Assembly: GCA_002694685.1 (NCBI GenBank)
Contig: NZMW01000010.1
Coordinates: 248,001-312,000, forward strand
DNA length: 64,000 nucleotides
Direction: 5' to 3'
Source: Balneola sp.
Lineage (GTDB): Bacteria > Bacteroidota > Rhodothermia > Balneolales > Balneolaceae
The notes under the pieces were generated by a model. It did no database searches. It had not been told where the DNA came from and saw only the letters and a program-made list of their open reading frames with translations. The stretch's first letter is position 1. Each line of letters starts with the position of its first letter. Both the position numbers and the translations under genes were made by a program. Shown here piece after piece: positions 1-64,000 of the stretch.

Positions 1-181
1 CCAGAAAATCAATACCGGCAATAGAGCCGAGAAAAGTCATATCATCTTTAAGCACATGGGTTGTAGCTGAATCAGCAAGAGAAATTGAGATGCTGGAACT
101 CGGTGTTTTGTTTTCATCTTCAGAAGAACAACCTATAAAAGCTAAAAGAACTGACAGAAATAGAATTAGATTAAAGCGCAT
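1..181 (-). CDS. Lipoprotein N-terminus, partial (runs off window start)
   Basis: The minus-strand frame opens with ATG at 181 and stays open to the window edge, giving about 60 residues. It starts MRFNLILFLSVLLAFIGCSS, a short basic n-region, a hydrophobic core and a Cys at residue 18 in a lipobox-like context (F-I-G-C), followed by an acidic/Ser-rich linker. This is a typical lipoprotein signal, so the product is probably anchored in the inner or outer membrane. The visible mature part is too short to name a family. It is divergent from the gene at 297. Confidence 0.6.
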   Translation of the reverse strand, partial: MRFNLILFLSVLLAFIGCSSEDENKTPSSSISISLADSATTHVLKDDMTFLGSIAGIDFL

Positions 182-296
182 AGCGAAAATGTAATATTAT
201 GAGTGAGGGATTTACGTAATATTAATGACCTTATAAACTTTATAATATGCAAGTTAAGCTTGGCGAAGCTGTAGGTAGTTTCATTAGTCAAAGAAT

Positions 297-818
297 ATGA
301 AGCGGCAAACTTTACTTCTCGTTTTTTCAATAACTCTATTTATATACAGTCACGGGGTTTCACAGACTCCTATGCAGAAAGAGTTGCCTGACATGTCTGC
401 TTTTGTTGGGGCATGGATTGGGGTGTCAGGTGTTGATACGCTAATAGTGGACCTTCAATTAAAGAGTTACTTTCTTAAACCGTTAGGAAAAAATATCTGT
501 GTTCTATACGGAGACTATGAGTACAAATCTGATAGTACATTCAAAACAGACTCAAAACCCAATGAAGTTGAGTTTCCACTCAATGTCGGAATTACCCAAG
601 AAAGAGATGAAAGAGAATTCATTGGCTTTGCCTTTAGAGATAAAGAGTTGGGTAAAACAGGAAGATTAAGGCTATATGTGGATGAAAAAAACGCGGATAA
701 ACTTGAATGGCGTTTGTCTTATGGTGAGGGGATTTATATAAATGCTACCAGAGCAGAAATCGAAGAGCGAAAAAGGTTTTCTGTTCCCACCGAAATGACG
801 TTGTACAGAAGAGAATAA
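297..818 (+). CDS. Small secreted protein, possibly DUF6705-like
   Basis: The protein has 173 residues. Residues 1-22 form a signal peptide (basic MKRQ, hydrophobic core, ending GVSQ), so it should be exported to the periplasm or outer membrane. The mature part opens with a short segment containing W-I-G and alternating beta-type sequence, and ends in a PTEM-TL-type tail. That tail resembles small secreted Bacteroidota proteins of the DUF6705 kind; this assignment is only by eye. No catalytic motif is visible. It stands alone between a divergent lipoprotein gene and the carA leader. Confidence 0.6.
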   Translation: MKRQTLLLVFSITLFIYSHGVSQTPMQKELPDMSAFVGAWIGVSGVDTLIVDLQLKSYFLKPLGKNICVLYGDYEYKSDSTFKTDSKPNEVEFPLNVGITQERDEREFIGFAFRDKELGKTGRLRLYVDEKNADKLEWRLSYGEGIYINATRAEIEERKRFSVPTEMTLYRRE

Positions 819-951
819 ATTGAGAAGCAATATCCGTAAATGAAAAGAAATGCAATTTGTTCTGAATCCTAATTGAATCCAATCATCCTGCTCCTTATCT
901 TAGGAAAACTTCAAATAAGCGTTCACTCACAATTACCGATTTAGCAATCCA

Positions 952-959
952 TAACTTTG
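952..959 (+). promoter_or_regulatory. Candidate -7 promoter element (TAACTTTG) before the carA leader
   Basis: TAACTTTG matches the Bacteroidota-type -7 consensus TAnnTTTG exactly. No clear TTG is seen at the -33 position, so support is partial. Transcription would start near 966, about 330 nt upstream of carA, which places the 1034-1068 hairpin inside the transcript roughly 70-100 nt from its 5' end. Confidence 0.45.
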
Positions 960-1002
960 AAGCACTGCCGTCGCGTACCCAAAAATGGAGGTCGCGAGAT
1001 TG

Positions 1003-1293
1003 ATGGCATTATCTTTTCTCAATATCATTATTCAAATCCGGCGCGTTATTCGCAGTCGGATTTTTTTTGATCTAAAAATCCAGACACCTCTTCAAGCCAG
1101 TACTCCAATAAATAATTTTTTCCCAGGTTATGAAGCTCTGCGTCGTAACCTATTTGCTCCTACGCAAAGTATCGGGGGCAAGAGTGTTGTTAGAGTCAGT
1201 AAGCAGACCACAAACTATCTGGGTTCAAATCTTTTTGTTAACGAATCCAATTTTCCACAAAACCATATTTCACCAAACCCGAAACACAGTTAA
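1003..1293 (+). CDS. Possible carA leader ORF (uncertain)
   Basis: The open frame starts at ATG 1003, 11 nt after GGAGG (987-991), and ends at 1293, three nucleotides before the carA ATG. The first codons span a pyrimidine-rich stretch (1011-1020) and then run through the hairpin at 1034-1068, where five codons are Arg or Ser (CGG CGC, then CGC AGT CGG). The encoded 96-residue sequence does not look like a folded protein. If translated, it would act as a leader peptide. It may equally be a chance frame; a longer in-frame version starts at 985. Confidence 0.25.
   Translation: MALSFLNIIIQIRRVIRSRIFFDLKIQTPLQASTPINNFFPGYEALRRNLFAPTQSIGGKSVVRVSKQTTNYLGSNLFVNESNFPQNHISPNPKHS
1034..1068 (+). terminator. 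Terminator-like hairpin in the carA leader (candidate attenuator)
   Basis: AAATCCG at 1034-1040 pairs with CGGATTT at 1057-1063. Inside it GCG 1041-1043 pairs with CGC 1051-1053 across a 3-nt bulge, leaving a 7-nt loop. A run of eight T follows (1061-1068), partly inside the stem. It lies 215 nt after the preceding gene, about 100 nt after a candidate promoter and 228 nt before carA. That position suits an attenuator or a short RNA better than a terminator for the upstream gene. Confidence 0.55.
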
Positions 1294-1296
1294 TCA

Positions 1297-2400
1297 ATGT
1301 CACTCAACCAAAGAAAAAAAGCCATACTTGCACTAAGCGACGGTACCATTGTTCACGGCCAGGCTGTTGGACATGAAGGAATAACTGGTGGCGAGCTATG
1401 CTTCAACACCAGCATGACCGGTTACCAGGAAATTTTCACCGACCCGAGTTATTACGGTCAGCTGATGATGATGACCTACCCTCACATTGGAAATTATGGA
1501 ACCATGCCCCGGGATGATGAAGCCCGAAAGGTGATGGTCGCTGGAATTATCACCCGAGCCTTTTCATGGGAATTCAGTAATCCTATGGCCGATCGAAGTC
1601 TACAGGAATATTTGGTAGATAACGAAATTACGGGGATTTCAGGAGTTGATACCCGAATGCTTGTTCGCCATGTTCGAGAAAAGGGCGTGATGAACGCGGT
1701 TATCTCCAGCACTGAGATGGATGAAGAAAAGCTGGTTCAAATGGCCAAAGACTGGGACGATATGGAAGGTCTTGAACTAGCCTCCAAAGTAACCCGATCA
1801 GAGGCCCAAACCGTAAACGGAGCTGATGACTTTAGAGTAGCTGCTTTCGATTACGGAATAAAGCAAAACATCATCAACAATCTGAACCAAAGAGGATGTA
1901 CACTGAGAATTTTTCCGGCAAAAACATCAGTTGAAGAAATCAAGGAATGGGAAGCAGACGGATACTTCTTTTCAAATGGTCCCGGAGATCCAACGGCTAC
2001 AGCCGAGTATGCGCTGGAGGCTGTTAACTATGCTACCCAAAGTGGGAAGCCGGTTTTTGGGATTTGCCTGGGGCATCAACTGATGGCGCTGAGTGAAGGC
2101 CTGAAAACGAAGAAGATGTTTGTAGGTCACCGCGGAGCCAATCAGCCCGTGCAAAACCTTTCAACAGGATTGGTTGAAATTTCAACACAAAATCATGGCT
2201 TTGCAGTAGATGAAGAATCACTCGACGATAAAATTGCCAAGGTTACACACATCAACCTGAATGACCAGACGATTGAAGGCTTAGAGTTCAAGAACTTCCC
2301 CGGTTTTTCGGTTCAGTATCACCCCGAAGCATCACCCGGTCCACATGATTCCGCTTACTTGTTTGATCAGTTCATCGACATGATGAAAGCACAGAAATAA
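1297..2400 (+). CDS. carA: Carbamoyl-phosphate synthase small subunit (glutaminase)
   Basis: CarA hydrolyses glutamine and passes ammonia to CarB to make carbamoyl phosphate for pyrimidine and arginine synthesis in the cytoplasm. The 367 residues are of normal family length. The N-terminal CPSase small-chain domain covers about 1-150 and the class I glutamine amidotransferase domain about 180-365. The nucleophile Cys257 sits in FGICLGHQ, with the catalytic His342 and Glu344 in YHPEA. The chosen ATG gives the usual N-terminus (KAILALSDGTIVHG); no Shine-Dalgarno is evident. carB follows 56 nt later, so they form an operon. Confidence 0.97.
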   Translation: MSLNQRKKAILALSDGTIVHGQAVGHEGITGGELCFNTSMTGYQEIFTDPSYYGQLMMMTYPHIGNYGTMPRDDEARKVMVAGIITRAFSWEFSNPMADRSLQEYLVDNEITGISGVDTRMLVRHVREKGVMNAVISSTEMDEEKLVQMAKDWDDMEGLELASKVTRSEAQTVNGADDFRVAAFDYGIKQNIINNLNQRGCTLRIFPAKTSVEEIKEWEADGYFFSNGPGDPTATAEYALEAVNYATQSGKPVFGICLGHQLMALSEGLKTKKMFVGHRGANQPVQNLSTGLVEISTQNHGFAVDEESLDDKIAKVTHINLNDQTIEGLEFKNFPGFSVQYHPEASPGPHDSAYLFDQFIDMMKAQK

Positions 2401-2456
2401 GACAGCCGCCACCGCCCAAAAACCAAATAACGAATTAACAAAAAAAGAAATAGACT

Positions 2457-5285
2457 ATGCCAAGACGCGACGACATCAAAAAAATTCTGATTATAGGCTC
2501 CGGCCCCATTGTGATTGGCCAGGCCTGTGAATTTGATTATTCCGGATCTCAAGCTTGCCGATCGCTGCAGGAAGAAGGCTATGAGATTGTACTGATTAAT
2601 TCGAATCCGGCAACTATAATGACCGATCCTATAATGGCGGATGAGGTATATATGTTGCCTATGACTACCGACTCAATTCGGGAAATTGTAGCCATAGAAA
2701 AACCGGATGCTGTCCTACCAACCATGGGTGGACAAACGGGACTGAACCTTTGCCGGGATCTGGAAAAAGAAAATTTCTGGAAAGAAAATAATGTCAAGAT
2801 TATCGGTGTAGATATTGATGCGGTTGAACTGACTGAAGATCGCCAGCTATTCCGTGACAAGATGGAAGAAATTGGAATAGAGCAATGTCGAAGCCGAACA
2901 GCACAATCACTGCTGGACGCCAAAGAAATAGTGGAAGAGCTTGGCGGACTTCCCATTGTTATTCGCCCTTCATTTACAATGGGTGGTGCCGGTGGCGGTA
3001 TCGTTTGGAATGAAAGCGAATTTGAACGAAAAGTATTACGGGGATTAGAGCTCAGCCCGGTTCATCAGGTGCTTATTGAGGAATCTATATTTGGCTGGAA
3101 GGAATTTGAGCTCGAGCTGTTACGCGATGACAATGACAACGTGATTATCATCTGTTCCATTGAAAACATGGATCCGATGGGAGTTCATACCGGAGACTCG
3201 GTTACAGTTGCACCCACTCAAACACTGACGGATAAGCAGCTACAAAACATGCGTGACGCAGCCATCAAAATGATGCGAAGTATTGGGACTTTTGCGGGAG
3301 GCTGTAATGTGCAGTTTGCAATGGAGCCCGGCTCAGACCGTTTGGTTGCCATTGAGATTAACCCAAGGGTAAGTAGATCTTCGGCACTAGCCTCAAAAGC
3401 GACGGGATATCCGATCGCGAAGGTGGCTACGAAGTTAGCTGTTGGTTATACGCTGGATGAACTGAAGAACCAGATAACCGGCACCACATCAGCCTGTTTC
3501 GAGCCAAGTATTGATTATGTGGTCTGTAAAGTACCTCGATTCAACTTCGATAAATTCCCCGGCGTAGATGAAGAGCTTTCAACCCAAATGAAGGCTGTTG
3601 GTGAGGTGATGTCGATTGGACGAAACTTCCCCGAAGCGCTCAATAAAGCATGGCAATCGCTGGAGGTTGGTCGAGATGGACTCGGAGCCGATGGCTATGA
3701 AGAATTTGATCGAAAAACAGTTCGTGAACGGTTACTGAAGCCTTATTGGGATCGATCCATGCAGATTCGGAATGCTTTCAAAATGGGAGCTTCAGTTGAG
3801 GAGATTGCCGATATCACGAAAGTTGATCCGTGGTTTTTGCAGCAAATTCGCTACATGGTCTCCCTCGAAAACAGAGCCGAAGGTCAGGCACTCAAAGAAA
3901 TTTCAAAGGAAGATTTCTTTGAAATGAAACAAGCCGGATTTTCAGACTCCCAAATTGCTTACTTACTCAGCAAAAGCGGTGAGAAAGTAACGGATAAGCA
4001 AGTCCGAGATCGCAGAAAGGAATTAGACATCACCCCTTCTTTTAAGATGGTAGATACCTGTGCGGCAGAGTTTCCGGCGCAGACTCCATACTATTACTCA
4101 GCCTACGAAGGTGAAAATGAAAGTGAAGTGACCGACAAGAAGAAAGTATTGATCTTGGGAAGTGGTCCGAACCGCATTGGTCAGGGTATCGAGTTTGATT
4201 ACTCCTGTACTCACGCTGTACTGGCTACCAAAGAGATGGGATATGAAGCCATCATGGTGAATTGTAACCCCGAAACAGTTTCAACTGATTTCGATTTTGC
4301 TGATAAGCTTTACTTTGAGCCGGTTTATTGGGAGCGCGTACTGGATATCATCGACCATGAAAAACCTGAAGGTGTTATTCTTCAGGTTGGTGGCCAAACA
4401 GCCCTCAAGCTTGGAAAGAGATTCGTTGAAGAAGGAATTAGGATATTCGGAACAGCATTTGAAATGATCGATTTTGCGGAAGATCGTGGAGAGTTTTCCA
4501 AATTCCTTAAGAAACTGGATATCCCTTTCCCTGAATATGGAACAGCCCATGAAGTTGAAGAAGCCGTAAAAATTGCCCAGCGAATTGGCTATCCGGTACT
4601 TATCCGTCCAAGTTATGTGCTGGGCGGGCAAGGAATGAGGATCGCGGTTAAAGAGGAAGAACTTCGAAAGTATGTGGCTAACATTCTCAAAACTCATCCC
4701 GAAAACGCATTCCTGATTGATAAATATCTGGAGCAAGCCATTGAGGTAGATGTAGATTCCGTCTATGATGGAGACCAGCTTCACATTGCAGGAATCATGC
4801 AGCATATCGAGCCGGCGGGTGTTCACTCCGGAGATTCAACGGCTGTACTTCCTCCTTATTCACTGAGTGATGAGATCATTAAAACGATTGAAGATCATCA
4901 AGAGAAGATTGCCAAAAACATGGAGATTCTTGGATTCCTTAACGTGCAATATGCCGTGAAAGATGATAAGGTATATGTACTTGAAGCAAACCCCCGAACA
5001 ACACGAACAATCCCATTCCTGGCCAAAGCAAATCAGATTCCAGAAGCGGCTATCGGCGTGAAAGTGATGCTAGGAGCCAAGCTCAAAGAATTCGACCTAA
5101 AGTCAAAACTGGAAAACTGGGCTATCAAAGAGCCGGTCTTCCCATTCGATAAATTCCCGGAAGTGAAGAAAGAGTTAGGACCTGAAATGAAGTCAACCGG
5201 CGAAAGCATTTACTTCGCCAAGGATTTCAATGATGATCACTTCAAGAAACCATACGAGTTTAAGAGCTTGTACCTCTCGAAGTAG
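2457..5285 (+). CDS. carB: Carbamoyl-phosphate synthase large subunit, without C-terminal allosteric domain
   Basis: CarB uses bicarbonate, two ATP and ammonia from CarA to form carbamoyl phosphate. Both homologous halves are present: the first begins [20 protein letters not shown] near residue 9, the second [20 protein letters not shown] near residue 565, each with an ATP-grasp domain. The protein stops at 942 residues just after the segment FPFDKFPEV...GPEMKSTGE. Enterobacterial CarB is about 1,070 residues and carries a further MGS-like domain that binds UMP, IMP and ornithine. That domain is missing here, as I recall for several Bacteroidota. No frameshift remnant of it is seen: the stop lies 11 nt before the next element's repeat. 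Confidence 0.96.
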
Positions 5286-5296
5286 CAGGGATAAAA

Positions 5297-5325
5297 CGAT
5301 CGCTGATTTCGCAGATAACACTGAT
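5297..5325 (+). repeat. Left terminal inverted repeat of GxxExxY cassette
   Basis: It begins CGATCGCTGATTTCG (5297-5311), which is the exact reverse complement of 5865-5879. CACTGAT at 5319-5325 pairs with ATCAGTG at 5851-5857. The repeat starts 11 nt after the carB stop codon. Confidence 0.8.
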
Positions 5326-5425
5326 TTTTGTGTGCGTAGATTAAAACTCACGAGTTATTTGTAAGGAAGGACTCTGAAGTTGCTCTAACTGAAAAAAAGA
5401 GCAATTTAAGATCAGGGTACTTCTT

Positions 5426-5839
5426 ATGAACAATTCGGGTAGAATATTTACGAACAAAAATTTCAAATCCAGCAAAATTACGGGTGATATAATTGGCTGC
5501 GGAATGCGGGTTCATTCAGGTCTCGGTCCGGGATATCCCGAAATAATCTATCAGCGGGCAATGGCGTTGGAACTGGATAAAGCGGGGCTTACATTCTCAA
5601 GAGAGGTAAGCATACCGATACTTTACAATGGTATTCAGGTTGGTTTGAGACGAGCTGACTTTATTGTAAAAAATGCCGTAGTTTTAGAACTCAAAGCAAT
5701 TAGTGAATTAGATAAGGGCAACAACAATCAAGTTCTAAATTATTTAGAAGCCTATAATAAAGAGATTGGTTTATTGATGAATTTCGGCTCCGACAGTCTG
5801 CAATTCAAGCGGCTTATCTTAACAAAAGCAAAGAAATAA
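5426..5839 (+). CDS. GxxExxY family protein (PD-(D/E)XK-like fold)
   Basis: The protein has 137 residues, the normal size for this family. The name-giving motif appears as GYPEIIY in the segment RVHSGLGPGYPEIIYQRAM. A later ADFIV...VVLELKA pair fits the D...ExK core of PD-(D/E)XK nuclease-like folds. The family's biological role is not established. It is the only gene inside the inverted-repeat-bounded element at 5297-5879 and shares no evident function with carB or recQ. The ATG start gives a complete N-terminus before the conserved domain. Confidence 0.85.
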   Translation: MNNSGRIFTNKNFKSSKITGDIIGCGMRVHSGLGPGYPEIIYQRAMALELDKAGLTFSREVSIPILYNGIQVGLRRADFIVKNAVVLELKAISELDKGNNNQVLNYLEAYNKEIGLLMNFGSDSLQFKRLILTKAKK

Positions 5840-5850
5840 GAAGATATTAT

Positions 5851-5879
5851 ATCAGTGGAATCCACGAAATCAGCGATCG
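5851..5879 (-). repeat. Right terminal inverted repeat of GxxExxY cassette
   Basis: CGAAATCAGCGATCG at 5865-5879 is the exact reverse complement of the left repeat's outer end. The repeat overlaps a GTG at 5855 that is in frame with recQ. The extra 12 residues this would add are therefore encoded by the repeat rather than by recQ. Confidence 0.8.
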
Positions 5880-5890
5880 AAAAAGACTTT

Positions 5891-8071
5891 ATGATAACTA
5901 AGGCAAAAGAGACCCTTAAAAACACATTTGGATACGACACCTTTCGACCGCTGCAGGAAGAAGTTATTTCTCAGGCACTAAAGAAAAAAGATGCACTCGT
6001 AATTATGCCCACGGGTGGTGGTAAGTCGCTTTGCTACCAAATACCCGCGCTGATATTTGATGGGCTGACTATTGTAGTTTCTCCTCTAATTTCATTGATG
6101 AAAGATCAGGTGGAGCAGCTTCGGGAATATGGAGTCACAGCCGTTCACTTGAATAGCTCGCTATCTCCTGAGGCCTATGGCTATAATCGCCGGCAGGTGC
6201 TTAATGGCAAGGCTAAGATGCTCTACATCGCTCCGGAAACCTTGTTGATGGACAAGACCAAAGAGCTGTTAAAAGATATCCAAGTGGATTTCTTTGCTGT
6301 TGATGAGGCACATTGTATTTCAGAATGGGGACACGATTTCCGCCCAGACTATCGTGAATTAGCCTCAGTCCGTCAGGAGCTTTTCCCAGATGCCGTTTGC
6401 ATGGCTCTAACAGCTACGGCTACTCCGCGTGTCCGAAAAGACATTATGACCACACTTGAGTTTGAGGACTCAGATGAGTTCATAGCAAGCTTTGACCGTA
6501 AGAATTTGTTCTTAAAAATTGCTGATAAAGACGATCCAACTAATCAGGTGCTGGACTTTTTATATACCCGCAAAAATCAGTCGGGAATTATATACTGCAT
6601 TTCTCGAAGGCAGGTAGATGAATTAGCTCAAGAACTGGATGACGAAGGTTATTCAGTGAAACCCTATCATGCGGGACTTTCTGATCGAGATCGGGCTATA
6701 AATCAGCGTAAATTTATTCGGGATGATGTATCCATTATTGTAGCCACCATCGCATTTGGGATGGGGATCAATAAGCCGAATGTTCGTTTTGTGATGCATT
6801 ATGATATGCCACAGAATATAGAGTCCTATTATCAGCAAATTGGGCGAGCCGGCCGTGACGGATTGCGCTCTGATTGTGTGATGCTTTTCAGCTATACCGA
6901 CACGCAAAAGATTAAGTACTTCATCAACAAAAAAGAAGGACAGGAAAAAGAAGTAGCAGAAAAGCATTTGGATGATCTGCTTAAGTTTATCGAAACCAAG
7001 AAATGCCGGCGTATTCCGCTGATGGATTATTTTGGGGAAGAGTATCCGAATGAAGAATGCGGCATGTGTGACAACTGCCTTTCAACGGATGAAAATGTGG
7101 AAGACTACACCATTCAGGCTAAAAAGCTAATGGAATGTATTTCTGAGCTCGAAGAAAGCTTTGGTAAAACACAGGTTGTAAATGTATTAAGAGGTTCAAA
7201 AGCCAAGAAAGTACTCGAGTTAGAGCACGATAAACTGAAAAGCCATGGTTCCGGGAAGGAATGGTCGAAAGATCAGTGGGAGCAATTATCCCGATTGCTG
7301 ATTCGTCAGGATTATTTGAGCAAAGGCGAGCACGCCGAGTTGAAGCTCGAAGATAAATCCCATGCGGTATTAAAAGGAGACGAAAATGTATTTGGCACAC
7401 TCGATCGTACAAGTACGGCAATGAGTACCGAGGAAGCGTCAAGAGTAGCTACTGAAGTTGAGGCAAAATACGATGAAGAACTCTTTGAGATTTTACGTAA
7501 AGAGCGTAAGAAAATGGCTGATGAAAATGGGATCCCTCCTTATACCATTTTCCCTGATACCACGCTTATGGAAATGGCCTATTACTATCCCAAAGACAAA
7601 GAACATCTGCTGCCACTTTATGGAGTCGGAGATGTGAAACTGAAAAAATATGGCTCCCTGTTTATAGGTATTATCAAGAAATACACCAAAGAGCATAATA
7701 TCGAAGCGAAGGAAGAAACGCTTCAGAAAAAGGCAGAAGAATTTGAAAGTGTAGAGACTTACGTTCAGATTGGCAAAGCTTTTAATGACGGTCAGTCTAT
7801 CGAGCACCTTTCTGAGGAGCATGGCGTAAAGGAAGTGACTATTCTAAATCACTTAAAAGATTACCTCAAGGATGGAAACGACTTGCGTATAGAAGGGATC
7901 ACGGAAGCGACATCCCTATCTCTTCGTCAGCAGGATGAAATCATTAAGATCTTTGACGAAAAAGGATCTCATATGCTGAAAGTTGTGTATGACCGTATGA
8001 ATAAGAAAATTGGCTACGATCAAATCAGAATTATGCAGCTATACTTTATGGCTAATGAGGAGAAAGGTTAG
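5891..8071 (+). CDS. recQ: ATP-dependent DNA helicase RecQ
   Basis: RecQ is a 3'-5' helicase acting in recombination and fork repair. From ATG 5891 it has 726 residues. Visible elements are Walker A (MPTGGGKSLCYQ), the DEAH box within VDEAHCISEWGHDFRPDY, motif VI QIGRAGRDG, the Zn-binding Cys cluster (C-RRIPLMDYFGEE...C-GMC-DNC), an HRDC domain around residues 535-610 and a C-terminal helix-turn-helix region after about 640. The frame also extends upstream to GTG 5855, but that stretch is the inserted repeat, so the internal ATG is preferred. The stop overlaps the convergent kinase stop by 4 bp (TTAG). Confidence 0.95.
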   Translation: MITKAKETLKNTFGYDTFRPLQEEVISQALKKKDALVIMPTGGGKSLCYQIPALIFDGLTIVVSPLISLMKDQVEQLREYGVTAVHLNSSLSPEAYGYNRRQVLNGKAKMLYIAPETLLMDKTKELLKDIQVDFFAVDEAHCISEWGHDFRPDYRELASVRQELFPDAVCMALTATATPRVRKDIMTTLEFEDSDEFIASFDRKNLFLKIADKDDPTNQVLDFLYTRKNQSGIIYCISRRQVDELAQELDDEGYSVKPYHAGLSDRDRAINQRKFIRDDVSIIVATIAFGMGINKPNVRFVMHYDMPQNIESYYQQIGRAGRDGLRSDCVMLFSYTDTQKIKYFINKKEGQEKEVAEKHLDDLLKFIETKKCRRIPLMDYFGEEYPNEECGMCDNCLSTDENVEDYTIQAKKLMECISELEESFGKTQVVNVLRGSKAKKVLELEHDKLKSHGSGKEWSKDQWEQLSRLLIRQDYLSKGEHAELKLEDKSHAVLKGDENVFGTLDRTSTAMSTEEASRVATEVEAKYDEELFEILRKERKKMADENGIPPYTIFPDTTLMEMAYYYPKDKEHLLPLYGVGDVKLKKYGSLFIGIIKKYTKEHNIEAKEETLQKKAEEFESVETYVQIGKAFNDGQSIEHLSEEHGVKEVTILNHLKDYLKDGNDLRIEGITEATSLSLRQQDEIIKIFDEKGSHMLKVVYDRMNKKIGYDQIRIMQLYFMANEEKG

Positions 8072-9501
8072 CATTCTGAGGTTACAGGCAGGGTGATTGT
8101 GAATTTGGCCCCGCCTTCTTCCAGGTTTACAGCTTTGATGGAGCCGCCGGATTGCTGAATAATTTCATTAGAAATGGGAAGACCAAGCCCCAACCCAAAT
8201 TTTGCACCCTGGTTTTTTGTGGTGAAGTTAGCCTCGAAAATCCGGTGGATTATTTCGGGGGGGATGCCGGGTCCGTTGTCTTCTATTTCAATAAAAATCT
8301 GATCTTCTGAGTGTGCTGTAGAAATAGAGATCTTGCCTGTGTCATCGAGGGCATCACAGGCATTAACCAGCAGATTAGTCCATACTTGATTGAGGTCTCC
8401 TACCTGTACGCAGGTTTTTGGGATGTCATCGAGCTTTAGACTGAGGTCCACAAACTTAAGTCGGTTGCTTAGTACAAGTAAGGTGTCCTTTATACCATCT
8501 CTGATATCAACATAGGCTTCTTTGTTTTGATCTTGCCGGCTGTAGCTTTTCAGGCTTTTTACAAGATTCGCTATCCGACGACTGGCTATGCGAATATTGT
8601 GGATCATTCGTCCCGCCTCAAAGTGATTAATCAAATCTTCTATCGGGTTCTTTTTCCGATGGTCCCGAATGATTTCCAAAGCACTTTCGGGCATTTGAGC
8701 AAGCTTCCGAACCGACGACCGATCATGAACCCACGGAAACTGCTTCTCAATTGTAAGCATTTGTTTCCGGAGTTTGGTGCTGTCTAGCGGCTCACTTTGT
8801 AACCCCAGCTTAAAGAGCTTAAAAGTTGAGTCTGATTCTTCAAACGTAGAATAAATTTCAATAAGATTATCTGCAGAGCGCATTAATGCTGAAGCCGGAT
8901 TATTAACCTCGTGAGCAAAACCGGCAACTAACTCTCCTAGCGTAGCCATCTTTTCCTGATGAATAAGCTGCTGATGAGTTTCTTCGAGCCTTTTATAGGC
9001 TTTCTTTAGGTCATCCTTTTCTTTACCGAGTTCTTTATTTAGCAGGTGCGTTTTAGCATGTAATCGGATATTACTTTTGTACCGCTGAATCATATTATTG
9101 AGCATGAGTTGTTGAAGGGGGTGCTGCAGGCGGGGGTGATCGCTCAGGTATTGCTCAAACTGCTGGGGCTTCATCTTGAGAGCCAGTCCTTTTACCATGA
9201 TTTTTGCAGTAGTGAGCGTAGGCTCTCCCGTTGTAAAAGCGATTAATCCCACAAAGTTACCAGCACTTAGTTTTGTCAAGGTGACATCGCTTCCGTCGGC
9301 TTGAGTACGAGTTAATATTACTTCTCCTTCAAGGATGAGATATACATCTTCCAGCGGTTCACCTTGTGTAAATAAAACGTCACCTTCGTTTAACTCCAGC
9401 TGCTGTTGCCGTAGTTCATCCAGCTCAGTTACCAGCTTCCTGATGAACCGGAGAATAGTTTCATTATCGTTGAGCCAAGGTATGTGCTTGTTTGATTTCA
9501 T
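8068..9501 (-). CDS. Histidine kinase with N-terminal cyclic-nucleotide-binding-type domain
   Basis: The protein has 477 residues and no membrane segment, so it is probably cytoplasmic. Residues about 35-125 form a cNMP-binding-type beta-roll (EGDVLFTQGEPLEDVYLILEG). A coiled coil follows at about 150-185, then a HisKA domain with His197 in GFAHEVNNP, then an HATPase domain with N, G1 (DNGPGIP) and G2 (GLGLGLPIS) boxes. It is the last gene of an operon with a receiver protein 6 nt upstream and a SLC13 transporter before that. The ligand and the phosphorylation target are not shown; the adjacent receiver is the obvious partner. Confidence 0.9.
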   Translation of the reverse strand: MKSNKHIPWLNDNETILRFIRKLVTELDELRQQQLELNEGDVLFTQGEPLEDVYLILEGEVILTRTQADGSDVTLTKLSAGNFVGLIAFTTGEPTLTTAKIMVKGLALKMKPQQFEQYLSDHPRLQHPLQQLMLNNMIQRYKSNIRLHAKTHLLNKELGKEKDDLKKAYKRLEETHQQLIHQEKMATLGELVAGFAHEVNNPASALMRSADNLIEIYSTFEESDSTFKLFKLGLQSEPLDSTKLRKQMLTIEKQFPWVHDRSSVRKLAQMPESALEIIRDHRKKNPIEDLINHFEAGRMIHNIRIASRRIANLVKSLKSYSRQDQNKEAYVDIRDGIKDTLLVLSNRLKFVDLSLKLDDIPKTCVQVGDLNQVWTNLLVNACDALDDTGKISISTAHSEDQIFIEIEDNGPGIPPEIIHRIFEANFTTKNQGAKFGLGLGLPISNEIIQQSGGSIKAVNLEEGGAKFTITLPVTSEC

Positions 9502-9507
9502 CCTGAA

Positions 9508-10005
9508 TTAATGATCCGTCATTTGATTGGTTCGAATAGTATCGGAAAGTTTCTCAGTATCCAGAATAGCCATATAGGGAAGTAGGTTTTTTTCGTTATT
9601 GATGACGTAATCTGTGAGCTCATCAACCACCACTTTTTCCAGCTCTTCTTTGGTCCATGGCTTTGCTATATAATGATCTAAGTCGGCTTTATTGATAGCG
9701 AGAATGGTATCCTCATGTCCGGCCTGACCAGTAACAAGTACTTTTTTAGATTTCGCAGCTTCGGGGCGATTTTGTAAATCGATCAGTAAATCTACCCCAT
9801 TTTGTCCGGGAAGTACATGGTCACATAAAATAAGACCAATTTTATGATTGTGATCGATTATGTAATCAATTACATCCCGGGCTTCATCTGCATTATTTGC
9901 AGCTTCTACCGGAAAGTAAGATTCGAATTCCTCCAGGTCTTTGATGAGTGCATCCATCACTTCCAGCTCATCCTCAACAATCAGTATATAAATTTTATCA
10001 TCCAT
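9508..10005 (-). CDS. Single-domain response regulator (receiver plus short C-terminal tail)
   Basis: The protein has 165 residues. The receiver domain covers about 1-125, with acidic pocket ED at 11-12, phosphoacceptor Asp62 in LILCDHVLPGQNG, Thr in VLVTGQ and Lys in IAKPW. The remaining 40 residues are helical and carry no DNA-binding or enzymatic domain that I recognise. It lies between the SLC13 transporter (10 nt upstream) and the cNMP-type kinase (6 nt downstream), so it probably relays that kinase's signal by protein contact. Confidence 0.9.
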   Translation of the reverse strand: MDDKIYILIVEDELEVMDALIKDLEEFESYFPVEAANNADEARDVIDYIIDHNHKIGLILCDHVLPGQNGVDLLIDLQNRPEAAKSKKVLVTGQAGHEDTILAINKADLDHYIAKPWTKEELEKVVVDELTDYVINNEKNLLPYMAILDTEKLSDTIRTNQMTDH

Positions 10006-10015
10006 GATGTTTTCC

Positions 10016-11416
10016 TTAGTTTAAAATTAGGGGCCAGTAGAAAAGAGCATATAAAGTCACCATTAACAACCCAAAAATACCTATTACAAAACCGGCGCGT
10101 GTCATATCGCTGGTTTTTAAAGTTCCGGTACTCATAGCGATGGCGTTAGGCGGAGTAGAAATTGGCAGCATCATTGCGAGGCTGGCACTCACACCAATCA
10201 CCAGACTAACTAAAATCAGGCTAAACCCTTCGCCAGCTACACCTGAAGTGGCCAGACTTACAGCCAGTGGAATCAATAAAGTAGCTGATACCGTGTTGGA
10301 CAGGAAGTTTGACATTACAATGGCCACTAAGCTAAAAGCGATAATCAGGAAGATGGTTGAGAAGGAGCTCCATTCAATACTAGTGATAATCCACTCAGCC
10401 AGCCCGGTACTTTCCATCGAGATGCCTAAGGAGATACCGCCGGCTACAAGCCAGAGAACTTCCCAAGGGAGTTTTCGAATTCCCTCCTTACTCAAAACAC
10501 CAGTGAGCGACAATGCAGCGACAGGAATTAATGCAATAATACTGCTGCCGACGCCATGAAAAGTTTCGGTGATCCAAAGCAATACGGTGGTTGCGAATAC
10601 GACATATACAAAAATGGCTTCCTTATTTTTTTGAAAGACTCCTTTCATGTCCATCTCCACACGTTGGGAAGCTGGTTTGAAAATCCACAACAGAATTAAC
10701 CATGCAGCAAACAGCATAACAACTACCAGTGGGCCGGCCAAAACCATCCATTCAGTGAAAGCTATATCAATTCCCTGAGTTGACAATGCACCGATAACTA
10801 CAGCGTTTGGAGGCGTACCAATGGGAGTTGCTATACCCCCAATGTTGGCAGCAAATGGGATGCTTAAAGCCAGCCCGATACGCAAAGGGTCTGAAGTTTT
10901 TGTCCGTGCAATGATGGGTAAAATTACGGTCATCATCATGGCAGTGGTGGCTGTGTTGCTCATAAAGGCAGAAAGAACTGCAGTAACTACCATCAACCCG
11001 AGAAGTATGAATTTTGGTTTTGAACCAAAGGGTTTGAGCAAGACACGAGTCAGGTTTTTATCTAGGTCAAACTTAACGGCGGCATCAGCCAGTACAAATC
11101 CTCCCAAAAATAAAATGATGATAGGATTAGCGAGGGTGCCAATAAAATCAGTATATGCATTAGGGATATATTCGCCCGTTGTTTCAGGAAAAAGAACTCC
11201 CTGTTTACTCAGAAAAAAGACCTGCAAAAGAATCACCAAGATAGAGGTAGCATAAATGGGGACCGGCTCCAGCATCCAGAAGACGGCCGCTATAAAGAAG
11301 ATACTGAGCGCCACATGTCCTGCTTCCGAGAGTCCGGGAATATTAAGAAAGAAGGGAATAATAAAACCAATAACCCCGATGATGACGGAAGTCAGTTGTT
11401 TGTATTGGCCATTCAT
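10016..11416 (-). CDS. SLC13/DASS family anion:sodium symporter
   Basis: The protein has 466 residues and is strongly hydrophobic with 11 or more membrane segments. It shows the two family signature pairs: SNT with a following TPPNA-type hairpin (SNTATTAMM / PIGTPPNAVV), and again in the second half (LSNTVSATLL / PISTPPNAIAM). Members move dicarboxylates, sulfate or phosphate with Na+; the substrate cannot be read from sequence. It heads a three-gene operon with a receiver and a histidine kinase, so expression or activity may be tied to that signalling pair. Confidence 0.9.
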   Translation of the reverse strand: MNGQYKQLTSVIIGVIGFIIPFFLNIPGLSEAGHVALSIFFIAAVFWMLEPVPIYATSILVILLQVFFLSKQGVLFPETTGEYIPNAYTDFIGTLANPIIILFLGGFVLADAAVKFDLDKNLTRVLLKPFGSKPKFILLGLMVVTAVLSAFMSNTATTAMMMTVILPIIARTKTSDPLRIGLALSIPFAANIGGIATPIGTPPNAVVIGALSTQGIDIAFTEWMVLAGPLVVVMLFAAWLILLWIFKPASQRVEMDMKGVFQKNKEAIFVYVVFATTVLLWITETFHGVGSSIIALIPVAALSLTGVLSKEGIRKLPWEVLWLVAGGISLGISMESTGLAEWIITSIEWSSFSTIFLIIAFSLVAIVMSNFLSNTVSATLLIPLAVSLATSGVAGEGFSLILVSLVIGVSASLAMMLPISTPPNAIAMSTGTLKTSDMTRAGFVIGIFGLLMVTLYALFYWPLILN

Positions 11417-11716
11417 GGTAGTGAGTGTAATGAGTGAGTAACACCAGAACGATACAAGTTTTATGCGAATTAATTGTGAAGAACCCAGAACAAGATTCGC
11501 TGTTCCTACAGGTATTTTTTATAGGGCAGAGCTATCATTCTTGTAGTGAAAAATTAATATGTTGGTATGTAGTTTGAATTGATAATCTACCATCTAAGCC
11601 TGCTTGATTTATTTGCCATGACATATTTAGCGAAAGGCTGTATAATAGAAGTCACCATGAACTATTTGTTCCAAAACAATCTTAGTAAATAAAAGAACTT
11701 TGAGAGCTGCTGTACT
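11417..11716. other. Intergenic region with no recognised feature
   Basis: This 300-nt stretch separates the divergently transcribed SLC13 operon and the DUF58 gene and must hold both promoters. I see no exact TAnnTTTG element, no strong hairpin and no open frame of interest. Confidence 0.5.
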
Positions 11717-12637
11717 ATGATCCTCAATCCTGAAATACTATCTAAGCTTTCCTCACTAGAACTTCGTGCCAAGAAGGTTGTGGAGGGATTTATTTCGGGT
11801 TTACATAAAAGTCCGTTTCATGGGTTTAGTGTAGAGTTTGCCGAACACCGCCCTTATAATCCCGGCGATGATTTCAAGCATATCGACTGGAAGGTTTATG
11901 CAAAAAAAGAGCGGTTCTATGTAAAGCAGTATGAGGAAGAAACGAACCTGCGTTCTTACGTGATGCTGGATACCAGCTCATCGATGCTGTTTAAGCATTT
12001 TGGGGAATGGACGAAGATACGCTATGGAATCCATTATGCAGCTTCACTTATGTATATGATGCATCGCCAACGAGATGCGTGTGGCTTGATCCCATTTAAC
12101 TCAAAAATTGATGCATTCATCCCTGCAAAGTCTACTTATGCTCACCTGCGGCAGATATATACAGAGCTGGAAAGAGAACTTATTCGTGAAGAAAAAGAAG
12201 GGCAAGAAAAGAGGAAAACCGCTTCAGCCCAAGCTATTCATGAAGTTGCTGAGCGATTGAATCACAGGAGCTTGGTGGTAATTATTACCGACTTATTCGA
12301 AAATGTGGATGAACATGAGGAAATCATTTCTGCACTGAAGCACCTTCGCCATAGAAAACATGAGGTGTTGTTATTTAACGTATTAGAAAAGAAAAGTGAA
12401 CGAGACTTAGACTTTCCAGATCAGCGGTTTGTTTTTGAAGATATGGAGCTTGGAGATGAGGTAGAAGTGCTTCCTGCTCAAGTTCGTGACGACTACCAGA
12501 AAAAAGTGGCTGAGTACACGAAGAAATTCAGAATGGCTTGCAGCGAGTTCGAAATTGATTTCGAAGAAATGGACACCCAGGGTTCTTTTGATAAAGCATT
12601 ACTAGCTTATCTAACCAAAAGAAAAAGGCTGGGATAA
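11717..12637 (+). CDS. DUF58 domain protein (vWA-like)
   Basis: The protein has 306 residues. The DUF58 hallmark occurs around residues 45-80 (FAEHRPYNPGDDFKHIDWKVYA), followed by a vWA-like segment with a MIDAS-type D-x-S-x-S (LDTSSSM, near 98) and a later ITDLFE. Proteins of this type are usually encoded beside MoxR AAA+ ATPases and are thought to take part in metal-dependent assembly or maturation of partner proteins. No MoxR gene is present within the window, so here it stands alone. A symmetric hairpin follows the stop codon. Confidence 0.88.
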   Translation: MILNPEILSKLSSLELRAKKVVEGFISGLHKSPFHGFSVEFAEHRPYNPGDDFKHIDWKVYAKKERFYVKQYEEETNLRSYVMLDTSSSMLFKHFGEWTKIRYGIHYAASLMYMMHRQRDACGLIPFNSKIDAFIPAKSTYAHLRQIYTELERELIREEKEGQEKRKTASAQAIHEVAERLNHRSLVVIITDLFENVDEHEEIISALKHLRHRKHEVLLFNVLEKKSERDLDFPDQRFVFEDMELGDEVEVLPAQVRDDYQKKVAEYTKKFRMACSEFEIDFEEMDTQGSFDKALLAYLTKRKRLG

Positions 12638-12641
12638 TTTC

Positions 12642-12668
12642 GTTAATCGTTCACGAATAGCGATTAAC
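12642..12668. terminator. Symmetric hairpin between convergent genes
   Basis: GTTAATCG (12642-12649) pairs perfectly with CGATTAAC (12661-12668) across an 11-nt loop. It lies in the 40-nt gap between the stops of the DUF58 gene and the convergent dehydrogenase gene. There is no clear T-run on either side, so it is a weak candidate for a bidirectional terminator. Confidence 0.4.
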
Positions 12669-12677
12669 CATTATGAA

Positions 12678-13475
12678 CTAAGTAACCTTCTGATTTTTCA
12701 GAATCTTATTCAAAAGGGTGGGTGAAAATCGTTGCACCCAAAGAGCCAAGCCTTCTTTTAAGCCCGTCACATAGATTTCTTCTTTTCGGGATTTGATATC
12801 CGGCATCACCTTTTTGACCATTTCATCAGCTGTCATTGCTTTGGAGTGAGCGTCTCCCATTTGGTCAAACTTAGAACCGTCTCCGGTAAGCGCATTCTTG
12901 GAGATATTGGTTTTGATGAAGCCCGGGCAGAGCAAGGTCACGGCTACATTATGCTCGTACATTTCTTGACGGAGGGAGTTGAAGAACCCCTGAACCGCAT
13001 GTTTACTTGCCGCATAACCCGAACGGAATTTAGTGCCAATTTTACCGGCCACGCTGCTCGTTACAATAATATGGCCTGATTTACGCTCAACCATATGTGG
13101 CAATACTTCTTTTGTGAGTCCGGCCGAACCAAAATAGTTGATCTCCATAAGCCGGCGAAGGGTGCTCATCTCGGAATCCATTACAGTTGCTCGCTGACTT
13201 ACACCACCATTATTTATCAGTACATCAATTTGGCCAAAGGCAGCAAGAGCTTCCTTGGTTTTTTCAGGAAAGGATTCTGAATCGGTGAGATCTAAAGTGA
13301 TTATCTTAACATTGGAAGTGTCTTCTCCGAGGCTTTCCTTGACGTCTTTCAGGACATCCTCACGGCGTGAGGATAAAATCAGGTTAGCACCTTCACTAAA
13401 AAAAGCACGGGCGAATGCTTCTCCGATTCCTGAAGAAGCGCCTGTAATCCATATTGTTTTTCCTTGGTAATTCAT
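12678..13475 (-). CDS. Short-chain dehydrogenase/reductase (SDR)
   Basis: The protein has 265 residues, typical of a classical SDR. The Rossmann cofactor motif is TGASSGIGEAFA at about residues 10-21, followed by the NNGG motif, catalytic Ser in VTSSVAGKIG and the YxxxK pair in YAASK. Arg after the first strand (SSRR) suggests NADP(H) preference. The C-terminus ends in a hydrophobic/basic segment often seen in lipid-acting members. The substrate is unknown. It is divergent from a two-component operon. Confidence 0.9.
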   Translation of the reverse strand: MNYQGKTIWITGASSGIGEAFARAFFSEGANLILSSRREDVLKDVKESLGEDTSNVKIITLDLTDSESFPEKTKEALAAFGQIDVLINNGGVSQRATVMDSEMSTLRRLMEINYFGSAGLTKEVLPHMVERKSGHIIVTSSVAGKIGTKFRSGYAASKHAVQGFFNSLRQEMYEHNVAVTLLCPGFIKTNISKNALTGDGSKFDQMGDAHSKAMTADEMVKKVMPDIKSRKEEIYVTGLKEGLALWVQRFSPTLLNKILKNQKVT

Positions 13476-13490
13476 GAGTAACTGTTATTT

Positions 13491-13518
13491 TTGACCCTAT
13501 AAGTGTAACCGAGCTTTG
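13491..13518 (+). promoter_or_regulatory. Candidate promoter of the OmpR-type two-component operon
   Basis: TTG at 13491-13493 is followed after 17 nt by GAGCTTTG (13511-13518), seven of eight matches to TAnnTTTG. Transcription would begin near 13525, directly at the inverted repeat described next. Confidence 0.35.
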
Positions 13519-13525
13519 TATCAGT

Positions 13526-13560
13526 GTGTTAAAGTAAGATTAAAAAAAGTACTTTAACAC
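13526..13560. repeat. Perfect 11-bp inverted repeat before the response-regulator gene
   Basis: GTGTTAAAGTA (13526-13536) is the exact reverse complement of TACTTTAACAC (13550-13560), separated by 13 A-rich nucleotides. It lies 33 nt before the regulator's ATG. It could be an operator, for example for autoregulation, or a 5'-end RNA hairpin. Confidence 0.6.
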
Positions 13561-13593
13561 CTCAACCGTTAAGCATATTGAAACAGTACAGAA

Positions 13594-14295
13594 ATGAGTA
13601 ATAAACACACAATTCTATTAGTAGAAGACGAAGAAGAGTCTGGCGAAATGCTGGCTAACTTTCTTGAATTGAATAACTATGAAGTGCTCTGGGCTAAAGA
13701 TGGTAAAAAAGCCTTTGAATACATTGATGATAATGCCAATGACTTACATCTGGCTATTCTTGATATCATGGTTCCTCATCACGATGGAAAGGAGATTTGC
13801 AGCTATATAAGGAAACACCCGGTTGTGTATGAAATACCTGTACTTTTCTTAACTGCACGAGATGAAGAGAAAGATGAAATTGAAGGCTTGGAGCTTGGCG
13901 CTGATGATTATATAAAAAAGCCGGCTAGCCTGAATTTAGTAAAAGCCCATGTAGAGACCCAGCTTCGCAGGCGCTCACCCGAAAAAAGTAATTGGATTCA
14001 GTATGGACATGTATATCTGGACTTAGACTCCAAGGAGTTATATATCAATGAAAGCCTGATTGATTTGACTCACACAGAATACACGATAGCTGAAATGATT
14101 TTTCAGAACCCAAAACTGGTTTATAGCCGACAGCAAATTTTGGAGAAAATCTCAGATGAAGAGAAATATGTGTTTGATCGCACGGTAGATGTTCACGTCA
14201 AAAACCTACGCCTCAAGATGGGCGATGATGGTAAGTTAATTAAAACCTACCGCGGGGTAGGCTATGGATTCAACAAAGAATTTCTTCATTCATGA
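13594..14295 (+). CDS. OmpR/PhoB-type response regulator
   Basis: The protein has 233 residues. The receiver domain (1-120) has acidic residues EDEEE near 11-15, phosphoacceptor Asp57 (LAILDIMVPHHDG), Thr in FLTARDE and Lys in IKKPAS. The C-terminal winged helix (about 135-230) has the family ending VDVHVKNLRLKMG...IKTYRGVGYGF. It should bind DNA as a dimer when phosphorylated. Its stop overlaps the start of the adjacent histidine kinase gene by 4 nt (ATGA), marking that kinase as its partner. Confidence 0.95.
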   Translation: MSNKHTILLVEDEEESGEMLANFLELNNYEVLWAKDGKKAFEYIDDNANDLHLAILDIMVPHHDGKEICSYIRKHPVVYEIPVLFLTARDEEKDEIEGLELGADDYIKKPASLNLVKAHVETQLRRRSPEKSNWIQYGHVYLDLDSKELYINESLIDLTHTEYTIAEMIFQNPKLVYSRQQILEKISDEEKYVFDRTVDVHVKNLRLKMGDDGKLIKTYRGVGYGFNKEFLHS

Positions 14296-15701
14296 AAATC
14301 AGATCCAAGCTGGCATGGACATATATAATTCTGCTCATTATTGGGGTTATCACCATCAGTGCGTACTCTATTTTAACGATACGAAGCTTTCTGTTAGATG
14401 AAGGTATTGAACAGTTTGAGCGTGATGCGTTGTCGGTGGCTTTAGCTGCAGGTAGTTTTAAAGACAATGCCTTGTTTGATGACAAGATTCAGCGCCAAGC
14501 TCAGCTTTCCCAATATGAAATGGCGGTGTATGATAAAGAAGGAATTCGTTTCCTCACCTTCCCTAATGATGCTTTTGAAGAAGTTGAAAGTTATCTGAGT
14601 GAGAGCTTACTTCAGGAGTTGGAAGAGGTAGATGGCGACCCGATTGTAAGAAGCGAAGAAAATCCCGAAAAGCTAATCGCCTATGTTGACTTAGGTCAGT
14701 CTGATAATGCCGCTCAATATATAAGAATAAGCCAGGATAAAAGTCAGTATTACGCTGCAGTGGCGAGTATACGGCACATTATTTATGCGGGGATGTTTTT
14801 CTCAATTGGAGCCGTAATTGTAGTGAGTATCCTTTTTGCGAGATACATGGCCGCGCCTATTCAAAGGTTAAATGAAGCAGCATTGAGTATTGCTAAAGGA
14901 GACTTTGATAAGGAAATTGATCTAAACAGGAACGATGAATTTGGGACCCTTGCCGACTCTCTGAATCACATGGCGGGGACTCTTCGGGCAGATAACGAAA
15001 AGCTAAAAAGGCTGAATGAGAAGCAGAGTCAATTTTTTGCTGATATTACCCATGAGGTAAGAAACCCGTTGCACACTATTTCCGGAGCGCTGGAGATGCT
15101 GGAACTTGAAAACCTTCAGCCCGAAAAGAAAACGCAGTACATGGTGACCGCACAGAAGCAGATTAGAAGAATCGCTCGGTTATTTGAAGACATTAAAACG
15201 CTTCAGCGCTATGATTTCGATGAAAACTTCATCAATCGAGAAATTGTAGATCTACAAGAGATTGTGAAAGAGGTATTCACTGTTTATCAGCCGTTAGCCC
15301 AAAAGAAAGAGCTATCCCTTAAAACCAAGAATCTTGAATCCTCATTTGTTCTTGCTGATTCAGATAAAATGGAACAGGTACTTGAGAACCTGGTTTCAAA
15401 CGCCATCAAATACACGCTGACTGGAAAAATTGAAATCGGTTTCACAAAGAGTGATGAGGTTGTAGAGGTGTATGTGAAAGACTCTGGTCCGGGAATAGGA
15501 AAAGAACACCTTGAGCGATTGTTTGATCGTTTCTACCGAACGGACAAAGCTCGTTCGCGAGACAAAGGAGGAACTGGTTTAGGATTATCCGTGGTGAAAG
15601 GAATTCTGAATGCTCATCAAAGTGATATTAAGGTAGAGAGCACGGAAGGAAAAGGGAGCCGCTTCTATTTCACACTTCCACTTGTTGATGAAAATAGCTA
15701 A
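14292..15701 (+). CDS. Membrane sensor histidine kinase (HAMP-HisKA-HATPase)
   Basis: The protein has 469 residues. Membrane segments at about 8-30 and 163-183 enclose an extracytoplasmic sensor domain of about 130 residues. A HAMP domain (about 185-240) follows, then HisKA with His254 in DITHEVRNPLHT, and an HATPase domain with DSGPGIG and GGTGLGLSVVKG. It is co-transcribed with the response regulator upstream (ATGA overlap). The signal is unknown. Its last 32 bp overlap the 3' end of the convergent aquaporin gene. Confidence 0.94.
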   Translation: MKIRSKLAWTYIILLIIGVITISAYSILTIRSFLLDEGIEQFERDALSVALAAGSFKDNALFDDKIQRQAQLSQYEMAVYDKEGIRFLTFPNDAFEEVESYLSESLLQELEEVDGDPIVRSEENPEKLIAYVDLGQSDNAAQYIRISQDKSQYYAAVASIRHIIYAGMFFSIGAVIVVSILFARYMAAPIQRLNEAALSIAKGDFDKEIDLNRNDEFGTLADSLNHMAGTLRADNEKLKRLNEKQSQFFADITHEVRNPLHTISGALEMLELENLQPEKKTQYMVTAQKQIRRIARLFEDIKTLQRYDFDENFINREIVDLQEIVKEVFTVYQPLAQKKELSLKTKNLESSFVLADSDKMEQVLENLVSNAIKYTLTGKIEIGFTKSDEVVEVYVKDSGPGIGKEHLERLFDRFYRTDKARSRDKGGTGLGLSVVKGILNAHQSDIKVESTEGKGSRFYFTLPLVDENS

Positions 15702-16293
15702 AAGCGAAAGCCGCAAGAGCTCCGCCGGTAAGAGGTGCGAGCGTATAAATCAGTGAATGCGTGAATGAGTTTCCGCCTTGAGTCAAATCAAAAGCAGCTG
15801 TACCGAGGGAGATTGCCGGGTTTAAGACTCCACCGGATATCGGAGTTGCCACCATTAACATTCCACCAAAGGTAAGCCCTATCGCGAGTCCTGAAGTATT
15901 TGTTCTGCGGAAAGTTTGAGTCAAAGAAAGAGTCAACATCACCAAAACAAAAACAAAGGTGAATATAACTTCGCCAAAAACTTGTTGGTAAAGCCCGTTT
16001 GTTGACGGAGGCTCAACATAGAAAATCGAATTTGATAAAAAGAAGAGGGCCATAGCAGCGAGAAAAGCTCCCACAAGCTGGCTTAGAATGTAGACCAAAA
16101 GCTCAGCCGCGTTAATTTGTCTTCTTAGGAAAAAAGCCAAAGATACGGCAGGATTATAATGAGCTCCCGAAACTCTGGAGCCAATATATACCAAAGCCAT
16201 CAAGGTTAACCCAATAGCGAGTGGGTCACCAGTAAAGCCAAAAACCAATACAAGAAAAAAGGCACCAATTGCCTCCATAATGTATGAATGCAT
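15670..16293 (-). CDS. MIP family channel (aquaporin/glyceroporin type)
   Basis: The protein has 207 residues and six hydrophobic segments. Both pore-lining NPA motifs are present, YNPAVSLAF around residue 47 and LNPAISLGTAA around 158, in the usual inverted-repeat halves. It would conduct water or small neutral solutes. It is slightly short of the typical 230 residues, mainly in loops. Its 3' end overlaps the convergent kinase gene by 32 bp, so both stop codons lie inside the other gene's coding sequence. The conductance type cannot be settled by eye. Confidence 0.9.
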   Translation of the reverse strand: MHSYIMEAIGAFFLVLVFGFTGDPLAIGLTLMALVYIGSRVSGAHYNPAVSLAFFLRRQINAAELLVYILSQLVGAFLAAMALFFLSNSIFYVEPPSTNGLYQQVFGEVIFTFVFVLVMLTLSLTQTFRRTNTSGLAIGLTFGGMLMVATPISGGVLNPAISLGTAAFDLTQGGNSFTHSLIYTLAPLTGGALAAFAFSYFHQQVEV

Positions 16294-16473
16294 ACCCGGG
16301 TAATTAGTCTATAAGATAAAATCTCGTTTGTCCTTCTCGCAGAAACTACCTGCCCGCAATAGGAATTGCAAGGAAGCAGTTTACTTATTTTGTAAAAATA
16401 TCGTTACAAGAAGTTGAAACTGGTATTTCATATAGCCTGAGAAAAAGAATAAGTTTCAATAAAAAGATTATAA

Positions 16474-16785
16474 ATGCAGATACTTCAAAAATTGAAGGAG
16501 AGGTGGGGAATAAGTAGCAATATGCAGGTGTTTGTCATCCTGATTGTATTTTCATGTACCGGTTTTACAGCTTTGTATGCTCGACGATTTATATTTGATT
16601 TGCTGGGTATTGCCGAGAACGATCCATTTTGGTTTAAAGCTATTGTCTGGCTGGTAACTATTCTGCCGCTTTATAATATTGTTCTTCTAATCTATGGAGC
16701 TCTATTTGGTCAATGGGATTTTTTCTGGGGGTTCTTTAAGAAAATGATAAGCCGGCTTAAACCTCAGGAATCAAAGGAAGGTTAA
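16474..16785 (+). CDS. Small membrane protein, DUF6787-like
   Basis: The protein has 103 residues and two predicted membrane helices (about 18-36 and 55-78), with conserved-looking ends: KERWGISSNMQVFVILIVF near the N-terminus and FGQWDFFWGFFKKM near the C-terminus. This layout matches a small family common in Bacteroidota (DUF6787), some of whose members are misannotated as prolipoprotein diacylglyceryl transferase; the active-site residues of that enzyme are not visible here. The function is unknown. The stop overlaps the convergent gene by 4 bp. Confidence 0.75.
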   Translation: MQILQKLKERWGISSNMQVFVILIVFSCTGFTALYARRFIFDLLGIAENDPFWFKAIVWLVTILPLYNIVLLIYGALFGQWDFFWGFFKKMISRLKPQESKEG

Positions 16786-17126
16786 AGCTTTTCTCTGTCT
16801 TTTTTGGGAAGGTTTGCTACAACTAAATCATAAGAATGTTTAATTAGCTCTGTGATGAACTCATCATCCAAGCCTCCGCTCATACTGACGGTATTCCAGT
16901 GTTTCTTATTCATGTGATATCCGGGTTTCACCTCTTCATGAGTTGCTCTCAGTTCAAGGGCTTTTACCGGATCACACTTAAGATTGATGCTTTCAAAAGT
17001 CTCGATATTTGTCAAGGCAAACATCTTTCCCATCACTTTAAAAACGAGGGTTTCTTCTCCGAAAGGGAAGTCTTCACTAGTGCCCGGAAGGGACAAACAG
17101 TAGTTGTAGAAAGTTTCAATATTCAT
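16782..17126 (-). CDS. MmcQ/YjbR family protein
   Basis: The protein has 114 residues, the family's usual size. It shows the typical opening ETFYNYCLSLPGTSEDFPFGEETLVFKV, a central NLKCDP strand and the C-terminal HWNTVSM...IKHSYDLV segment. The fold resembles a double-wing DNA-binding fold, but a biological role is not established. It begins a run of small minus-strand genes (DUF427, DUF423, CDGSH) that are adjacent but separated by small gaps. Confidence 0.88.
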   Translation of the reverse strand: MNIETFYNYCLSLPGTSEDFPFGEETLVFKVMGKMFALTNIETFESINLKCDPVKALELRATHEEVKPGYHMNKKHWNTVSMSGGLDDEFITELIKHSYDLVVANLPKKDREKL

Positions 17127-17160
17127 GGTGAAACTGGTGGGCTAAATCATGAAGGATTAT

Positions 17161-17442
17161 TTAACTCTCAACTTTAACACCCTTCCAAAAGGCAACATGA
17201 TCTTTTATCTGTTTTGCAGCATCTTTGGGATCAGGATAATACCAGGCTGCATTTTCGTTTGTTTCTCCATCCACCTCTAAGCTGTAATAGCTAGCTTTGC
17301 CCTTCCAAGGACAAACAGTAGAATAATCGGTTTTGGTGAAGTATTCCTGATTGATAGAATCAGCAGGGAAATAGTGGTTATTCTCAACCACTTCAGTCTC
17401 GTTACTTTCAGCAATTACTTTTCCGTTCCAAATTGCTTTCAT
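17161..17442 (-). CDS. DUF427 domain protein
   Basis: The protein has 93 residues covering a single DUF427 domain. Recognisable features are KAIWNGKVIAES at the start, VVENNHYFP, the CPWKGKASYYSL core and WYYPDP near the end. The family adopts a small beta fold and has no agreed function. The gene lies 19 nt downstream of the DUF423 gene on the same strand, so they are probably co-transcribed. Confidence 0.88.
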   Translation of the reverse strand: MKAIWNGKVIAESNETEVVENNHYFPADSINQEYFTKTDYSTVCPWKGKASYYSLEVDGETNENAAWYYPDPKDAAKQIKDHVAFWKGVKVES

Positions 17443-17461
17443 CGTTATGGTAGTTATATGA

Positions 17462-17839
17462 TTAAAGTTTCGAGGATAGAACTTGAACTCCGAACAGAAT
17501 CCAGCCGGCTATAAAAGCCACTCCACCAATTGGTGTGATGGCGCCAAGCCAGCCTATTCCCGATAAACACAGGATATATAAGCTACCGGAAAAGATTACT
17601 ATCCCGGTAAGTATTAAAGAAGCAGGCCAGGTAACAACGATTTGAAACTGAACGCCAACCAAGGCAATCAGCATTAATCCGAGGGCATGCCAGGCATGGT
17701 ATTGAACAGCGGTTTGCCAGGTTTCAAGGCGTTCCGGAGAAAGGGTGTTTTTTAAAGCGTGAGCACCAAAAGCTCCAGCCGCCACGGCAATGGCTAGCAA
17801 GAAAGCAGCAATGGCAATAATGATTTTAGGATTGGACAT
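17462..17839 (-). CDS. DUF423 family inner-membrane protein
   Basis: The protein has 125 residues and four hydrophobic segments. The N-terminal sequence AAGAFGAHALKNTLSPERLETWQTAVQYH is the DUF423 signature. It is a small integral membrane protein, similar in layout to YgdD of enterobacteria, without known function. The DUF427 gene follows 19 nt downstream. Confidence 0.9.
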   Translation of the reverse strand: MSNPKIIIAIAAFLLAIAVAAGAFGAHALKNTLSPERLETWQTAVQYHAWHALGLMLIALVGVQFQIVVTWPASLILTGIVIFSGSLYILCLSGIGWLGAITPIGGVAFIAGWILFGVQVLSSKL

Positions 17840-17960
17840 TTCGTGAATCTAATAATGGTTAATTCGTTATTGGTGAAGCAATTTGAAATAGGTGCCGGTA
17901 AAGTTAATACTTACATCACTGCCGAACACCTTGGGATCCAATAACGAAAAACTGAATCGC

Positions 17961-18620
17961 TTAATTTGAAACGAAGCCTATTTTTTTATGGCTTCCGTCA
18001 CAAAAGGGTTTGGTTTGAGAGCCACCACAACGGCAGAAGCTCATCTTCTTGCTGCACGTTTCAGATCCTGTTTCCTCACCAACTAAATCATAATTTCCCT
18101 GAACTAAGAATGGGGCGTTATCAAACAGCTTAATGGAAAGCTCACCGCCCTTCCCCTCAACAGGGTCAGTTCGTAAACGCTCTACGTTATAAGTGGTGTC
18201 GGCTTTGAAGTCCGCTTCAATATGAGAGTTATCGCAGAGCGGTTTGTTCTTGGATTTACCACAGCGACACATGGCCACGCGGGTATCTTTTAAAACAATA
18301 TTTTCATCCATGTCCCGAATCACAACTTCACCATGAATATAAAGCGGGCCATCTCTTTCGATAGTGATTACATTTTGTTCGGGTGGCTGTTCCGGGCTTT
18401 TTTCCTTCTTGAGTTCATAATGTAAAGCGCCTGTTGGGCATCGCTTTATCACGTTAGTTAACTCATCAGCAGAAGCATTATCGGGTTGTATCCATGGCTT
18501 CTCGTTGGGGTCAAAAACATTGGGTAAACCATGCACACATTCCTCAGCATGGATACATCGTTTTTGGTCCCAGGTGACTTTTACTTCTTCATTTTCATAG
18601 GAAAAAATACGCTCTTTCAT
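17961..18620 (-). CDS. Iron-sulfur protein: mono-cluster ferredoxin-like domain plus two CDGSH domains
   Basis: The protein has 219 residues. An N-terminal Fer4_19-type domain (about 8-70) carries C-x-H-x3-C (RCIHAEEC) and CPTGALHY. Two CDGSH-type zinc-finger-like motifs follow: CRCGKSKNKPLCDNSH near 117-132 and CRCGGSQTKPFCDGSH near 195-210. Each supplies the three-Cys-one-His ligand set for a labile 2Fe-2S cluster; the first has Asn in place of Gly in CDGSH. It is probably a redox or Fe-S sensing protein. It lies next to the GDCCVxC/permease pair on the same strand. Confidence 0.9.
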   Translation of the reverse strand: MKERIFSYENEEVKVTWDQKRCIHAEECVHGLPNVFDPNEKPWIQPDNASADELTNVIKRCPTGALHYELKKEKSPEQPPEQNVITIERDGPLYIHGEVVIRDMDENIVLKDTRVAMCRCGKSKNKPLCDNSHIEADFKADTTYNVERLRTDPVEGKGGELSIKLFDNAPFLVQGNYDLVGEETGSETCSKKMSFCRCGGSQTKPFCDGSHKKIGFVSN

Positions 18621-18684
18621 CGGCCTCTTTTTTTATTTAAGCTAACAAATGTGTGCTAAAGTTCAACCATCAGAAAGAAATGGT

Positions 18685-18894
18685 TTAGCAGCAGCTATTC
18701 TCATTCTGAACGGGAGGGCAAGGATTATCTCCATAGGAACAGAATACACAACAATCTCCTTTATCAGGTTTAATGATCTCCTCGCAACTTGGGCATTCCC
18801 AAAAGTACTGGCAGGAGTTCGTGGGCATTTCTTCCATAGAGGATGTTCTACACTTAGGACAAATAATGGTAGAATGTAAGATTAACTCAGCCAT
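18685..18894 (-). CDS. GDCCVxC domain protein, small Cys-rich
   Basis: The protein has 69 residues and 11 cysteines. A CPKC...CPSC zinc-ribbon-like half is followed by the motif GDCCVFCSYGDNPCPP and a terminal CC. This matches the family named GDCCVxC, some members of which carry selenocysteine; here the motif positions are ordinary Cys and no in-frame TGA is involved. Relatives are often encoded near mercury or metal transport genes. The gene sits 2 nt downstream of the ArsP-like permease gene, so the two probably work together, perhaps in metal(loid) delivery. Confidence 0.8.
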   Translation of the reverse strand: MAELILHSTIICPKCRTSSMEEMPTNSCQYFWECPSCEEIIKPDKGDCCVFCSYGDNPCPPVQNENSCC

Positions 18895-18896
18895 GT

Positions 18897-20111
18897 TTAT
18901 CCGATGGTATTAATGGTGAAAAGTGTAAGGCCAATTAAGTTAATTACAATAAACAGACCAACCATAAATTTTTTGATTTTTCCGCCGCCTTCCATCTTCA
19001 TCATTTTCATGGAGTGATTTTTGAGATAGGCTTTATTCTGCCATACCAGCCATCCTGCAATCCATACGAAAACTAAGTTCATCCAGAAGGTGTAGTCAAT
19101 TTTGAACTGAGTGATCTCAGACACCGCTTTTTGGCTTTGTGGGATGATGTCGAGATAGCCAAACAGTCCGTTTAATAATAAAGCAGTTATGACAATGCTG
19201 ATAAACATGATCCCCGCTATGTAAAGCGCTACTCGCCACCCATAATATTTTGCATTGATATGGACTAGCGGAGGAACCATAAGATCAGAATAGATAAAGC
19301 CCATGATGCCGGCAAAGAGTACGCCGTTATCATTCAAAACGGTTGCAAGAGGGATATTTCCCATCGAGCCAATAAAAGTAGAAGCCGCAACAAAGGGTGC
19401 GATTAAGGCATTTTCAAGAGCAACTAGCCAACCGGGTAAATGAGTGGCATCGGCCAGAAAAAGGGCAGACCAAAATGATTCAGGCACTAACACTGCCACA
19501 AAGCCGGCAATTGTAAATCCGATCAGGATATCCTCCCACGCCATTTTCCAGTCGTTCACAAATTTGTGCCCAACCAGCCGCCACCCTTCTTTACTTTTGA
19601 TACGCTGCTTCCAGTCAAAGTCTTCTTCAATATCTCCTCCCTCATCCTCTACTTTCTTACGGGCGGCTTGCATCCACTCCTTGGGATAAGTGAATTTTAT
19701 TAGCACGCTGCTGATGGCAATTAAAATCAATCCCCCAACAATTTCAGCGGCCAAAAACTGCCAGCCCAAAAAGATGAGGATTAAAATCCCAAGCTCAATC
19801 ACCAAATTGGTGGAGGCAAACATGAAAGCTACACCAGCGATAAAGTGGGCTCCTTTTTTGATTAAAGCACGGGCAGCTGCAAGCGCCGCGAACGAGCAAG
19901 ATGAAGATGCTGCTCCGAAGAAGGTTGAAAGAGAAATGCTTTTAATATCACCGTTGCCCATATACCGCGTAAGTTTACCTTTGGGCACGAAAGACTGAAT
20001 CATCCCTGATACAAAATACCCAAGGACGAAAGCCCATCCAGATTTCCAGAAAAAGCCCAATGCAGTTTTTGTGGATTCGCCGTAAAGTTGAAAAAATTCA
20101 TTCATGAACAA
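18897..20111 (-). CDS. Permease of the ArsP/DUF318 family
   Basis: The protein has 404 residues and about ten membrane helices. The first half contains GAASSSCSFAALAAARALIKKGAHFIAGVAFMFASTN in part, with a Cys in SSSCS, a hallmark of this permease family. A cytoplasmic charged loop (KKVEDEGGDIEEDFDWKQR) divides the two repeats, and the second half has the matching FIGSMGNIPLATVL segment. Family members include organoarsenical exporters; the substrate here is unknown. It is the first gene of a pair with the GDCCVxC protein. Confidence 0.87.
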   Translation of the reverse strand: MFMNEFFQLYGESTKTALGFFWKSGWAFVLGYFVSGMIQSFVPKGKLTRYMGNGDIKSISLSTFFGAASSSCSFAALAAARALIKKGAHFIAGVAFMFASTNLVIELGILILIFLGWQFLAAEIVGGLILIAISSVLIKFTYPKEWMQAARKKVEDEGGDIEEDFDWKQRIKSKEGWRLVGHKFVNDWKMAWEDILIGFTIAGFVAVLVPESFWSALFLADATHLPGWLVALENALIAPFVAASTFIGSMGNIPLATVLNDNGVLFAGIMGFIYSDLMVPPLVHINAKYYGWRVALYIAGIMFISIVITALLLNGLFGYLDIIPQSQKAVSEITQFKIDYTFWMNLVFVWIAGWLVWQNKAYLKNHSMKMMKMEGGGKIKKFMVGLFIVINLIGLTLFTINTIG

Positions 20112-20339
20112 TTCACAGAATTTGGTTTAGTAAACTTAGCTTATCAAAAAAACGCAGTATAAAACTACCTTACTAACTAATGATAAAAGCTGGTAGAGAC
20201 AAAACAAATCACAGGACTCCAATAAGCAAAATTGGACAAGGTTTAATCAGGATTTAGCAAGGAAGATATTTTATTAACGCTTTTTTGTTATTCTTTTATC
20301 AGGCATAATAAGAGTCAACAAAGAATTGGAACCATTACT

Positions 20340-20705
20340 ATGAATAATCACGAAAAAATCGATTACGTAGAATTTCCAGCTACAGACTTGGAAGCTACCA
20401 AGCAGTTCTTTACCAAAGCTTTTAACTGGGAATTTACAGACTATGGACCTGAATACTGTGACTTTTCTAACGAGGGCATTAATGGAGGTTTCTATAAATC
20501 TGATAAAAAAGCCACAACAGAAACTGGGTCAGCACTGGTAATTTTTTATAGTGAAGATTTGGAAGCCACCCAGAAAAAAATGGAACATGCTGGGGGTGAA
20601 ATTGTCAAAGAAATATTCTCATTTCCTGGTGGACGCAGGTTTCACTTCACAGAGCCGAGTGGGAATGAATTTGCGGTATGGTCTGATCATGGTTTGCAAG
20701 AGTAG
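20340..20705 (+). CDS. VOC (glyoxalase/bleomycin-resistance fold) protein
   Basis: The protein has 121 residues, a single VOC unit. It begins KIDYVEFPATDLEATKQFFTKAFNWEFTDYGPEYCDF and ends GRRFHFTEPSGNEFAVWSD, the usual beta-alpha-beta-beta-beta pairs. The expected metal-binding positions are poorly conserved: the first strand has E rather than H, and there is a Glu in the final strand. The substrate is unknown. It is monocistronic, about 100 nt before the metal-regulator gene. Confidence 0.85.
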   Translation: MNNHEKIDYVEFPATDLEATKQFFTKAFNWEFTDYGPEYCDFSNEGINGGFYKSDKKATTETGSALVIFYSEDLEATQKKMEHAGGEIVKEIFSFPGGRRFHFTEPSGNEFAVWSDHGLQE

Positions 20706-20811
20706 AGCCGTGAACCCAGATTTCATCAGAATTCAGCAAGACTTTCCCCAAATCATATAAAGCAAAGCTCCTGTGAATGTGGTTTCTTTATCTTGTGTTT
20801 AAATTCATACT

Positions 20812-21384
20812 ATGGAAAAAATAACTCTTCATATTAAAAACATGGTTTGTGACCGTTGCGAAATGGTTATTGAAACCGCCTTATCCGCTTTAGGGCTGGA
20901 TGTAAATCACGTGCAGCTTGGGAAAGTCGAAGTAACGCGAAAGGGGGATCATCCCTCCCTAAAAGAAATTGAAAAGGAATTAGACCGATTCAATTTTGGC
21001 CTGATTAAAGATGAAGAATCGATACTAGCAGAAAAAGTAAAAACAACTCTAATTCAATGGGTTGAATCAGGAAATCTGGAAACAGACGAAACATCGCTTT
21101 CCGATTTTCTGGCAAAAAAGCTAACCAAAAGCTATGCATCTATTTCCCGGATATTCTCAAAAAAGGAAGAGCTCACTATAGAGAAATATTTCATCCGCTT
21201 AAAGATAGAAAAAGCTAAGGAGCTGGTGGAGTATGGAAACCTGAGCTTTAGCGAAATCGCCTATCAGCTGGGATATAAAAATTTGCAGCATCTGTCCCGC
21301 CAGTTCAAAGAAATTACTGGAATGAGCATGAGTGAATTTCAAAAGCTTCAGAATCCGGAACGGACTTCACTCGATAAAATTTAG
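20812..21384 (+). CDS. HMA-AraC metal-responsive-type regulator, copy 1
   Basis: The protein has 190 residues. An N-terminal heavy-metal-associated domain (about 1-65) has the metal-binding M-V-C-D-R-C. A middle helical linker (about 75-105) leads to a C-terminal AraC-type helix-turn-helix (about 110-185: AKELVEYGNLSFSEIAYQLGYKNLQHLSRQFKEITGMSMSEF). This design suggests that metal bound at the HMA module controls DNA binding or stability. It is a paralogue of the protein at 24671-25237. A TauE-type exporter and a membrane methyltransferase follow in the same direction (5 nt, then 1-nt overlap). Confidence 0.85.
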   Translation: MEKITLHIKNMVCDRCEMVIETALSALGLDVNHVQLGKVEVTRKGDHPSLKEIEKELDRFNFGLIKDEESILAEKVKTTLIQWVESGNLETDETSLSDFLAKKLTKSYASISRIFSKKEELTIEKYFIRLKIEKAKELVEYGNLSFSEIAYQLGYKNLQHLSRQFKEITGMSMSEFQKLQNPERTSLDKI

Positions 21385-21389
21385 CGGGA

Positions 21390-22151
21390 ATGATGGAAGC
21401 ACTGTTTACGGAACCTTGGTGGATCTATGCCGCGGTCTTCTTCGCCGGAATGGGCGCCTACATTATTTCAGTAATATCCGGTGGGGGTGGATCATTGCTT
21501 CTTATTCCCGCCATCAACTTCATGTTTGGCCCCAAAGTGGTAGCTCCGATTATTAATTTGGGAGATTTGATCGGGCGTCCATCTCGACTCATTATCTTTT
21601 GGAAACATATTCGCTGGGATGTTGTAAAGTGGTACGCGCCAGCCGCTGTAACCGGAGTATTGCTTGCCGGATGGTTATTTACAAAAGTAGATGCTTCATG
21701 GTTTCAGGTTATAATTGGGGTTTTTCTGGTGAGCACTGTATTTCAGTATCGCTTCGGGAAAAAAGAGCGCACCTTTGAAATGAGGAAGTGGTACTGGCTA
21801 CCGCTGGGCGTGGGCGTTGCAACAATTTCAACGATAGTCGGAGCACTTGGGCCGGTTCTTAATCCCTTTTATTTGAATGCTGGAATTTTGAAAGAGGAAA
21901 TGATAGCCACCAAAACCGCTAATTCATTTTTCATGGGCGTTGTTCAGATTGGTACCTACTCCTTTTTGGGCGCATTATATGGCGACTTATGGTTTTTGGG
22001 TATCGTGCTTGGGCTTGGTGCCACGGCCGGAAACTTAGTAGGGAAAAAACTGCTCGGTAATATGACCGACACCACTTTCCGTAAATACGTGTTAGCCATC
22101 ATGGCAATTAGCGGAGCTTATATGATATTATCTAAAACCGGGCTATTGTAA
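21390..22151 (+). CDS. TauE/SafE family membrane exporter
   Basis: The protein has 253 residues and 7-8 membrane helices, the usual size. The N-terminal half carries the family motif ISVISGGGGSLLLIPAINF and the second half the matching TISTIVGALGPVLNPFYL. Members export sulfite, sulfoacetate or related anions; substrate unknown. It starts 5 nt after the HMA-AraC gene and its TAA overlaps the next ATG by one base, so it belongs to a three-gene operon whose regulator is likely the first gene. Confidence 0.88.
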   Translation: MMEALFTEPWWIYAAVFFAGMGAYIISVISGGGGSLLLIPAINFMFGPKVVAPIINLGDLIGRPSRLIIFWKHIRWDVVKWYAPAAVTGVLLAGWLFTKVDASWFQVIIGVFLVSTVFQYRFGKKERTFEMRKWYWLPLGVGVATISTIVGALGPVLNPFYLNAGILKEEMIATKTANSFFMGVVQIGTYSFLGALYGDLWFLGIVLGLGATAGNLVGKKLLGNMTDTTFRKYVLAIMAISGAYMILSKTGLL

Positions 22152-22606
22152 TGTCACTAAAATTGAAAGTACCACCAGCTGTTGTTTTTCTTATTTGTAT
22201 TGGCATGATGTGGGCTTTGGATCAACAAATTCCAGAGTGGTTTGTAATAGATTTAGGGAAGTTGCTTCCAAGAGGAATATTGGCTCTCGGAGTTCTGATT
22301 GGATTAGTTGGAGTATTTCAGTTTGCGAGGAGCTCAACATCCGTTGATCCACATCATCCCGAAAAAGCAAGCGTACTGGTTACATCCGGAGTGTACCGCT
22401 TCAGCAGAAATCCCATGTATCTTGCCATGTTGCTCATACTCTTGGGTGGGTTTATTAAGTTTGGAGAGCCGACGGGTTTAGTCGTTCTAATCTTCTATTT
22501 ATGGTACATGAATAGGTTTCAAATTCAACCCGAAGAAGAAATGATGGAAGAGAAATTTGGGAAAGAGTTTAGAGAGTATAAAAAGTCAGTGCGCCGTTGG
22601 ATATAG
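22151..22606 (+). CDS. Integral membrane methyltransferase, ICMT/PEMT-like
   Basis: The protein has 151 residues, with about four hydrophobic helices. The C-terminal half contains the SAM-binding signature of isoprenylcysteine/phospholipid methyltransferase-like proteins: TSGVYRFSRNPMYLAMLL and the paired acidic PEEEMMEEKFGKEFREYKKSVRRW. The substrate in bacteria is generally unknown. It is the third gene of the HMA-AraC/TauE operon, and convergent with the P-type ATPase gene. Confidence 0.87.
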   Translation: MSLKLKVPPAVVFLICIGMMWALDQQIPEWFVIDLGKLLPRGILALGVLIGLVGVFQFARSSTSVDPHHPEKASVLVTSGVYRFSRNPMYLAMLLILLGGFIKFGEPTGLVVLIFYLWYMNRFQIQPEEEMMEEKFGKEFREYKKSVRRWI

Positions 22607-22627
22607 CTTAATAAGCAGCGACATCAA

Positions 22628-24577
22628 TCAGCAAACTTCACAGCATGTTTCGGGAGTGTTATTTATATCTGAGTTCTCATCATCAAAACCAAAGAAGGAA
22701 GACAGTGAGATCTTTTCTTCCGAGAATTTTCGTTGAACCCGAATAGCATTCCCAATAGCGATTAGGGCAACCCCGACGTCAGCAAAAATAGCTTCCCACA
22801 TAGTGGCTAAACCCACCGTTGCAAGTCCCATAACCAGCACCTTGATGCCTAAAGCAAAGCCAATATTCTGCCAGACAATTTTATGGGTAAACCGGGAAAT
22901 GCGAATAGCCTGAGGGAGTTTAGAAGGTTGATCCGTTTGGATGACGACATCGGCGGTTTCAATGGCGGCGTCTGAGCCAATTCCTCCCATAGCAATGCCC
23001 ACATCTGCTAAGGTAATAACCGGGGCATCATTCAGTCCATCCCCCATAAAACCGACGATGTGTTCTGAACTTAAAGCGTCTTTCACTTTATTAAATTTGT
23101 CATCTGGTAGTAACCCGCCATAAGCATCAGTCAGCCCCATTTTGTCGGCCATAAAACGAGTGGTCTTTTCATTGTCCCCGGAAAGCATAATCAACTTTTT
23201 GACGCCCAGCTCGCGGAGGTCTTTAAGAGCCTGAACGGTATCGGGTTTTATCCGATCAGCAATATGGATGGTGCCCAGATGTTGTCCGCCTGAGGCAACG
23301 TAAACAAAGGTAGAAGGATCATCTTCCTCAGTTTGAGAAACCTGAACATTATGTTCTTCCATGAGCTTTAGGTTTCCGGCAAGAACCTGATCTCCTGACA
23401 TAACTCCCTTTAGACCTCTTCCTGGGATTTCTTGAACATCTTGTGCTTCCGTAAGCTCCTGTCCATTCGCATAACTCAGAATGGCTTTGGCTACGGGATG
23501 TGTGGAGTGGCGTTCCAAAGAAGCTGCTAATGCAAGAATCTGATCAGTTGCAGCTCCGTTCGCAGGTTCAATTTTTTGGACTTCAAAAGAACCTTCCGTT
23601 AAGGTTCCGGTTTTGTCTAAAAACAAGGTATCCATTTTGCGAAGCTGGTCAAGATAATCGGAGCCTTTTAGGAGAATCCCATTTTTTGAGGCAGCCCCAA
23701 TCCCTCCGAAATATCCTAAAGGAATTGATATGACAAGTCCGCATGGACAGGAGACAACTAGAAAAATCAATGCCCGGTAGAACCATTCTTCAAATACATA
23801 ACTATCCAAAAAGAGCCAGGGTAAGAATGTAAGTGCGGTGGCCAGCCAAACTACGATTGGCGTATAAACCTTGGCAAAGCTGGTGATAAATCTTTGTGTT
23901 GGGGCTTTTCTCTGTGAGGCTTCCTGAACCATATTCAGGATGTCTGATAGGCGGGAATCTTCGTAGTCTTTGGTCACTTTAATTTTGACCGCAATCAACT
24001 CATTCACCGAACCGGCCCAGACTTCCTCCCCGGCATTTCGCGTCATAGGTTTGGATTCGCCGGTTAGGGCCGCGGCGTTGAAAGAAGCTCGGTTTGTGAT
24101 CAATTCACCATCTAACGGAACCTTGGCTCCCGGTTTTACATGGATTATTTCACCCGGCTTTACTTCCGAGGGATGAACTTGCTGTACTTCTCCATTACGC
24201 TCAACATCAGCGGTATCCGGTTGTTGATTAATGAGTGATTCTATGGAATGCCGGGCTTTTCGGACGGCATTGCCCTGAGCATATTCACCAACCATATAAA
24301 AGAGCATGACCGCCACTCCCTCGGCATATTCTCCGATGGCAAAGGCTCCAACGGTAGCAATTCCCATCAGCATAAACTCACTGAAAATCGTGCCTTTTTG
24401 AATGGACTTAAAAGCTTTTATCCAAACCGGACCGCCAACAAAGAGATAGGAGATTCCATAAAGTGGCAAGAAAATGAATTCATTTCCTGAAAAAGAAAAT
24501 GCATGCTGAACAATAAGTGCAGCAGCTAAAAATAAAGCTGACCAAAAGACCTCGTAATATTTCCTAATAAATTGCAT
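22628..24577 (-). CDS. P1B-type heavy-metal ATPase (Zn/Cd/Pb type), without N-terminal HMA domain
   Basis: The protein has 649 residues. It shows TGES actuator, CPC in the sixth helix (VSCPCGLVIS), DKTGTLTEG phosphorylation site, HSTHPVAKAI nucleotide-binding motif and GDGLNDAP hinge. Near the C-terminus, Lys in the seventh helix and Asp in the eighth (ADVGVALIAIGNA) fit the P1B-2 class exporting Zn2+, Cd2+ or Pb2+. The usual N-terminal metal-binding HMA domain is absent, while the C-terminus ends in a short Cys-rich tail (TCCEVC). An HMA-AraC regulator gene lies just upstream on the same strand. Confidence 0.93.
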   Translation of the reverse strand: MQFIRKYYEVFWSALFLAAALIVQHAFSFSGNEFIFLPLYGISYLFVGGPVWIKAFKSIQKGTIFSEFMLMGIATVGAFAIGEYAEGVAVMLFYMVGEYAQGNAVRKARHSIESLINQQPDTADVERNGEVQQVHPSEVKPGEIIHVKPGAKVPLDGELITNRASFNAAALTGESKPMTRNAGEEVWAGSVNELIAVKIKVTKDYEDSRLSDILNMVQEASQRKAPTQRFITSFAKVYTPIVVWLATALTFLPWLFLDSYVFEEWFYRALIFLVVSCPCGLVISIPLGYFGGIGAASKNGILLKGSDYLDQLRKMDTLFLDKTGTLTEGSFEVQKIEPANGAATDQILALAASLERHSTHPVAKAILSYANGQELTEAQDVQEIPGRGLKGVMSGDQVLAGNLKLMEEHNVQVSQTEEDDPSTFVYVASGGQHLGTIHIADRIKPDTVQALKDLRELGVKKLIMLSGDNEKTTRFMADKMGLTDAYGGLLPDDKFNKVKDALSSEHIVGFMGDGLNDAPVITLADVGIAMGGIGSDAAIETADVVIQTDQPSKLPQAIRISRFTHKIVWQNIGFALGIKVLVMGLATVGLATMWEAIFADVGVALIAIGNAIRVQRKFSEEKISLSSFFGFDDENSDINNTPETCCEVC

Positions 24578-24637
24578 GAACAGCAGGCAGTAACATTAAT
24601 GTCTGCTCGAAATTATAAAGAGGCGGTTAGGGAGTCT

Positions 24638-24651
24638 TACACTATTGTGTA
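24638..24651. promoter_or_regulatory. Small inverted repeat upstream of the ATPase gene (candidate operator)
   Basis: TACAC and GTGTA are separated by four bases (24638-24651), about 60 nt before the ATPase ATG and after the HMA-AraC gene. It may be a regulator site for the ATPase promoter. The arms are only 5 bp, so chance is not excluded. Confidence 0.3.
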
Positions 24652-24670
24652 TTTCTTGTGCAGGATTTTG

Positions 24671-25237
24671 TTAAAGCTCATCAATTGAAATTCGGCGATT
24701 CTCTTTAATCTCACTGAAATGAGAAGGCGATAAACCGGTTTCTTTTTTGAACTGTCTGGAGAAATGCTGCTGACTGCTATACCCAAGCTCATAGGCAATT
24801 TCACTCAAGCTTTGTTCTTCATAAACGATGAGTTCTTTGGCACGTTCTATCTTTTGTAGGATGTAATATCGTTCGATAGATTTGCCTTCTACTCCCGAAA
24901 ATAAACGGCTCAGCTGTTGGTAATCTTTGTGTAGTTTTTTGGAAAGATATTCTGACAGCGTGTTTTCAAGCTCATGTCCGGTGCGGACCAGCTGTATAAT
25001 GAGTTGCTTAATTTGCTCAACCAGCTTGCTGTTTTGATCGTTAATAATATCAAAACCATTTTCACGAATCACTTTCACCAGATCATTGTATCGAGCTGCT
25101 TTAAGGGGTTTGTTCAGCGTCAGTTCTCCAAGTTCGATCACTTCAACCTGAAAATCAGCATTTTCCAGCTTTTCCTTGAGAACTTCAGCGCAATGGCTGC
25201 AAACCATGTTTTTTATGTGGAAGTGTTTATCAGACAT
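24671..25237 (-). CDS. HMA-AraC metal-responsive-type regulator, copy 2
   Basis: From the ATG at 25237 the protein has 188 residues (a further in-frame ATG lies 18 nt upstream). It has the same plan as copy 1: N-terminal HMA domain with M-V-C-S-H-C, a helical linker and an AraC-type HTH (AKELIVYEEQSLSEIAYELGYSSQQHFSRQFKKETGLSPSHF). It is encoded directly upstream of the P1B ATPase (93 nt gap), its likely target. The internal start is preferred because the sequence then begins at the conserved HMA strand (MSDKHFHIKNMVC) and the candidate promoter lies 33 nt upstream. Confidence 0.85.
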   Translation of the reverse strand: MSDKHFHIKNMVCSHCAEVLKEKLENADFQVEVIELGELTLNKPLKAARYNDLVKVIRENGFDIINDQNSKLVEQIKQLIIQLVRTGHELENTLSEYLSKKLHKDYQQLSRLFSGVEGKSIERYYILQKIERAKELIVYEEQSLSEIAYELGYSSQQHFSRQFKKETGLSPSHFSEIKENRRISIDEL

Positions 25238-25269
25238 AGTTATCAAAAGTAGCAAAGCAGGCGGTCATT

Positions 25270-25277
25270 CAAAACTA
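25270..25277 (-). promoter_or_regulatory. Candidate -7 element (TAGTTTTG) for the HMA-AraC copy 2 gene
   Basis: On the minus strand TAGTTTTG is an exact TAnnTTTG match. The -33 position, 21 nt further, reads TTT rather than TTG. Transcription would start near 25263, about 26 nt before the preferred start codon. Confidence 0.4.
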
Positions 25278-25727
25278 AAAGGCAGTAAATATCTGAATAA
25301 ACAGAACGGATCTTTTTTCAGTTTCAGTAATAAGGATAGACTATTGCCTCGTCTTGGAAAGTACTAAAATGGGCATCATAACTTATGGGAGAAGTTAGAG
25401 ACTGCACATAGCTACGGCTTGTTAAAAAGTGCCGACAGGGTATGCTCAGAGATTTCTCTGCTTTCCAAAAGGTGCGAAACTGGGGATGGGCATCAAAGGT
25501 CGTGTTCCATAACATAGGCGCTCCATATTGTTTCAAACTGATGAGCTGTATTATACCATTTCTTTTGGGACTATCTTGATTTAAATATTTGCCTCGAATT
25601 TTGGGCTCTTTAAACAGAAGAGACAGAGGTAAATTGCTTCTTTTAATTTAGCTCTATTCTTCCTTATTTAGCGGAATCAATGAATTTCATTTGGTGAAAA
25701 AAAATTCCCGCAACCTAACCTACAGAT
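25278..25727. other. 450-nt intergenic region with repeats, no convincing gene
   Basis: The region has a repeated 10-mer (ATGGGCATCA at 25369 and 25486), a long-range inverted pair (TTGGAAAG 25354-25361 with CTTTCCAA 25461-25468) and a small hairpin (CAGAG/CTCTG, 25447-25460) nested inside it. A 70-codon minus-strand frame (25324-25536) crosses this part but looks unlike a protein. It could be a structured RNA, a degenerate repeat or just promoter DNA for the permease gene. Confidence 0.35.
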
Positions 25728-27017
25728 ATGAACACTACTCAGACAAGACTGAGCATTATGATGTTTCTCCAATTCTTTATTTGGGGAGCATTTTTTGTAA
25801 CCATGGGAGCCTACTTATTGGAGGTTTTTTCAGGTGAAGAAGGACTCAATACAATTATTGGCTCAGCCTATGCAACTCATAACTGGGCGGGTTTACTGGC
25901 ACCGGTATTTGTTGGTTTAATTGCCGACCGATATTTTAATGCTGAGCGCGTGAATGGAGTGTCTCATATTATTGGAGCAGGACTGCTTTGGTATGCAGCA
26001 TCAGTAACAGATCCGGGTGTTTTTATTTGGGTGATGTTAGCCTACTTCTTACTGTACATGCCTACGTTGGCGTTAGTTAATGCAATCTCCTTTGCGAACA
26101 TGGAAGATCCCGATAAAGAATTTCCTAAGGTTCGGGTATGGGGAACTATTGGCTGGATTGTAGCGGGATTTATCGTTGCCCAAACGGTTCTTGGGTTTAT
26201 TGATATTCCATTATTAGCATGGTTAACAGGAGTTGAGAGTAATATCCAGTCAACCAATATTCCGCTTAAAGTCAGTGCGGTATTATCTCTCGTATATGGT
26301 TTTTACAGTTTCACTTTACCCGCCACCCCGCCTTCAGCAAAAGGCGAGAAGTTCAATGTAAAAGAAGCCCTGGGTTTGGATGCACTCAAGCTTCTAACCA
26401 ATAAAAACTTTGCGGTCTTTTCATTCTGTAGCTTTGCTATCAGCATTCCTTTGGCTTTCTATTATGCCCGTACCAATGACTTTATCGCAGCCGTAGCTTT
26501 TGGTGAGCAATCGCCTTCTTTTATGGCTATTGGCCAGATTAGTGAAGTGTTCTTTATGCTGCTGATTCCCTTCTTCCTGCTCCGGTTAGGGGTAAAATGG
26601 ATGCTCTTGGTAGGCATGTTAGCATGGACAGCCCGTTATTTACTGTTCGGGCTTTTCCCAAGTACTACGGGCTTGGTGATTCTTGGGATCGCACTTCATG
26701 GAATTTGTTACGATTTCTTCTTTGTAACCGGTCAGCTATACGTTGATAAGAAAGCACCGAAACACCTTCGGGCAAGTGCTCAAGGGTTCTTTAACCTGCT
26801 TACATACGGAGCCGGTATGTTGATTGGGAATTACCTGCTGGGTTGGTGGGGAGATAACATCAGTTTGGATGGCTCAACCACTGCGGGCTGGATGGAAAGT
26901 GCGGCTTCATTTTGGGTGATGCCGGCAATACTGGCGCTGGTTGTTGCGGTTGTATTCTTTGCTCTATTTTGGGACAAAGAAGTGGAAGATGAACAAGAAT
27001 TAAAAGAAGCACTTTAG
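25728..27017 (+). CDS. MFS permease, nucleoside:H+ symporter-like
   Basis: The protein has 429 residues with 12 predicted membrane helices. The N-terminus (MMFLQFFIWGAFFVTMGAYL, then GLIADRYFNAERVNG) is typical of the NupG-like nucleoside/H+ symporter group of the MFS. In Bacteroidota such permeases are often encoded with sugar oxidoreductases, and here a Gfo/Idh/MocA oxidoreductase follows 1 nt later and a sugar isomerase-type protein after that. The cargo is therefore more likely a sugar or sugar derivative linked to those enzymes than a nucleoside; this is inference from context. Confidence 0.87.
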   Translation: MNTTQTRLSIMMFLQFFIWGAFFVTMGAYLLEVFSGEEGLNTIIGSAYATHNWAGLLAPVFVGLIADRYFNAERVNGVSHIIGAGLLWYAASVTDPGVFIWVMLAYFLLYMPTLALVNAISFANMEDPDKEFPKVRVWGTIGWIVAGFIVAQTVLGFIDIPLLAWLTGVESNIQSTNIPLKVSAVLSLVYGFYSFTLPATPPSAKGEKFNVKEALGLDALKLLTNKNFAVFSFCSFAISIPLAFYYARTNDFIAAVAFGEQSPSFMAIGQISEVFFMLLIPFFLLRLGVKWMLLVGMLAWTARYLLFGLFPSTTGLVILGIALHGICYDFFFVTGQLYVDKKAPKHLRASAQGFFNLLTYGAGMLIGNYLLGWWGDNISLDGSTTAGWMESAASFWVMPAILALVVAVVFFALFWDKEVEDEQELKEAL

Positions 27018-27018
27018 G

Positions 27019-28188
27019 ATGCAGAATAGAAAATTAAGAATGGGAATGGTTGGCGGAGGTGTTGGCTCTTTTATTGGAGGCGTTCATCGGCTGGCAGCTA
27101 ATTTAGACGGTGAAATTGAACTGGTTTGCGGAGCTTTTAGCAGCAGCCCTGAAAAGTCAAAGAAAACCGGGGAACAACTCTACTTAGATTCGGATCGCGT
27201 TTACGGCTCTTTTAAAGAAATGATGGAGAAAGAGGCTGCCCTTCCTGATGGCAAGCGAATGGATTTTGTATCCATCGTAACGCCGAACCACGTGCATGCT
27301 GAGCCTGCTTTGTTGGCAATGGAGCACGGCTTTCCGGTTATCATCGATAAGCCGCTATGCTTTAATATGGAGGAAGCCAAGGCCATTCAGAATAAAGTAA
27401 ACGAAACAGGTTTTCCATTTGCGCTGACCCACACCTACACCGGATACCCGATGGTAAAGCAAGCCCGTAGCATGGTAGCAGATGGAACCATCGGTCCTGT
27501 CAAAAAGATTACGGTTGAATATCCGCAGGGCTGGCTATCCGAGAAGCTCGAAGCTGATGATAACAAACAAGCTTCATGGCGGACAGATCCAAGCAAGTCA
27601 GGAAAGGCCGGCGCATATGGGGACATTGGAACGCACGCTGCTAATATGGCTGAGTATGTTTCCGGATTAACCATTACCAAAGTTTTGTCGAAACTTTCAA
27701 AAGTTGTAGAAGGCAGATTGCTGGACGATGATGCCTCTGTATTGTTAGAATTTGAAGGTGGAGTTCCGGGAGTTTTGGCTTGCTCACAGGTTTCGGCGGG
27801 AGAAGAGAATAATATTAAAGTCCGTGTTTACGGTGATAAAGGCGGCTTGGAGTGGCAACAAAAAGACAACAATTCATTAACGGTGAAATGGCTCGGTAAG
27901 CCGAATGAAGTGTACCGAACCGGTGTAGATAATGAAGGGTATTTGTCGGAGACTGCAGTAGCTAATTCCCGCATTCCCTCTGGCCACCCGGAAGGTTATC
28001 TCGAGGCTTTTGCCAATATCTATCGAAATTTCGCGATGCATCTCAGAGCTCATAATGCCGGAGAGAAGCACAACATGGAAGTGTATGATTACCCCGACGT
28101 GAATGAAGGCGTTCACGGAATGGCCTTGGTTGATGCCGTCGTAGAGTCCACCGAAAAAGGCAATCTGTGGGTTTCAGTAAAAAATTAA
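27019..28188 (+). CDS. Gfo/Idh/MocA family oxidoreductase
   Basis: The protein has 389 residues. An N-terminal Rossmann fold (MGMVGGGVGSFIGGVHR, with GGGxG) binds NAD(P). The EKP-type motif appears as DKPLCFNMEEA, and the GDIGTHAANMAEYVSG segment carries the conserved Asp and His of the substrate site. The family oxidises or reduces hydroxyls on sugars, inositols and similar compounds. It is 1 nt after the permease gene and 87 nt before a TIM-barrel sugar isomerase-like gene, suggesting a small uptake-and-catabolism unit. Confidence 0.92.
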   Translation: MQNRKLRMGMVGGGVGSFIGGVHRLAANLDGEIELVCGAFSSSPEKSKKTGEQLYLDSDRVYGSFKEMMEKEAALPDGKRMDFVSIVTPNHVHAEPALLAMEHGFPVIIDKPLCFNMEEAKAIQNKVNETGFPFALTHTYTGYPMVKQARSMVADGTIGPVKKITVEYPQGWLSEKLEADDNKQASWRTDPSKSGKAGAYGDIGTHAANMAEYVSGLTITKVLSKLSKVVEGRLLDDDASVLLEFEGGVPGVLACSQVSAGEENNIKVRVYGDKGGLEWQQKDNNSLTVKWLGKPNEVYRTGVDNEGYLSETAVANSRIPSGHPEGYLEAFANIYRNFAMHLRAHNAGEKHNMEVYDYPDVNEGVHGMALVDAVVESTEKGNLWVSVKN

Positions 28189-28263
28189 TTCAAAATGAAA
28201 GATTTAAAATTAAAAATGGCTGATCTGAAATCGTAGCCAATTTTTAATTTTAAATTTTGAATT
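28186..28263. repeat. AT-rich imperfect hairpin between oxidoreductase and isomerase genes
   Basis: The arm ending ATTTAAAATTAAAAATGGCT (28202-28221) pairs with AGCCAATTTTTAATTTTAAA (28235-28254), and further AATTCAAAAT (28187-28196) with the distal segment to 28263, leaving a 7-nt insertion, a 1-nt bulge and a 13-nt loop. It fills most of the gap between two genes of one unit. It may be an RNA processing or stability element, or a dispersed intergenic repeat. Confidence 0.6.
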
Positions 28264-28275
28264 CTTAATTCAGTA

Positions 28276-29334
28276 ATGATGAAAACGATTAAAGGACCGG
28301 CAATATTTTTGGCTCAATTTTTAGGTGATGAAGAGCCGTTTAATAATTTGAAAAACATCTGTGAGTGGGCAAAAGAACTGGGCTATGAAGGTGTTCAGAT
28401 TCCGGCTTGGGATACTCGCGTTATTGATATTATAAAAGCCCGTGACAGCAAAACCTATGCTGATGAAATCAAAGGCATTGTAGAGGATGCAGGACTTAAA
28501 ATCACAGAGCTGGCAACTCATCTCCAGGGACAATTAGTTGCCGTGCACCCTGCTTATGACACGATGTTTGATGGCTTTGCTCCTGATCCGGTAAAGAATA
28601 ATCCGAAAGCCAGGCAAATGTGGGCAGTTGAACAAGTTAAAGCAGCAGCTTCGGTATCAAGTCACTGGGGGATTGATGTGATGGCGAGTTTTTCCGGCGC
28701 TCTACTCTGGCATACAGTGTATCCATGGCCTCAGCGTCCTGCAGGCTTGGTTGAAACCGGATTCAAAGCTTTAGCCGATAAATGGATGCCAATTCTTGAC
28801 CACTGTAAAAATGAAGGCGTGAAGGTTTGTTATGAACTTCACCCCGGAGAAGACTTACACGACGGAATTACCTTTGAGCGATTTTTGGAAGCAACGGGAA
28901 ATCACGAAAGTGTAGGTATCCTTTATGATCCGAGTCACTTTGTGTTGCAGCAACTTGACTACCTGCAGTTTATCGACTTCTATCATGAGCACATTGGGAT
29001 GTTTCATGCCAAGGATGCAGAATTCAATCCAACCGGTAAGGCCGGAGTATATGGCAGTTATTCGGGATGGGCGGAACGACCAGGGCGTTTTCGGTCACTT
29101 GGTGATGGCGATACAGACTTCAACGCAATTTTCAGTAAGCTGAGCCAATATGGTTTTGATGGATGGGCGGTGTTGGAATGGGAATGCTGCATTAAGTCAC
29201 CGGGACAAGGAGCCGCAGAAGGAGCTCCATTTATAGCAGATCACATTATCGAAGTCACTGAAAAAGCTTTTGACGATTTTGCCGGCGAGGGTGCTGATGA
29301 AGCTAAAAACCGAAAGATTTTAGGATTGGATTGA
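28276..29334 (+). CDS. Sugar phosphate isomerase/epimerase family protein (TIM barrel)
   Basis: The protein has 352 residues, with an AP-endonuclease-2-type TIM barrel. Metal-binding residues can be seen in YELHPGEDLH (Glu, His), YDPSHFV (Asp, His), FHAKDAEF (His, Asp) and the terminal VLEWECC (Glu). Such proteins interconvert keto/aldo sugars or act on 3-keto sugars. It follows the permease and Gfo/Idh/MocA oxidoreductase in the same direction. The exact substrate cannot be stated. ATGATG leaves two possible adjacent starts. Confidence 0.88.
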   Translation: MMKTIKGPAIFLAQFLGDEEPFNNLKNICEWAKELGYEGVQIPAWDTRVIDIIKARDSKTYADEIKGIVEDAGLKITELATHLQGQLVAVHPAYDTMFDGFAPDPVKNNPKARQMWAVEQVKAAASVSSHWGIDVMASFSGALLWHTVYPWPQRPAGLVETGFKALADKWMPILDHCKNEGVKVCYELHPGEDLHDGITFERFLEATGNHESVGILYDPSHFVLQQLDYLQFIDFYHEHIGMFHAKDAEFNPTGKAGVYGSYSGWAERPGRFRSLGDGDTDFNAIFSKLSQYGFDGWAVLEWECCIKSPGQGAAEGAPFIADHIIEVTEKAFDDFAGEGADEAKNRKILGLD

Positions 29335-29390
29335 TTTAGTAATTTGTTAAACAAGTAGCGTTTAATAGCGAAAAACAAATAAGCAGAATT

Positions 29391-29882
29391 ATGCTCAACC
29401 AATTTCAGATAAAAATAGATGCCAATCATAAGTCAAGGCAACGGCAGGTCTTGAATGCTGTTCTAACCTTGGCAACCGGTGTCTTGACTCTGGTTTTTCC
29501 AGACTTCTTATACCTGATTGCGGGCGGATACCTTATTTCTCTTGGGCTGATGTTTATGGCCTTCCGATTACCTTCCGCACTATCAGCCTTGCCCATTGTG
29601 ACCGGAGTGCTGATTTTCATATTCCCGGATTTAATCCCGATTACATTCGCTTCATTCCTTGGATTATTTGGCCTGGCCATGCTGTTTGGAATGCAGCTGG
29701 CTATTCTGGGCATCATTACCATAATCATAGCCGTACTGATTATCATGAATCCGGATTCTGTGGCTTATCTGATTGCCTTTTTTATGCTCACCTATTCCGT
29801 TTCAAACCTCATCAGCTTTTACAAAGATTGGAGTAAAAGTAAAGACGATGGCTTCGACGACGACAGCGTAACCATTGAGTAA
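29391..29882 (+). CDS. DUF308/HdeD-like membrane protein
   Basis: The protein has 163 residues and six short hydrophobic helices arranged in pairs, each pair carrying a P-D turn (VFPDFLY, IFPDLIP, MNPDSVA). This repeated pattern is typical of DUF308 proteins such as HdeD, linked in enterobacteria to acid stress. The N-terminus is charged and cytoplasmic, and the C-terminus is an acidic tail. It stands alone, 56 nt after the sugar isomerase gene. Confidence 0.8.
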   Translation: MLNQFQIKIDANHKSRQRQVLNAVLTLATGVLTLVFPDFLYLIAGGYLISLGLMFMAFRLPSALSALPIVTGVLIFIFPDLIPITFASFLGLFGLAMLFGMQLAILGIITIIIAVLIIMNPDSVAYLIAFFMLTYSVSNLISFYKDWSKSKDDGFDDDSVTIE

Positions 29883-29954
29883 GGTTTTGATTATCGATTA
29901 ACGAGCGACCGATAGACCGATTGGCGAAATCGAGAAGCTTAATGAACCAACGAA

Positions 29955-30067
29955 ATGTCATCCCGAGCGGAAAAGAAGTATATGCTCATGATTTATTCTA
30001 CGAGGGATCTTCAAGAGTTGAAAAAAGCAACCAGTGTAGATTCTTCGGAAGTATCCTCAGAATGACT
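29955..30067. repeat. Dispersed-type intergenic inverted repeat (GTCATcc...GAG / CTC...aATGAC)
   Basis: The element starts GTCATCCCGAGCG at 29957 and ends CCTCAGAATGAC at 30066, imperfect reverse complements, with further internal complementary pieces (GGGATCTTC / GATTCTTC). This resembles a family of short non-coding intergenic repeats common in Bacteroidota and Chlorobi, recognised from memory. The 282-nt gap (29883-30164) contains nothing else except short tandem ACGAATCA-like units near 30131-30160. Confidence 0.55.
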
Positions 30068-30164
30068 CAATAATATTTGGACCGTAAATAAAACGCCTAT
30101 CTAAGGTGCAAAAGCAGATATGGTTTAGTACGATTAACGAATCAACGAATCAACGAATAACGAA

Positions 30165-30980
30165 CTACGGTGCACTCACCAAGACAATATTTTCTGATAT
30201 AAGTCCCTTATCGTTTTCGGTGACATCGAACTCAAAAATTAGCTCCCGGCTGGGGAGGTAACTTGTGTCGAAGTCGTCTTCAAATTCAGAGATATGGGCA
30301 AAAACTGTTTTGTAAGGAGAGTCTTCATCCCGGGAATCGGTAATCCAGAGGCAGTTGTTTTTGCGGGTTAAGAATCGAAGAAAGCCATAGCCATCATCCT
30401 GAGAAAAATCATAGCAGACACCCCGCACACGCGATCTGTTTTCGCCCCAGTCATAGGGAGATTCAATGGGCAGTAAGCCCGGAATCAGGTAGCCCGAAAC
30501 GGAAGAATCCACGGCTTTTTTTAAGGAAGTAGACACATTATCAAAGCTCACTAACTCTACCCGACAGCCTTTATTCTGAATGGCGTTCACAACACTCACA
30601 TAACTACCGCTGCTGCTAAGCAATACGACTTTATCAAGGTGATCAGCTTGAACCAGCATGTCTACAGCCATGTCCATATCAACCGTTGATTTTGAGGTCT
30701 TTTCTCCTGTTTCGTAATTGGTATAGGTATGAAGAGATTTCTCAGTGACTTTATATTCAAAATCCCTCAACACTTCACAAAACCGCTGCGTCTTCTGGCG
30801 ATATTCCCGATCATCTTTTAGGCGATCTTCATCGTAGCACAAATAGACATTGAGTCGCGATGCCACGCCGCCTCCACGGCAAGCAAACTTTCTGAGAATA
30901 TCATAACGGAGTCCAAATCCTCCGTTCATGGTTACATTTACGGCATCAACATATATCCCGACGCGTTCCTTGGTATTCAT
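30165..30980 (-). CDS. NYN-domain (LabA/DUF88-like) protein with C-terminal cold-shock-like domain
   Basis: The protein has 271 residues. The NYN domain (about 5-165) opens RVGIYVDAVNV with the first acidic residue. Further acidic positions occur in VDMDMAVDMLVQA and the VVLLSSSGSY strand, where the usual Asp is Ser. Residues about 185-270 resemble a cold-shock OB fold: RVRGVCYDFSQDDGYGFLRFL, TVFAHISEF and a late FEFDV...ENIVLV strand, like the standard pattern with FVHxS. The NYN core suggests RNase-like activity and the CSD RNA binding; both are inferred from fold. It is monocistronic. Confidence 0.78.
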   Translation of the reverse strand: MNTKERVGIYVDAVNVTMNGGFGLRYDILRKFACRGGGVASRLNVYLCYDEDRLKDDREYRQKTQRFCEVLRDFEYKVTEKSLHTYTNYETGEKTSKSTVDMDMAVDMLVQADHLDKVVLLSSSGSYVSVVNAIQNKGCRVELVSFDNVSTSLKKAVDSSVSGYLIPGLLPIESPYDWGENRSRVRGVCYDFSQDDGYGFLRFLTRKNNCLWITDSRDEDSPYKTVFAHISEFEDDFDTSYLPSRELIFEFDVTENDKGLISENIVLVSAP

Positions 30981-31113
30981 GACAATATCCCGATGTGCTG
31001 ATTAATAAAGAAATAATATCGAAGGAAGTGAATAACTCAATATTTTTAACTTTAACTACACCAATGAATTAACTCATTTTTTAAGGATAGAATCAAATAA
31101 AAAGTAATGGGGG

Positions 31114-32577
31114 TTACTTTGTTGAAAAAACTGAGATATAGCTTATAAACCCAATGGAGGCAATTCCTGCTGTAAACAATAATAAGGAAGCGATGAGTTC
31201 AGAGAGACCGAAAGAGATAACGGTTGGCTTTAGGTAAAATAGTCCGGCTGCGAGTATCATCATCCCAAAACCGGTGACGAGTTTGTAAGGGACTTCAAAA
31301 GCTTTTGTTGAATAGTAATAGATGATCAAGGCCATAACTGCATAACTAGCAAGTGTAGCAAGAGCAGACCCCATCATCCCAAACATGGGGATTAATATCA
31401 GGTTTGCGGCTATAGTAATTCCGGCTCCAATTAAGGTGATTTGAGGAAGGCGTTTGGTGGTTTCACTGATGAATATTCCGGCCGAAAAATTGATATACCA
31501 TCCCTGAAACCAATACGCAAGAAGCAGGACAGGTACAATAGATAAGCCAGCCCAAAACTTCTCATCAACCAGATAAAAATCTAAAATCGGTATTTTGATG
31601 GAGACAATTTGTTGGGCAAACAAAGCTACAAATAGGAAAACAGTAGCGGCTGCTGCATTAAATAAAGTGAAGGTTTGGGAGAATGTTTGAGGAGCGGATT
31701 CTTCTTCCGATTGCCGCATGAAGAACGGTTGCCATGCCATCCGGAACATCTGAACGATCAAAAGCATAAACACGGCCAGCTTATAACAAGCTCCATAAAT
31801 TCCTACGATATCGTCCGGAGTATAATCAGCACTGTAAATGGAGTCGATAACGGATTGGTCCATGGCTTTTAGAAAAAACCGGTCAACTAATTCGTTGATT
31901 GCATGACCAAAACCAGCAGGAATAAAAGGCAGTCCAAAGAGCAGGGCTTTTTTAAGAAGATTTGTATTCCATTCGCCCATAAACATTGGAATAGTGAATA
32001 TCCAGATTACCAGGGCGGTTAGCATGGAAGCCACAAGGTTACTTATGAACACGGCCTCGATGCCATAATCCAGGCCAAGAATGAGGTAAAAATTCAGCCC
32101 AAGATTAACAACTACATTTCCGGTTTTAAGGACAGCAAATAAAACCGATTTCCGAATAAGCCGAAGCTCGGCAAAAGGAACGACGGCTAAGGTGTCGAAG
32201 AATAGAATCCCGAGCATAATCCACAAAATAGGATCTCCGGATTCAAGCCCGATGGTTGGGGCAACAAACGGTTCAGCAATCCAAACCAGAAGAACTAAAA
32301 CTCCGGAAGTGCCCAGCAAGAAAAGCTGAACGGTTTTGAAAATGTCTTTTGCCTTATCTCTGTCTTTGGCGTATCGGATATAGGCGGATTCCATACCCAT
32401 TGTAAAAACAACATTGAAAAGGGCAATGGCTGCAAAAATGAGGGTCACTATTCCATACTGCGATTCGCTAAATACCGCGGTATGAAGGGGAACCAGCAAG
32501 TAGCCAATAAAACGGGCTACCACGCTGCTGATGCCATAAACCAGCGTATCGGAAAAGAGTTCTTTAAGTTTGGTCAA
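31114..32577 (-). CDS. Polysaccharide biosynthesis flippase (Wzx/MviN-type, MOP superfamily)
   Basis: The protein has 487 residues with about 12-14 hydrophobic helices. The opening LKELFSDTLVYGISSVVARFIGYLLVPLHT is typical of oligosaccharide flippases. Helix 7 onward has the usual second half with a W-Q-PFF motif (RMAWQPFFMR). It moves lipid-linked sugars across the inner membrane. Its start overlaps the aroQ stop by 4 nt, and it is the last gene of a HIT-aroQ-flippase operon. The lipid-linked sugar is unknown. Confidence 0.88.
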   Translation of the reverse strand: MTKLKELFSDTLVYGISSVVARFIGYLLVPLHTAVFSESQYGIVTLIFAAIALFNVVFTMGMESAYIRYAKDRDKAKDIFKTVQLFLLGTSGVLVLLVWIAEPFVAPTIGLESGDPILWIMLGILFFDTLAVVPFAELRLIRKSVLFAVLKTGNVVVNLGLNFYLILGLDYGIEAVFISNLVASMLTALVIWIFTIPMFMGEWNTNLLKKALLFGLPFIPAGFGHAINELVDRFFLKAMDQSVIDSIYSADYTPDDIVGIYGACYKLAVFMLLIVQMFRMAWQPFFMRQSEEESAPQTFSQTFTLFNAAAATVFLFVALFAQQIVSIKIPILDFYLVDEKFWAGLSIVPVLLLAYWFQGWYINFSAGIFISETTKRLPQITLIGAGITIAANLILIPMFGMMGSALATLASYAVMALIIYYYSTKAFEVPYKLVTGFGMMILAAGLFYLKPTVISFGLSELIASLLLFTAGIASIGFISYISVFSTK

Positions 32578-33011
32578 GCGGACTGTTTTGCTAATTGTTC
32601 AATGGCGTGAATCCCCAATACATAACTATTTGGGCCAAAACCGGTAATAATTCCATCCATCACGGCCCCGGTTACAGATTTTTCTCTAAAGTCTTCACGG
32701 GCATGGATGTTGGAGATATGGACTTCAACTTTTGGAATCTCAAGTGGTTCCAAGGCATCTCGCAGCGCTACTGAAGTATGTGAATAACCACCGGGATTTA
32801 TTACCACTCCATCGGTGCCGTCATCCATGGCTCCCTGAACTTTATTAATAAGCTCCCCTTCCACATTGCTTTGATAAAACTCAAAATTATGATCTGGAAA
32901 TTGGCTGGTTAAAAATTCCTGGAGCTCCTTCAGGCTGCCTGTGCCATAAACACCGGGATTTCGTTTCCCGAGCAAATTCAGATTTGGGCCATTTATTATA
33001 AGAATATTCAT
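32574..33011 (-). CDS. aroQ: 3-dehydroquinate dehydratase, type II
   Basis: AroQ dehydrates 3-dehydroquinate to 3-dehydroshikimate in the shikimate pathway. The 145 residues match the small type II enzyme. Visible motifs are the opening ILIINGPNLNLLGKRNPGVYG with the catalytic Tyr, NPGGYSHTSVALRDAL and VEVHISNIHAREDFR. It overlaps the HIT gene upstream and the flippase gene downstream by 4 nt each. Another shikimate gene, aroC, lies 16 kb away, so the pathway is dispersed. Confidence 0.95.
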   Translation of the reverse strand: MNILIINGPNLNLLGKRNPGVYGTGSLKELQEFLTSQFPDHNFEFYQSNVEGELINKVQGAMDDGTDGVVINPGGYSHTSVALRDALEPLEIPKVEVHISNIHAREDFREKSVTGAVMDGIITGFGPNSYVLGIHAIEQLAKQSA

Positions 33012-33406
33012 AAGGTTACTTTTTCGCTGATGATTTTTGCCAGCTCCATCATTCGGTCCTGACTTACCCGTACTTTTTTACCCAGGCTAAAGCTCTGTGT
33101 TTCCTTATAAATTGGAATGAGGTGAATGTGGGCGTGAGGAACTTCCATACCTTCAACAATGATTCCGGTGCGAATGGGTTCTAGAGCTTCATCCATTCCC
33201 TTTGCTACTTTTTGAGCAAAGCGATTTAATTCGGTCAATTCATCAGGCTCTAAATCAAAAATATAGTCCACTTCTTTTTTTGGGATACACAAAGTATGGC
33301 CTTCCGCAGAAGGATTGATATCCAGGAAAGCATATTGCTTTTCATCCTCTGCTATTTTGAAACTTGGAATTTCTCCTTCAATAATCTTAGTGAAAATGCT
33401 CGGCAT
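33008..33406 (-). CDS. HIT family nucleotide hydrolase/transferase
   Basis: The protein has 132 residues. The histidine triad appears as VPHAHIHLIP (H-x-H-x-H) near residue 95, preceded by the usual GHTLCIPKKEVDYIFDL segment and an N-terminal IFTKIIEGEIPSFKI. HIT proteins act on nucleotide phosphoramidates and AMP conjugates; the substrate is unknown. First gene of a HIT-aroQ-flippase operon with 4-nt overlaps. A TTG-N23-CATCTTTG pair lies just upstream, a weak promoter candidate. Confidence 0.93.
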   Translation of the reverse strand: MPSIFTKIIEGEIPSFKIAEDEKQYAFLDINPSAEGHTLCIPKKEVDYIFDLEPDELTELNRFAQKVAKGMDEALEPIRTGIIVEGMEVPHAHIHLIPIYKETQSFSLGKKVRVSQDRMMELAKIISEKVTL

Positions 33407-33465
33407 AATTGTTGATCAAAGATGGTAATTTACCTGAAGATACTATCCAAAAAACAGAAATCCTT

Positions 33466-33969
33466 ATGAACTCTGCAAGGTGGCTTTCAATAACGGTGGC
33501 TTTTCTTTTTGTGGTGATACCTGTTGAAAAAATTCACGCACAGTCATCAGACATTTTGGGCCCGGTTACAAAAGAACAAATTTTAGCTAATGACCGAATC
33601 TATGAGATATACATCAACAGATATAAACCTGACTCTGCTTCGGTAGATTATCTTTCTGCCTTCCCTGATTCTGTTACGCTTATGGTGTTTATGGGTAGCT
33701 GGTGTCGGGAATCAAAAAAATATATCCCCGGCTTGATGAAGACGCTAGAGCTTGCTGACTCGGAACGTATAACCGCGGAGTACCTTGGAGTTGATCAGCA
33801 AAAAAAGATTCCTCAAATACTTTTAAAAGAGTTTGAGATCAAATATATTCCCACCATAGTGGTTTTAAAAGGCAATAAGGAGTTAGGACGAATAGTAGAA
33901 AAACCACACCAACTGATCGAAACTGATTTGATTCAGATTTTAGATTTCGGCAAAGAAAAAAACGAGTAG
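33466..33969 (+). CDS. Secreted thioredoxin-like protein with a single active-site Cys
   Basis: From ATG 33466 the protein has 167 residues: a signal peptide (MNSARWLSITVAFLFVVIP... ending HAQ) then a thioredoxin fold. An upstream in-frame ATG at 33409 would bury this signal, so the internal start is chosen. The active-site region reads GSWCRESKKYIPGL, where the usual second Cys is Ser (C-R-E-S). cis-Pro is present in KYIPTIVV. With one Cys it cannot form a normal disulfide pair, so it may act as a monothiol reductant or binding protein in the periplasm. Divergent from the HIT operon. Confidence 0.8.
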   Translation: MNSARWLSITVAFLFVVIPVEKIHAQSSDILGPVTKEQILANDRIYEIYINRYKPDSASVDYLSAFPDSVTLMVFMGSWCRESKKYIPGLMKTLELADSERITAEYLGVDQQKKIPQILLKEFEIKYIPTIVVLKGNKELGRIVEKPHQLIETDLIQILDFGKEKNE

Positions 33970-34009
33970 AAAAATTAATTTTTCTTTTTACTCTATATAA
34001 TAAATGCCT

Positions 34010-34017
34010 TATCTTTG
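34010..34017 (+). promoter_or_regulatory. Candidate -7 promoter element TATCTTTG for tRNA-Lys
   Basis: TATCTTTG matches TAnnTTTG exactly, with TTT in place of TTG 20 nt further upstream (33987-33989). The expected start is about 34024, 11 nt before the tRNA. The same octamer precedes the tRNA-Leu gene. Confidence 0.55.
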
Positions 34018-34034
34018 GGATCTATTGAGACCAA

Positions 34035-34107
34035 GAATCGGTAGCTCAGTTGGTAGAGCAACGGCCTTTTAAGCCGTGGGTCGAGGGTTCGAGCCCCTCC
34101 CGATTCA
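34035..34107 (+). tRNA. tRNA-Lys (UUU)
   Basis: The 73-nt cloverleaf closes fully: acceptor GAATCGG/CCGATTC, D arm GCTC/GAGC, anticodon arm ACGGC/GCCGT with loop CTTTTAA (anticodon TTT), variable GGGTC, T arm GAGGG/CCCTC with TTCGAGC loop, discriminator A at 34107. The 3' CCA is not encoded. Confidence 0.97.
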
Positions 34108-34145
34108 CACAATCACAAGAAATTTTAAGAATCTCTCTTGACCAG

Positions 34146-34177
34146 CCCCATACGATTGATCTCGGATGGGGTTTTTT
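34146..34177 (+). terminator. Intrinsic terminator after tRNA-Lys
   Basis: CCCCAT (34146-34151) pairs with ATGGGG (34166-34171) and is followed by six T (34172-34177). It lies 39 nt after the tRNA 3' end and 10 nt before the stop of the convergent PLD-type gene. Confidence 0.75.
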
Positions 34178-34186
34178 ATTGCGCAA

Positions 34187-36121
34187 TCATTCTAAAGTAA
34201 CTACGGGGCGTAATTTCTGAAGTGTCTTTGGCCCAATGCCACGAATATTTGTTAGCTCATCCACACTGTTAAATCCGCCATTCTCTAAGCGATACTGAAT
34301 AATACGCTCAGAATAAGCAGGTCCAATTCCCGGAAGTAGTTGAAGAGTAGGTCCATCAGCAGTATTAATATTGATAGGAAACATCACATTTGTGGGGCTG
34401 CCTGTGTCTACTTCGTCTGTACGTAAATTTTTAGTACCGATTTTTTTCGGATTCTTCCAAAAACCTGCGCCACTTTTTTGAGCGACTTCTTCGTAGGTTT
34501 TAAACGCTTCTACAGAATCTCGGTTTTGCCGGTAATAGACGGAAGTTGTTGCGAAGCCTTTTTCTAAAAGTATTTTATTCAGGCTGACGGGACCCTCGTC
34601 GTATTCCATTTGCACATAAGCCTGGAAAGCATTGTATCGGGCTTCCGGTTCTTTTCCATCAAAGCCAATGAGGCGCACTTTTCGACCCTCCAACAAATTT
34701 TGAAGATAATCAGCCGCAGCACCGGAATAATAGTCTGCAGAATCCCCTCCGGCATATATTGAAGGGACATCAATACCTAAGAATCGAACTCCGTATCCGA
34801 AGCCCGGGGCAACTTCAATTTCAAACCGGCTCCCATCAGAAATAGCATACACTTCGTACCACTCTTCTGTATTAATGGGTGGAGCGGGAGGGTAATCTTC
34901 CTCTTTTGCGCGTTTCATCACCCCCATGAAATCCTGGTAAAATTGGTTGGTGATTTCATCAGAGTAAATAATGAGGGTGTTTTCATCATTATTCATCTCG
35001 GCGTTCATAGAGAAGTTATAGGATCCTGCTACTGTAACTCCAATGTCGGATGAGTCGGGGTGTTCGGTGTCTAGTAAAATTACTTTATGGTGAAGTTTAC
35101 GTAGTTCGTTGGCAGGTAAAATAGTTCGATTTCCGGTACGGGCAGCTTCGGAGCCCCAAATTTCTCCGGCACTTTCATATCGGCTATAGAAACTACGGTC
35201 GATGGCTCCGCGGAGTAAGATTTCTCCCGAAGAAGTTTGATTCCACATCTGTTGGCTGATTGGAATATTCGGGGTGATAGCAAAAGCCTGGAAGTTGATA
35301 TCATGCTGGGCTTCTTCCTGTATTAATGAAACAAGTCGTTCGCTCACACTCGGTTTTGTCCGATCTCGATTAATGGGAGCAAAGTAGACTTCAACTTTGG
35401 TTCCTCCCACATCAAAAATATTCTGACTTACATTCACTTTATCTTTATGAAATACAGAACGACCAGCTTCGGGAGTGTCGTCCGAATCGCCCCACATTTG
35501 TTCAAATTCTTCGGTGTAAACCTTAGCAACTTCTGAATCTTTAATAACAATGGTGTGATTTGTATTGAATGCTCCGGTGTAGGTCATATTGGTAGACCCG
35601 GTCCAAACGTAGTCGTCGTTAGGGGAAGGGCTCAGGTAATCAATAACCGCAAACTTGTTGTGCATGTCTGAGCCGCTATTAACCAGATCATTATCAATAA
35701 TTGAACCATCCGGGCTGTAGATATCTCCATCGTCATCAATGGAAATAATACCTCCTGAAACCAGAATTTTCCAGATTTCCAGGTCGTAATCACCGCCGTC
35801 TGTCCGGTTATGATCATCTGTAACTACCCGGATACGGACCCCCCGATTTTTAGCACGAACCAGAGCTTCGGCAATGCGGGGATGTTCGAAATCATAAATA
35901 CAAAAATCGATACTGGTGGTAGCGGAATCAATTACTTCTTCGAGCGAGCCAATTAAATCCCAGTTACTATTACTAAGGTTGTTATCTGTAGCTACAGAAT
36001 GATCAGCAGGCATATTGAAATACACTTTAATCCATTCCTGATTTTGACCATAAGCAGAAAAGCTATCAAAGAAAAAAAGCACAATGAAGAAGGGGTAAAT
36101 AAAAAAGGTTTTGTTTCTCAT
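34187..36121 (-). CDS. Secreted phospholipase D-like / SNase-like / helix-hairpin-helix fusion
   Basis: The protein has 644 residues. Residues 1-25 are a signal peptide. Two PLD modules follow with intact HxKx4D motifs, H154-K156-D161 and H344-K346-D351. A staphylococcal-nuclease-like domain covers about 425-556 (VRFLGIDVPS...ARYNAFQAYV). The C-terminus (about 583-641) is a ComEA-like double helix-hairpin-helix (INTADGPTLQLLPGIGPAYS, LTNIRGIGPKTLQKL). In the SNase-like part the Arg35 equivalent is present (R446), but the Glu43 position is Ser454 and the Arg87 position Ala498, so it is probably non-catalytic. The PLD modules look active, perhaps as an exported nuclease or phosphodiesterase. 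It is convergent with the tRNA-Lys gene. Confidence 0.85.
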   Translation of the reverse strand: MRNKTFFIYPFFIVLFFFDSFSAYGQNQEWIKVYFNMPADHSVATDNNLSNSNWDLIGSLEEVIDSATTSIDFCIYDFEHPRIAEALVRAKNRGVRIRVVTDDHNRTDGGDYDLEIWKILVSGGIISIDDDGDIYSPDGSIIDNDLVNSGSDMHNKFAVIDYLSPSPNDDYVWTGSTNMTYTGAFNTNHTIVIKDSEVAKVYTEEFEQMWGDSDDTPEAGRSVFHKDKVNVSQNIFDVGGTKVEVYFAPINRDRTKPSVSERLVSLIQEEAQHDINFQAFAITPNIPISQQMWNQTSSGEILLRGAIDRSFYSRYESAGEIWGSEAARTGNRTILPANELRKLHHKVILLDTEHPDSSDIGVTVAGSYNFSMNAEMNNDENTLIIYSDEITNQFYQDFMGVMKRAKEEDYPPAPPINTEEWYEVYAISDGSRFEIEVAPGFGYGVRFLGIDVPSIYAGGDSADYYSGAAADYLQNLLEGRKVRLIGFDGKEPEARYNAFQAYVQMEYDEGPVSLNKILLEKGFATTSVYYRQNRDSVEAFKTYEEVAQKSGAGFWKNPKKIGTKNLRTDEVDTGSPTNVMFPININTADGPTLQLLPGIGPAYSERIIQYRLENGGFNSVDELTNIRGIGPKTLQKLRPVVTLE

Positions 36122-36200
36122 AATCAGGAAAACACAGGATTGTACTTAATAGCCAAATTAATGTATTTTGATGTACAAACGGAAATCTACGGGCTTATTG

Positions 36201-36506
36201 ATGAACCTACAATTTTTAAATCCATTACGTTGGAAAAAGTCTTTTCTTGCGCTTTTGTTGACCGCATTCGTGGTGGCGTGGTTTACCTTTATTGACTCAT
36301 ACAGCCTAAAAACCCGTTGGGATTTATACTCACAAAAGCAGGAGCTTAAGGAGCGTACCTCAGAGCTAGACAGTCGTTCCGCTGAGCTTAAAACAAAAAT
36401 TGATAATTTGGATAAAGATCCTGCTCTGCTCGAAAAAATTGCTCGTGAGGAGTATGGGATGAGAAAACCCGGAGAAACAGTGTATAAAGTAAAACGTGAG
36501 AAATAG
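36201..36506 (+). CDS. FtsB/DivIC-like septum formation initiator
   Basis: The protein has 101 residues from the ATG at 36201; an ATG 33 nt upstream adds residues before the expected basic n-region and is not favoured. One membrane helix (about residues 15-32) is followed by a periplasmic coiled coil (KQELKERTSELDSRSAELKTKIDNLDKDP) and the family ending ALLEKIAREEYGMRKPGETVYKV. It would join the FtsL/FtsQ divisome subcomplex. A ROK kinase gene follows 74 nt later. Confidence 0.87.
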   Translation: MNLQFLNPLRWKKSFLALLLTAFVVAWFTFIDSYSLKTRWDLYSQKQELKERTSELDSRSAELKTKIDNLDKDPALLEKIAREEYGMRKPGETVYKVKREK

Positions 36507-36580
36507 TCCTGTTTGGTTCAAGCAGGTTAGCCTGCTATCTTCTCGAAGTAAAAAACAGTAAGTCTTCTAAACGTAATTGA

Positions 36581-37525
36581 ATGAAAGCCATTGGTGTAGA
36601 TCTTGGTGGTACCAACATTAAAGCCGCCGTTGTTGATGATGAAAAAGGAATAATTGAACAGGTAACCACCCCCACTCAAGCTAATCTGGGAAAAGAACAC
36701 CTTCTAGATCGAATCAGTGAAACGGTTAAAGATTTAGTCAAAAAGAATGAGATTATTGGGATAGGACTTGGACTTCCGGGGATGGTTTCCAAGGATCAGA
36801 CAACAGTAAGAAACCCACCTAACCTGCCCGGATGGACGGAAGTAAATGCATCCGAGGAGATTTCAAAAAGAACGAATATTCCGTGTAAAATAGAGAACGA
36901 TGCAAACATAGCAGCATTGGGGTCGCTTCACTTTGGCGTTGGCAAGAAGTTCGACAGTTTTATTATGGTGACCCTTGGAACCGGAGTAGGTGGTGGAATC
37001 ATCATGGATCGAAATCTATATAAAGGGACAGGAGGAATGGCCGGAGAGCTGGGTCATGTGATCATTGACTATCATGGTCCTCTTTCAAATAGCGTGACTC
37101 GTGGAACCGTAGAGGCTTATTTAGGGCAACGCTTTTTAAGTCGGTTTGCTACAGATCTGATCACCCAAAACCCATCAAACCCATTATATAAAAAGTTCTC
37201 AAACGATTTCGATAAACTGGAACCTGTTGACTTAACTGCAGCTGCTAAGGAAGGCAATGAATTAGCCATCGAGATATTAGCCAAAAGTGGTTATCGGTTA
37301 GGGTATGCTATCATTAATTATGTGCATATGATGGATATTCGAAAAATTGTGGTAGCTGGTGGTGTTTCCAGAGCAGGTGATTTCTTATTTGAACCAGCAA
37401 AAGAGATAGTACGAAAACATATGATGGAGCCGTTTAAGGAGGGCTTTGAGCTGGTTTATGAAGATCTTGGTAACGATAGTGCATTACTAGGCGCGGCCGG
37501 ACTGGCTTTCGATTCGTTTTCTTAA
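36581..37525 (+). CDS. ROK family sugar kinase, Zn-binding Cys cluster lost
   Basis: The protein has 314 residues. It opens AIGVDLGGTNIKAAVVDDEKG (phosphate loop) and has the ENDANIAALG catalytic Asp and TLGTGVGGGIIMD. Most ROK proteins then carry a zinc motif CxCGxxGCxE; here the region reads LSNSVTRGTVEAY, with Ser, Ser and Thr at the three Cys positions and Glu kept. The preceding ELGHVIID keeps the conserved His. It is likely a glucose or amino-sugar kinase without structural zinc; the substrate is inferred. Confidence 0.9.
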   Translation: MKAIGVDLGGTNIKAAVVDDEKGIIEQVTTPTQANLGKEHLLDRISETVKDLVKKNEIIGIGLGLPGMVSKDQTTVRNPPNLPGWTEVNASEEISKRTNIPCKIENDANIAALGSLHFGVGKKFDSFIMVTLGTGVGGGIIMDRNLYKGTGGMAGELGHVIIDYHGPLSNSVTRGTVEAYLGQRFLSRFATDLITQNPSNPLYKKFSNDFDKLEPVDLTAAAKEGNELAIEILAKSGYRLGYAIINYVHMMDIRKIVVAGGVSRAGDFLFEPAKEIVRKHMMEPFKEGFELVYEDLGNDSALLGAAGLAFDSFS

Positions 37526-37537
37526 CTAAATATCTCC

Positions 37538-40180
37538 ATGCTTATCGTCATTAAGACATATACGGGCAAATACATAATGGGTATTTGCCTGTTTTTTTTG
37601 ATGACGGGAACTCTTTCCGCTCAACAGTCAGACAGTACGGCCTCTTCTTCAACTCCCGGTGGTAGTAATTCTATTCCTGAAAACGCCGTTCAGTTTCAGT
37701 CCTCAGATTCTCTGATTATTGATTTTACAACAGGAAAGAAGGCATTTCTATTTGGCTCAGCTAAGGTAAAACATACTTCGGGCGAGCTGAATTCCGGTGA
37801 AATCAATATGGATATTGATAATTCTACCGTAGAAGCAAAAACGCTGACTCCGGAAGATACTCTTTCACGGCCCGTGTTGATTCGCGAAGATGATGAGATT
37901 AAGAGTACCCGAATACTATTTAACTACAAAACGAAGAAGGGAAAGTTTGAAGCGGCACAAGTCCAGATTTCAGAAGGAAATTTAATTGGCTCCAAGATAA
38001 AGAATGTGAATGAGAGAGAAGTGTACATTCAGGATGGGATTTATTCTACGTGCCCGCCGGAGTATCTTTATTACTACCTGAAAGCCAAAAAGATGAAAGT
38101 TGTTGATCAGGATGAATTATTTTTCAGCAATGCGCGGCTATATATATTGGATATCCCATACCCTCTAATATTCCCTTTCGGATACGTCCCAACTGATATC
38201 GAACAAAAGAGGTCCGGACTATTAACTCCCACCTATGCTTTTCAAAATCAGAATAATCGAGGACTTGGTTTACAAAATGTGGGTTGGTTTCAGTACTTCA
38301 ACGACTACATAACCGGACAGGTAGACGGCGATATTTATACATCAGGAACCTTCTATTTAAATGGGTTGATGCAATATCGGAATACGGACCAGTATAGCGG
38401 GTCTTTGAGGCTTGGGTATTCTAAAGATCGCGGCTTAGAGCCAACAGACCCTGACTTCGAAGAAGCGATTCAAAGGTCGATAGCAGTTCAGCATAACCAG
38501 ACTATTTCACCTTATGCTTCAGTTTCAGCAAACGTAAATTTAAGAACAGCCGACTTCCTTAAGCGTAATTCATACGATATCAATGACCGGGCTCAAACAA
38601 ACTCGAACTCAAAGGTAGCATATAACTATAACCATCCTGAAAATTTATTCACCTTTAGTACAAACGCTCAGTTAAACCAAAACTTCACTAATTACTCTAC
38701 CAGGCTGAACGGGCCATCAGCCAATTTTAGGCTTAAGACGTTTTCTCCATTTCAAAGTAATGGTTCGGGAACCGGCCAGCAGTCGTGGTACGAAAGCATA
38801 AGTATGAGCTACAACAATAGCTTGCGTTCTCGCTTTAACTACGACCCAATTGATGCAGACAGTTCAGAGGTTTCCTTTTTTGATGCTTTAACAGACAGGG
38901 ATCTCTATGAGCAGGCCACTGGGAATGAGAACTACATTCAGGCAGGGTTCCAGCAAACAGCCGGCCTCCAGGTTGGTCAACTTGTGCCAAGTCAATTTTT
39001 GAACATTTCAGCCAATGTGAGCTATAATGAATATTGGTATCCGGCGACGATTCGAAGGACATATGACCCGGACTTAAAGGAAGATGTAAGTGAAAAAATC
39101 TATGGTTTTGAAGCAGCCAGGGACTTCAGTACTGGATTAAATTTCAGTACAACGGTATATGGAATTTCAAATGCCAGAATTGGAAACCTTCAAGGCTTTC
39201 GGCATACAGCTCGCCCAACCATAGGATTTTCATATCGACCGGACTTTAGTAAAGAGCAATGGGGGTATTACAGAACAGTTCAAACAGATAGTGTTGGTAA
39301 TACTCAGCGTTATTCTATTTTTGAAGACGCGATTTTTGGAGGTCCCGGAAGAGGAGAGCAGAGAGCTATTAATTTTTCACTAAGGAATGTATTTGAAACT
39401 AAAGTCGTAAAAAGAGATAGCACGGGAGAGGTTTCAGAGAGAAATCTGAGGTTTATTGATAACCTTTCTTTGAGTAGTTCTTATAATTTTGCTGCCGATA
39501 GTTTGAATCTTAGTGACCTTAGGGCATCTATAAGTTCAAGTGCAATTTCTGGGTTGAATTTAAATGCCTCTGCAAACTTCTCTTTCTATGATACGGATTC
39601 AACAGGGCGTGAAATTAATCAATACCTGATTGAAGACGGTAAAAAGCTTGCTCAGCTTCAATCGTTTTCTTTGAATGCGAGCACATCTTTTCGAGGTGGT
39701 AACGGAATACAGGTGTATACTCCAGAGTACCGACGAAGATATGACCCTTATGATCAATCAATATTTCATCCTGTTGACTCAAGGTTTGGGTTAGAACCGG
39801 TTCCGGATTTTAGCTCGCCGTGGAGTGTATCACTTAATTTTAGCTATAGCTGGAATTACCGTTTTGGTGAAAAGCCGAATAAAAGAGCAACATTAAGAGC
39901 TTCTCAAATTTCCTTTAATCTTACCCCAAAATGGAAGTTTAACACGGATGTTGGATATGACTTTATAGCCAAGGAGTTTACGCCGTCACAGTTCTCTCTA
40001 TCCAGAAACCTTGAATGCTGGAACCTGTCTTTTCAGATTAATCCATTCGGAGAGTTTCAGTACTACTTTTTCCGTTTAAGTGTAAACAGTTCTCAAATCC
40101 AGAGTTTATTTCAGAAACTTCCAGTGCTGAAAAACCTAGAGAGAAGCTCAAGCCCTTCAGGAAGAAGCTATGGTTACTAA
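37538..40180 (+). CDS. lptD: LptD-like LPS-assembly outer-membrane protein
   Basis: The protein has 880 residues. After an N-terminal signal (second possible ATG at 37577) comes an OstA/LptA-type beta-jellyroll (SLIIDFTTGKKAFLFGSAKVKHTSGELNSGEINMDI...), a CPPEYLYYYLKAKKMKVV segment, and a large beta-barrel with alternating aromatic strands ending in QINPFGEFQYYFF. The family places LPS in the outer leaflet. Cys residues are few (one before PPEY, another near the end at LECW); the two-disulfide arrangement of E. coli is not obvious. It starts 12 nt after the ROK kinase gene. Confidence 0.87.
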   Translation: MLIVIKTYTGKYIMGICLFFLMTGTLSAQQSDSTASSSTPGGSNSIPENAVQFQSSDSLIIDFTTGKKAFLFGSAKVKHTSGELNSGEINMDIDNSTVEAKTLTPEDTLSRPVLIREDDEIKSTRILFNYKTKKGKFEAAQVQISEGNLIGSKIKNVNEREVYIQDGIYSTCPPEYLYYYLKAKKMKVVDQDELFFSNARLYILDIPYPLIFPFGYVPTDIEQKRSGLLTPTYAFQNQNNRGLGLQNVGWFQYFNDYITGQVDGDIYTSGTFYLNGLMQYRNTDQYSGSLRLGYSKDRGLEPTDPDFEEAIQRSIAVQHNQTISPYASVSANVNLRTADFLKRNSYDINDRAQTNSNSKVAYNYNHPENLFTFSTNAQLNQNFTNYSTRLNGPSANFRLKTFSPFQSNGSGTGQQSWYESISMSYNNSLRSRFNYDPIDADSSEVSFFDALTDRDLYEQATGNENYIQAGFQQTAGLQVGQLVPSQFLNISANVSYNEYWYPATIRRTYDPDLKEDVSEKIYGFEAARDFSTGLNFSTTVYGISNARIGNLQGFRHTARPTIGFSYRPDFSKEQWGYYRTVQTDSVGNTQRYSIFEDAIFGGPGRGEQRAINFSLRNVFETKVVKRDSTGEVSERNLRFIDNLSLSSSYNFAADSLNLSDLRASISSSAISGLNLNASANFSFYDTDSTGREINQYLIEDGKKLAQLQSFSLNASTSFRGGNGIQVYTPEYRRRYDPYDQSIFHPVDSRFGLEPVPDFSSPWSVSLNFSYSWNYRFGEKPNKRATLRASQISFNLTPKWKFNTDVGYDFIAKEFTPSQFSLSRNLECWNLSFQINPFGEFQYYFFRLSVNSSQIQSLFQKLPVLKNLERSSSPSGRSYGY

Positions 40181-40237
40181 AAGGAAGTTCTTTTTACCAT
40201 CCCCAGGTACAATCAGCTATGTGCTTAGGTGAGTGAT

Positions 40238-40843
40238 CTACAGCGAATCTCGGCCAATGTTGGCCAAGTATTTAACTACATATTTGCCAATCACATCGAA
40301 TTCTAAGTTAACCGAGTCTCCGGCTGACTTCTCTTTTAAATTAGTGTGATTCCATGTGTAAGGTATGATGGCAACAGTGAAATTGTTCTCAGATTCTCTG
40401 GCTACGGTCAGGCTAATCCCTTCCATGGTTATGCTACCTCTTCCTACAATCATATTTGTGTATTCATCGGGATATTCTATGGTTAACAGCCAGCCTGTTT
40501 CTTCCTTTTCGATATGTTTTATTTTACCGGTGGTGTCAACGTGACCTTGGACTAAGTGTCCTTCGATTCCTTTTTGAAGGGTGAGAGAGCGTTCAAGGTT
40601 TACGGGGCTTCCACTTTCGAGTTCGCCTGTTGATGTTTTTCTGAGGGTTTCTTCAACAGCCTGTACGGTAAAGGTTTTTTCATCAAAAGCAGTAACGGTA
40701 AGGCAAACGCCGTTTACAGCAATGCTTTCATCTTCGTGGCAGGTCCCAGCAAAGGAACATGAAATGATGAGTTCTTTACCTCCGCCATTTAGAGATTTAA
40801 TTTCAGCTACGGTTCCAACTTCTTGTACAATTCCGGTAAACAT
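40238..40843 (-). CDS. ribE: Riboflavin synthase, alpha subunit type
   Basis: The enzyme converts two molecules of 6,7-dimethyl-8-ribityllumazine to riboflavin. Its 201 residues hold two tandem lumazine-binding repeats: the first opens MFTGIVQEVGTV and contains ESIAVNGVCLTV, the second contains GSITMEGISLTV. The length is normal. It lies 4 nt downstream of ribD on the same strand, so they form an operon. No FMN riboswitch is seen upstream of ribD. Confidence 0.95.
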   Translation of the reverse strand: MFTGIVQEVGTVAEIKSLNGGGKELIISCSFAGTCHEDESIAVNGVCLTVTAFDEKTFTVQAVEETLRKTSTGELESGSPVNLERSLTLQKGIEGHLVQGHVDTTGKIKHIEKEETGWLLTIEYPDEYTNMIVGRGSITMEGISLTVARESENNFTVAIIPYTWNHTNLKEKSAGDSVNLEFDVIGKYVVKYLANIGRDSL

Positions 40844-40847
40844 GATT

Positions 40848-41975
40848 CTAAAAATATCCGGTTAATAACATATCATCACCCACTTTAGTCCATGAGACTT
40901 CTTTAAGTTCGGCAATTTCTTTCATTTTATTGATGCCAATATTAATCAGCGATCGGGTTCCTGCACCTAACAACTTAGGCGCGATAAATAGTTCGAGTTT
41001 ATCGACTAAGCCTTGTCTTATCAAAGCAGAGGAAAGCTGCTGTCCTCCTTCAACAAGTACTGAAGTAATTCCCTTTTCTCCTAGTAGCTTAAAAGCCTGA
41101 CGCAAATCAGCATGTCCGTCTAGTTTGGAAACCTGAAGGATCTCACCCCGAAAATAGTTTTGCTGCATCATCTTAAGCATGGGATCAGCATCCGTTGCCG
41201 AAGCTTCTTTATTCCAGGTAATTATAGATGTCTTTTCCTCAAATTTGTCTGAAAACAGGTTGAGTTCTTTGGGGAGTTCATAGGGGCCATCAATTACGAT
41301 TCGGCGAGGCTGCCGACCAGATACATGCCTTACCGTAAGGCTGGGGTTATCAACCATAGTAGTTGTCCTTCCCACCAAAACGGCATCATATTCTGATCGC
41401 CATTTGTGTACTAATTTTCTGGACTGCTTCCCCGTAATCCATTGTGACTCACCGTCAGCCGCAGCCAGATACCCATCAGCTGTTTGAGCAACTTTTAAAG
41501 TGATAAACGGTCGCCCAAAAGTTTGGTGGTGAATAAAGAATTCATTTAGCTTTTCAGCCTCTTCTTTGAGTAACCCTGTTTCCACTTCAACCCCATTGTT
41601 TCTAAGATGAAGAATGCCCTTTCCATCTACTGAAGGGTTGGGATCCTTCATGGCTATAACCACCTTTTTGATAGGTAATTTAGCAAGCATGGGTGCACAA
41701 GGAGGGGTTTTACCCTGGTGTGAACAAGGTTCAAGCGATACATAAACGGTAGCATTTTCTAAGTCAGCCTTATTTGCAATAGATTGAACAGCATTGACTT
41801 CAGCATGTGCTTCACCAAACTTCTTATGGTATCCTTCTCCGACAAGCTTTCCTTCCTCAGAAACAATCACACACCCTACCATTGGGTTAGGAGCAACGTA
41901 TCCTTTTCCCTGTGCAGCCAGTTCGAGTGCTTGCTGCATCCAATGTTCAGGGGTATTTGGTTCGTGTTTGCTCAT
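40848..41975 (-). CDS. ribD: Bifunctional pyrimidine deaminase/reductase RibD
   Basis: RibD deaminates and then reduces the pyrimidine intermediate of riboflavin synthesis. From ATG 41975 (or ATG 41978, the preceding codon) it has 375 residues. The N-terminal deaminase domain carries the Zn ligands AHAEVNA (His, Glu) and EPCSHQGKTPPCAPML (Cys pair). The reductase domain begins around residue 150 (TLKVAQTADGY) and ends in EGGQQLSSALIR...APKLLGAG. A further in-frame ATG at 42017 would start beside the ppiD-gene terminator and adds sequence not typical of RibD, so it is not used. Confidence 0.95.
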   Translation of the reverse strand: MSKHEPNTPEHWMQQALELAAQGKGYVAPNPMVGCVIVSEEGKLVGEGYHKKFGEAHAEVNAVQSIANKADLENATVYVSLEPCSHQGKTPPCAPMLAKLPIKKVVIAMKDPNPSVDGKGILHLRNNGVEVETGLLKEEAEKLNEFFIHHQTFGRPFITLKVAQTADGYLAAADGESQWITGKQSRKLVHKWRSEYDAVLVGRTTTMVDNPSLTVRHVSGRQPRRIVIDGPYELPKELNLFSDKFEEKTSIITWNKEASATDADPMLKMMQQNYFRGEILQVSKLDGHADLRQAFKLLGEKGITSVLVEGGQQLSSALIRQGLVDKLELFIAPKLLGAGTRSLINIGINKMKEIAELKEVSWTKVGDDMLLTGYF

Positions 41976-42014
41976 CATAAAAGCGGTATTGCTGTTGTCT
42001 AAATATAGCGTAAA

Positions 42015-42045
42015 CAAAAAAGGGTGAGAAGAAACTTCTCACCCT
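42015..42045 (-). terminator. Strong intrinsic terminator of the PpiD-like gene
   Basis: Positions 42021-42031 and 42035-42045 form an 11-bp perfect stem with an AAA/TTT loop (AGGGTGAGAAG / CTTCTCACCCT). On the minus strand it is followed by six T (42020-42015). It isolates the PpiD-like gene from ribD-ribE and leaves only about 40 nt for the ribD promoter. Confidence 0.9.
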
Positions 42046-42065
42046 GAATATAGAATCAATAATAA

Positions 42066-43841
42066 TTATTGGCGAAGGAGTCGGGCGCGGTTGTCAGTAA
42101 TACTCGCTTCGGCTTTAAGCTGTTCTAGCCAAATAGAAGTAAACTCTTGACTTTTCTGCTGCTCTAATCGCTGGCGAATTGACTGTCGCTGAGTCTGAGT
42201 TAGGTTAGCAAGATCTGCTTCAGATTTACTTACCAATTCCACAACAAATGCGGCGCTATTGCCAACTAAAGCGTTTGAAGTTTCACCTTCGTTCATAGCA
42301 AAAATAGCCCCAATAATTTTTGGCTCCCGTCCTGCACCTGGCAGAACCGTTGCGCTTGCAAGTAAATTGGTTTCATTTACTATTTCTTTTTCGGTAGTAC
42401 TCGCCAGTCCCTCTAAAGTTGGGTTTTGGCTGACTAACTGCTGAACTTTTTCTTCCGTGAGTTCTTTACGTCGCTCAATCTTGACCAAAGTCTCAACTTG
42501 AGATTTAACTTCATCAAATGGACGATAACCTTCAGGGGTAACTTCCAAAACTTCAAATACTACGAAGTCTGAACTTAATTCAATGGCATTTGAAACATCG
42601 CCTTCATCAGCCGTTTCAAGAAAGTTCATGATTTGCTGACTGCTTCCTAATCCGGAAATAAATTGATTTCCTTTAGTAGCAAAAGCTTCACGAACTTCTA
42701 AACCCCGGGTTTCAGCTTCTTCATCGAAGCTGCTTTCTTCTGAGGCAAAGAATTCGAAGTCTGCAGCAGCTTCATTGGCAGCGTCAACAGTGGATGGCAG
42801 AGCCTGGATGTTATAGCTCATAATCTGGAACTTGATTTCGTTGCCATCTTCGTCGGTTTTCTTAAGAATAGCGGCTTGATTTGCTGTCAAAATCACGTCA
42901 GAAACTTCTCCAACTTCAAGATCAAGAACAGCATTATATTCTTCACGAATGTCATCTGTATCTACAAATGCATTTCTATATTCTGTAGAAGAACCCTGTC
43001 GGGATAAGAATAAAGAATCATTTTGAGCTTCTGCGAAAGGAGTTCTTAGCTCGCGGATATCCTCAATAATCTGAGATGTATCGTTGGCCGTAGGCAATTT
43101 GCTAAAAGTCACGTATTTAATACGGTAGCTTTCGTCACGGCTGTAACGCTCTCTATTATTGTTATAAAATTCTCGTAACTGGCTGTCTGAAATCTCAAGC
43201 TGTTGCTCAGTCACTTCACTGTAAGGGAAACGAATGTAATTAACTTCTGCGCGACTGTTGTTTTTGATGAACTCTCGTTCAACTTCAGCTTCTGTGATTT
43301 GTAGTCCGGCAGAAATATAATTGTTCAGCTTTTGCTGGCGGCGTTGTTCTCGGAGTTGCATTTCAAGAGCTATTGCTTGCTGGCTAAACTGGCTGGATGA
43401 CATTACCTGCTGGATAGCACCACGGTCAATGGAGCCGTCTTCACGGGTAAAGTTTTGCCGGATGACAGGAGCCGGATTATCACCATATACCATATCAAGA
43501 ACTTCTTGGTCAGAAACGGTGATACCAAGCTCATCCATTTTTTGGCGGAGGAGTCTAGAGTTCACTAACTCATTCCAGGCTTGAGTTTCATAGTAAGCGC
43601 GCATTTCCGGTGTTAAAGAATTTCCGGTTTGCTGGCTGTATGCGTTAGTATAGTACTGTATGCGGCTTTGATATTCTTCATTTGAAATCTTTTCACCATT
43701 TACGGCGCCTAATGAACTTGGGCCGGCCTGCATGGCGTTAAAAAAGTCTACATCGGATAAAACCCAAAGAAGGCCAAAAGATCCAATCAGCACCCATAAG
43801 ATGACTCCGGTGCTGTTTCTCATTTTTTCCATTACACCCAT
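42066..43841 (-). CDS. PpiD/SurA-like periplasmic folding factor (SurA_N domain)
   Basis: The protein has 591 residues. It has one N-terminal membrane helix (MEKMRNSTGVILWVLIGSFGLLWVLS) followed by the SurA_N-type chaperone region (VNGEKISNEEYQSRIQYYTNAY...NELVNSRLLRQKMDELGITVSD). Central parvulin-like sequence (FAEAQNDSLFLSRQG; SFDEEAETRG) is divergent, and I cannot see the classic prolyl isomerase residues clearly. It would face the periplasm and help fold outer-membrane or secreted proteins. The strong terminator follows its stop. Confidence 0.87.
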   Translation of the reverse strand: MGVMEKMRNSTGVILWVLIGSFGLLWVLSDVDFFNAMQAGPSSLGAVNGEKISNEEYQSRIQYYTNAYSQQTGNSLTPEMRAYYETQAWNELVNSRLLRQKMDELGITVSDQEVLDMVYGDNPAPVIRQNFTREDGSIDRGAIQQVMSSSQFSQQAIALEMQLREQRRQQKLNNYISAGLQITEAEVEREFIKNNSRAEVNYIRFPYSEVTEQQLEISDSQLREFYNNNRERYSRDESYRIKYVTFSKLPTANDTSQIIEDIRELRTPFAEAQNDSLFLSRQGSSTEYRNAFVDTDDIREEYNAVLDLEVGEVSDVILTANQAAILKKTDEDGNEIKFQIMSYNIQALPSTVDAANEAAADFEFFASEESSFDEEAETRGLEVREAFATKGNQFISGLGSSQQIMNFLETADEGDVSNAIELSSDFVVFEVLEVTPEGYRPFDEVKSQVETLVKIERRKELTEEKVQQLVSQNPTLEGLASTTEKEIVNETNLLASATVLPGAGREPKIIGAIFAMNEGETSNALVGNSAAFVVELVSKSEADLANLTQTQRQSIRQRLEQQKSQEFTSIWLEQLKAEASITDNRARLLRQ

Positions 43842-43976
43842 AAAAGGTTACCTCTAAAAAACATTAATTAAATTGCGATTTGATTACTGCAGGTGTCTAT
43901 TTACCTCTGACAGTAAGCTTAGAAATATAAGCGAATACAAAAGGAATTGAAAGCACATTAAACATTAAGGTGAGGC

Positions 43977-44909
43977 TTAAAATACCTCAATAAGGCGCAT
44001 GTGTTTCAGGTACTTTCCCGGGTCTTCGTTAATACTCTTAATTAGTTGGTTTATGTTAACAGACAGGCTGTCAATGTTGTTATACAGGGAAGGGTCGTTG
44101 ACCATTTTGCCAAGCGTGCCTTCACCATTATTTATCTTCGTTAAAACCTCATTAAGAGTGAGATTAGTTTCGTTTAGTCCGGCGCTGAGCGTCTCCAATT
44201 CTGCGCTTGTAGCTTCCAGATTAGTGATCATTGAGTTTAGTTTCTCTTTATTTTCTGAGCTGATATCATCGAGGTTTTGCATGGTGTTCTTAGCTTCCAT
44301 GATCATCGTGTCCAAATCATTTTGCCGTTCCTGAATAAGGGAACTCAGAGAGCCGGTTGTTGATTTTAGGTCACTCACAATACCACTGATGTTCTCTTTA
44401 TTCTTCTCACTCAGAGTTTCATTTAAACTGGTTACCAGCCGTTCAACACCTTGGATTGAGGCAGAAATATCATTGCTAAGCTTTTCGCCTTCTTTTGCAA
44501 AAGTATCCATCATACCCTGCTCAAAAACTCCTTTTATAAAGCCTTCATCAGGAACCATTTCTTCAGAATCAGTTTTCTGAATTTCGATAAACTTCCCGCC
44601 TAACACTCCTCCTGATTTGAGTATAGCGATAGATCCTTTTGGAATCCCATATCCTTCTTCAATATTCAATGTAACCTTGGTAGAATCTGAGGCTAGGAGG
44701 TCCATTTTCTTAACGGTTCCGATTTTAAAGCCTTTCACATTTACAACATTGCCGGGAATAAGACCCTGAACCTGTTCAAACTTGGTATAGATTGTTGTTG
44801 AAGTTTTAAACAGAGGGATGTCTTTCATAAAGCTATAACCGACAAAGGCTACAGCAATGGCCACAACTATTGTTAAACCAATTTTAAGTTCGTTAGAAAC
44901 TTTCGCCAA
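43977..44909 (-). CDS. mlaD: MCE/MlaD-family substrate-binding protein
   Basis: The protein has 310 residues. One N-terminal membrane helix (about 9-28) is followed by a single MCE domain (about 38-115, with VKGFKIGTVKKMDLL and KSGGVLGGKFIEI). The rest is a long alpha-helical, coiled-coil stretch that probably forms the hexameric needle. It takes phospholipids between the membranes as part of a Mla-type ABC importer/exporter. The ATPase gene lies 10 nt upstream and the permease gene 3 nt before that. Confidence 0.93.
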   Translation of the reverse strand: MAKVSNELKIGLTIVVAIAVAFVGYSFMKDIPLFKTSTTIYTKFEQVQGLIPGNVVNVKGFKIGTVKKMDLLASDSTKVTLNIEEGYGIPKGSIAILKSGGVLGGKFIEIQKTDSEEMVPDEGFIKGVFEQGMMDTFAKEGEKLSNDISASIQGVERLVTSLNETLSEKNKENISGIVSDLKSTTGSLSSLIQERQNDLDTMIMEAKNTMQNLDDISSENKEKLNSMITNLEATSAELETLSAGLNETNLTLNEVLTKINNGEGTLGKMVNDPSLYNNIDSLSVNINQLIKSINEDPGKYLKHMRLIEVF

Positions 44910-44919
44910 AACAGTTCTC

Positions 44920-45669
44920 CTATGCAGTTTTAGAATTTATTTGATATTCACTTGCAGAAATGAAGTCAATCAAATTTTTATTATCGCTGTGCTTCATGTC
45001 TTCGGTTTTGCCAAACCAGCTTAATTGTTGTTCATCTAAAAAGGCCACTTTTTCAGCCACTTCCAGCACACTGTGCATATCGTGAGTGATTACAACTGAA
45101 GTGATCTCAAGGTTGTCGGCCATTTCATTTATTAGTTCGTTTATTTCTTCGGAAGTTCTGGGGTCGAGGCCGGAAGTAGGTTCATCATAAAGCAGATAGT
45201 CGGGCTTTAAGATGATGGCCCGAGCCAAACCAACCCGTTTTCTCATACCTCCTGATAACGCAGAAGTTGGTTTTTCAGCGGCATGTTCCAGATTTACCAT
45301 GCCGAGTGCTTCAAGTACATTGTGCTCAATTTCCTCTTCACCTTGATCTGTAAAATAGCGAAGTGGAAAAGCAATATTCTCGAAAGTGCTTATGGAATCA
45401 AACAGAGCACCACCCTGAAAAAGAATTCCGAACCTTTGCCGCACTTTTCTAAGCTCTGAGTAACTAAGTTCAAACACACACTTTCCGTCTACCAGCACAT
45501 TTCCTTCATCAGGGTACAGCAGAGCATTTAAATGTTTGAGCAACACCGATTTTCCACAACCTGATTTACCTATCACAGCCGTAGTTTCGCCATCCTGAAT
45601 TTCAAAAGAAACATCTCTCCAAACCAAGTTATCACCAAAACTCTTAGTAAGATTTTTAATCTCAATCAT
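44920..45669 (-). CDS. mlaF: Mla-type ABC transporter ATPase
   Basis: The protein has 249 residues. Walker A is GKSGCGKSVLL, the signature motif ALSGGMRKRVGLARA, Walker B YLLYDEPTSGLD, and the switch His ITHDMHS. The C-terminal extension of about 25 residues (DNKNLIDFISASEY) is typical of the phospholipid-transport group. It drives lipid movement between inner membrane and MCE protein. Order in the operon is permease-ATPase-MCE, with 3- and 10-nt spacing. Confidence 0.95.
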   Translation of the reverse strand: MIEIKNLTKSFGDNLVWRDVSFEIQDGETTAVIGKSGCGKSVLLKHLNALLYPDEGNVLVDGKCVFELSYSELRKVRQRFGILFQGGALFDSISTFENIAFPLRYFTDQGEEEIEHNVLEALGMVNLEHAAEKPTSALSGGMRKRVGLARAIILKPDYLLYDEPTSGLDPRTSEEINELINEMADNLEITSVVITHDMHSVLEVAEKVAFLDEQQLSWFGKTEDMKHSDNKNLIDFISASEYQINSKTA

Positions 45670-45672
45670 GGC

Positions 45673-46431
45673 TTATAATAATATAGCGGCTAGTGCAAAA
45701 TCTGCTAACAACACAAAGATACAACTTAAAACCGTTGCTTGTGTGGTAGCAGTTCCAACTCCTTCTGCCCCGCCAAAAGCATAGTAGCCTTTGAAGCAGG
45801 AAATGGATGTTATCACAAAGCCAAAAACAATGGATTTAATAAAACCGAAAATAATATCAGACTCAAAAAAGAAGGCTCGGGCACCTTCCATAAATTCCGC
45901 TGCTGGCAGGATTCCATCTAATGCGCCAGCAGTTACACCACCAATAATACCAAAAACGCCAGCTGTGATATAAAGTATAGGAAACATAAGCAGACCGGCT
46001 AAAATTCTGGGCACAACCAGAAATGAAACAGAGTTAAAACCCATAGATTCGAGCGCGTCAATTTGCTCACTAACGCGCATGGTTCCCAGTTCAGTAGAGA
46101 TTCGGGCACCAACTTTTCCGGCTAAAACAAGAGCACTAATAACAGCAGCCAACTCAATCAAAATAGACTGAGCAACGATAGAGCCGATGATTGTGCTAGG
46201 GTAAATGTCGGTATCAAGCTGGTAAGCCGTTTGAAGAGTAAGCACAGCTCCTGTAAAAATCCCAACGAGAAAGATAATAGGAATAGATTCATACCCTACT
46301 TTCACAAACTCCTGAAACAGGTTTTTGCGATAGGTACTAAACTCGGTAGAAGAACGTAATGCCTGATATAATAGCTGGGCGTATTGTCCGAATTCTTTTA
46401 ATCCGGCAGCCCCTGGAAAGTTGGAAATCAT
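45673..46431 (-). CDS. mlaE: Mla-type ABC transporter permease
   Basis: The protein has 252 residues, with five or six membrane helices. It shows the MlaE features FLVGIFTGAVLTLQTAYQL, the region EQIDALESMGFNSVSFLVVPR, which contacts the ATPase, and VFGFVITSISCFKGYYAFGGAEGVG. It is the first gene of the mlaE-mlaF-mlaD operon, transcribed away from the porQ operon. Confidence 0.94.
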   Translation of the reverse strand: MISNFPGAAGLKEFGQYAQLLYQALRSSTEFSTYRKNLFQEFVKVGYESIPIIFLVGIFTGAVLTLQTAYQLDTDIYPSTIIGSIVAQSILIELAAVISALVLAGKVGARISTELGTMRVSEQIDALESMGFNSVSFLVVPRILAGLLMFPILYITAGVFGIIGGVTAGALDGILPAAEFMEGARAFFFESDIIFGFIKSIVFGFVITSISCFKGYYAFGGAEGVGTATTQATVLSCIFVLLADFALAAILL

Positions 46432-46522
46432 TTGTTAATCAATATTCTTGACGTATTGCCGAAGCATTTGATTATATTACAAAACATTTCAGCCAATTGT
46501 GATTTATAAATAGTTAAATAAC

Positions 46523-47500
46523 GTGCGACAGTTAATACCGTTATTGATGATTTTTCTGGCCACACAAGTTACAGTGGCCCAATCAAATACATCAAGTATT
46601 TTTAGATTTTTGGATGTGACACCCACTGCACGAACTGCAGGTTTGGGAGGAAATCATGTGGGTTTGTATGATGCAGATTTCAGCCTAATACACATTAACC
46701 CAGCATATTTAAGCAGCGCAAATTCAGGATCTATCTCAGCTTCTTATCTTAACTTCTTCTCGGATGCGAATATGGCTTTAACCAGCGGTGCCTATAATTT
46801 TGAAAAGGCTGGCACTTTTGCCGGAGCTATACGGTATGTTGGTTACGGTGAATTTAATCAATGGGATGAAAATGGGAACAGCTTGGGCACATTTAATCCC
46901 GGAGATATTGCGATTACCGGGGCATATAGTATTGAAGTAGTTGAAAACTTAAGAGCGGGAGCCTCAATGGATTTTATTCACGCGTCTTATGCACAGTTTA
47001 AATCGAGCGCGGTAGCTTTGTCGGGCGGGGTGTTTTATCAGGATACAGCAAGCCATTTTAGTGCAGGAATTTCAATCCGGAATGCAGGAGCACAAATAAC
47101 AACGTTTGAAGACGAGCGAGAACCTCTTCCTTTAGATATCTCTGTTGGTGTAACCAAAAAGCCGGAAGCCTTTCCTTTTCAATTAAGCCTCACCCTAAAG
47201 AAATTAAACGATTGGGATTTGAGAGTAGTTGGAGAAACCGAGAAACCCTCATTAGTTGATAATGCTTTTCGCCACGTCATATTTGGTGGCGAAACCAATT
47301 TTGGAGAAAATGTCTCCGTACGCATTGGGTACGATCATTACTTACACGAGCAAACCCAAACTGGTCAGGACTTTGATTTAGCTGGAGTCGCCTTTGGAAT
47401 TGGCTTTAATGTGAAGGCAATATCGATTGATATAAGCAGAAGTTCGTATTCAAGGCTGGGTGGTCTCACAAGGCTGAGTTTGAAAGCTGACTTGAATTAA
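46523..47500 (+). CDS. porQ: PorQ-like outer-membrane protein (type IX secretion related)
   Basis: The protein has 325 residues. A signal peptide (ending TVAQ) precedes the PorV/PorQ-type motif FRFLDVTPTARTAGLGGNHVGL followed by INPAYLSS, then a beta-barrel of alternating strands that ends in an aromatic/hydrophobic strand. PorQ is known as a type IX secretion component in Bacteroidota. The frame begins with GTG at 46523; an in-frame ATG at 46544 would shorten the signal peptide. It is the first gene of a six-gene plus-strand run. Confidence 0.82.
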   Translation: MRQLIPLLMIFLATQVTVAQSNTSSIFRFLDVTPTARTAGLGGNHVGLYDADFSLIHINPAYLSSANSGSISASYLNFFSDANMALTSGAYNFEKAGTFAGAIRYVGYGEFNQWDENGNSLGTFNPGDIAITGAYSIEVVENLRAGASMDFIHASYAQFKSSAVALSGGVFYQDTASHFSAGISIRNAGAQITTFEDEREPLPLDISVGVTKKPEAFPFQLSLTLKKLNDWDLRVVGETEKPSLVDNAFRHVIFGGETNFGENVSVRIGYDHYLHEQTQTGQDFDLAGVAFGIGFNVKAISIDISRSSYSRLGGLTRLSLKADLN

Positions 47501-47510
47501 CAATTAACTG

Positions 47511-48575
47511 TTGATGAAAGGATTTTACTCACATTCGATTGAGAATCCTGCACTGTTAAGGATTACAACGGCTTCTATGATCATGATATTGATTTTCGTG
47601 GTTGGATCAACCGGATATCATTATTTGGAAGGGATGAGCTGGTTTGAAGGTTTTTATATGACCTTCATCACTATTTCGACTATAGGGTTTACTGAGTTAA
47701 AGAATTTATCCGTAGAAGGGCGCCTCTTTACTGTGGGGATTTTTGTGCTCGGCATCGGCGTTATTTCTTACATTGCATCACAGACAACACAGCTTCTTTT
47801 TGAAAGTGAATTGTTCTTTAAACGAGCAATGAAAAAACAATTACAGAAAATGGAAGATCACTACATTATTTGTGGATATGGACGAATAGGTCATCGCATA
47901 GCAGAAGATTTGCGAAGCGCTGACCTACCGCTGGTTATTGTTGAGAATAGAGATACGAGTATCGACCGAATTAAAAGAGACAAACTTGCTTTTGTAGAAG
48001 GAGATGCCCAAAGCGAAGATTCGCTGCTTGAAGCCGGTATTATGAAGGCAAAAGCCTTAATATGTACGCTTTCCAGCGATCAAGACAATGTATTTACAAC
48101 GTTGCTTGCGCGAGAACTTAGATCAGACATCTTCATACTCGTAAGAACAAATGAGAAACAGAATCGCCGTAAAATCTTACGGGCCGGTGCCGACAAAGTA
48201 ATTTCCCCATATGATATTGGTGCAGACCGAATGGCCAATGTTATCCTCCGCCCTAATGTAGATCAATTTATTGATAAGATGACTCGGGGAGATCAGCAGG
48301 ATCATACTTTTGAGGAGGTCTTAATTTCCGAGAAATCCGAACTGTCTGGGAAGTCTTTAGTAGAAGTTAACGTACGCAATAAATACTCCGTGCTTATAAT
48401 TGCCATTCTTTCGGAATCAGGAGTAATGAACTTCAATCCCGAAAGTAATACAGTTATCAATTCAGGTGATTCTATGATTATCTTAGGAGACCCTTCCAAA
48501 ATTCAGAAATTTAGAACCGAAGTGTGCAAAGATTTACGATCACTTTCGGAACGAGCAGAACAAATTCAACAATAG
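47511..48575 (+). CDS. Two-helix potassium channel with RCK (TrkA) domain
   Basis: The protein has 354 residues. Two membrane helices (about 19-38 and 78-98) flank a pore loop with the filter-like sequence TISTIGFTEL (canonical TVGYGD). A TrkA-N Rossmann domain follows (YIICGYGRIGHRIAEDL, GxGxxG), then TrkA-C (about 270-340). The filter keeps Thr and the first Gly but has Phe and Thr where Tyr-Gly are normal, so K+ selectivity is uncertain. It starts 10 nt after porQ and ends 12 nt before aroC. Confidence 0.88.
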   Translation: MMKGFYSHSIENPALLRITTASMIMILIFVVGSTGYHYLEGMSWFEGFYMTFITISTIGFTELKNLSVEGRLFTVGIFVLGIGVISYIASQTTQLLFESELFFKRAMKKQLQKMEDHYIICGYGRIGHRIAEDLRSADLPLVIVENRDTSIDRIKRDKLAFVEGDAQSEDSLLEAGIMKAKALICTLSSDQDNVFTTLLARELRSDIFILVRTNEKQNRRKILRAGADKVISPYDIGADRMANVILRPNVDQFIDKMTRGDQQDHTFEEVLISEKSELSGKSLVEVNVRNKYSVLIIAILSESGVMNFNPESNTVINSGDSMIILGDPSKIQKFRTEVCKDLRSLSERAEQIQQ

Positions 48576-48587
48576 TCAAAAAGACGA

Positions 48588-49772
48588 ATGATAAGATATA
48601 TAACAGCTGGTGAATCACATGGACCGGAATTAACAGGAATCGTTGAGGGAATGCCGGCTGGAGTTCCACTTAGTGAAGATTATATTGCGACACACTTGGT
48701 TCGACGACAACAAGGTTATGGCCGTGGCGGAAGAATGGCATTTGAAAAAGATTTTGCCACTATTACTTCCGGCCTTCGGTTTGGAAAAACTATGGGCGGG
48801 CCCATCGCAATGACAATGCCGAACCGCGCATTTCAAAAAGATGATGCTGGATGGCCAACAGTGATGAACAAAAAGGAAGAGGCTGATGGAATCGAAAAAA
48901 TTACCCTGCCTCGTCCGGGACATGCTGATTTAGTGGGTGCTCAAAAGTATAACTTTGACGACATCAGGCCTGTCATTGAACGTTCCAGTGCTCGGGAGAC
49001 AGCAATGCGTGTAGCATGCTGTAGCGTTGCCAGGCAATTTTTAAAGCATTTTGGAATCGAAATTGGCGGTCATGTACTCCGAATTGGCTCAGTTGGTTTT
49101 GATGGCTGGGAGGATATCCGCAACATTGCTGATCCATTAATAGAAAATGGTGCAGAATCTATTTATAAGGCCGCTGATGAATCAGATGTGCGCTGTCTTG
49201 ACCAAAAACTTTCAGAAGAAATGCGCGAAGAAATCAAAGTGAGGCGTAAAGAAGGGTCTTCGCTAGGTGGTATTTATGAAATTGTAATTACAGGTTTACC
49301 TGCAGGCTTGGGAAGCTATGTGCATTGGGATAGGAAGTTGGATGGTCAGTTAGCTCAGGTAATAATGGGAACTCAGGCTATGAAAGGCGTGGAAATTGGT
49401 TTGGGTTTTGAGGCAGGCCACCGCCCCGGCCACGAGGTGCATGATGAAATTACACACGATGGATCTTCTTTTAAAAGAAGAACAAACAGAATGGGTGGGA
49501 TTGAAGGCGGTATGAGTACAGGTATGCCTATCATCATAAAAGGAGTGATGAAACCTATCCCAACCATGCTGAACCCTTTAAGCACAGTAGATATGATCAC
49601 CAAAAAAGAAACAGAGACCCGATATGAACGGTCAGATGTTTGTGCGCTTCCGCGGGCAATTGTGGTTGCTGAAAGCGTGGTTGCTCCCGTCATAGCTAAT
49701 GCATTTTTAGAGAAGTTTGGTGGAGATTCATTAGCTGAAATTGAGGCAAATTTTAAAAGTGCCACGCAATGA
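48588..49772 (+). CDS. aroC: Chorismate synthase
   Basis: AroC forms chorismate from EPSP using reduced FMN, the last shikimate step. The protein has 394 residues. Family motifs seen are RYITAGESHGPELTGIVEGMPAG at the N-terminus, the RQQGYGRGGRM segment, RPGHADLVGAQKY, IERSSARETAMRVA and EIGLGFEAGHRPGHEVHDE. The stop overlaps the TPR gene start by 4 nt, and the ion channel gene ends 12 nt before it. Confidence 0.97.
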   Translation: MIRYITAGESHGPELTGIVEGMPAGVPLSEDYIATHLVRRQQGYGRGGRMAFEKDFATITSGLRFGKTMGGPIAMTMPNRAFQKDDAGWPTVMNKKEEADGIEKITLPRPGHADLVGAQKYNFDDIRPVIERSSARETAMRVACCSVARQFLKHFGIEIGGHVLRIGSVGFDGWEDIRNIADPLIENGAESIYKAADESDVRCLDQKLSEEMREEIKVRRKEGSSLGGIYEIVITGLPAGLGSYVHWDRKLDGQLAQVIMGTQAMKGVEIGLGFEAGHRPGHEVHDEITHDGSSFKRRTNRMGGIEGGMSTGMPIIIKGVMKPIPTMLNPLSTVDMITKKETETRYERSDVCALPRAIVVAESVVAPVIANAFLEKFGGDSLAEIEANFKSATQ

Positions 49773-50101
49773 GCTCAAGGATTTCAACGTTAGCAAAAGC
49801 GGTGAAGGAACATCCAGATGATTCTTTTTATAAGTTCACATTAGCTTTAGAGATGCTAAAGATTGATGAGACTGCGAAGGCGAGGGTGTTGTTTGAGGCC
49901 ATTGAAAACTCAGACCCTGAATACGTTGGAGTCTATTACCATTTGGCAAAATTATATGTTGAATTAGGAGAGAACAAAAAGGCTTTAGAGACCTATAAAA
50001 AGGGTATAGAAGTGGCAGAAGAACAGGGTGACAACCATACAAAATCAGAGTTGTCTGGCGCTTTATTGAATCTTGAAATAGAAATGGAAGATGAGTCATG
50101 A
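49769..50101 (+). CDS. Small TPR repeat protein
   Basis: The protein has 110 residues and consists almost entirely of helical tetratricopeptide-like repeats (LFEAIENSDPEYVGVYYHLAKLYVELGENKKALETYKKGIEVA). There is no signal peptide, so it is cytoplasmic and likely a protein-protein adaptor. It overlaps aroC and the LysM gene by 4 nt on each side, so it is translationally coupled to both. A partner cannot be inferred beyond those neighbours. Confidence 0.8.
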   Translation: MSSRISTLAKAVKEHPDDSFYKFTLALEMLKIDETAKARVLFEAIENSDPEYVGVYYHLAKLYVELGENKKALETYKKGIEVAEEQGDNHTKSELSGALLNLEIEMEDES

Positions 50102-51090
50102 GAAAAAAAGGTTTTTTAAAAAAGGCATTGTTTGCCGTATGTGTCTTAATGTTTTTCGTCAGTGTAACTGCAATTGCTCAAGAGCAAGCAACCTACAAGG
50201 TGAAGTCGGGAGATACCTTATATGGTATTTCTAAACAATTAAATGTGACGATTGCTGAGTTACAGCAATGGAATGACATTGAAGGCAATGATATTGAGCT
50301 GGGGCAAGAACTGGTCTATTACCTTCCATCACCAGAAACAACTCAAACAGAAGAACCAGTTGTAGAACCTTCAGATCCTCTGGTAAACCGCACTCCGAAC
50401 ACCCAAAATGTTTTCTACATAGTTAAAAGCGGAGATACCTTGTACGAAATTGCAAGAGATCACAACATGACGGTAGATCAGTTGCGGACTTTAAATAACA
50501 TATCAGGGTCAAATTTAAGCATTGGACAAAAACTGGCAGTTAAAAAACAGGCAAGTGCAGCCCCATCAGTTTCTAAATTTTCAGAAGAATCATCACCCCA
50601 GGGAGTTTTCTCAATTTATGAAGTGCAGCAAGGGGAAATACTGAATGATTTACTTACAAAGTTTAGGATGACGGAAAGAGAATTCACTTTGCTTAATCCT
50701 GAGCTGCAACCTAATCTTTTAGCTGAAGGGCAGGAGCTGACGGTTTTACTCCCTCCTTCAAGGACATATGAAAACCCTTACTTACAGAAAGCAAATCTCC
50801 AGGATTTAGGAGAAGTAAATGTGATAAGGTATGATGATTCCGAAGTTGGTGAAACAACAACAAATGGGGAGTTATACGACCCGGAAGCTCTTACTGCCGC
50901 GCACTCAAATATTGCATTGGGAAGCATCATATTTTTAGAGAATACAGAAACAGGTAATGGGGTTTATGTTCGAATTAATGATCGTATTACAGGCTCAGGT
51001 CTGAAACTTTCACAGAGCGCATTTAGTACACTAAGGCTCAATCAATCGGCGCAGCCTGCTGTAACCATTTACACAGAAGTGAATGAGTAA
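50098..51090 (+). CDS. Secreted LysM protein with RlpA-like double-psi barrel
   Basis: The protein has 330 residues. A signal peptide (ending AIAQ) is followed by LysM domains near 32-76 (YKVKSGDTLYGISKQLNV) and 104-147 (YIVKSGDTLYEIARDHNM), plus a weaker third near 175-219. The C-terminus (about 240-328) resembles the RlpA barrel: TTNGELYDPEALTAAHSNIALGSIIFL and VYVRINDRITGSGLKLSQSAF, keeping the conserved His and Asp. RlpA proteins bind or cleave glycan strands of peptidoglycan at division sites. The gene overlaps the TPR gene by 4 nt and the CPBP gene by 8 nt. Confidence 0.88.
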   Translation: MRKKGFLKKALFAVCVLMFFVSVTAIAQEQATYKVKSGDTLYGISKQLNVTIAELQQWNDIEGNDIELGQELVYYLPSPETTQTEEPVVEPSDPLVNRTPNTQNVFYIVKSGDTLYEIARDHNMTVDQLRTLNNISGSNLSIGQKLAVKKQASAAPSVSKFSEESSPQGVFSIYEVQQGEILNDLLTKFRMTEREFTLLNPELQPNLLAEGQELTVLLPPSRTYENPYLQKANLQDLGEVNVIRYDDSEVGETTTNGELYDPEALTAAHSNIALGSIIFLENTETGNGVYVRINDRITGSGLKLSQSAFSTLRLNQSAQPAVTIYTEVNE

Positions 51091-51808
51091 TCCTGTTAAA
51101 TCATATTTCGAGAATACTGACAATCTCCTTTATAGCTTTCTGGTAAGTCTGCCTCTATTTATTCTTTATGAATTCCTGATTATAATTTCACAGCCTGAAG
51201 GAGATGCTATTGTCCGAATCAGCGTAGATGTTTGGATCAAAAGTTTATTCACATACCTGGGTGTGAATGCAGTCTCATTTTCTTTGCTTGTTGTAGTAAT
51301 AGTTGGGCTTTTTATTATTTACAGGGAAAGAGATCGGTTAAAGACACTCAAGTTTTCGTACTTTCCCATACTGATATTAGAGTCTACAATCTATGCTATT
51401 GTGGTTGCTATGATTAGTCAGTCGCTGGTGTCTTTGGTCCTCAATCTTGCCGCCAGTGATCCTATCGAAACACTAACCATGATGCAGAAACTGGCACTAT
51501 CTTTAGGAGCCGGTTTGTATGAGGAATTATTTTTTAGAGTGATATTGGTGACGGCGTTTATACTTGTTTTTACAAAAATTTTAGGGAAGAAATGGGCAGG
51601 TGTTACCGCTGCGGTAGTCCTTTCAGCGCTGTTATTCTCTGCGGTGCATTACATTGGCGATATGGGTGATGCCTTCACGATGGGATCCTTTTTATATCGC
51701 TTTTTATTTGGTTTAATACTCAATGGGATTTATGTTTGGAGAGGATTTGGTGTGGCAGCCTGGACTCATGCCATTTATGATATAATGGTGATCACATTCT
51801 TGGGATAA
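51083..51808 (+). CDS. CPBP (CAAX-type) intramembrane metalloprotease
   Basis: The protein has 241 residues and about seven membrane helices. Motif 1 is EELFFRV (EExxxR, near residue 150), motif 2 is the SAVHYIGD region with a His, and motif 3 is HAIYDI near the C-terminus. These are the metal and catalytic residues of Abi/CPBP proteases. It overlaps the LysM/RlpA gene by 8 nt and is the last gene of the porQ-to-CPBP run. The substrate is unknown; in bacteria these proteases are linked to membrane or cell-wall functions. Confidence 0.86.
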   Translation: MSNPVKSYFENTDNLLYSFLVSLPLFILYEFLIIISQPEGDAIVRISVDVWIKSLFTYLGVNAVSFSLLVVVIVGLFIIYRERDRLKTLKFSYFPILILESTIYAIVVAMISQSLVSLVLNLAASDPIETLTMMQKLALSLGAGLYEELFFRVILVTAFILVFTKILGKKWAGVTAAVVLSALLFSAVHYIGDMGDAFTMGSFLYRFLFGLILNGIYVWRGFGVAAWTHAIYDIMVITFLG

Positions 51809-51872
51809 AATAAACCTGAATGAGTCGATCAATATAATCTATTTAATATTAAAGCATTCTTTGGGTACTATA

Positions 51873-51899
51873 GGAAACCGTTAAAGATATAAGAACGTA
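51873..51899 (+). promoter_or_regulatory. Candidate ECF-type promoter before the sigma factor gene
   Basis: GGAAAC (51873-51878) and CGTA (51896-51899) are separated by 17 nt, resembling the -35/-10 of extracytoplasmic-function sigma promoters. It lies 50 nt upstream of the ATG, a position consistent with autoregulation of the sigma gene. Confidence 0.4.
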
Positions 51900-51949
51900 G
51901 TAGTAATAAGTACGGTTCCGTGTATATTGAAGAAATAAGGGATGGATAA

Positions 51950-52525
51950 ATGTCTCAATTAACGAGAGATGAACAGAAAAAGCAGAAAGACTTTGATGAG
52001 GAAATTATTCCTCATATGGATGCGCTATATAATTTTGCACTGCGGCTCACCACAGATCCTAATGATGCTGAGGATTTAGTTCAAGACACCATCGTCAAAG
52101 CTTATCGGTTTTTTAGCAGTTATGAGAAAGGCACCAATGCTAAGGCATGGATGTTTCGTATTCTTAAAAACTCATTCATCAACAATTACCGTAAAACATC
52201 AAAGAAGCCCTCACAGGTAGATTATGATGAGGTTTCTTCCTACTACGAATCAATTCGGGCAGAAAGAACGGAGACATCAGATTTAGAAAGCCTAATGTTT
52301 CGTGAAATGATGGATGACGATCTTTCTGAAGCATTGACGCGACTGCCAGAAGATTTTAGAACGGTTGTTCTGTTATGTGATGTGGATGGTTATACCTACG
52401 AGGAAATAGCAAACATGCTGGATGTGCCGATCGGAACTATTCGTTCACGCCTGCATCGTGGCAGAAATCTTCTCAAAACAGAATTGCTGGAATACGCTAA
52501 GAAGCGTGGCTACACGGGTGACTGA
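51950..52525 (+). CDS. ECF-type RNA polymerase sigma factor (SigR/RpoE-like)
   Basis: The protein has 191 residues. Sigma-70 region 2 (about 18-85: MDALYNFALRLTTDPNDAEDLVQDTIVKAYRFFSSYEKGTNAKAWMFRI) and region 4 (about 125-180: LTRLPEDFRTVVLLCDVDGYTYEEIANMLDVPIGTIRSRLHRGR) are complete and region 3 is lacking. The region 2 sequence resembles the SigR-type oxidative-stress group, but no anti-sigma gene is adjacent, so its release mechanism is unknown. The last 16 bp overlap the convergent histidine kinase gene. Confidence 0.93.
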   Translation: MSQLTRDEQKKQKDFDEEIIPHMDALYNFALRLTTDPNDAEDLVQDTIVKAYRFFSSYEKGTNAKAWMFRILKNSFINNYRKTSKKPSQVDYDEVSSYYESIRAERTETSDLESLMFREMMDDDLSEALTRLPEDFRTVVLLCDVDGYTYEEIANMLDVPIGTIRSRLHRGRNLLKTELLEYAKKRGYTGD

Positions 52526-53847
52526 TCGATGAGCGGCTGAACCTCATCTGCACTGTTTTCGATAGCCAGCGTAACCCTCATTGTTGTTCCTTCATTAAGC
52601 TCAGACCGTAAAACAAATACGCTGCCGTGGTGATATTCTTCAATAATCCTTTTTGTAAGACTTAATCCTAATCCCCACCCTCTTTTCTTGGTACTGAAGC
52701 CCGGTTTGAAGATGTTCTTGATATTCTGAATCTCTATTCCGCTTCCCGAATCTTCAATATCAATAATGACCTCCCCCTCTTGTACTTTTGAAGTGATAGA
52801 GATGTAAGCGTCATCTTTCTGATCCTTTAGAGAATCCATTGCATTTTTAACAAGATTCTCCACAGCCCACTGAAGTAGTTCTGGATTAGTGCGGACTTTA
52901 GCTTTGGCATTCAGGTTCTTCTTTACTTGAATAGACTTACCCAAGCGAGGCAGTCGTCGCTCCATATAAACCATGACCTGCTCTAAGATAGGTTCAATAT
53001 CTGTAGACTTTAATTCCGGTTCAGAACCAATCTTCCCAAAGCGTTCAGCCACACCACGAAGCCGCTGGATATCCTTTTCAATTTCATTGGCAATGTTAGT
53101 AGCTGTTTCTTCATACCGATACTCATCCTTCAAAAGTTGAAGCCAACCGTACAAACTTGAAATAGGTGTGCCAAGCTGGTGAGCAGCCTCTTTAGCCATT
53201 CCCACCCAAAGGTTAGATTGTTCAGAGCGTGTTATACTTCGATAAGTGGTATACCCGATTCCCAAAAGTAATCCCAATAATAAAATCTGGATGTAAGGAA
53301 AATAACGGAGCATCTGGACGGTAGGACTTTCACCATAATAAACGAACTGCGTTATTTGCCGGTTTTGATCTCCAATTACAAAATCAATTGGGTTGTTCAG
53401 GCTTTTAAACTCGCGGACTAATTCGCTTCTCTTTTGTTTAGAGTTCATGATTCCAGGATCAATATTCCGCTCATGCAAGATAACATCGGTTGAGTCGATG
53501 ACGATTGTCGGAATTTTAAAGCGATCTTCCAGTATGATTTCTTCGGTTACAAAATCCGTTGAGTTACGAATGGACTCTGCATCCTGAATCATGGCTATAA
53601 CACTGTCGGGAACTTCTTCGATACTCCCTAAGATTTGAACAGCATTGAGGAGCTTTGTGGAGGCTTGTTCATCCACAAGCTGACTGTTGAACTCAATAGC
53701 CCGAGTCCATAATTCAACACTGGAGCGTTCCTGTTCAAGGATTTTAGCAACAAGATATTGGTTATAGATAACCGAGCCCACCCCTAAAAAGATGAGCAAC
53801 AATACTAAAATCAGCTTTATTCGATTAGAAGGAACAAATAATTTCAT
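52510..53847 (-). CDS. Membrane histidine kinase
   Basis: From ATG 53847 the protein has 445 residues. A start at 53907 is possible but lies inside the clpX terminator hairpin, so it is rejected. Two membrane helices (about residues 10-30 and 185-205) flank a periplasmic domain. A HisKA-like H-box AHQLGTPISSLYGWLQLL and HATPase G-boxes (DSGSGIEIQ and GLGLSLTKRI) follow. The H-box differs from the usual HELRTPL but has the same position. No response regulator is adjacent, so it is an orphan in this window. Confidence 0.88.
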   Translation of the reverse strand: MKLFVPSNRIKLILVLLLIFLGVGSVIYNQYLVAKILEQERSSVELWTRAIEFNSQLVDEQASTKLLNAVQILGSIEEVPDSVIAMIQDAESIRNSTDFVTEEIILEDRFKIPTIVIDSTDVILHERNIDPGIMNSKQKRSELVREFKSLNNPIDFVIGDQNRQITQFVYYGESPTVQMLRYFPYIQILLLGLLLGIGYTTYRSITRSEQSNLWVGMAKEAAHQLGTPISSLYGWLQLLKDEYRYEETATNIANEIEKDIQRLRGVAERFGKIGSEPELKSTDIEPILEQVMVYMERRLPRLGKSIQVKKNLNAKAKVRTNPELLQWAVENLVKNAMDSLKDQKDDAYISITSKVQEGEVIIDIEDSGSGIEIQNIKNIFKPGFSTKKRGWGLGLSLTKRIIEEYHHGSVFVLRSELNEGTTMRVTLAIENSADEVQPLIDQSPV

Positions 53848-53891
53848 AAGCAGAGAAAATCCTTTAGCTGAATATAGGAAAGGAAATAGAA

Positions 53892-53917
53892 CAAAAAAGC
53901 CTCTCATGTGAGAGGCT
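53892..53917 (-). terminator. Intrinsic terminator of clpX
   Basis: AGCCTCTCA (53898-53906) and TGAGAGGCT (53909-53917) form a 9-bp perfect stem with a 2-nt loop, followed on the minus strand by six T (53898-53893). It ends the tig-clpP-clpX unit and excludes a start for the downstream kinase within it. Confidence 0.85.
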
Positions 53918-53922
53918 GATTT

Positions 53923-55176
53923 TTAAGCGGAAGCTTTTTGCTTTTCGTAAACCGGAGGAGCTTGTTTCTCTATCGTCTCCTCAGTTATTACGCAACGTGC
54001 TATATTCTTCATAGAAGGCAGACTAAACATAATGTCGAGCATGGCTGCTTCCATGATAGAGCGTAATCCACGTGCACCCGTTTTCCGAGCTTTTGCCTTT
54101 TTAACAATTGCCTTTAAAGCTGCTTCTTCGATCTCGAGCTCTACATCTTCCATGTTAAACAGTTTCTTGTACTGCTTAACCAATGCGTTTTTAGGCGTTT
54201 GAAGGATATCAAGCATAGCATCATCTGAGAGCTCATGTAATCCACTGATTACCGGAAGTCGGCCTATAAGTTCAGGTATTAGGCCAAAGTGCTGAAGGTC
54301 TTCCGGCTCAACGTGTGTGAAAATCTCAGGATCCTCTTTATTGAATTTAACCTGGTCTTTGGAATGGAAGCCCATTGAGCTTGTGGAAAGCCGACGGGAA
54401 ATGATTTCTTCCAATCCGGAAAATGCTCCACCACAAATAAATAAAATATTAGCGGTATCCAGCTGTATAAAACTCTGTTCCGGATGTTTTCTTCCGCCTT
54501 TTGGTGGAATGTTTGCGACGGTGCCTTCTAAAATCTTTAATAAAGCCTGCTGGACGCCCTCTCCGCTTACATCGCGAGTTATTGAGGCATTATCACTCTT
54601 GCGAGCTACTTTGTCCACCTCGTCAATATATACGATTCCTCGCTTTGCACGCTCAACATCATAATCAGCTGCTTGTAGAAGATTACTCAAGATGCTTTCA
54701 ACATCCTCTCCTACATAACCGGCTTCTGTTAAAACCGTTGCATCAGCAATGGTGAAAGGGACATCGATAACTCTTGCAAGCGTTCGGGCCAGTAACGTCT
54801 TACCACTACCCGTAGGTCCAAGCATCATGATGTTAGACTTCTCAATCTGAGTATCATCAATTTCAGCAGTTTCAGCAGAAATACGCTTGTAATGATTGTA
54901 AACCGCTACAGATAAGGTCTTTTTAGCAAGTTCCTGTCCGATTACATATTCATCCAGCTTGTTTTTGATCTCAACGGGCTTAAGCATGGGCTTGAAGCTC
55001 TTCTCTCTTCTTCGAGCTAAAGAAGCCAAGTCACTTTGGATGATGCTGGAGGCGTCTTCTACACACCGGTCGCAGATATAAACTCCAGGACCTGCTACCA
55101 TACTGTTCACTTCCAGACTGGAACGGCTGCAAAAGGAGCAGTGTACTATATCACTATTTTTCTCTTTGTCGCTCAT
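53923..55176 (-). CDS. clpX: ClpX, ATP-dependent Clp protease ATP-binding subunit
   Basis: ClpX unfolds substrates and feeds them to ClpP. The protein has 417 residues. An N-terminal C4 zinc-binding domain (HCSFCSRSS...VYICDRCVE) is followed by the AAA+ module with Walker [12 protein letters not shown], the GYVGEDVES pore loop and the IPELIGRLP sensor region. It lies 28 nt downstream of clpP, after tig-clpP, and is closed by a terminator hairpin. Length and motifs are normal. Confidence 0.97.
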
Positions 55177-55204
55177 AACAAGCTCAATTTAATGAAAATG
55201 CCGA

Positions 55205-55858
55205 TTATTTAGAACTGCTAGGCTTTGAGAGTACGTTATCGATCAAGCCGTAGTCTTTTGCTTCCTGTGCAGTCATCCAGTTGTTGCGGTCTGAATCTTC
55301 CATAATTTGCTCAACCGTTTTGTCACTGTGATCCGCAAGGATTTGGCTCAATTCCTTTTTGACACGCAGAATTTCCCGAGCTTCAATCTCAATATCGCTG
55401 GCCTGACCTCTGGTGCCGCCGAGTGGCTGGTGAATCATAACTCGTGAGTGAGGGAGGCAACTTCTCTTACCTTTGGTTCCCGCAGTCAACAACACAGCGC
55501 CCATACTTGCGGCCATTCCCATGCAGGTAGTGGCAACATCACACTTAATGTGCTGGATGGTATCATAAATAGCTAAACCGGCTGAAACAACGCCACCGGG
55601 ACTATTAATATAAAAGTTGATGTCTTTCTCAGGATCTTCAGATTCCAAAAACAGCAGCTGAGCCATGATAGAGCTTGCAACGGTATCATTTACCGGAGAA
55701 CCCATAATAATAATTCGGTCCTTAAGCAGACGAGAATAAATATCATAAGCACGCTCGCCCCGACTGGTTGACTCAACAACCATTGGTACAAGGTTATTCT
55801 GGATAGATTGAATGGAATCTAAATTCGGGTCTTCAAAAAGCGGTTGATCCTTAATCAT
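55205..55858 (-). CDS. clpP: ClpP protease subunit
   Basis: ClpP is the serine peptidase barrel of the Clp protease. The protein has 217 residues. The catalytic Ser118 lies in GMAASMGAV, His143 in MIHQPLGG, and an Asp near 188 in the ED-SDRNNW segment, the usual triad. The N-terminal propeptide region is short. It is encoded between tig (18 nt upstream) and clpX (28 nt downstream), a common gene order. Confidence 0.97.
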
Positions 55859-55876
55859 AGTGTCCTGAGTGATCGG

Positions 55877-57172
55877 TTATTTGTTCTTCTTTTCTTTCTT
55901 TTCCTGCAATTCGCGGTACTTGTCTTTGCCGAGCTCTTTAATAGCTACTTTACCCTGAAGGATATCAAAAACCTTATTCTCACGAATGCTGCTTCGAAGC
56001 TGCTCAAGCATATTCGGGTTTTGAGCGTAATATTGCTTCAGCTGATCAGCACCCATTCCGTAACGGGCCGCTTCAACAGCTAAATGCTCATCGATATCTT
56101 CGGGTTTTATTTCGATTTCTTCAAATGTTTCTTGCAATTTGCTGCTAATAAAAGACCACTTAGCTTCACGAACAGCTCTGTCTTTCATTCCATCTTTATA
56201 AGTGGTTGCATCAAAGTGCTCAGGAAGCTGTCCGCCCTGTTGCTGCTTCAGCTGATCAACATAAGAACTCTGAATTTGAGCAACGAACGTATCCGGTACT
56301 TCAAAGTCATGAGCTTCAACAAGTGCATCGGCTACATCATTCTTGAAAAGATCATCCGCTGTTTGATCATAGTACTGCTGCATGCGGCTTTTGATGTAGC
56401 TCTTAAACTCATCTTCATTTTCCGCCTCGCCATTACTTTGCTCTTTTATGAGCTCTTCGTTCATTTCAGCTTTATGAAGCTTCTGAACTTTTTTAACAGT
56501 GACTTCAAAACGATCAGTGTCATCACCTTCGCCCATTTCCATTTTTACGACGTCACCAGGCTTTTTGCCAACTAACTCTTTCTGGAATTCTTTGGCGCCT
56601 TCCTGTCGAAGATCTATTTCCTGATTCTCATCCATTTCTCCCTCAACAGGATTTCCATCCTTATCCAGAGTTCTAACGTCAACAATCAGCTTAGATGTTT
56701 CTTCTGCTTTCTCATCAACGTCTTCCCAGTTCCCTTCTCTCTCCAGGGTGCGTTCAATTTCTTCGTCAACCTCTTCATCTGTTACATCGTGAACCATTTT
56801 GTTCACTTCAATTTTGCTCAGGTCAGAAACTTCAACTTCTGGTTTTGAGCCAATCTTGAACTTCACTTCAAGCTCATCGTTCTCCCACTGGAAATCAACC
56901 ATTTCTGTTTCACCAACAGGCTCATATTCAGGCACTACTTCTTTTTCAAATACCTTTTGAACAATGTTGCTGATCTCTTCTTGCTCAATCTCTTTGCCAA
57001 AGCGTTTCTTTACAAGACCCATAGGCACTTTGCCCGGACGAAATCCAGGAAGCTGAATTTGGCTTTTATATTTTTTGTAGGCTTTATCGAAGTCTTCTTG
57101 AAGGTCTTCTCGATTGGCTTTTAAAGTAACTTCTTTATCTACAGATGTGAGCTCTTCTACAGAAATATCCAC
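55877..57172 (-). CDS. tig: Trigger factor
   Basis: The protein has 431 residues. The ribosome-binding N-terminal domain contains FRPGKVPMGLVKKRFG, the trigger factor ribosome-binding loop. A PPIase-like middle domain (about 160-250) and the helical C-terminal chaperone domain follow, with a Lys-rich tail. The gene begins with GTG (MDIS...), preceded by GGAG eight nucleotides upstream, unusually clear for this genome. It heads tig-clpP-clpX and follows tRNA-Leu on the same strand. Confidence 0.94.
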   Translation of the reverse strand: MDISVEELTSVDKEVTLKANREDLQEDFDKAYKKYKSQIQLPGFRPGKVPMGLVKKRFGKEIEQEEISNIVQKVFEKEVVPEYEPVGETEMVDFQWENDELEVKFKIGSKPEVEVSDLSKIEVNKMVHDVTDEEVDEEIERTLEREGNWEDVDEKAEETSKLIVDVRTLDKDGNPVEGEMDENQEIDLRQEGAKEFQKELVGKKPGDVVKMEMGEGDDTDRFEVTVKKVQKLHKAEMNEELIKEQSNGEAENEDEFKSYIKSRMQQYYDQTADDLFKNDVADALVEAHDFEVPDTFVAQIQSSYVDQLKQQQGGQLPEHFDATTYKDGMKDRAVREAKWSFISSKLQETFEEIEIKPEDIDEHLAVEAARYGMGADQLKQYYAQNPNMLEQLRSSIRENKVFDILQGKVAIKELGKDKYRELQEKKEKKNK

Positions 57173-57238
57173 GTGTTCTCCGCTTTAATTATGCAATTCA
57201 ATAAATGAACAGGATTTCAATTTTTATTAGGAAGGAAG

Positions 57239-57322
57239 TACGAGAGGGGGGACTCGAACCCCCACATCGGTTAAAATACTAGATCCTAAATCTAGCGCGT
57301 CTACCAATTCCGCCACTCTCGC
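57239..57322 (-). tRNA. tRNA-Leu (UAG)
   Basis: On the minus strand the 84-nt gene starts GCGAGAG and ends CTCTCGTA (G-U at the terminal pair, discriminator A). The anticodon arm is CTAGA/TCTAG around TTTAGGA (anticodon TAG), and the long variable arm and T loop TTCGAGT are present, fitting a class II leucine tRNA. CCA is not encoded. It lies 66 nt upstream of tig. Confidence 0.95.
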
Positions 57323-57337
57323 AAAATTCAGAGCTTG

Positions 57338-57368
57338 CAAAGATAAGACTTTCATTTTCTGAATTCAA
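57338..57368 (-). promoter_or_regulatory. Promoter of tRNA-Leu (TTG-N20-TATCTTTG)
   Basis: On the minus strand TTG (57366-57368) is separated by exactly 20 nt from TATCTTTG (57338-57345), a full match to the Bacteroidota-type promoter TTG-N17-23-TAnnTTTG. The expected start, about 57331, is 9 nt before the tRNA 5' end. Confidence 0.75.
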
Positions 57369-57476
57369 CTTTTTAGCCAGATAAACTGTTAGTTGAAAAG
57401 AACTTTATCACTTGAGAGGTAAAGTCATGAAAAAAGATTGGAATTTGGACGTTGAAATAGAATATTTTGAATCATT

Positions 57477-57818
57477 ATGTATAGAAACCTTCGTCTCCTT
57501 TACATTACGACTTCAGACAAAAAAGAAGCCCAAGAAATTGGCCGGAAATTGGTAGAACAAAACCTCGCGGCTTGTGCTAATATCATTGATGGAATGCAAT
57601 CCATTTACAAGTGGGAAGGTGAAGTTAAAGAGGATAATGAATGCGTATTGCTAATTAAAACACATTATTCCCGTGTTAAGAAAGTAACCAGGTTGATAAA
57701 AGAAATGCACAGCTATGATGTGCCGGCTATTGTTTCTTTAACGATTACTGAGGATGAGGGGAACATGGAATATCTGGAGTGGCTTGAAAAGATGTCAAAA
57801 GAACCGTTTGAAATATAG
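57477..57818 (+). CDS. cutA: Divalent-cation tolerance protein CutA
   Basis: The protein has 113 residues, a single CutA domain. Features are TTSDKKEAQEIGRKLVEQNLAACANI, YKWEGEVKEDNE and the C-terminal H-SYDVPAIVSLTIT. CutA forms very stable trimers and is linked to copper tolerance and other signalling in different bacteria. Its stop lies 4 nt from the convergent cysH stop. Confidence 0.95.
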   Translation: MYRNLRLLYITTSDKKEAQEIGRKLVEQNLAACANIIDGMQSIYKWEGEVKEDNECVLLIKTHYSRVKKVTRLIKEMHSYDVPAIVSLTITEDEGNMEYLEWLEKMSKEPFEI

Positions 57819-57822
57819 TATT

Positions 57823-58482
57823 CTACCAGTGGAGTCCACACTCCGTTTTATCTGAATCATCCCAGCGCCCATCTCGCCCATCGCCTTTTTTTGTACAGTG
57901 TGTACAGCCAATTGAGTCAAAGCCGAATCTTTCTAAGGGGTGGCGTGGAATTCCGTAACTCTCAAAATAATCATCCACCATTTCTGGCGTCCAGTCTATA
58001 AGCGGATAGTAGCGGTGGAGGTCATCTCGCTTTTGCAGAATTTCAAGACCGCTGCGGTAGCTATTTTGGTAGCCAATGAGTCCCGAAATCCAAACAGTGT
58101 GGTTTTCCTTAATCTTTTCCAGGGGTTCTACTTTATTATAATTGCAGCATAAATCAGGATTTGATTCCCACAACTGATCGTCTTTTGAAGTCCGGTGTTT
58201 TTCTTCGTCAGGAATATGATCTATGATATTTACGCCATACCGCTCCACAAGCCGGTCTTTATATTCCAGCGTTTCAGGGAACAGGTATCCGGTATTGATA
58301 AAGTAAATAGGATGATTCTGCCGAATTCGGCTGATCATGTGAATCAGAAGAGCAGAGGTCGTTCCAAAAGAAGTAGTAATCAAAACCTTCTCCCGATACT
58401 TATTCAGGATATGAGCAATCCGCACATCGTTGTGTGCGGAAGAAAGTGTTTGATTTATTCTTTTTGTTGGGATGGATTTCAT
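57823..58482 (-). CDS. cysH: APS/PAPS reductase
   Basis: The enzyme reduces activated sulfate (APS or PAPS) to sulfite using thioredoxin. The protein has 219 residues. The PP-loop region reads LITTSFGTTSALLIHM. Four cluster-binding cysteines appear as CC (LCCNYNKVEPL) and CxxC (GCTHC), which marks the Fe-S-dependent, APS-preferring type. The C-terminal ECGLHW carries the catalytic Cys. No sulfate adenylyltransferase gene is present in the window. Confidence 0.92.
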   Translation of the reverse strand: MKSIPTKRINQTLSSAHNDVRIAHILNKYREKVLITTSFGTTSALLIHMISRIRQNHPIYFINTGYLFPETLEYKDRLVERYGVNIIDHIPDEEKHRTSKDDQLWESNPDLCCNYNKVEPLEKIKENHTVWISGLIGYQNSYRSGLEILQKRDDLHRYYPLIDWTPEMVDDYFESYGIPRHPLERFGFDSIGCTHCTKKGDGRDGRWDDSDKTECGLHW

Positions 58483-58549
58483 GCCTAATTATGTCACATT
58501 TCACAGGTATTTTCAATGATTTAGAGGCAGAAAAATATCCCAGAGAGTG

Positions 58550-58563
58550 TGTAAGCGCTTTTC
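58550..58563. promoter_or_regulatory. LacI/CcpA-type operator-like site 1
   Basis: TGTAAGCGCTTTTC contains the palindrome AAGCGCTT and fits the TGNAANCGNNNNCA-type pattern of LacI-family operators. The 12-mer TGTAAGCGCTTT is repeated at 62831. It lies about 90 nt before the enoyl-CoA hydratase gene. Confidence 0.4.
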
Positions 58564-58613
58564 TGTTGACCTAAGTTGGAAATAGTTCAAAACTTTTTTT
58601 GAAAATAGGTCTG

Positions 58614-58627
58614 TGTAAACGATTAAT
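58614..58627. promoter_or_regulatory. LacI/CcpA-type operator-like site 2
   Basis: TGTAAACGATTAAT shares the TGTAANCG core with site 1, 64 nt away, and lies 25 nt before the enoyl-CoA hydratase start. The right half is degenerate, so support is low. Confidence 0.3.
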
Positions 58628-58651
58628 ATTTCTATTTTGAAATAAAAAGCT

Positions 58652-59407
58652 ATGAGTCTCGAGCAAAAAAGAGTTTCTGAACACATACTTTGGGCCACTA
58701 TAAATAGACCCAAAGCAAGAAATGCGGTCGATTTTGACGTGATTGAGAAGCTGGAAGAATTAGTAACTCAGGTTGAGAGAGAAGATGATATTCGGGTGCT
58801 GATTTTGAGTGGAGCTGGTGATCAGTCTTTTGTGGCGGGTGGAGATCTAAAAAAATTTCACACTATAAAATCCAAAGACAAGGCCGTGGAAATGTCGAAG
58901 AGAATGCATGACCTTTTCAACCGAATTGAACGGCTGCCTTGCTGGACCGTTGCCTGCATAAATGGTGATGCCTACGGAGGTGGAATTGAGCTTATGCTGG
59001 CTTTTGATTTTAGGATCTCGGCACCAAAGGTGAAATTCGGTTTTACCCAAGGTCGGTTTTACCTGGTGCCCGGCTGGGGCGGTTTGACTCGTCTGGTTGA
59101 AAAAGTTGGCAAGGCTAAAGCATTAGAGTGGTGTGGGAAGTCGGAAATAATTTCAGCAGAAAGCGCACTGAAGAATGGAATTGTAGAATTTATCCTAACC
59201 GGAATTGATCTTGAAAAAGAAGCTCTGGAATGGGCAGAGAAGCTTACAAAAAATGACCGGGTGTTTATCAAAACATTGAAAGAGGGAGCGTCAAGATTTT
59301 CGCCTCAACGAAAAGAAGCACTGGAAGCAGAGATCGAACCCTTCTCAAGTTTGTGGGTTGATGAAAAGCACCTTGAACGGGTGGAGAAATTTATGAGTAA
59401 GAAATAA
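58652..59407 (+). CDS. Enoyl-CoA hydratase/isomerase family protein
   Basis: The protein has 251 residues, a single crotonase fold. The oxyanion-hole region is FVAGGDLKKFHTIKS, and CINGDAYGGGIELMLAFDFRI with GRFYLVPGWGGLTRLV are standard. Glu residues near the active site are present, but the substrate (fatty acyl, aromatic or other CoA ester) cannot be told. A pair of LacI-type operator-like sites lies upstream, so it may be carbon-source regulated. It is convergent with a DUF2911 gene. Confidence 0.9.
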   Translation: MSLEQKRVSEHILWATINRPKARNAVDFDVIEKLEELVTQVEREDDIRVLILSGAGDQSFVAGGDLKKFHTIKSKDKAVEMSKRMHDLFNRIERLPCWTVACINGDAYGGGIELMLAFDFRISAPKVKFGFTQGRFYLVPGWGGLTRLVEKVGKAKALEWCGKSEIISAESALKNGIVEFILTGIDLEKEALEWAEKLTKNDRVFIKTLKEGASRFSPQRKEALEAEIEPFSSLWVDEKHLERVEKFMSKK

Positions 59408-59436
59408 AAAAGGCACACTTCTTTAAAAAGTGTGCC
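59406..59436 (-). terminator. Terminator of the DUF2911 gene
   Basis: GGCACACTT (59412-59420) and AAGTGTGCC (59428-59436) form a 9-bp stem with a 7-nt loop. On the minus strand six T follow (59411-59406). It lies between convergent genes and mainly serves the DUF2911 gene. Confidence 0.8.
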
Positions 59437-59462
59437 CTATAAATTTAATTATCGATGCTGAT

Positions 59463-60602
59463 TTACTGGATTGTAAAATCAGCTTTAAAAACGGTGTTTC
59501 CCCAAGCGAGATTTAATTCTCCACCTTCTTCCGTCTCTTCAACCGAGATCGTAAAAGCTTCAACCATTTCATCAGTAGTTGCAATTTCCATAGGCACCCG
59601 ACCCAAATCACGGCTTTCGTCATAAGAGCGACCATTTTGCCCGGTTTGCTTATTGATGATGAGTGTGCCACCATCTTGTTCAGGAATAGTAAATAAGGTG
59701 TATTCTCCAGCCGGTACCTCAAGATCACCAAACATTAGATCTTCAGAGGTATAAAAGTGAGTAGCTCGGTTTGCCCCAGTTCTCCAGCGTTCGCCCCAAG
59801 GGACAATATTGCCGAATAAATCACGACCGCGTTTTTTGGGCGAACCAAAATCTACCCGAAAATTAGTACCCTTGAATACAAACTCAGCGCTAACAGCTCC
59901 TGATAATTCACCAACGGGCTCATTTCCGAATTGATTAGCCAGAGCATTCATATCTAAAGAATTGGTGCGGGTAACTTTCAGTTTTCGGGTTGTTAAAGCC
60001 GCATCCAGATGTTGAATATCACCATCCGTGTTTACACGGACTCCCATTACTCCACGGGTTGGGTGGCGTACCGTCATTGAGTCTCCTTCAATTTGTGCAA
60101 TAACGAAATCAGAAATACGGTTTCCTGAAAGAAGAGGCTGAATCACGGTGTCTTTGTTGACTTCTGCAGCTCGGTTAAAAGCGAGTTCGTATGGCCAGTG
60201 TATCATATCTATAAAAGGCAGAACTCCTTCTTCGTAGGGAGCCATGTAGGAAATGAGTTCTTCGTTTCGAAGAATTTCAACTTCCAGACTGTCCCCTACT
60301 CTGTTAATTGACCGAGCAGTAACGCCCATGTCTTCAAAACCGTTAAGTGGAGAGTGATCTGTTTGAACCATTCGTTCAATACCACCTGTGCCATCTAAAT
60401 GGAGTAGATAGGTTGATATTTGAACTTCAGGGCTTCTCAAAATAACACGAGCCGTAAGGGTTGAGTCCGTTTTTTCAAACTGCTCAACAGCAAGGGTGTC
60501 GTTGCCAAGCAGAGTCACAAATGCAGCATTATCGGAATTTTCAGAAGGTCCGCAAGCTGCCATCAAAGAGGTTAAAAAAATAGCTAATACAAGATTTCTC
60601 AT
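59463..60602 (-). CDS. Lipoprotein with C-terminal DUF2911 domain
   Basis: The protein has 379 residues. The lipoprotein signal ends at LMAAC (Cys17). The C-terminal DUF2911 domain (about 225-378) is marked by FRVDFGSPKKRGRDLFGNIVPWGERWRTGANRATHF in part and VPAGEYTLFTIPEQDGGTLIINKQ. The N-terminal 200 residues show no motif I can name. DUF2911 proteins in Bacteroidota are of unknown function, exported. It has its own promoter and terminator. Confidence 0.85.
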   Translation of the reverse strand: MRNLVLAIFLTSLMAACGPSENSDNAAFVTLLGNDTLAVEQFEKTDSTLTARVILRSPEVQISTYLLHLDGTGGIERMVQTDHSPLNGFEDMGVTARSINRVGDSLEVEILRNEELISYMAPYEEGVLPFIDMIHWPYELAFNRAAEVNKDTVIQPLLSGNRISDFVIAQIEGDSMTVRHPTRGVMGVRVNTDGDIQHLDAALTTRKLKVTRTNSLDMNALANQFGNEPVGELSGAVSAEFVFKGTNFRVDFGSPKKRGRDLFGNIVPWGERWRTGANRATHFYTSEDLMFGDLEVPAGEYTLFTIPEQDGGTLIINKQTGQNGRSYDESRDLGRVPMEIATTDEMVEAFTISVEETEEGGELNLAWGNTVFKADFTIQ

Positions 60603-60629
60603 AACGAAAAGTTGGTTTCAATTAGAATT

Positions 60630-60660
60630 AAAATCTATTCTAAAAACTGAATGCGTACAA
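60630..60660 (-). promoter_or_regulatory. Candidate promoter of the DUF2911 gene (TTG-N20-TAGATTTT)
   Basis: On the minus strand TTG (60658-60660) and TAGATTTT (60630-60637) are 20 nt apart, seven of eight matches to TAnnTTTG. Transcription would begin near 60623, about 20 nt before the start codon. Confidence 0.45.
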
Positions 60661-60773
60661 ACAGCAGAGATTAAATTTTGCAAAAGGAAATGCTGTTCGT
60701 CGTACTTGATCATTAAACAGAACTTAGTCTGTAATCATTTGGAGGGCAATGGGTAGCAAATTCTGTGTTTTTA

Positions 60774-61412
60774 TCAGGAATTAGCTTCTTTAGCTATTTC
60801 AGTCAACGCTTCGACGAAGACTTCAACCGGCTGGGCTCCGGAAAGGCCATATTTTTCGTTGATGTAAAAGAACGGTACTCCCTGAACACCAATTTTATGT
60901 GCTTTTTCTACATCCTCCATAACCTTGTTAGAATAGGAGTTGTTTTGAATGGTTTCTTCGGCTTTAGATTTATCGATGCCAACCTGCTCTGCAATTTCGG
61001 TAAGCGTTTTGGTATCGCCGATATGTTTGCCTTTTTCGAAATAGGCCGAAAGTAAAGCTTCTTTCATCTCATCCTGTTTGTTCTCTTCTTGAGCAAGGTG
61101 AATGAGTTGGTGAGCATTAAAAGAGTTGGTTGGCTGAACATGGTCCATGTCATAGTTCAAGCCGACACTAGATGCCATTTGAACCATATTATCATTCATT
61201 TGCTTAGCCCAGTTACGATCCCGCCCATACTTCTTGGCTAGGGTGTCATAGATATCGAGATCAGAATTTACGGGCGCATTGGGGTTCAGCTCAAAGCTCC
61301 TCCAGGTAATATCCACCTCTAAATCCGGGAGTTGCTCCAGTGCTTGCTCAAGGTGTCTTTTACCGATATAGCAGTAGGGACAAACAACGTCAGACCAAAT
61401 CTCAATTTTCAT
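60774..61412 (-). CDS. DsbA family oxidoreductase (FrnE-like)
   Basis: The protein has 212 residues without a signal peptide, so it is cytoplasmic. The active site is CPYC in SDVVCPYCYIGKRHLEQAL and the cis-Pro loop is GVQGVPFFYIN. FrnE-type DsbA-like proteins act as disulfide oxidoreductases or glutathione-linked isomerases. The substrate is unknown. It is encoded 73 nt downstream of an MFS permease on the same strand. Confidence 0.9.
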   Translation of the reverse strand: MKIEIWSDVVCPYCYIGKRHLEQALEQLPDLEVDITWRSFELNPNAPVNSDLDIYDTLAKKYGRDRNWAKQMNDNMVQMASSVGLNYDMDHVQPTNSFNAHQLIHLAQEENKQDEMKEALLSAYFEKGKHIGDTKTLTEIAEQVGIDKSKAEETIQNNSYSNKVMEDVEKAHKIGVQGVPFFYINEKYGLSGAQPVEVFVEALTEIAKEANS

Positions 61413-61485
61413 TCCAAATACTCATTTTTGTGATGGTGTTAGTTAAATAACTGCAAGTCCGAACAGAAGGTTCAAAAGGTGGAGG

Positions 61486-62715
61486 TTAACTTGCGGTGGG
61501 TTGCTCTTTTTCGGATGAAAGTCCTATAAAAGCCAGCCCTGTTGCTACTATGACCGAACCAATAGCGGTTAGCAAGATCGTCTCCATGGGAACATGTTGA
61601 TCGAGCATCCATCCCATCAAGAAAGGACTTATAGCGGTACTGAAGACCATAATAGAGGCAAATAATGAACGAACGGTGCCAATTACATTTTCACCATAAA
61701 GTTCCGTTAAAAGCGCCGATTTTGTCGTGCTTCCAAGACCCATCGTAATTCCTACTAGTGCCATATAGACAAAAGCAGACCAAACGCCTGATTGAAGAAA
61801 TGCTATAAATAAACCAGCGCCAAAAGGAATTAGGTAGAAAGGGTAAATGGTTGATGCACTCCACTTATCTATTAAAGGGCCGATGCTTAGCGAACTTATA
61901 ATTCTACTGCCCGCAAAGAACACAAAAGCTGAGGCGATAATAGCAGCTGTCCAGCCCAGTTGTTCAGCAATGGAAACCTGATACAAGAATAACCCGGTTA
62001 CCCAAAATGGAGGGAGTAAAACTGCGGGAAGGATTAACCAAAACCTCTGTTCCGTTAGTACTTTCCTATACACGTGAGCCGTAGATGAGTCGTCTTGATT
62101 AGAAGCTTCTTTAGCTTTTTGGTTGGTCTCCTCAATTTCGGTTTTATGCAAAACGTAAAGTAAAAATGGAATGAAGGCCAAGACAATTACTGCAGCTATA
62201 ATTCCCCAAGCCATTCTCCAGCTTACAACGGCTAATAAAGCAGCCATCAATAAAGGTAAGATGCCTTCCCCAAGTGGATAGCCAAGACTGGATACACTCA
62301 ATGCTTTTCCACGCTGTAATTTGAAATATCTTGCCATTGCCGTTTCAGCAGTGTGACCGCTTAATCCTTGTCCTGACAACCGGAGCATTAAGATTGCGGC
62401 AAAAAGAAAAGCAATGTGCCAGGATAGGGACATTGTTAATGCAGCCACAAACAGTCCCGAAGCTACATAAAGACTGTAGCGGCCAATTGGGAGGTGATCA
62501 ATCCACTTACCCATGTAAGGCAGAATAGCCGCACTTGATAGCGTGGCTAAAGAATAAATGGAGCCAAAAGCAGCATTAGAAAGGTTGAAGTCCGCAAGGA
62601 AAAAAGGGACAAAAAGTGAAATCAGGAATGTCTGTCCGAAACTGGAAAAGAAGGTGAAAGACAATCCAAAGCTCAGAACTTTTCTCTCTCGAAGAACGAA
62701 GCTGATGTAGTTCAA
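61486..62715 (-). CDS. MFS permease
   Basis: The protein has 409 residues with 12 predicted membrane helices. The N-terminal half has the loop YMGKWIDHLPIGRYS and the second half the repeat LIDKWSAS, the reduced MFS motif A. It resembles drug/metabolite antiporters but the substrate is not recognisable. The gene has a full TTG-N18-TATCTTTG promoter and a LacI-type operator-like site farther upstream. Confidence 0.87.
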   Translation of the reverse strand: MNYISFVLRERKVLSFGLSFTFFSSFGQTFLISLFVPFFLADFNLSNAAFGSIYSLATLSSAAILPYMGKWIDHLPIGRYSLYVASGLFVAALTMSLSWHIAFLFAAILMLRLSGQGLSGHTAETAMARYFKLQRGKALSVSSLGYPLGEGILPLLMAALLAVVSWRMAWGIIAAVIVLAFIPFLLYVLHKTEIEETNQKAKEASNQDDSSTAHVYRKVLTEQRFWLILPAVLLPPFWVTGLFLYQVSIAEQLGWTAAIIASAFVFFAGSRIISSLSIGPLIDKWSASTIYPFYLIPFGAGLFIAFLQSGVWSAFVYMALVGITMGLGSTTKSALLTELYGENVIGTVRSLFASIMVFSTAISPFLMGWMLDQHVPMETILLTAIGSVIVATGLAFIGLSSEKEQPTAS

Positions 62716-62753
62716 TGTGTTAGCGTACTTAAAAATTATGAGTGAGTGAGCTC

Positions 62754-62782
62754 CAAAGATACCGCTATTTCTATTGAACCAA
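62754..62782 (-). promoter_or_regulatory. Promoter of the MFS permease gene (TTG-N18-TATCTTTG)
   Basis: On the minus strand TTG (62780-62782) is separated by 18 nt from TATCTTTG (62754-62761), a full match to the Bacteroidota-type promoter. The expected start is near 62747, 32 nt before the start codon. The same octamer precedes both tRNA genes. Confidence 0.7.
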
Positions 62783-62830
62783 TATTATGAGGTGGCAGTA
62801 TTACTCTATGCTTAGTATAAACCCACTCTA

Positions 62831-62844
62831 TGTAAGCGCTTTGG
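62831..62844. promoter_or_regulatory. LacI/CcpA-type operator-like site 3
   Basis: TGTAAGCGCTTTGG shares the 12-mer TGTAAGCGCTTT with site 1 at 58550. It lies about 50 nt upstream of the MFS permease promoter's -33 element and directly after the response regulator's stop codon. Confidence 0.4.
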
Positions 62845-63243
62845 TTAGGCTAACAAGCTCTTCAGGCTATCTATGCCAACGGGCTTTTGAATGAAGTCAG
62901 ATACTTTTTCATCCCACTCAACACGGAAAAGGTCTTCACTTCTTTTATCAACTTGTGAGCTGATAACAAAAACTTGAATTTCTTTATCCGCTTTGTCTCT
63001 TATGGATTGAAAAGCCTTCAGGAAATCCCAGCCATTCATTTCTGGCATATCAATATCCAGTAAAATTAAGTCCGGCAGTTCTTGATCGGAAGCCTGTATT
63101 TCTTTGATGCCTTCGAGCGCTTTTCGTCCATTTTCAAAGGACATAATTTCATTATCAGGAAGGTGATTCTTGATAATCTTTGAAACCCCGTAGGTGTAAA
63201 TTTTGTCGTCGTCAATAATACAAACGCTCTTCATTGAACTCAT
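62845..63243 (-). CDS. Single-domain response regulator
   Basis: The protein has 132 residues and consists of the receiver domain only. Acidic pocket IDDDK (about 10-14), phosphoacceptor Asp63 in LILLDIDMPEMNG, Ser in VISSQVD and Lys in IQKPVG are all present. It overlaps the upstream histidine kinase gene by 4 nt, so it is that kinase's partner. It acts through protein contact or a phosphorelay rather than DNA. Confidence 0.93.
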   Translation of the reverse strand: MSSMKSVCIIDDDKIYTYGVSKIIKNHLPDNEIMSFENGRKALEGIKEIQASDQELPDLILLDIDMPEMNGWDFLKAFQSIRDKADKEIQVFVISSQVDKRSEDLFRVEWDEKVSDFIQKPVGIDSLKSLLA

Positions 63244-64000
63244 GATAGTTTAATTTTAAAAGTTGTCCCCTCGTTGGGTTTGCTTTGGACGTCTATAGAA
63301 CCTCCCATAGACTCAATTTGGTTTTTGGTAATGAAAAGGCCAATCCCCTTCGAATTCTTATTTTGGTGGAAGGTGTTATACATTCCGAATAATTTCTCCC
63401 CATGCTTTTCGAGATCTATTCCTAAACCGTTATCCGAAACTTCGAGATGCACACTGCCTTCCCGTTCTTCAGCTTTAACAGCAACCTCAGGCTTACGATC
63501 AGGGTGGCGGTATTTTATAGCATTTGATAATAAGTTGAGAACAATACTTTCCAGATAAGCAGGATTATATTTCAGACTAAGATTGGCTGGAATATCTTTT
63601 TGAATATTCACATTATTAGCGAGCCGTTCTGTAGTGAGGATTTCCTCAATTTTATTAACAGTCTCTTTAAGGTTTAAGGTCTTCATCTCACCTTTAGAGC
63701 TGTACTGCTGATCAATGATTTCATTTAAGTCTGAAATGGACTCATTCAGTCTTTTTGAGGCAACTCCAAGATGTTCCAGCAACTCTTCTTTTTCGGTATC
63801 TGATTCTTCCATGTCATAAAGAGATAAGAGCATAGAAATATTGCCCGCATGATTCCGAAGATTATGAGAAACAATATGTGCAAAATTCATTAAGTGTTTA
63901 TTTTGCTCTCCAATGATATCAAGGCTACTATTTAGCTCAATCTCTTTTTTCTTCAGCTGTGTAATATCAGTAACAACAGATAAGACGGCCGGCTTCCCGG
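63240..64000 (-). CDS. PAS-type histidine kinase, partial (runs off window end)
   Basis: The frame is open from 63240 to the window edge. The segment upstream of the internal ATG at 63890 reads GKPAVLSVVTDITQLKKKE, the end of a PAS domain, so the gene starts beyond 64000. A HisKA-like region follows with the His in HIVSHNLRNHAGN, and the HATPase domain has N (NLLSNAIKYR), G1 (DNGLGID) and G2 (GIGLFITKN) boxes. The partner is the single-domain regulator overlapping by 4 nt. Confidence 0.92.
   Translation of the reverse strand, partial: GKPAVLSVVTDITQLKKKEIELNSSLDIIGEQNKHLMNFAHIVSHNLRNHAGNISMLLSLYDMEESDTEKEELLEHLGVASKRLNESISDLNEIIDQQYSSKGEMKTLNLKETVNKIEEILTTERLANNVNIQKDIPANLSLKYNPAYLESIVLNLLSNAIKYRHPDRKPEVAVKAEEREGSVHLEVSDNGLGIDLEKHGEKLFGMYNTFHQNKNSKGIGLFITKNQIESMGGSIDVQSKPNEGTTFKIKLS

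Follow-up and report, generated by a model that had tools for sequence, protein, structure and literature searches.

RAYT/REPIN systems combine a single gene lying between short inverted repeats, with several distinct genes per genome, and an intergenic population of gene-less hairpins; the enzyme is an HUH/Y1 transposase and the REP is a single conserved sequence (PMC3116915). The intervening sequences of 23S rRNA that carry an S23 protein gene are small selfish one-ORF cassettes with pairing ends; they lie inside the rRNA and are excised from the RNA by RNase III (PMC4990558). In the Cas4 family of nucleases, solo-Cas4 has been reported to be inherited mainly vertically (PMC5704561), unlike the cassettes described below, which show turnover. 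GxxExxY proteins form a widespread small family with no known role, and our results offer a testable one, namely that of the enzyme of a minimal repeat-bounded element.

We analyzed a 64,000-nt stretch of DNA (hereafter, the window) from a member of the genus Gracilimonas, in which a 583-bp segment carrying a GxxExxY gene lies between carB (positions 2457-5285) and recQ (5891-8071, with its ATG start at 5891), both on the plus strand. The gene (5426-5839, plus strand) is enclosed by two inverted arrays of 29 nt each, which are 86% complementary and 525 nt apart. The left end (5297-5325, plus strand) consists of three units spaced 9 nt apart, CGCTGAT (5301-5307), CGCAGAT (5310-5316) and CACTGAT (5319-5325), and is the sole array with at least three strict units in the 64-kb window. 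The right end (5851-5879, minus strand) carries, on that strand, CACTGAT (5851-5857), a degenerate CGTGGAT (5860-5866) and CGCTGAT (5869-5875). In agreement with the sequence-only reading of this locus, the ends match at 25 of 29 positions, compared with at most 21 of 29 among 120 simulated versions of the 1-kb region (first-order Markov model), and their outer 15 bp are identical. Deletion of 5297-5879 would leave carB and recQ 22 nt apart, in line with the expected distance of about 20 nt. The AAAA noted outside both ends is indeed present, but it is not a conserved target duplication, because the orthologous cassettes in the relatives G004 and G006 have ATTG on the left; we therefore rejected it as such. 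No target-site duplication was found at the window cassette, and none was evident by eye at the listed hairpin sites. The same reading had proposed a search for further copies of the 29-bp ends, and the genome holds no second copy of the window's end, with up to three mismatches allowed over the outer 20 bases. A gene-less copy of the window's own end type is also missing from its genome, which counts against the mobile-cassette reading.

The assignment of the gene to the GxxExxY family was confirmed by profile matches: the protein is a full-length member that scored 119.6 bits against PF13366 (Pfam cut-off 22) and 126.7 bits against TIGR04256 (NCBIfam cut-off 35). It retains the catalytic D, ExK and QxxxY residues of the PD-(D/E)XK fold, which are invariant or nearly so in sets of 11 and 54 sequences. 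The AlphaFold model (pLDDT 89) adopts a PD-(D/E)XK fold, and its closest solved structure is SSO0001, a Cas4 (Z 10.4 over 98 residues, 3.0 A), followed by matches at Z 7.8 and below; the protein is thus predicted to be a Cas4/RecB-like nuclease. A PDB sequence search gave no significant match, and Cas4 profiles did not match the window protein and matched one relative (L072) weakly (E 8e-5). The dN/dS values, from about 0.04 (G004/G006) to 0.10 (G000/G006), indicate that the protein is kept by purifying selection. No defence-system model matched the window protein. Carriage on plasmids or phages was rejected: 5 of 72,556 plasmids matched an ad hoc consensus-like query, and no phage matched the window protein. 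Among 296 genomes sampled from the phylum, 151 carry a GxxExxY gene.

Between the left end and the gene lies a promoter-like motif, TGTAAGGA-N17-CTAAC (5360-5389, plus strand), whose spacing resembles that of an ECF-sigma promoter. We considered this leader as a part of the mobile element and rejected it, as the motif also precedes other genes and, in G019, a gene-less hairpin. The form TGTAAGGA-N17-CTTAC occurs 17 times in the genome, nearly all at the same spacing (control, 2), and the motif recurs at fixed spacing in the bacterial family of the window. Across the genus, TGTAAGGA-N17-CTCTTAC has a fixed length of 30 nt (window 5360-5389, G000:C10:213994-214023 and about 16 further sites) and precedes several four-helix-bundle genes, the window GxxExxY gene and a RAYT. 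An Rfam search of the leader returned nothing at E 1. Judging from the motif and its spacing, these sites are probably an ECF-sigma promoter regulon.

Next, we compared the carB-recQ junction in relatives (labelled with G-numbers). The window type of cassette, with ends CGATCGCTGATTTC, is found in G000, G004 and G006, and a second type, with ends GATCACAGATT...AATCTGTGATC, in G007, G008 and G003. The proteins of the two types are 44-47% identical and each has its own matching ends; carB is 95-97% identical among G004, G006, G007 and G008, and 94-96% identical to that of G000. In two other Gracilimonas species, G001 and G005, a Y1 transposase gene of the RAYT type (Y1_Tnp, PF01797; L014:3146-3595 and the equivalent place in L013) replaces GxxExxY between carB and recQ, and the right end beside it is of the type seen in the G007, G008 and G003 cassettes. 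The junction holds ends without an ORF in G013 and G021 and a small hairpin of the same end type in G019; it lacks a cassette in G011 and G015, and other sequence follows carB in G002 and G009. The comparison of empty junctions suggested by the sequence-only reading thus gave a divided answer: no clean empty junction was seen within the genus, whereas other genera have no cassette there.

Turnover was also found at further loci. Between alaS and pdhA, G000 and G009 have the gene with its ends, G006 and G008 have the ends as a gene-less hairpin of about 100 nt, and G001, G003 and G007 have the ends around another filling, while G005 has nothing and G002 and G004 have other sequence that lacks these ends. 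In the latter two (L264, L266), the junction is filled by a different repeat, GTCATCCTGAGCG...GAAGGATCTC. Upstream of a SRAP (yedK-like) gene, a cassette is present in G000, G001 and G008, absent in five species, and reversed in G007 and G005, the G005 copy being frameshifted by inspection. Between G001 and G007, the flanks of this locus are 96.8% and 90.3% identical, and the cassette between them is 71% identical and reversed, with the breaks at the arrays. At three Gracilimonas loci, therefore, cassettes are absent, reversed, replaced by a RAYT, or swapped for a relative of 46-71% identity between near-identical flanks. Insertion or excision at the strain level was not seen, which, like the missing target-site duplication, counts against the mobile-cassette reading.

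Gene-less hairpins were found in the genus with the ends of one GxxExxY clade, clade A. The clade-A cap TRGAACRCGGATNA gave 5-30 matches per Gracilimonas genome, often as inverted pairs, and its reversed control gave 0. Among 19 extracted clade-A gene-less hairpins, 13 were 91-109 nt long, five of them exactly 91 nt, and one 91-nt copy folds at -32.6 kcal/mol. At one site, four species (G001, G002, G007 and G009) have the hairpin and five (G000, G004, G005, G006 and G008) have the empty site. Against our best reading, clade-A caps occur in G006 with no clade-A gene present; the only GxxExxY gene found there is the one at carB-recQ. A cluster of four clade-A-type gene-less hairpins, some with near-identical flanks, was seen within about 2.6 kb in G003 (L322, G003:C2:311548-314156). 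In the phylum sample, another cap, TAACCRCARAGNNCRCARAG (arrays TAACCRCARAG...), was present in 61 of the 151 genomes that carry a GxxExxY gene and in 1 of the 145 that do not (p 3e-20). This co-occurrence is trivial in part, as the count includes the arrays beside the genes themselves. Within the family f27, the same comparison gave p 0.016. The genome G245 has 35 matches to this cap with 5 GxxExxY genes, and G195 has 26 with 6.

We also surveyed the ends of GxxExxY genes generally, using loci from the phylum genomes and 80 loci from an all-species scan, with taxa including Planctomycetota, Verrucomicrobiota, Chloroflexota, Acidobacteriota, Pseudomonadota and a Methanothrix. The scored unit was the 7-nt CRCNRAK; arrays of at least three units were counted within 50 nt of the gene, and 172 ORFs in the same loci served as controls, which carry the argument for the arrays because the unit was derived from the same data. 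At least two units on both sides, in inverted orientation, were found for 62% of 176 GxxExxY genes and 0.6% of the controls. Arrays of at least three units occurred upstream of 55% (controls, 3.5%), downstream of 53% (controls, 4%) and on both sides of 37% of the GxxExxY genes (none of the 172 controls), and shuffled flanks gave no such arrays. The units are spaced 8-11 nt apart or at multiples of this, and the identity between left and right ends is down to the background level 5-6 nt beyond the first unit, where a cap, TTAACC or similar, lies.

The unit variants on the left and right of a cassette are correlated (rho 0.84-0.88, permutation maximum 0.34). Cassettes whose proteins are 30-40% identical have a unit distance of 1.58, which drops to 0.23 for those above 80%, and unit similarity increases with protein identity (Mantel 0.38, permutation maximum 0.12). 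Cassettes from the same genome are no more alike than those from different genomes (unit distances 1.38 and 1.11, respectively), and host phyla are intermixed in the GxxExxY protein tree. Thus, the end variants follow the GxxExxY protein and not the host genome. Such covariation of sequences would be expected of a transferable unit or of a protein that recognises its own ends; by itself, it is no proof of binding. Six surveyed GxxExxY genes (L187, L211, L212, L245, L148 and L179) have in-frame stops, which suggests frequent decay, and arrays still lie beside the stop-bearing genes of L148, L179 and L245.

Given the matched inverted ends, the covariation of ends and protein, the gene-less copies and the swapped or missing cassettes, the segment has the look of a minimal mobile element, not of a random gene. 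We consider it reasonably probable that the 583-bp segment is a RAYT/REPIN-like single-gene mobile cassette whose nuclease recognises and cuts its own iterated ends. On this proposal, the inverted arrays of a roughly 7-nt unit (CRCNRAK, at 8-11 nt spacing) could pair to form a hairpin whose loop contains the gene, and the nuclease would recognise the repeated units at its own ends, probably in hairpin or single-stranded form, and cut there. Both the cassette and the shorter hairpins that have this type of ends but no gene could then be moved or copied into intergenic sites, by analogy with the role proposed for RAYTs in REPINs. What the data show is the form of the cassette, its regular pairing of gene and ends, the covariation of ends and protein, gene-less derivatives, filled and empty sites, replacement of cassettes at fixed sites, and purifying selection; that the GxxExxY protein binds and cuts the ends, and that it drives the mobility, we infer. 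The idea, already raised in the sequence-only reading, that a PD-(D/E)XK protein acts on its own ends draws indirect support from the covariation of ends and protein and from the Cas4-like model. That reading had described a TIR-bounded passenger cassette; the inverted ends across phyla and the gene-less, empty, reversed and replaced sites agree with a cassette, but the term 'passenger' probably does not fit, since the ends go with the GxxExxY protein from host to host.

It is possible, although unlikely, that some other enzyme, such as a RAYT/Y1 transposase, mobilises a family of hairpins to which the ends belong, and that GxxExxY is a passenger in the loop. In favour of this, hairpins without a gene exist, and the RAYT-like Y1_Tnp at carB-recQ in G001 and G005 shares its right-end type with the GxxExxY cassettes of G007, G008 and G003. 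However, the variants of the ends track the GxxExxY protein, not the host, over many phyla, and arrays are scarce in genomes without GxxExxY genes.

We also considered whether the arms function at the RNA level or regulate the gene as DNA, for instance as a long-range stem, a terminator or a set of operators, and are kept by selection without being mobile. In favour of this, the ends are inverted, the arms lie near the start and stop codons, and the gene-less copies fold stably; but units iterate within a single arm, the outer boundary is sharp, the gene-less copies are scattered over unrelated loci with empty sites, and conserved flanks enclose reversed and replaced cassettes, so that we regard a regulatory role as improbable. 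Cassettes moved solely by ordinary homologous recombination between relatives, with no activity of their own and with ends that are relics, would explain the missing target duplication. In addition, the tract of high similarity between G005 and G007 runs about 250 bp past the cassette, and therefore homologous recombination fits better for that case. As a general explanation it seems very improbable to us, given that gene-less hairpins are scattered at unrelated loci and that cassettes of 71% identity, in reverse orientation and with their breaks at the arrays, lie between flanks of 90-97% identity.

The same design may extend beyond GxxExxY. Four-helix-bundle genes (PF05635, the 23S rRNA IVP family) number 8-15 per Gracilimonas genome, and their loci (L351-L380, e.g. 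L352, L355, L371 and L365) often have inverted short-period arrays of other units (e.g. TCAGCTA, GAGTGGT and TTAGTA); 11 of 23 such loci exceed the 95th percentile of mismatched pairs for flanking inverted arrays. Tentatively, and with somewhat more doubt than conviction, we suggest that GxxExxY proteins are the enzymes of unrecognised, very widespread single-gene mobile elements found in both bacteria and archaea. In such an element, a minimal nuclease of the Cas4 kind, and not a transposase, would recognise the unit arrays of hairpin ends and spread itself and gene-less hairpins; other small families, such as the S23-like four-helix proteins, may be built on this plan with units of their own. 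Should hairpins indeed be mobilised by a Cas4-like nuclease, REPIN-like elements would have a further, new class of enzyme, and this would shed light on the way in which nucleases of the Cas4 type were drawn into working with repeat arrays.

When compared with known systems, the window gene is a clear member of the GxxExxY/PDDEXK_3 family (PF13366, TIGR04256), with all conserved residues. In the openly accessible literature, searches on GxxExxY, PF13366 and the array sequences found neither a function nor an association with repeats, and what is new is the link between GxxExxY and ends of this iterated, inverted kind. Classical TIR transposons and MITEs leave target-site duplications, which were not found here, and empty sites, which were (the hairpin site filled in four species and empty in five, and alaS-pdhA in G005). 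The 23S rRNA intervening sequences with S23 protein (PMC4990558) resemble the cassette as small selfish one-ORF units with pairing ends, but GxxExxY cassettes lie between protein genes, the window one between carB and recQ. Cas4 proteins, including solo-Cas4 (PMC5704561), share the fold and the QxxxY motif, with SSO0001 as the nearest structure; the window protein is smaller (137 aa) and is encoded outside a CRISPR locus. The likeness to RAYT/REPIN (PMC3116915) lies in one gene enclosed by short repeats in inverted orientation, in genomes with several distinct genes of the kind, and in an intergenic population of gene-less hairpins of similar size. Inverted repeats with dispersed gene-less hairpins are found for the GxxExxY cassettes of the genus, though not for the window's own end type. 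The ends here are arrays of 2-5 iterated 7-nt units, in contrast to the single conserved sequence of a REP, and the enzyme is a PD-(D/E)XK nuclease (PDDEXK_3) instead of an HUH/Y1 transposase, with Y1_Tnp at the junction only in G001 and G005. Because the enzyme differs, the GxxExxY cassette is not a member of RAYT/REPIN, but by analogy it would work like one if its protein does recognise its own ends.
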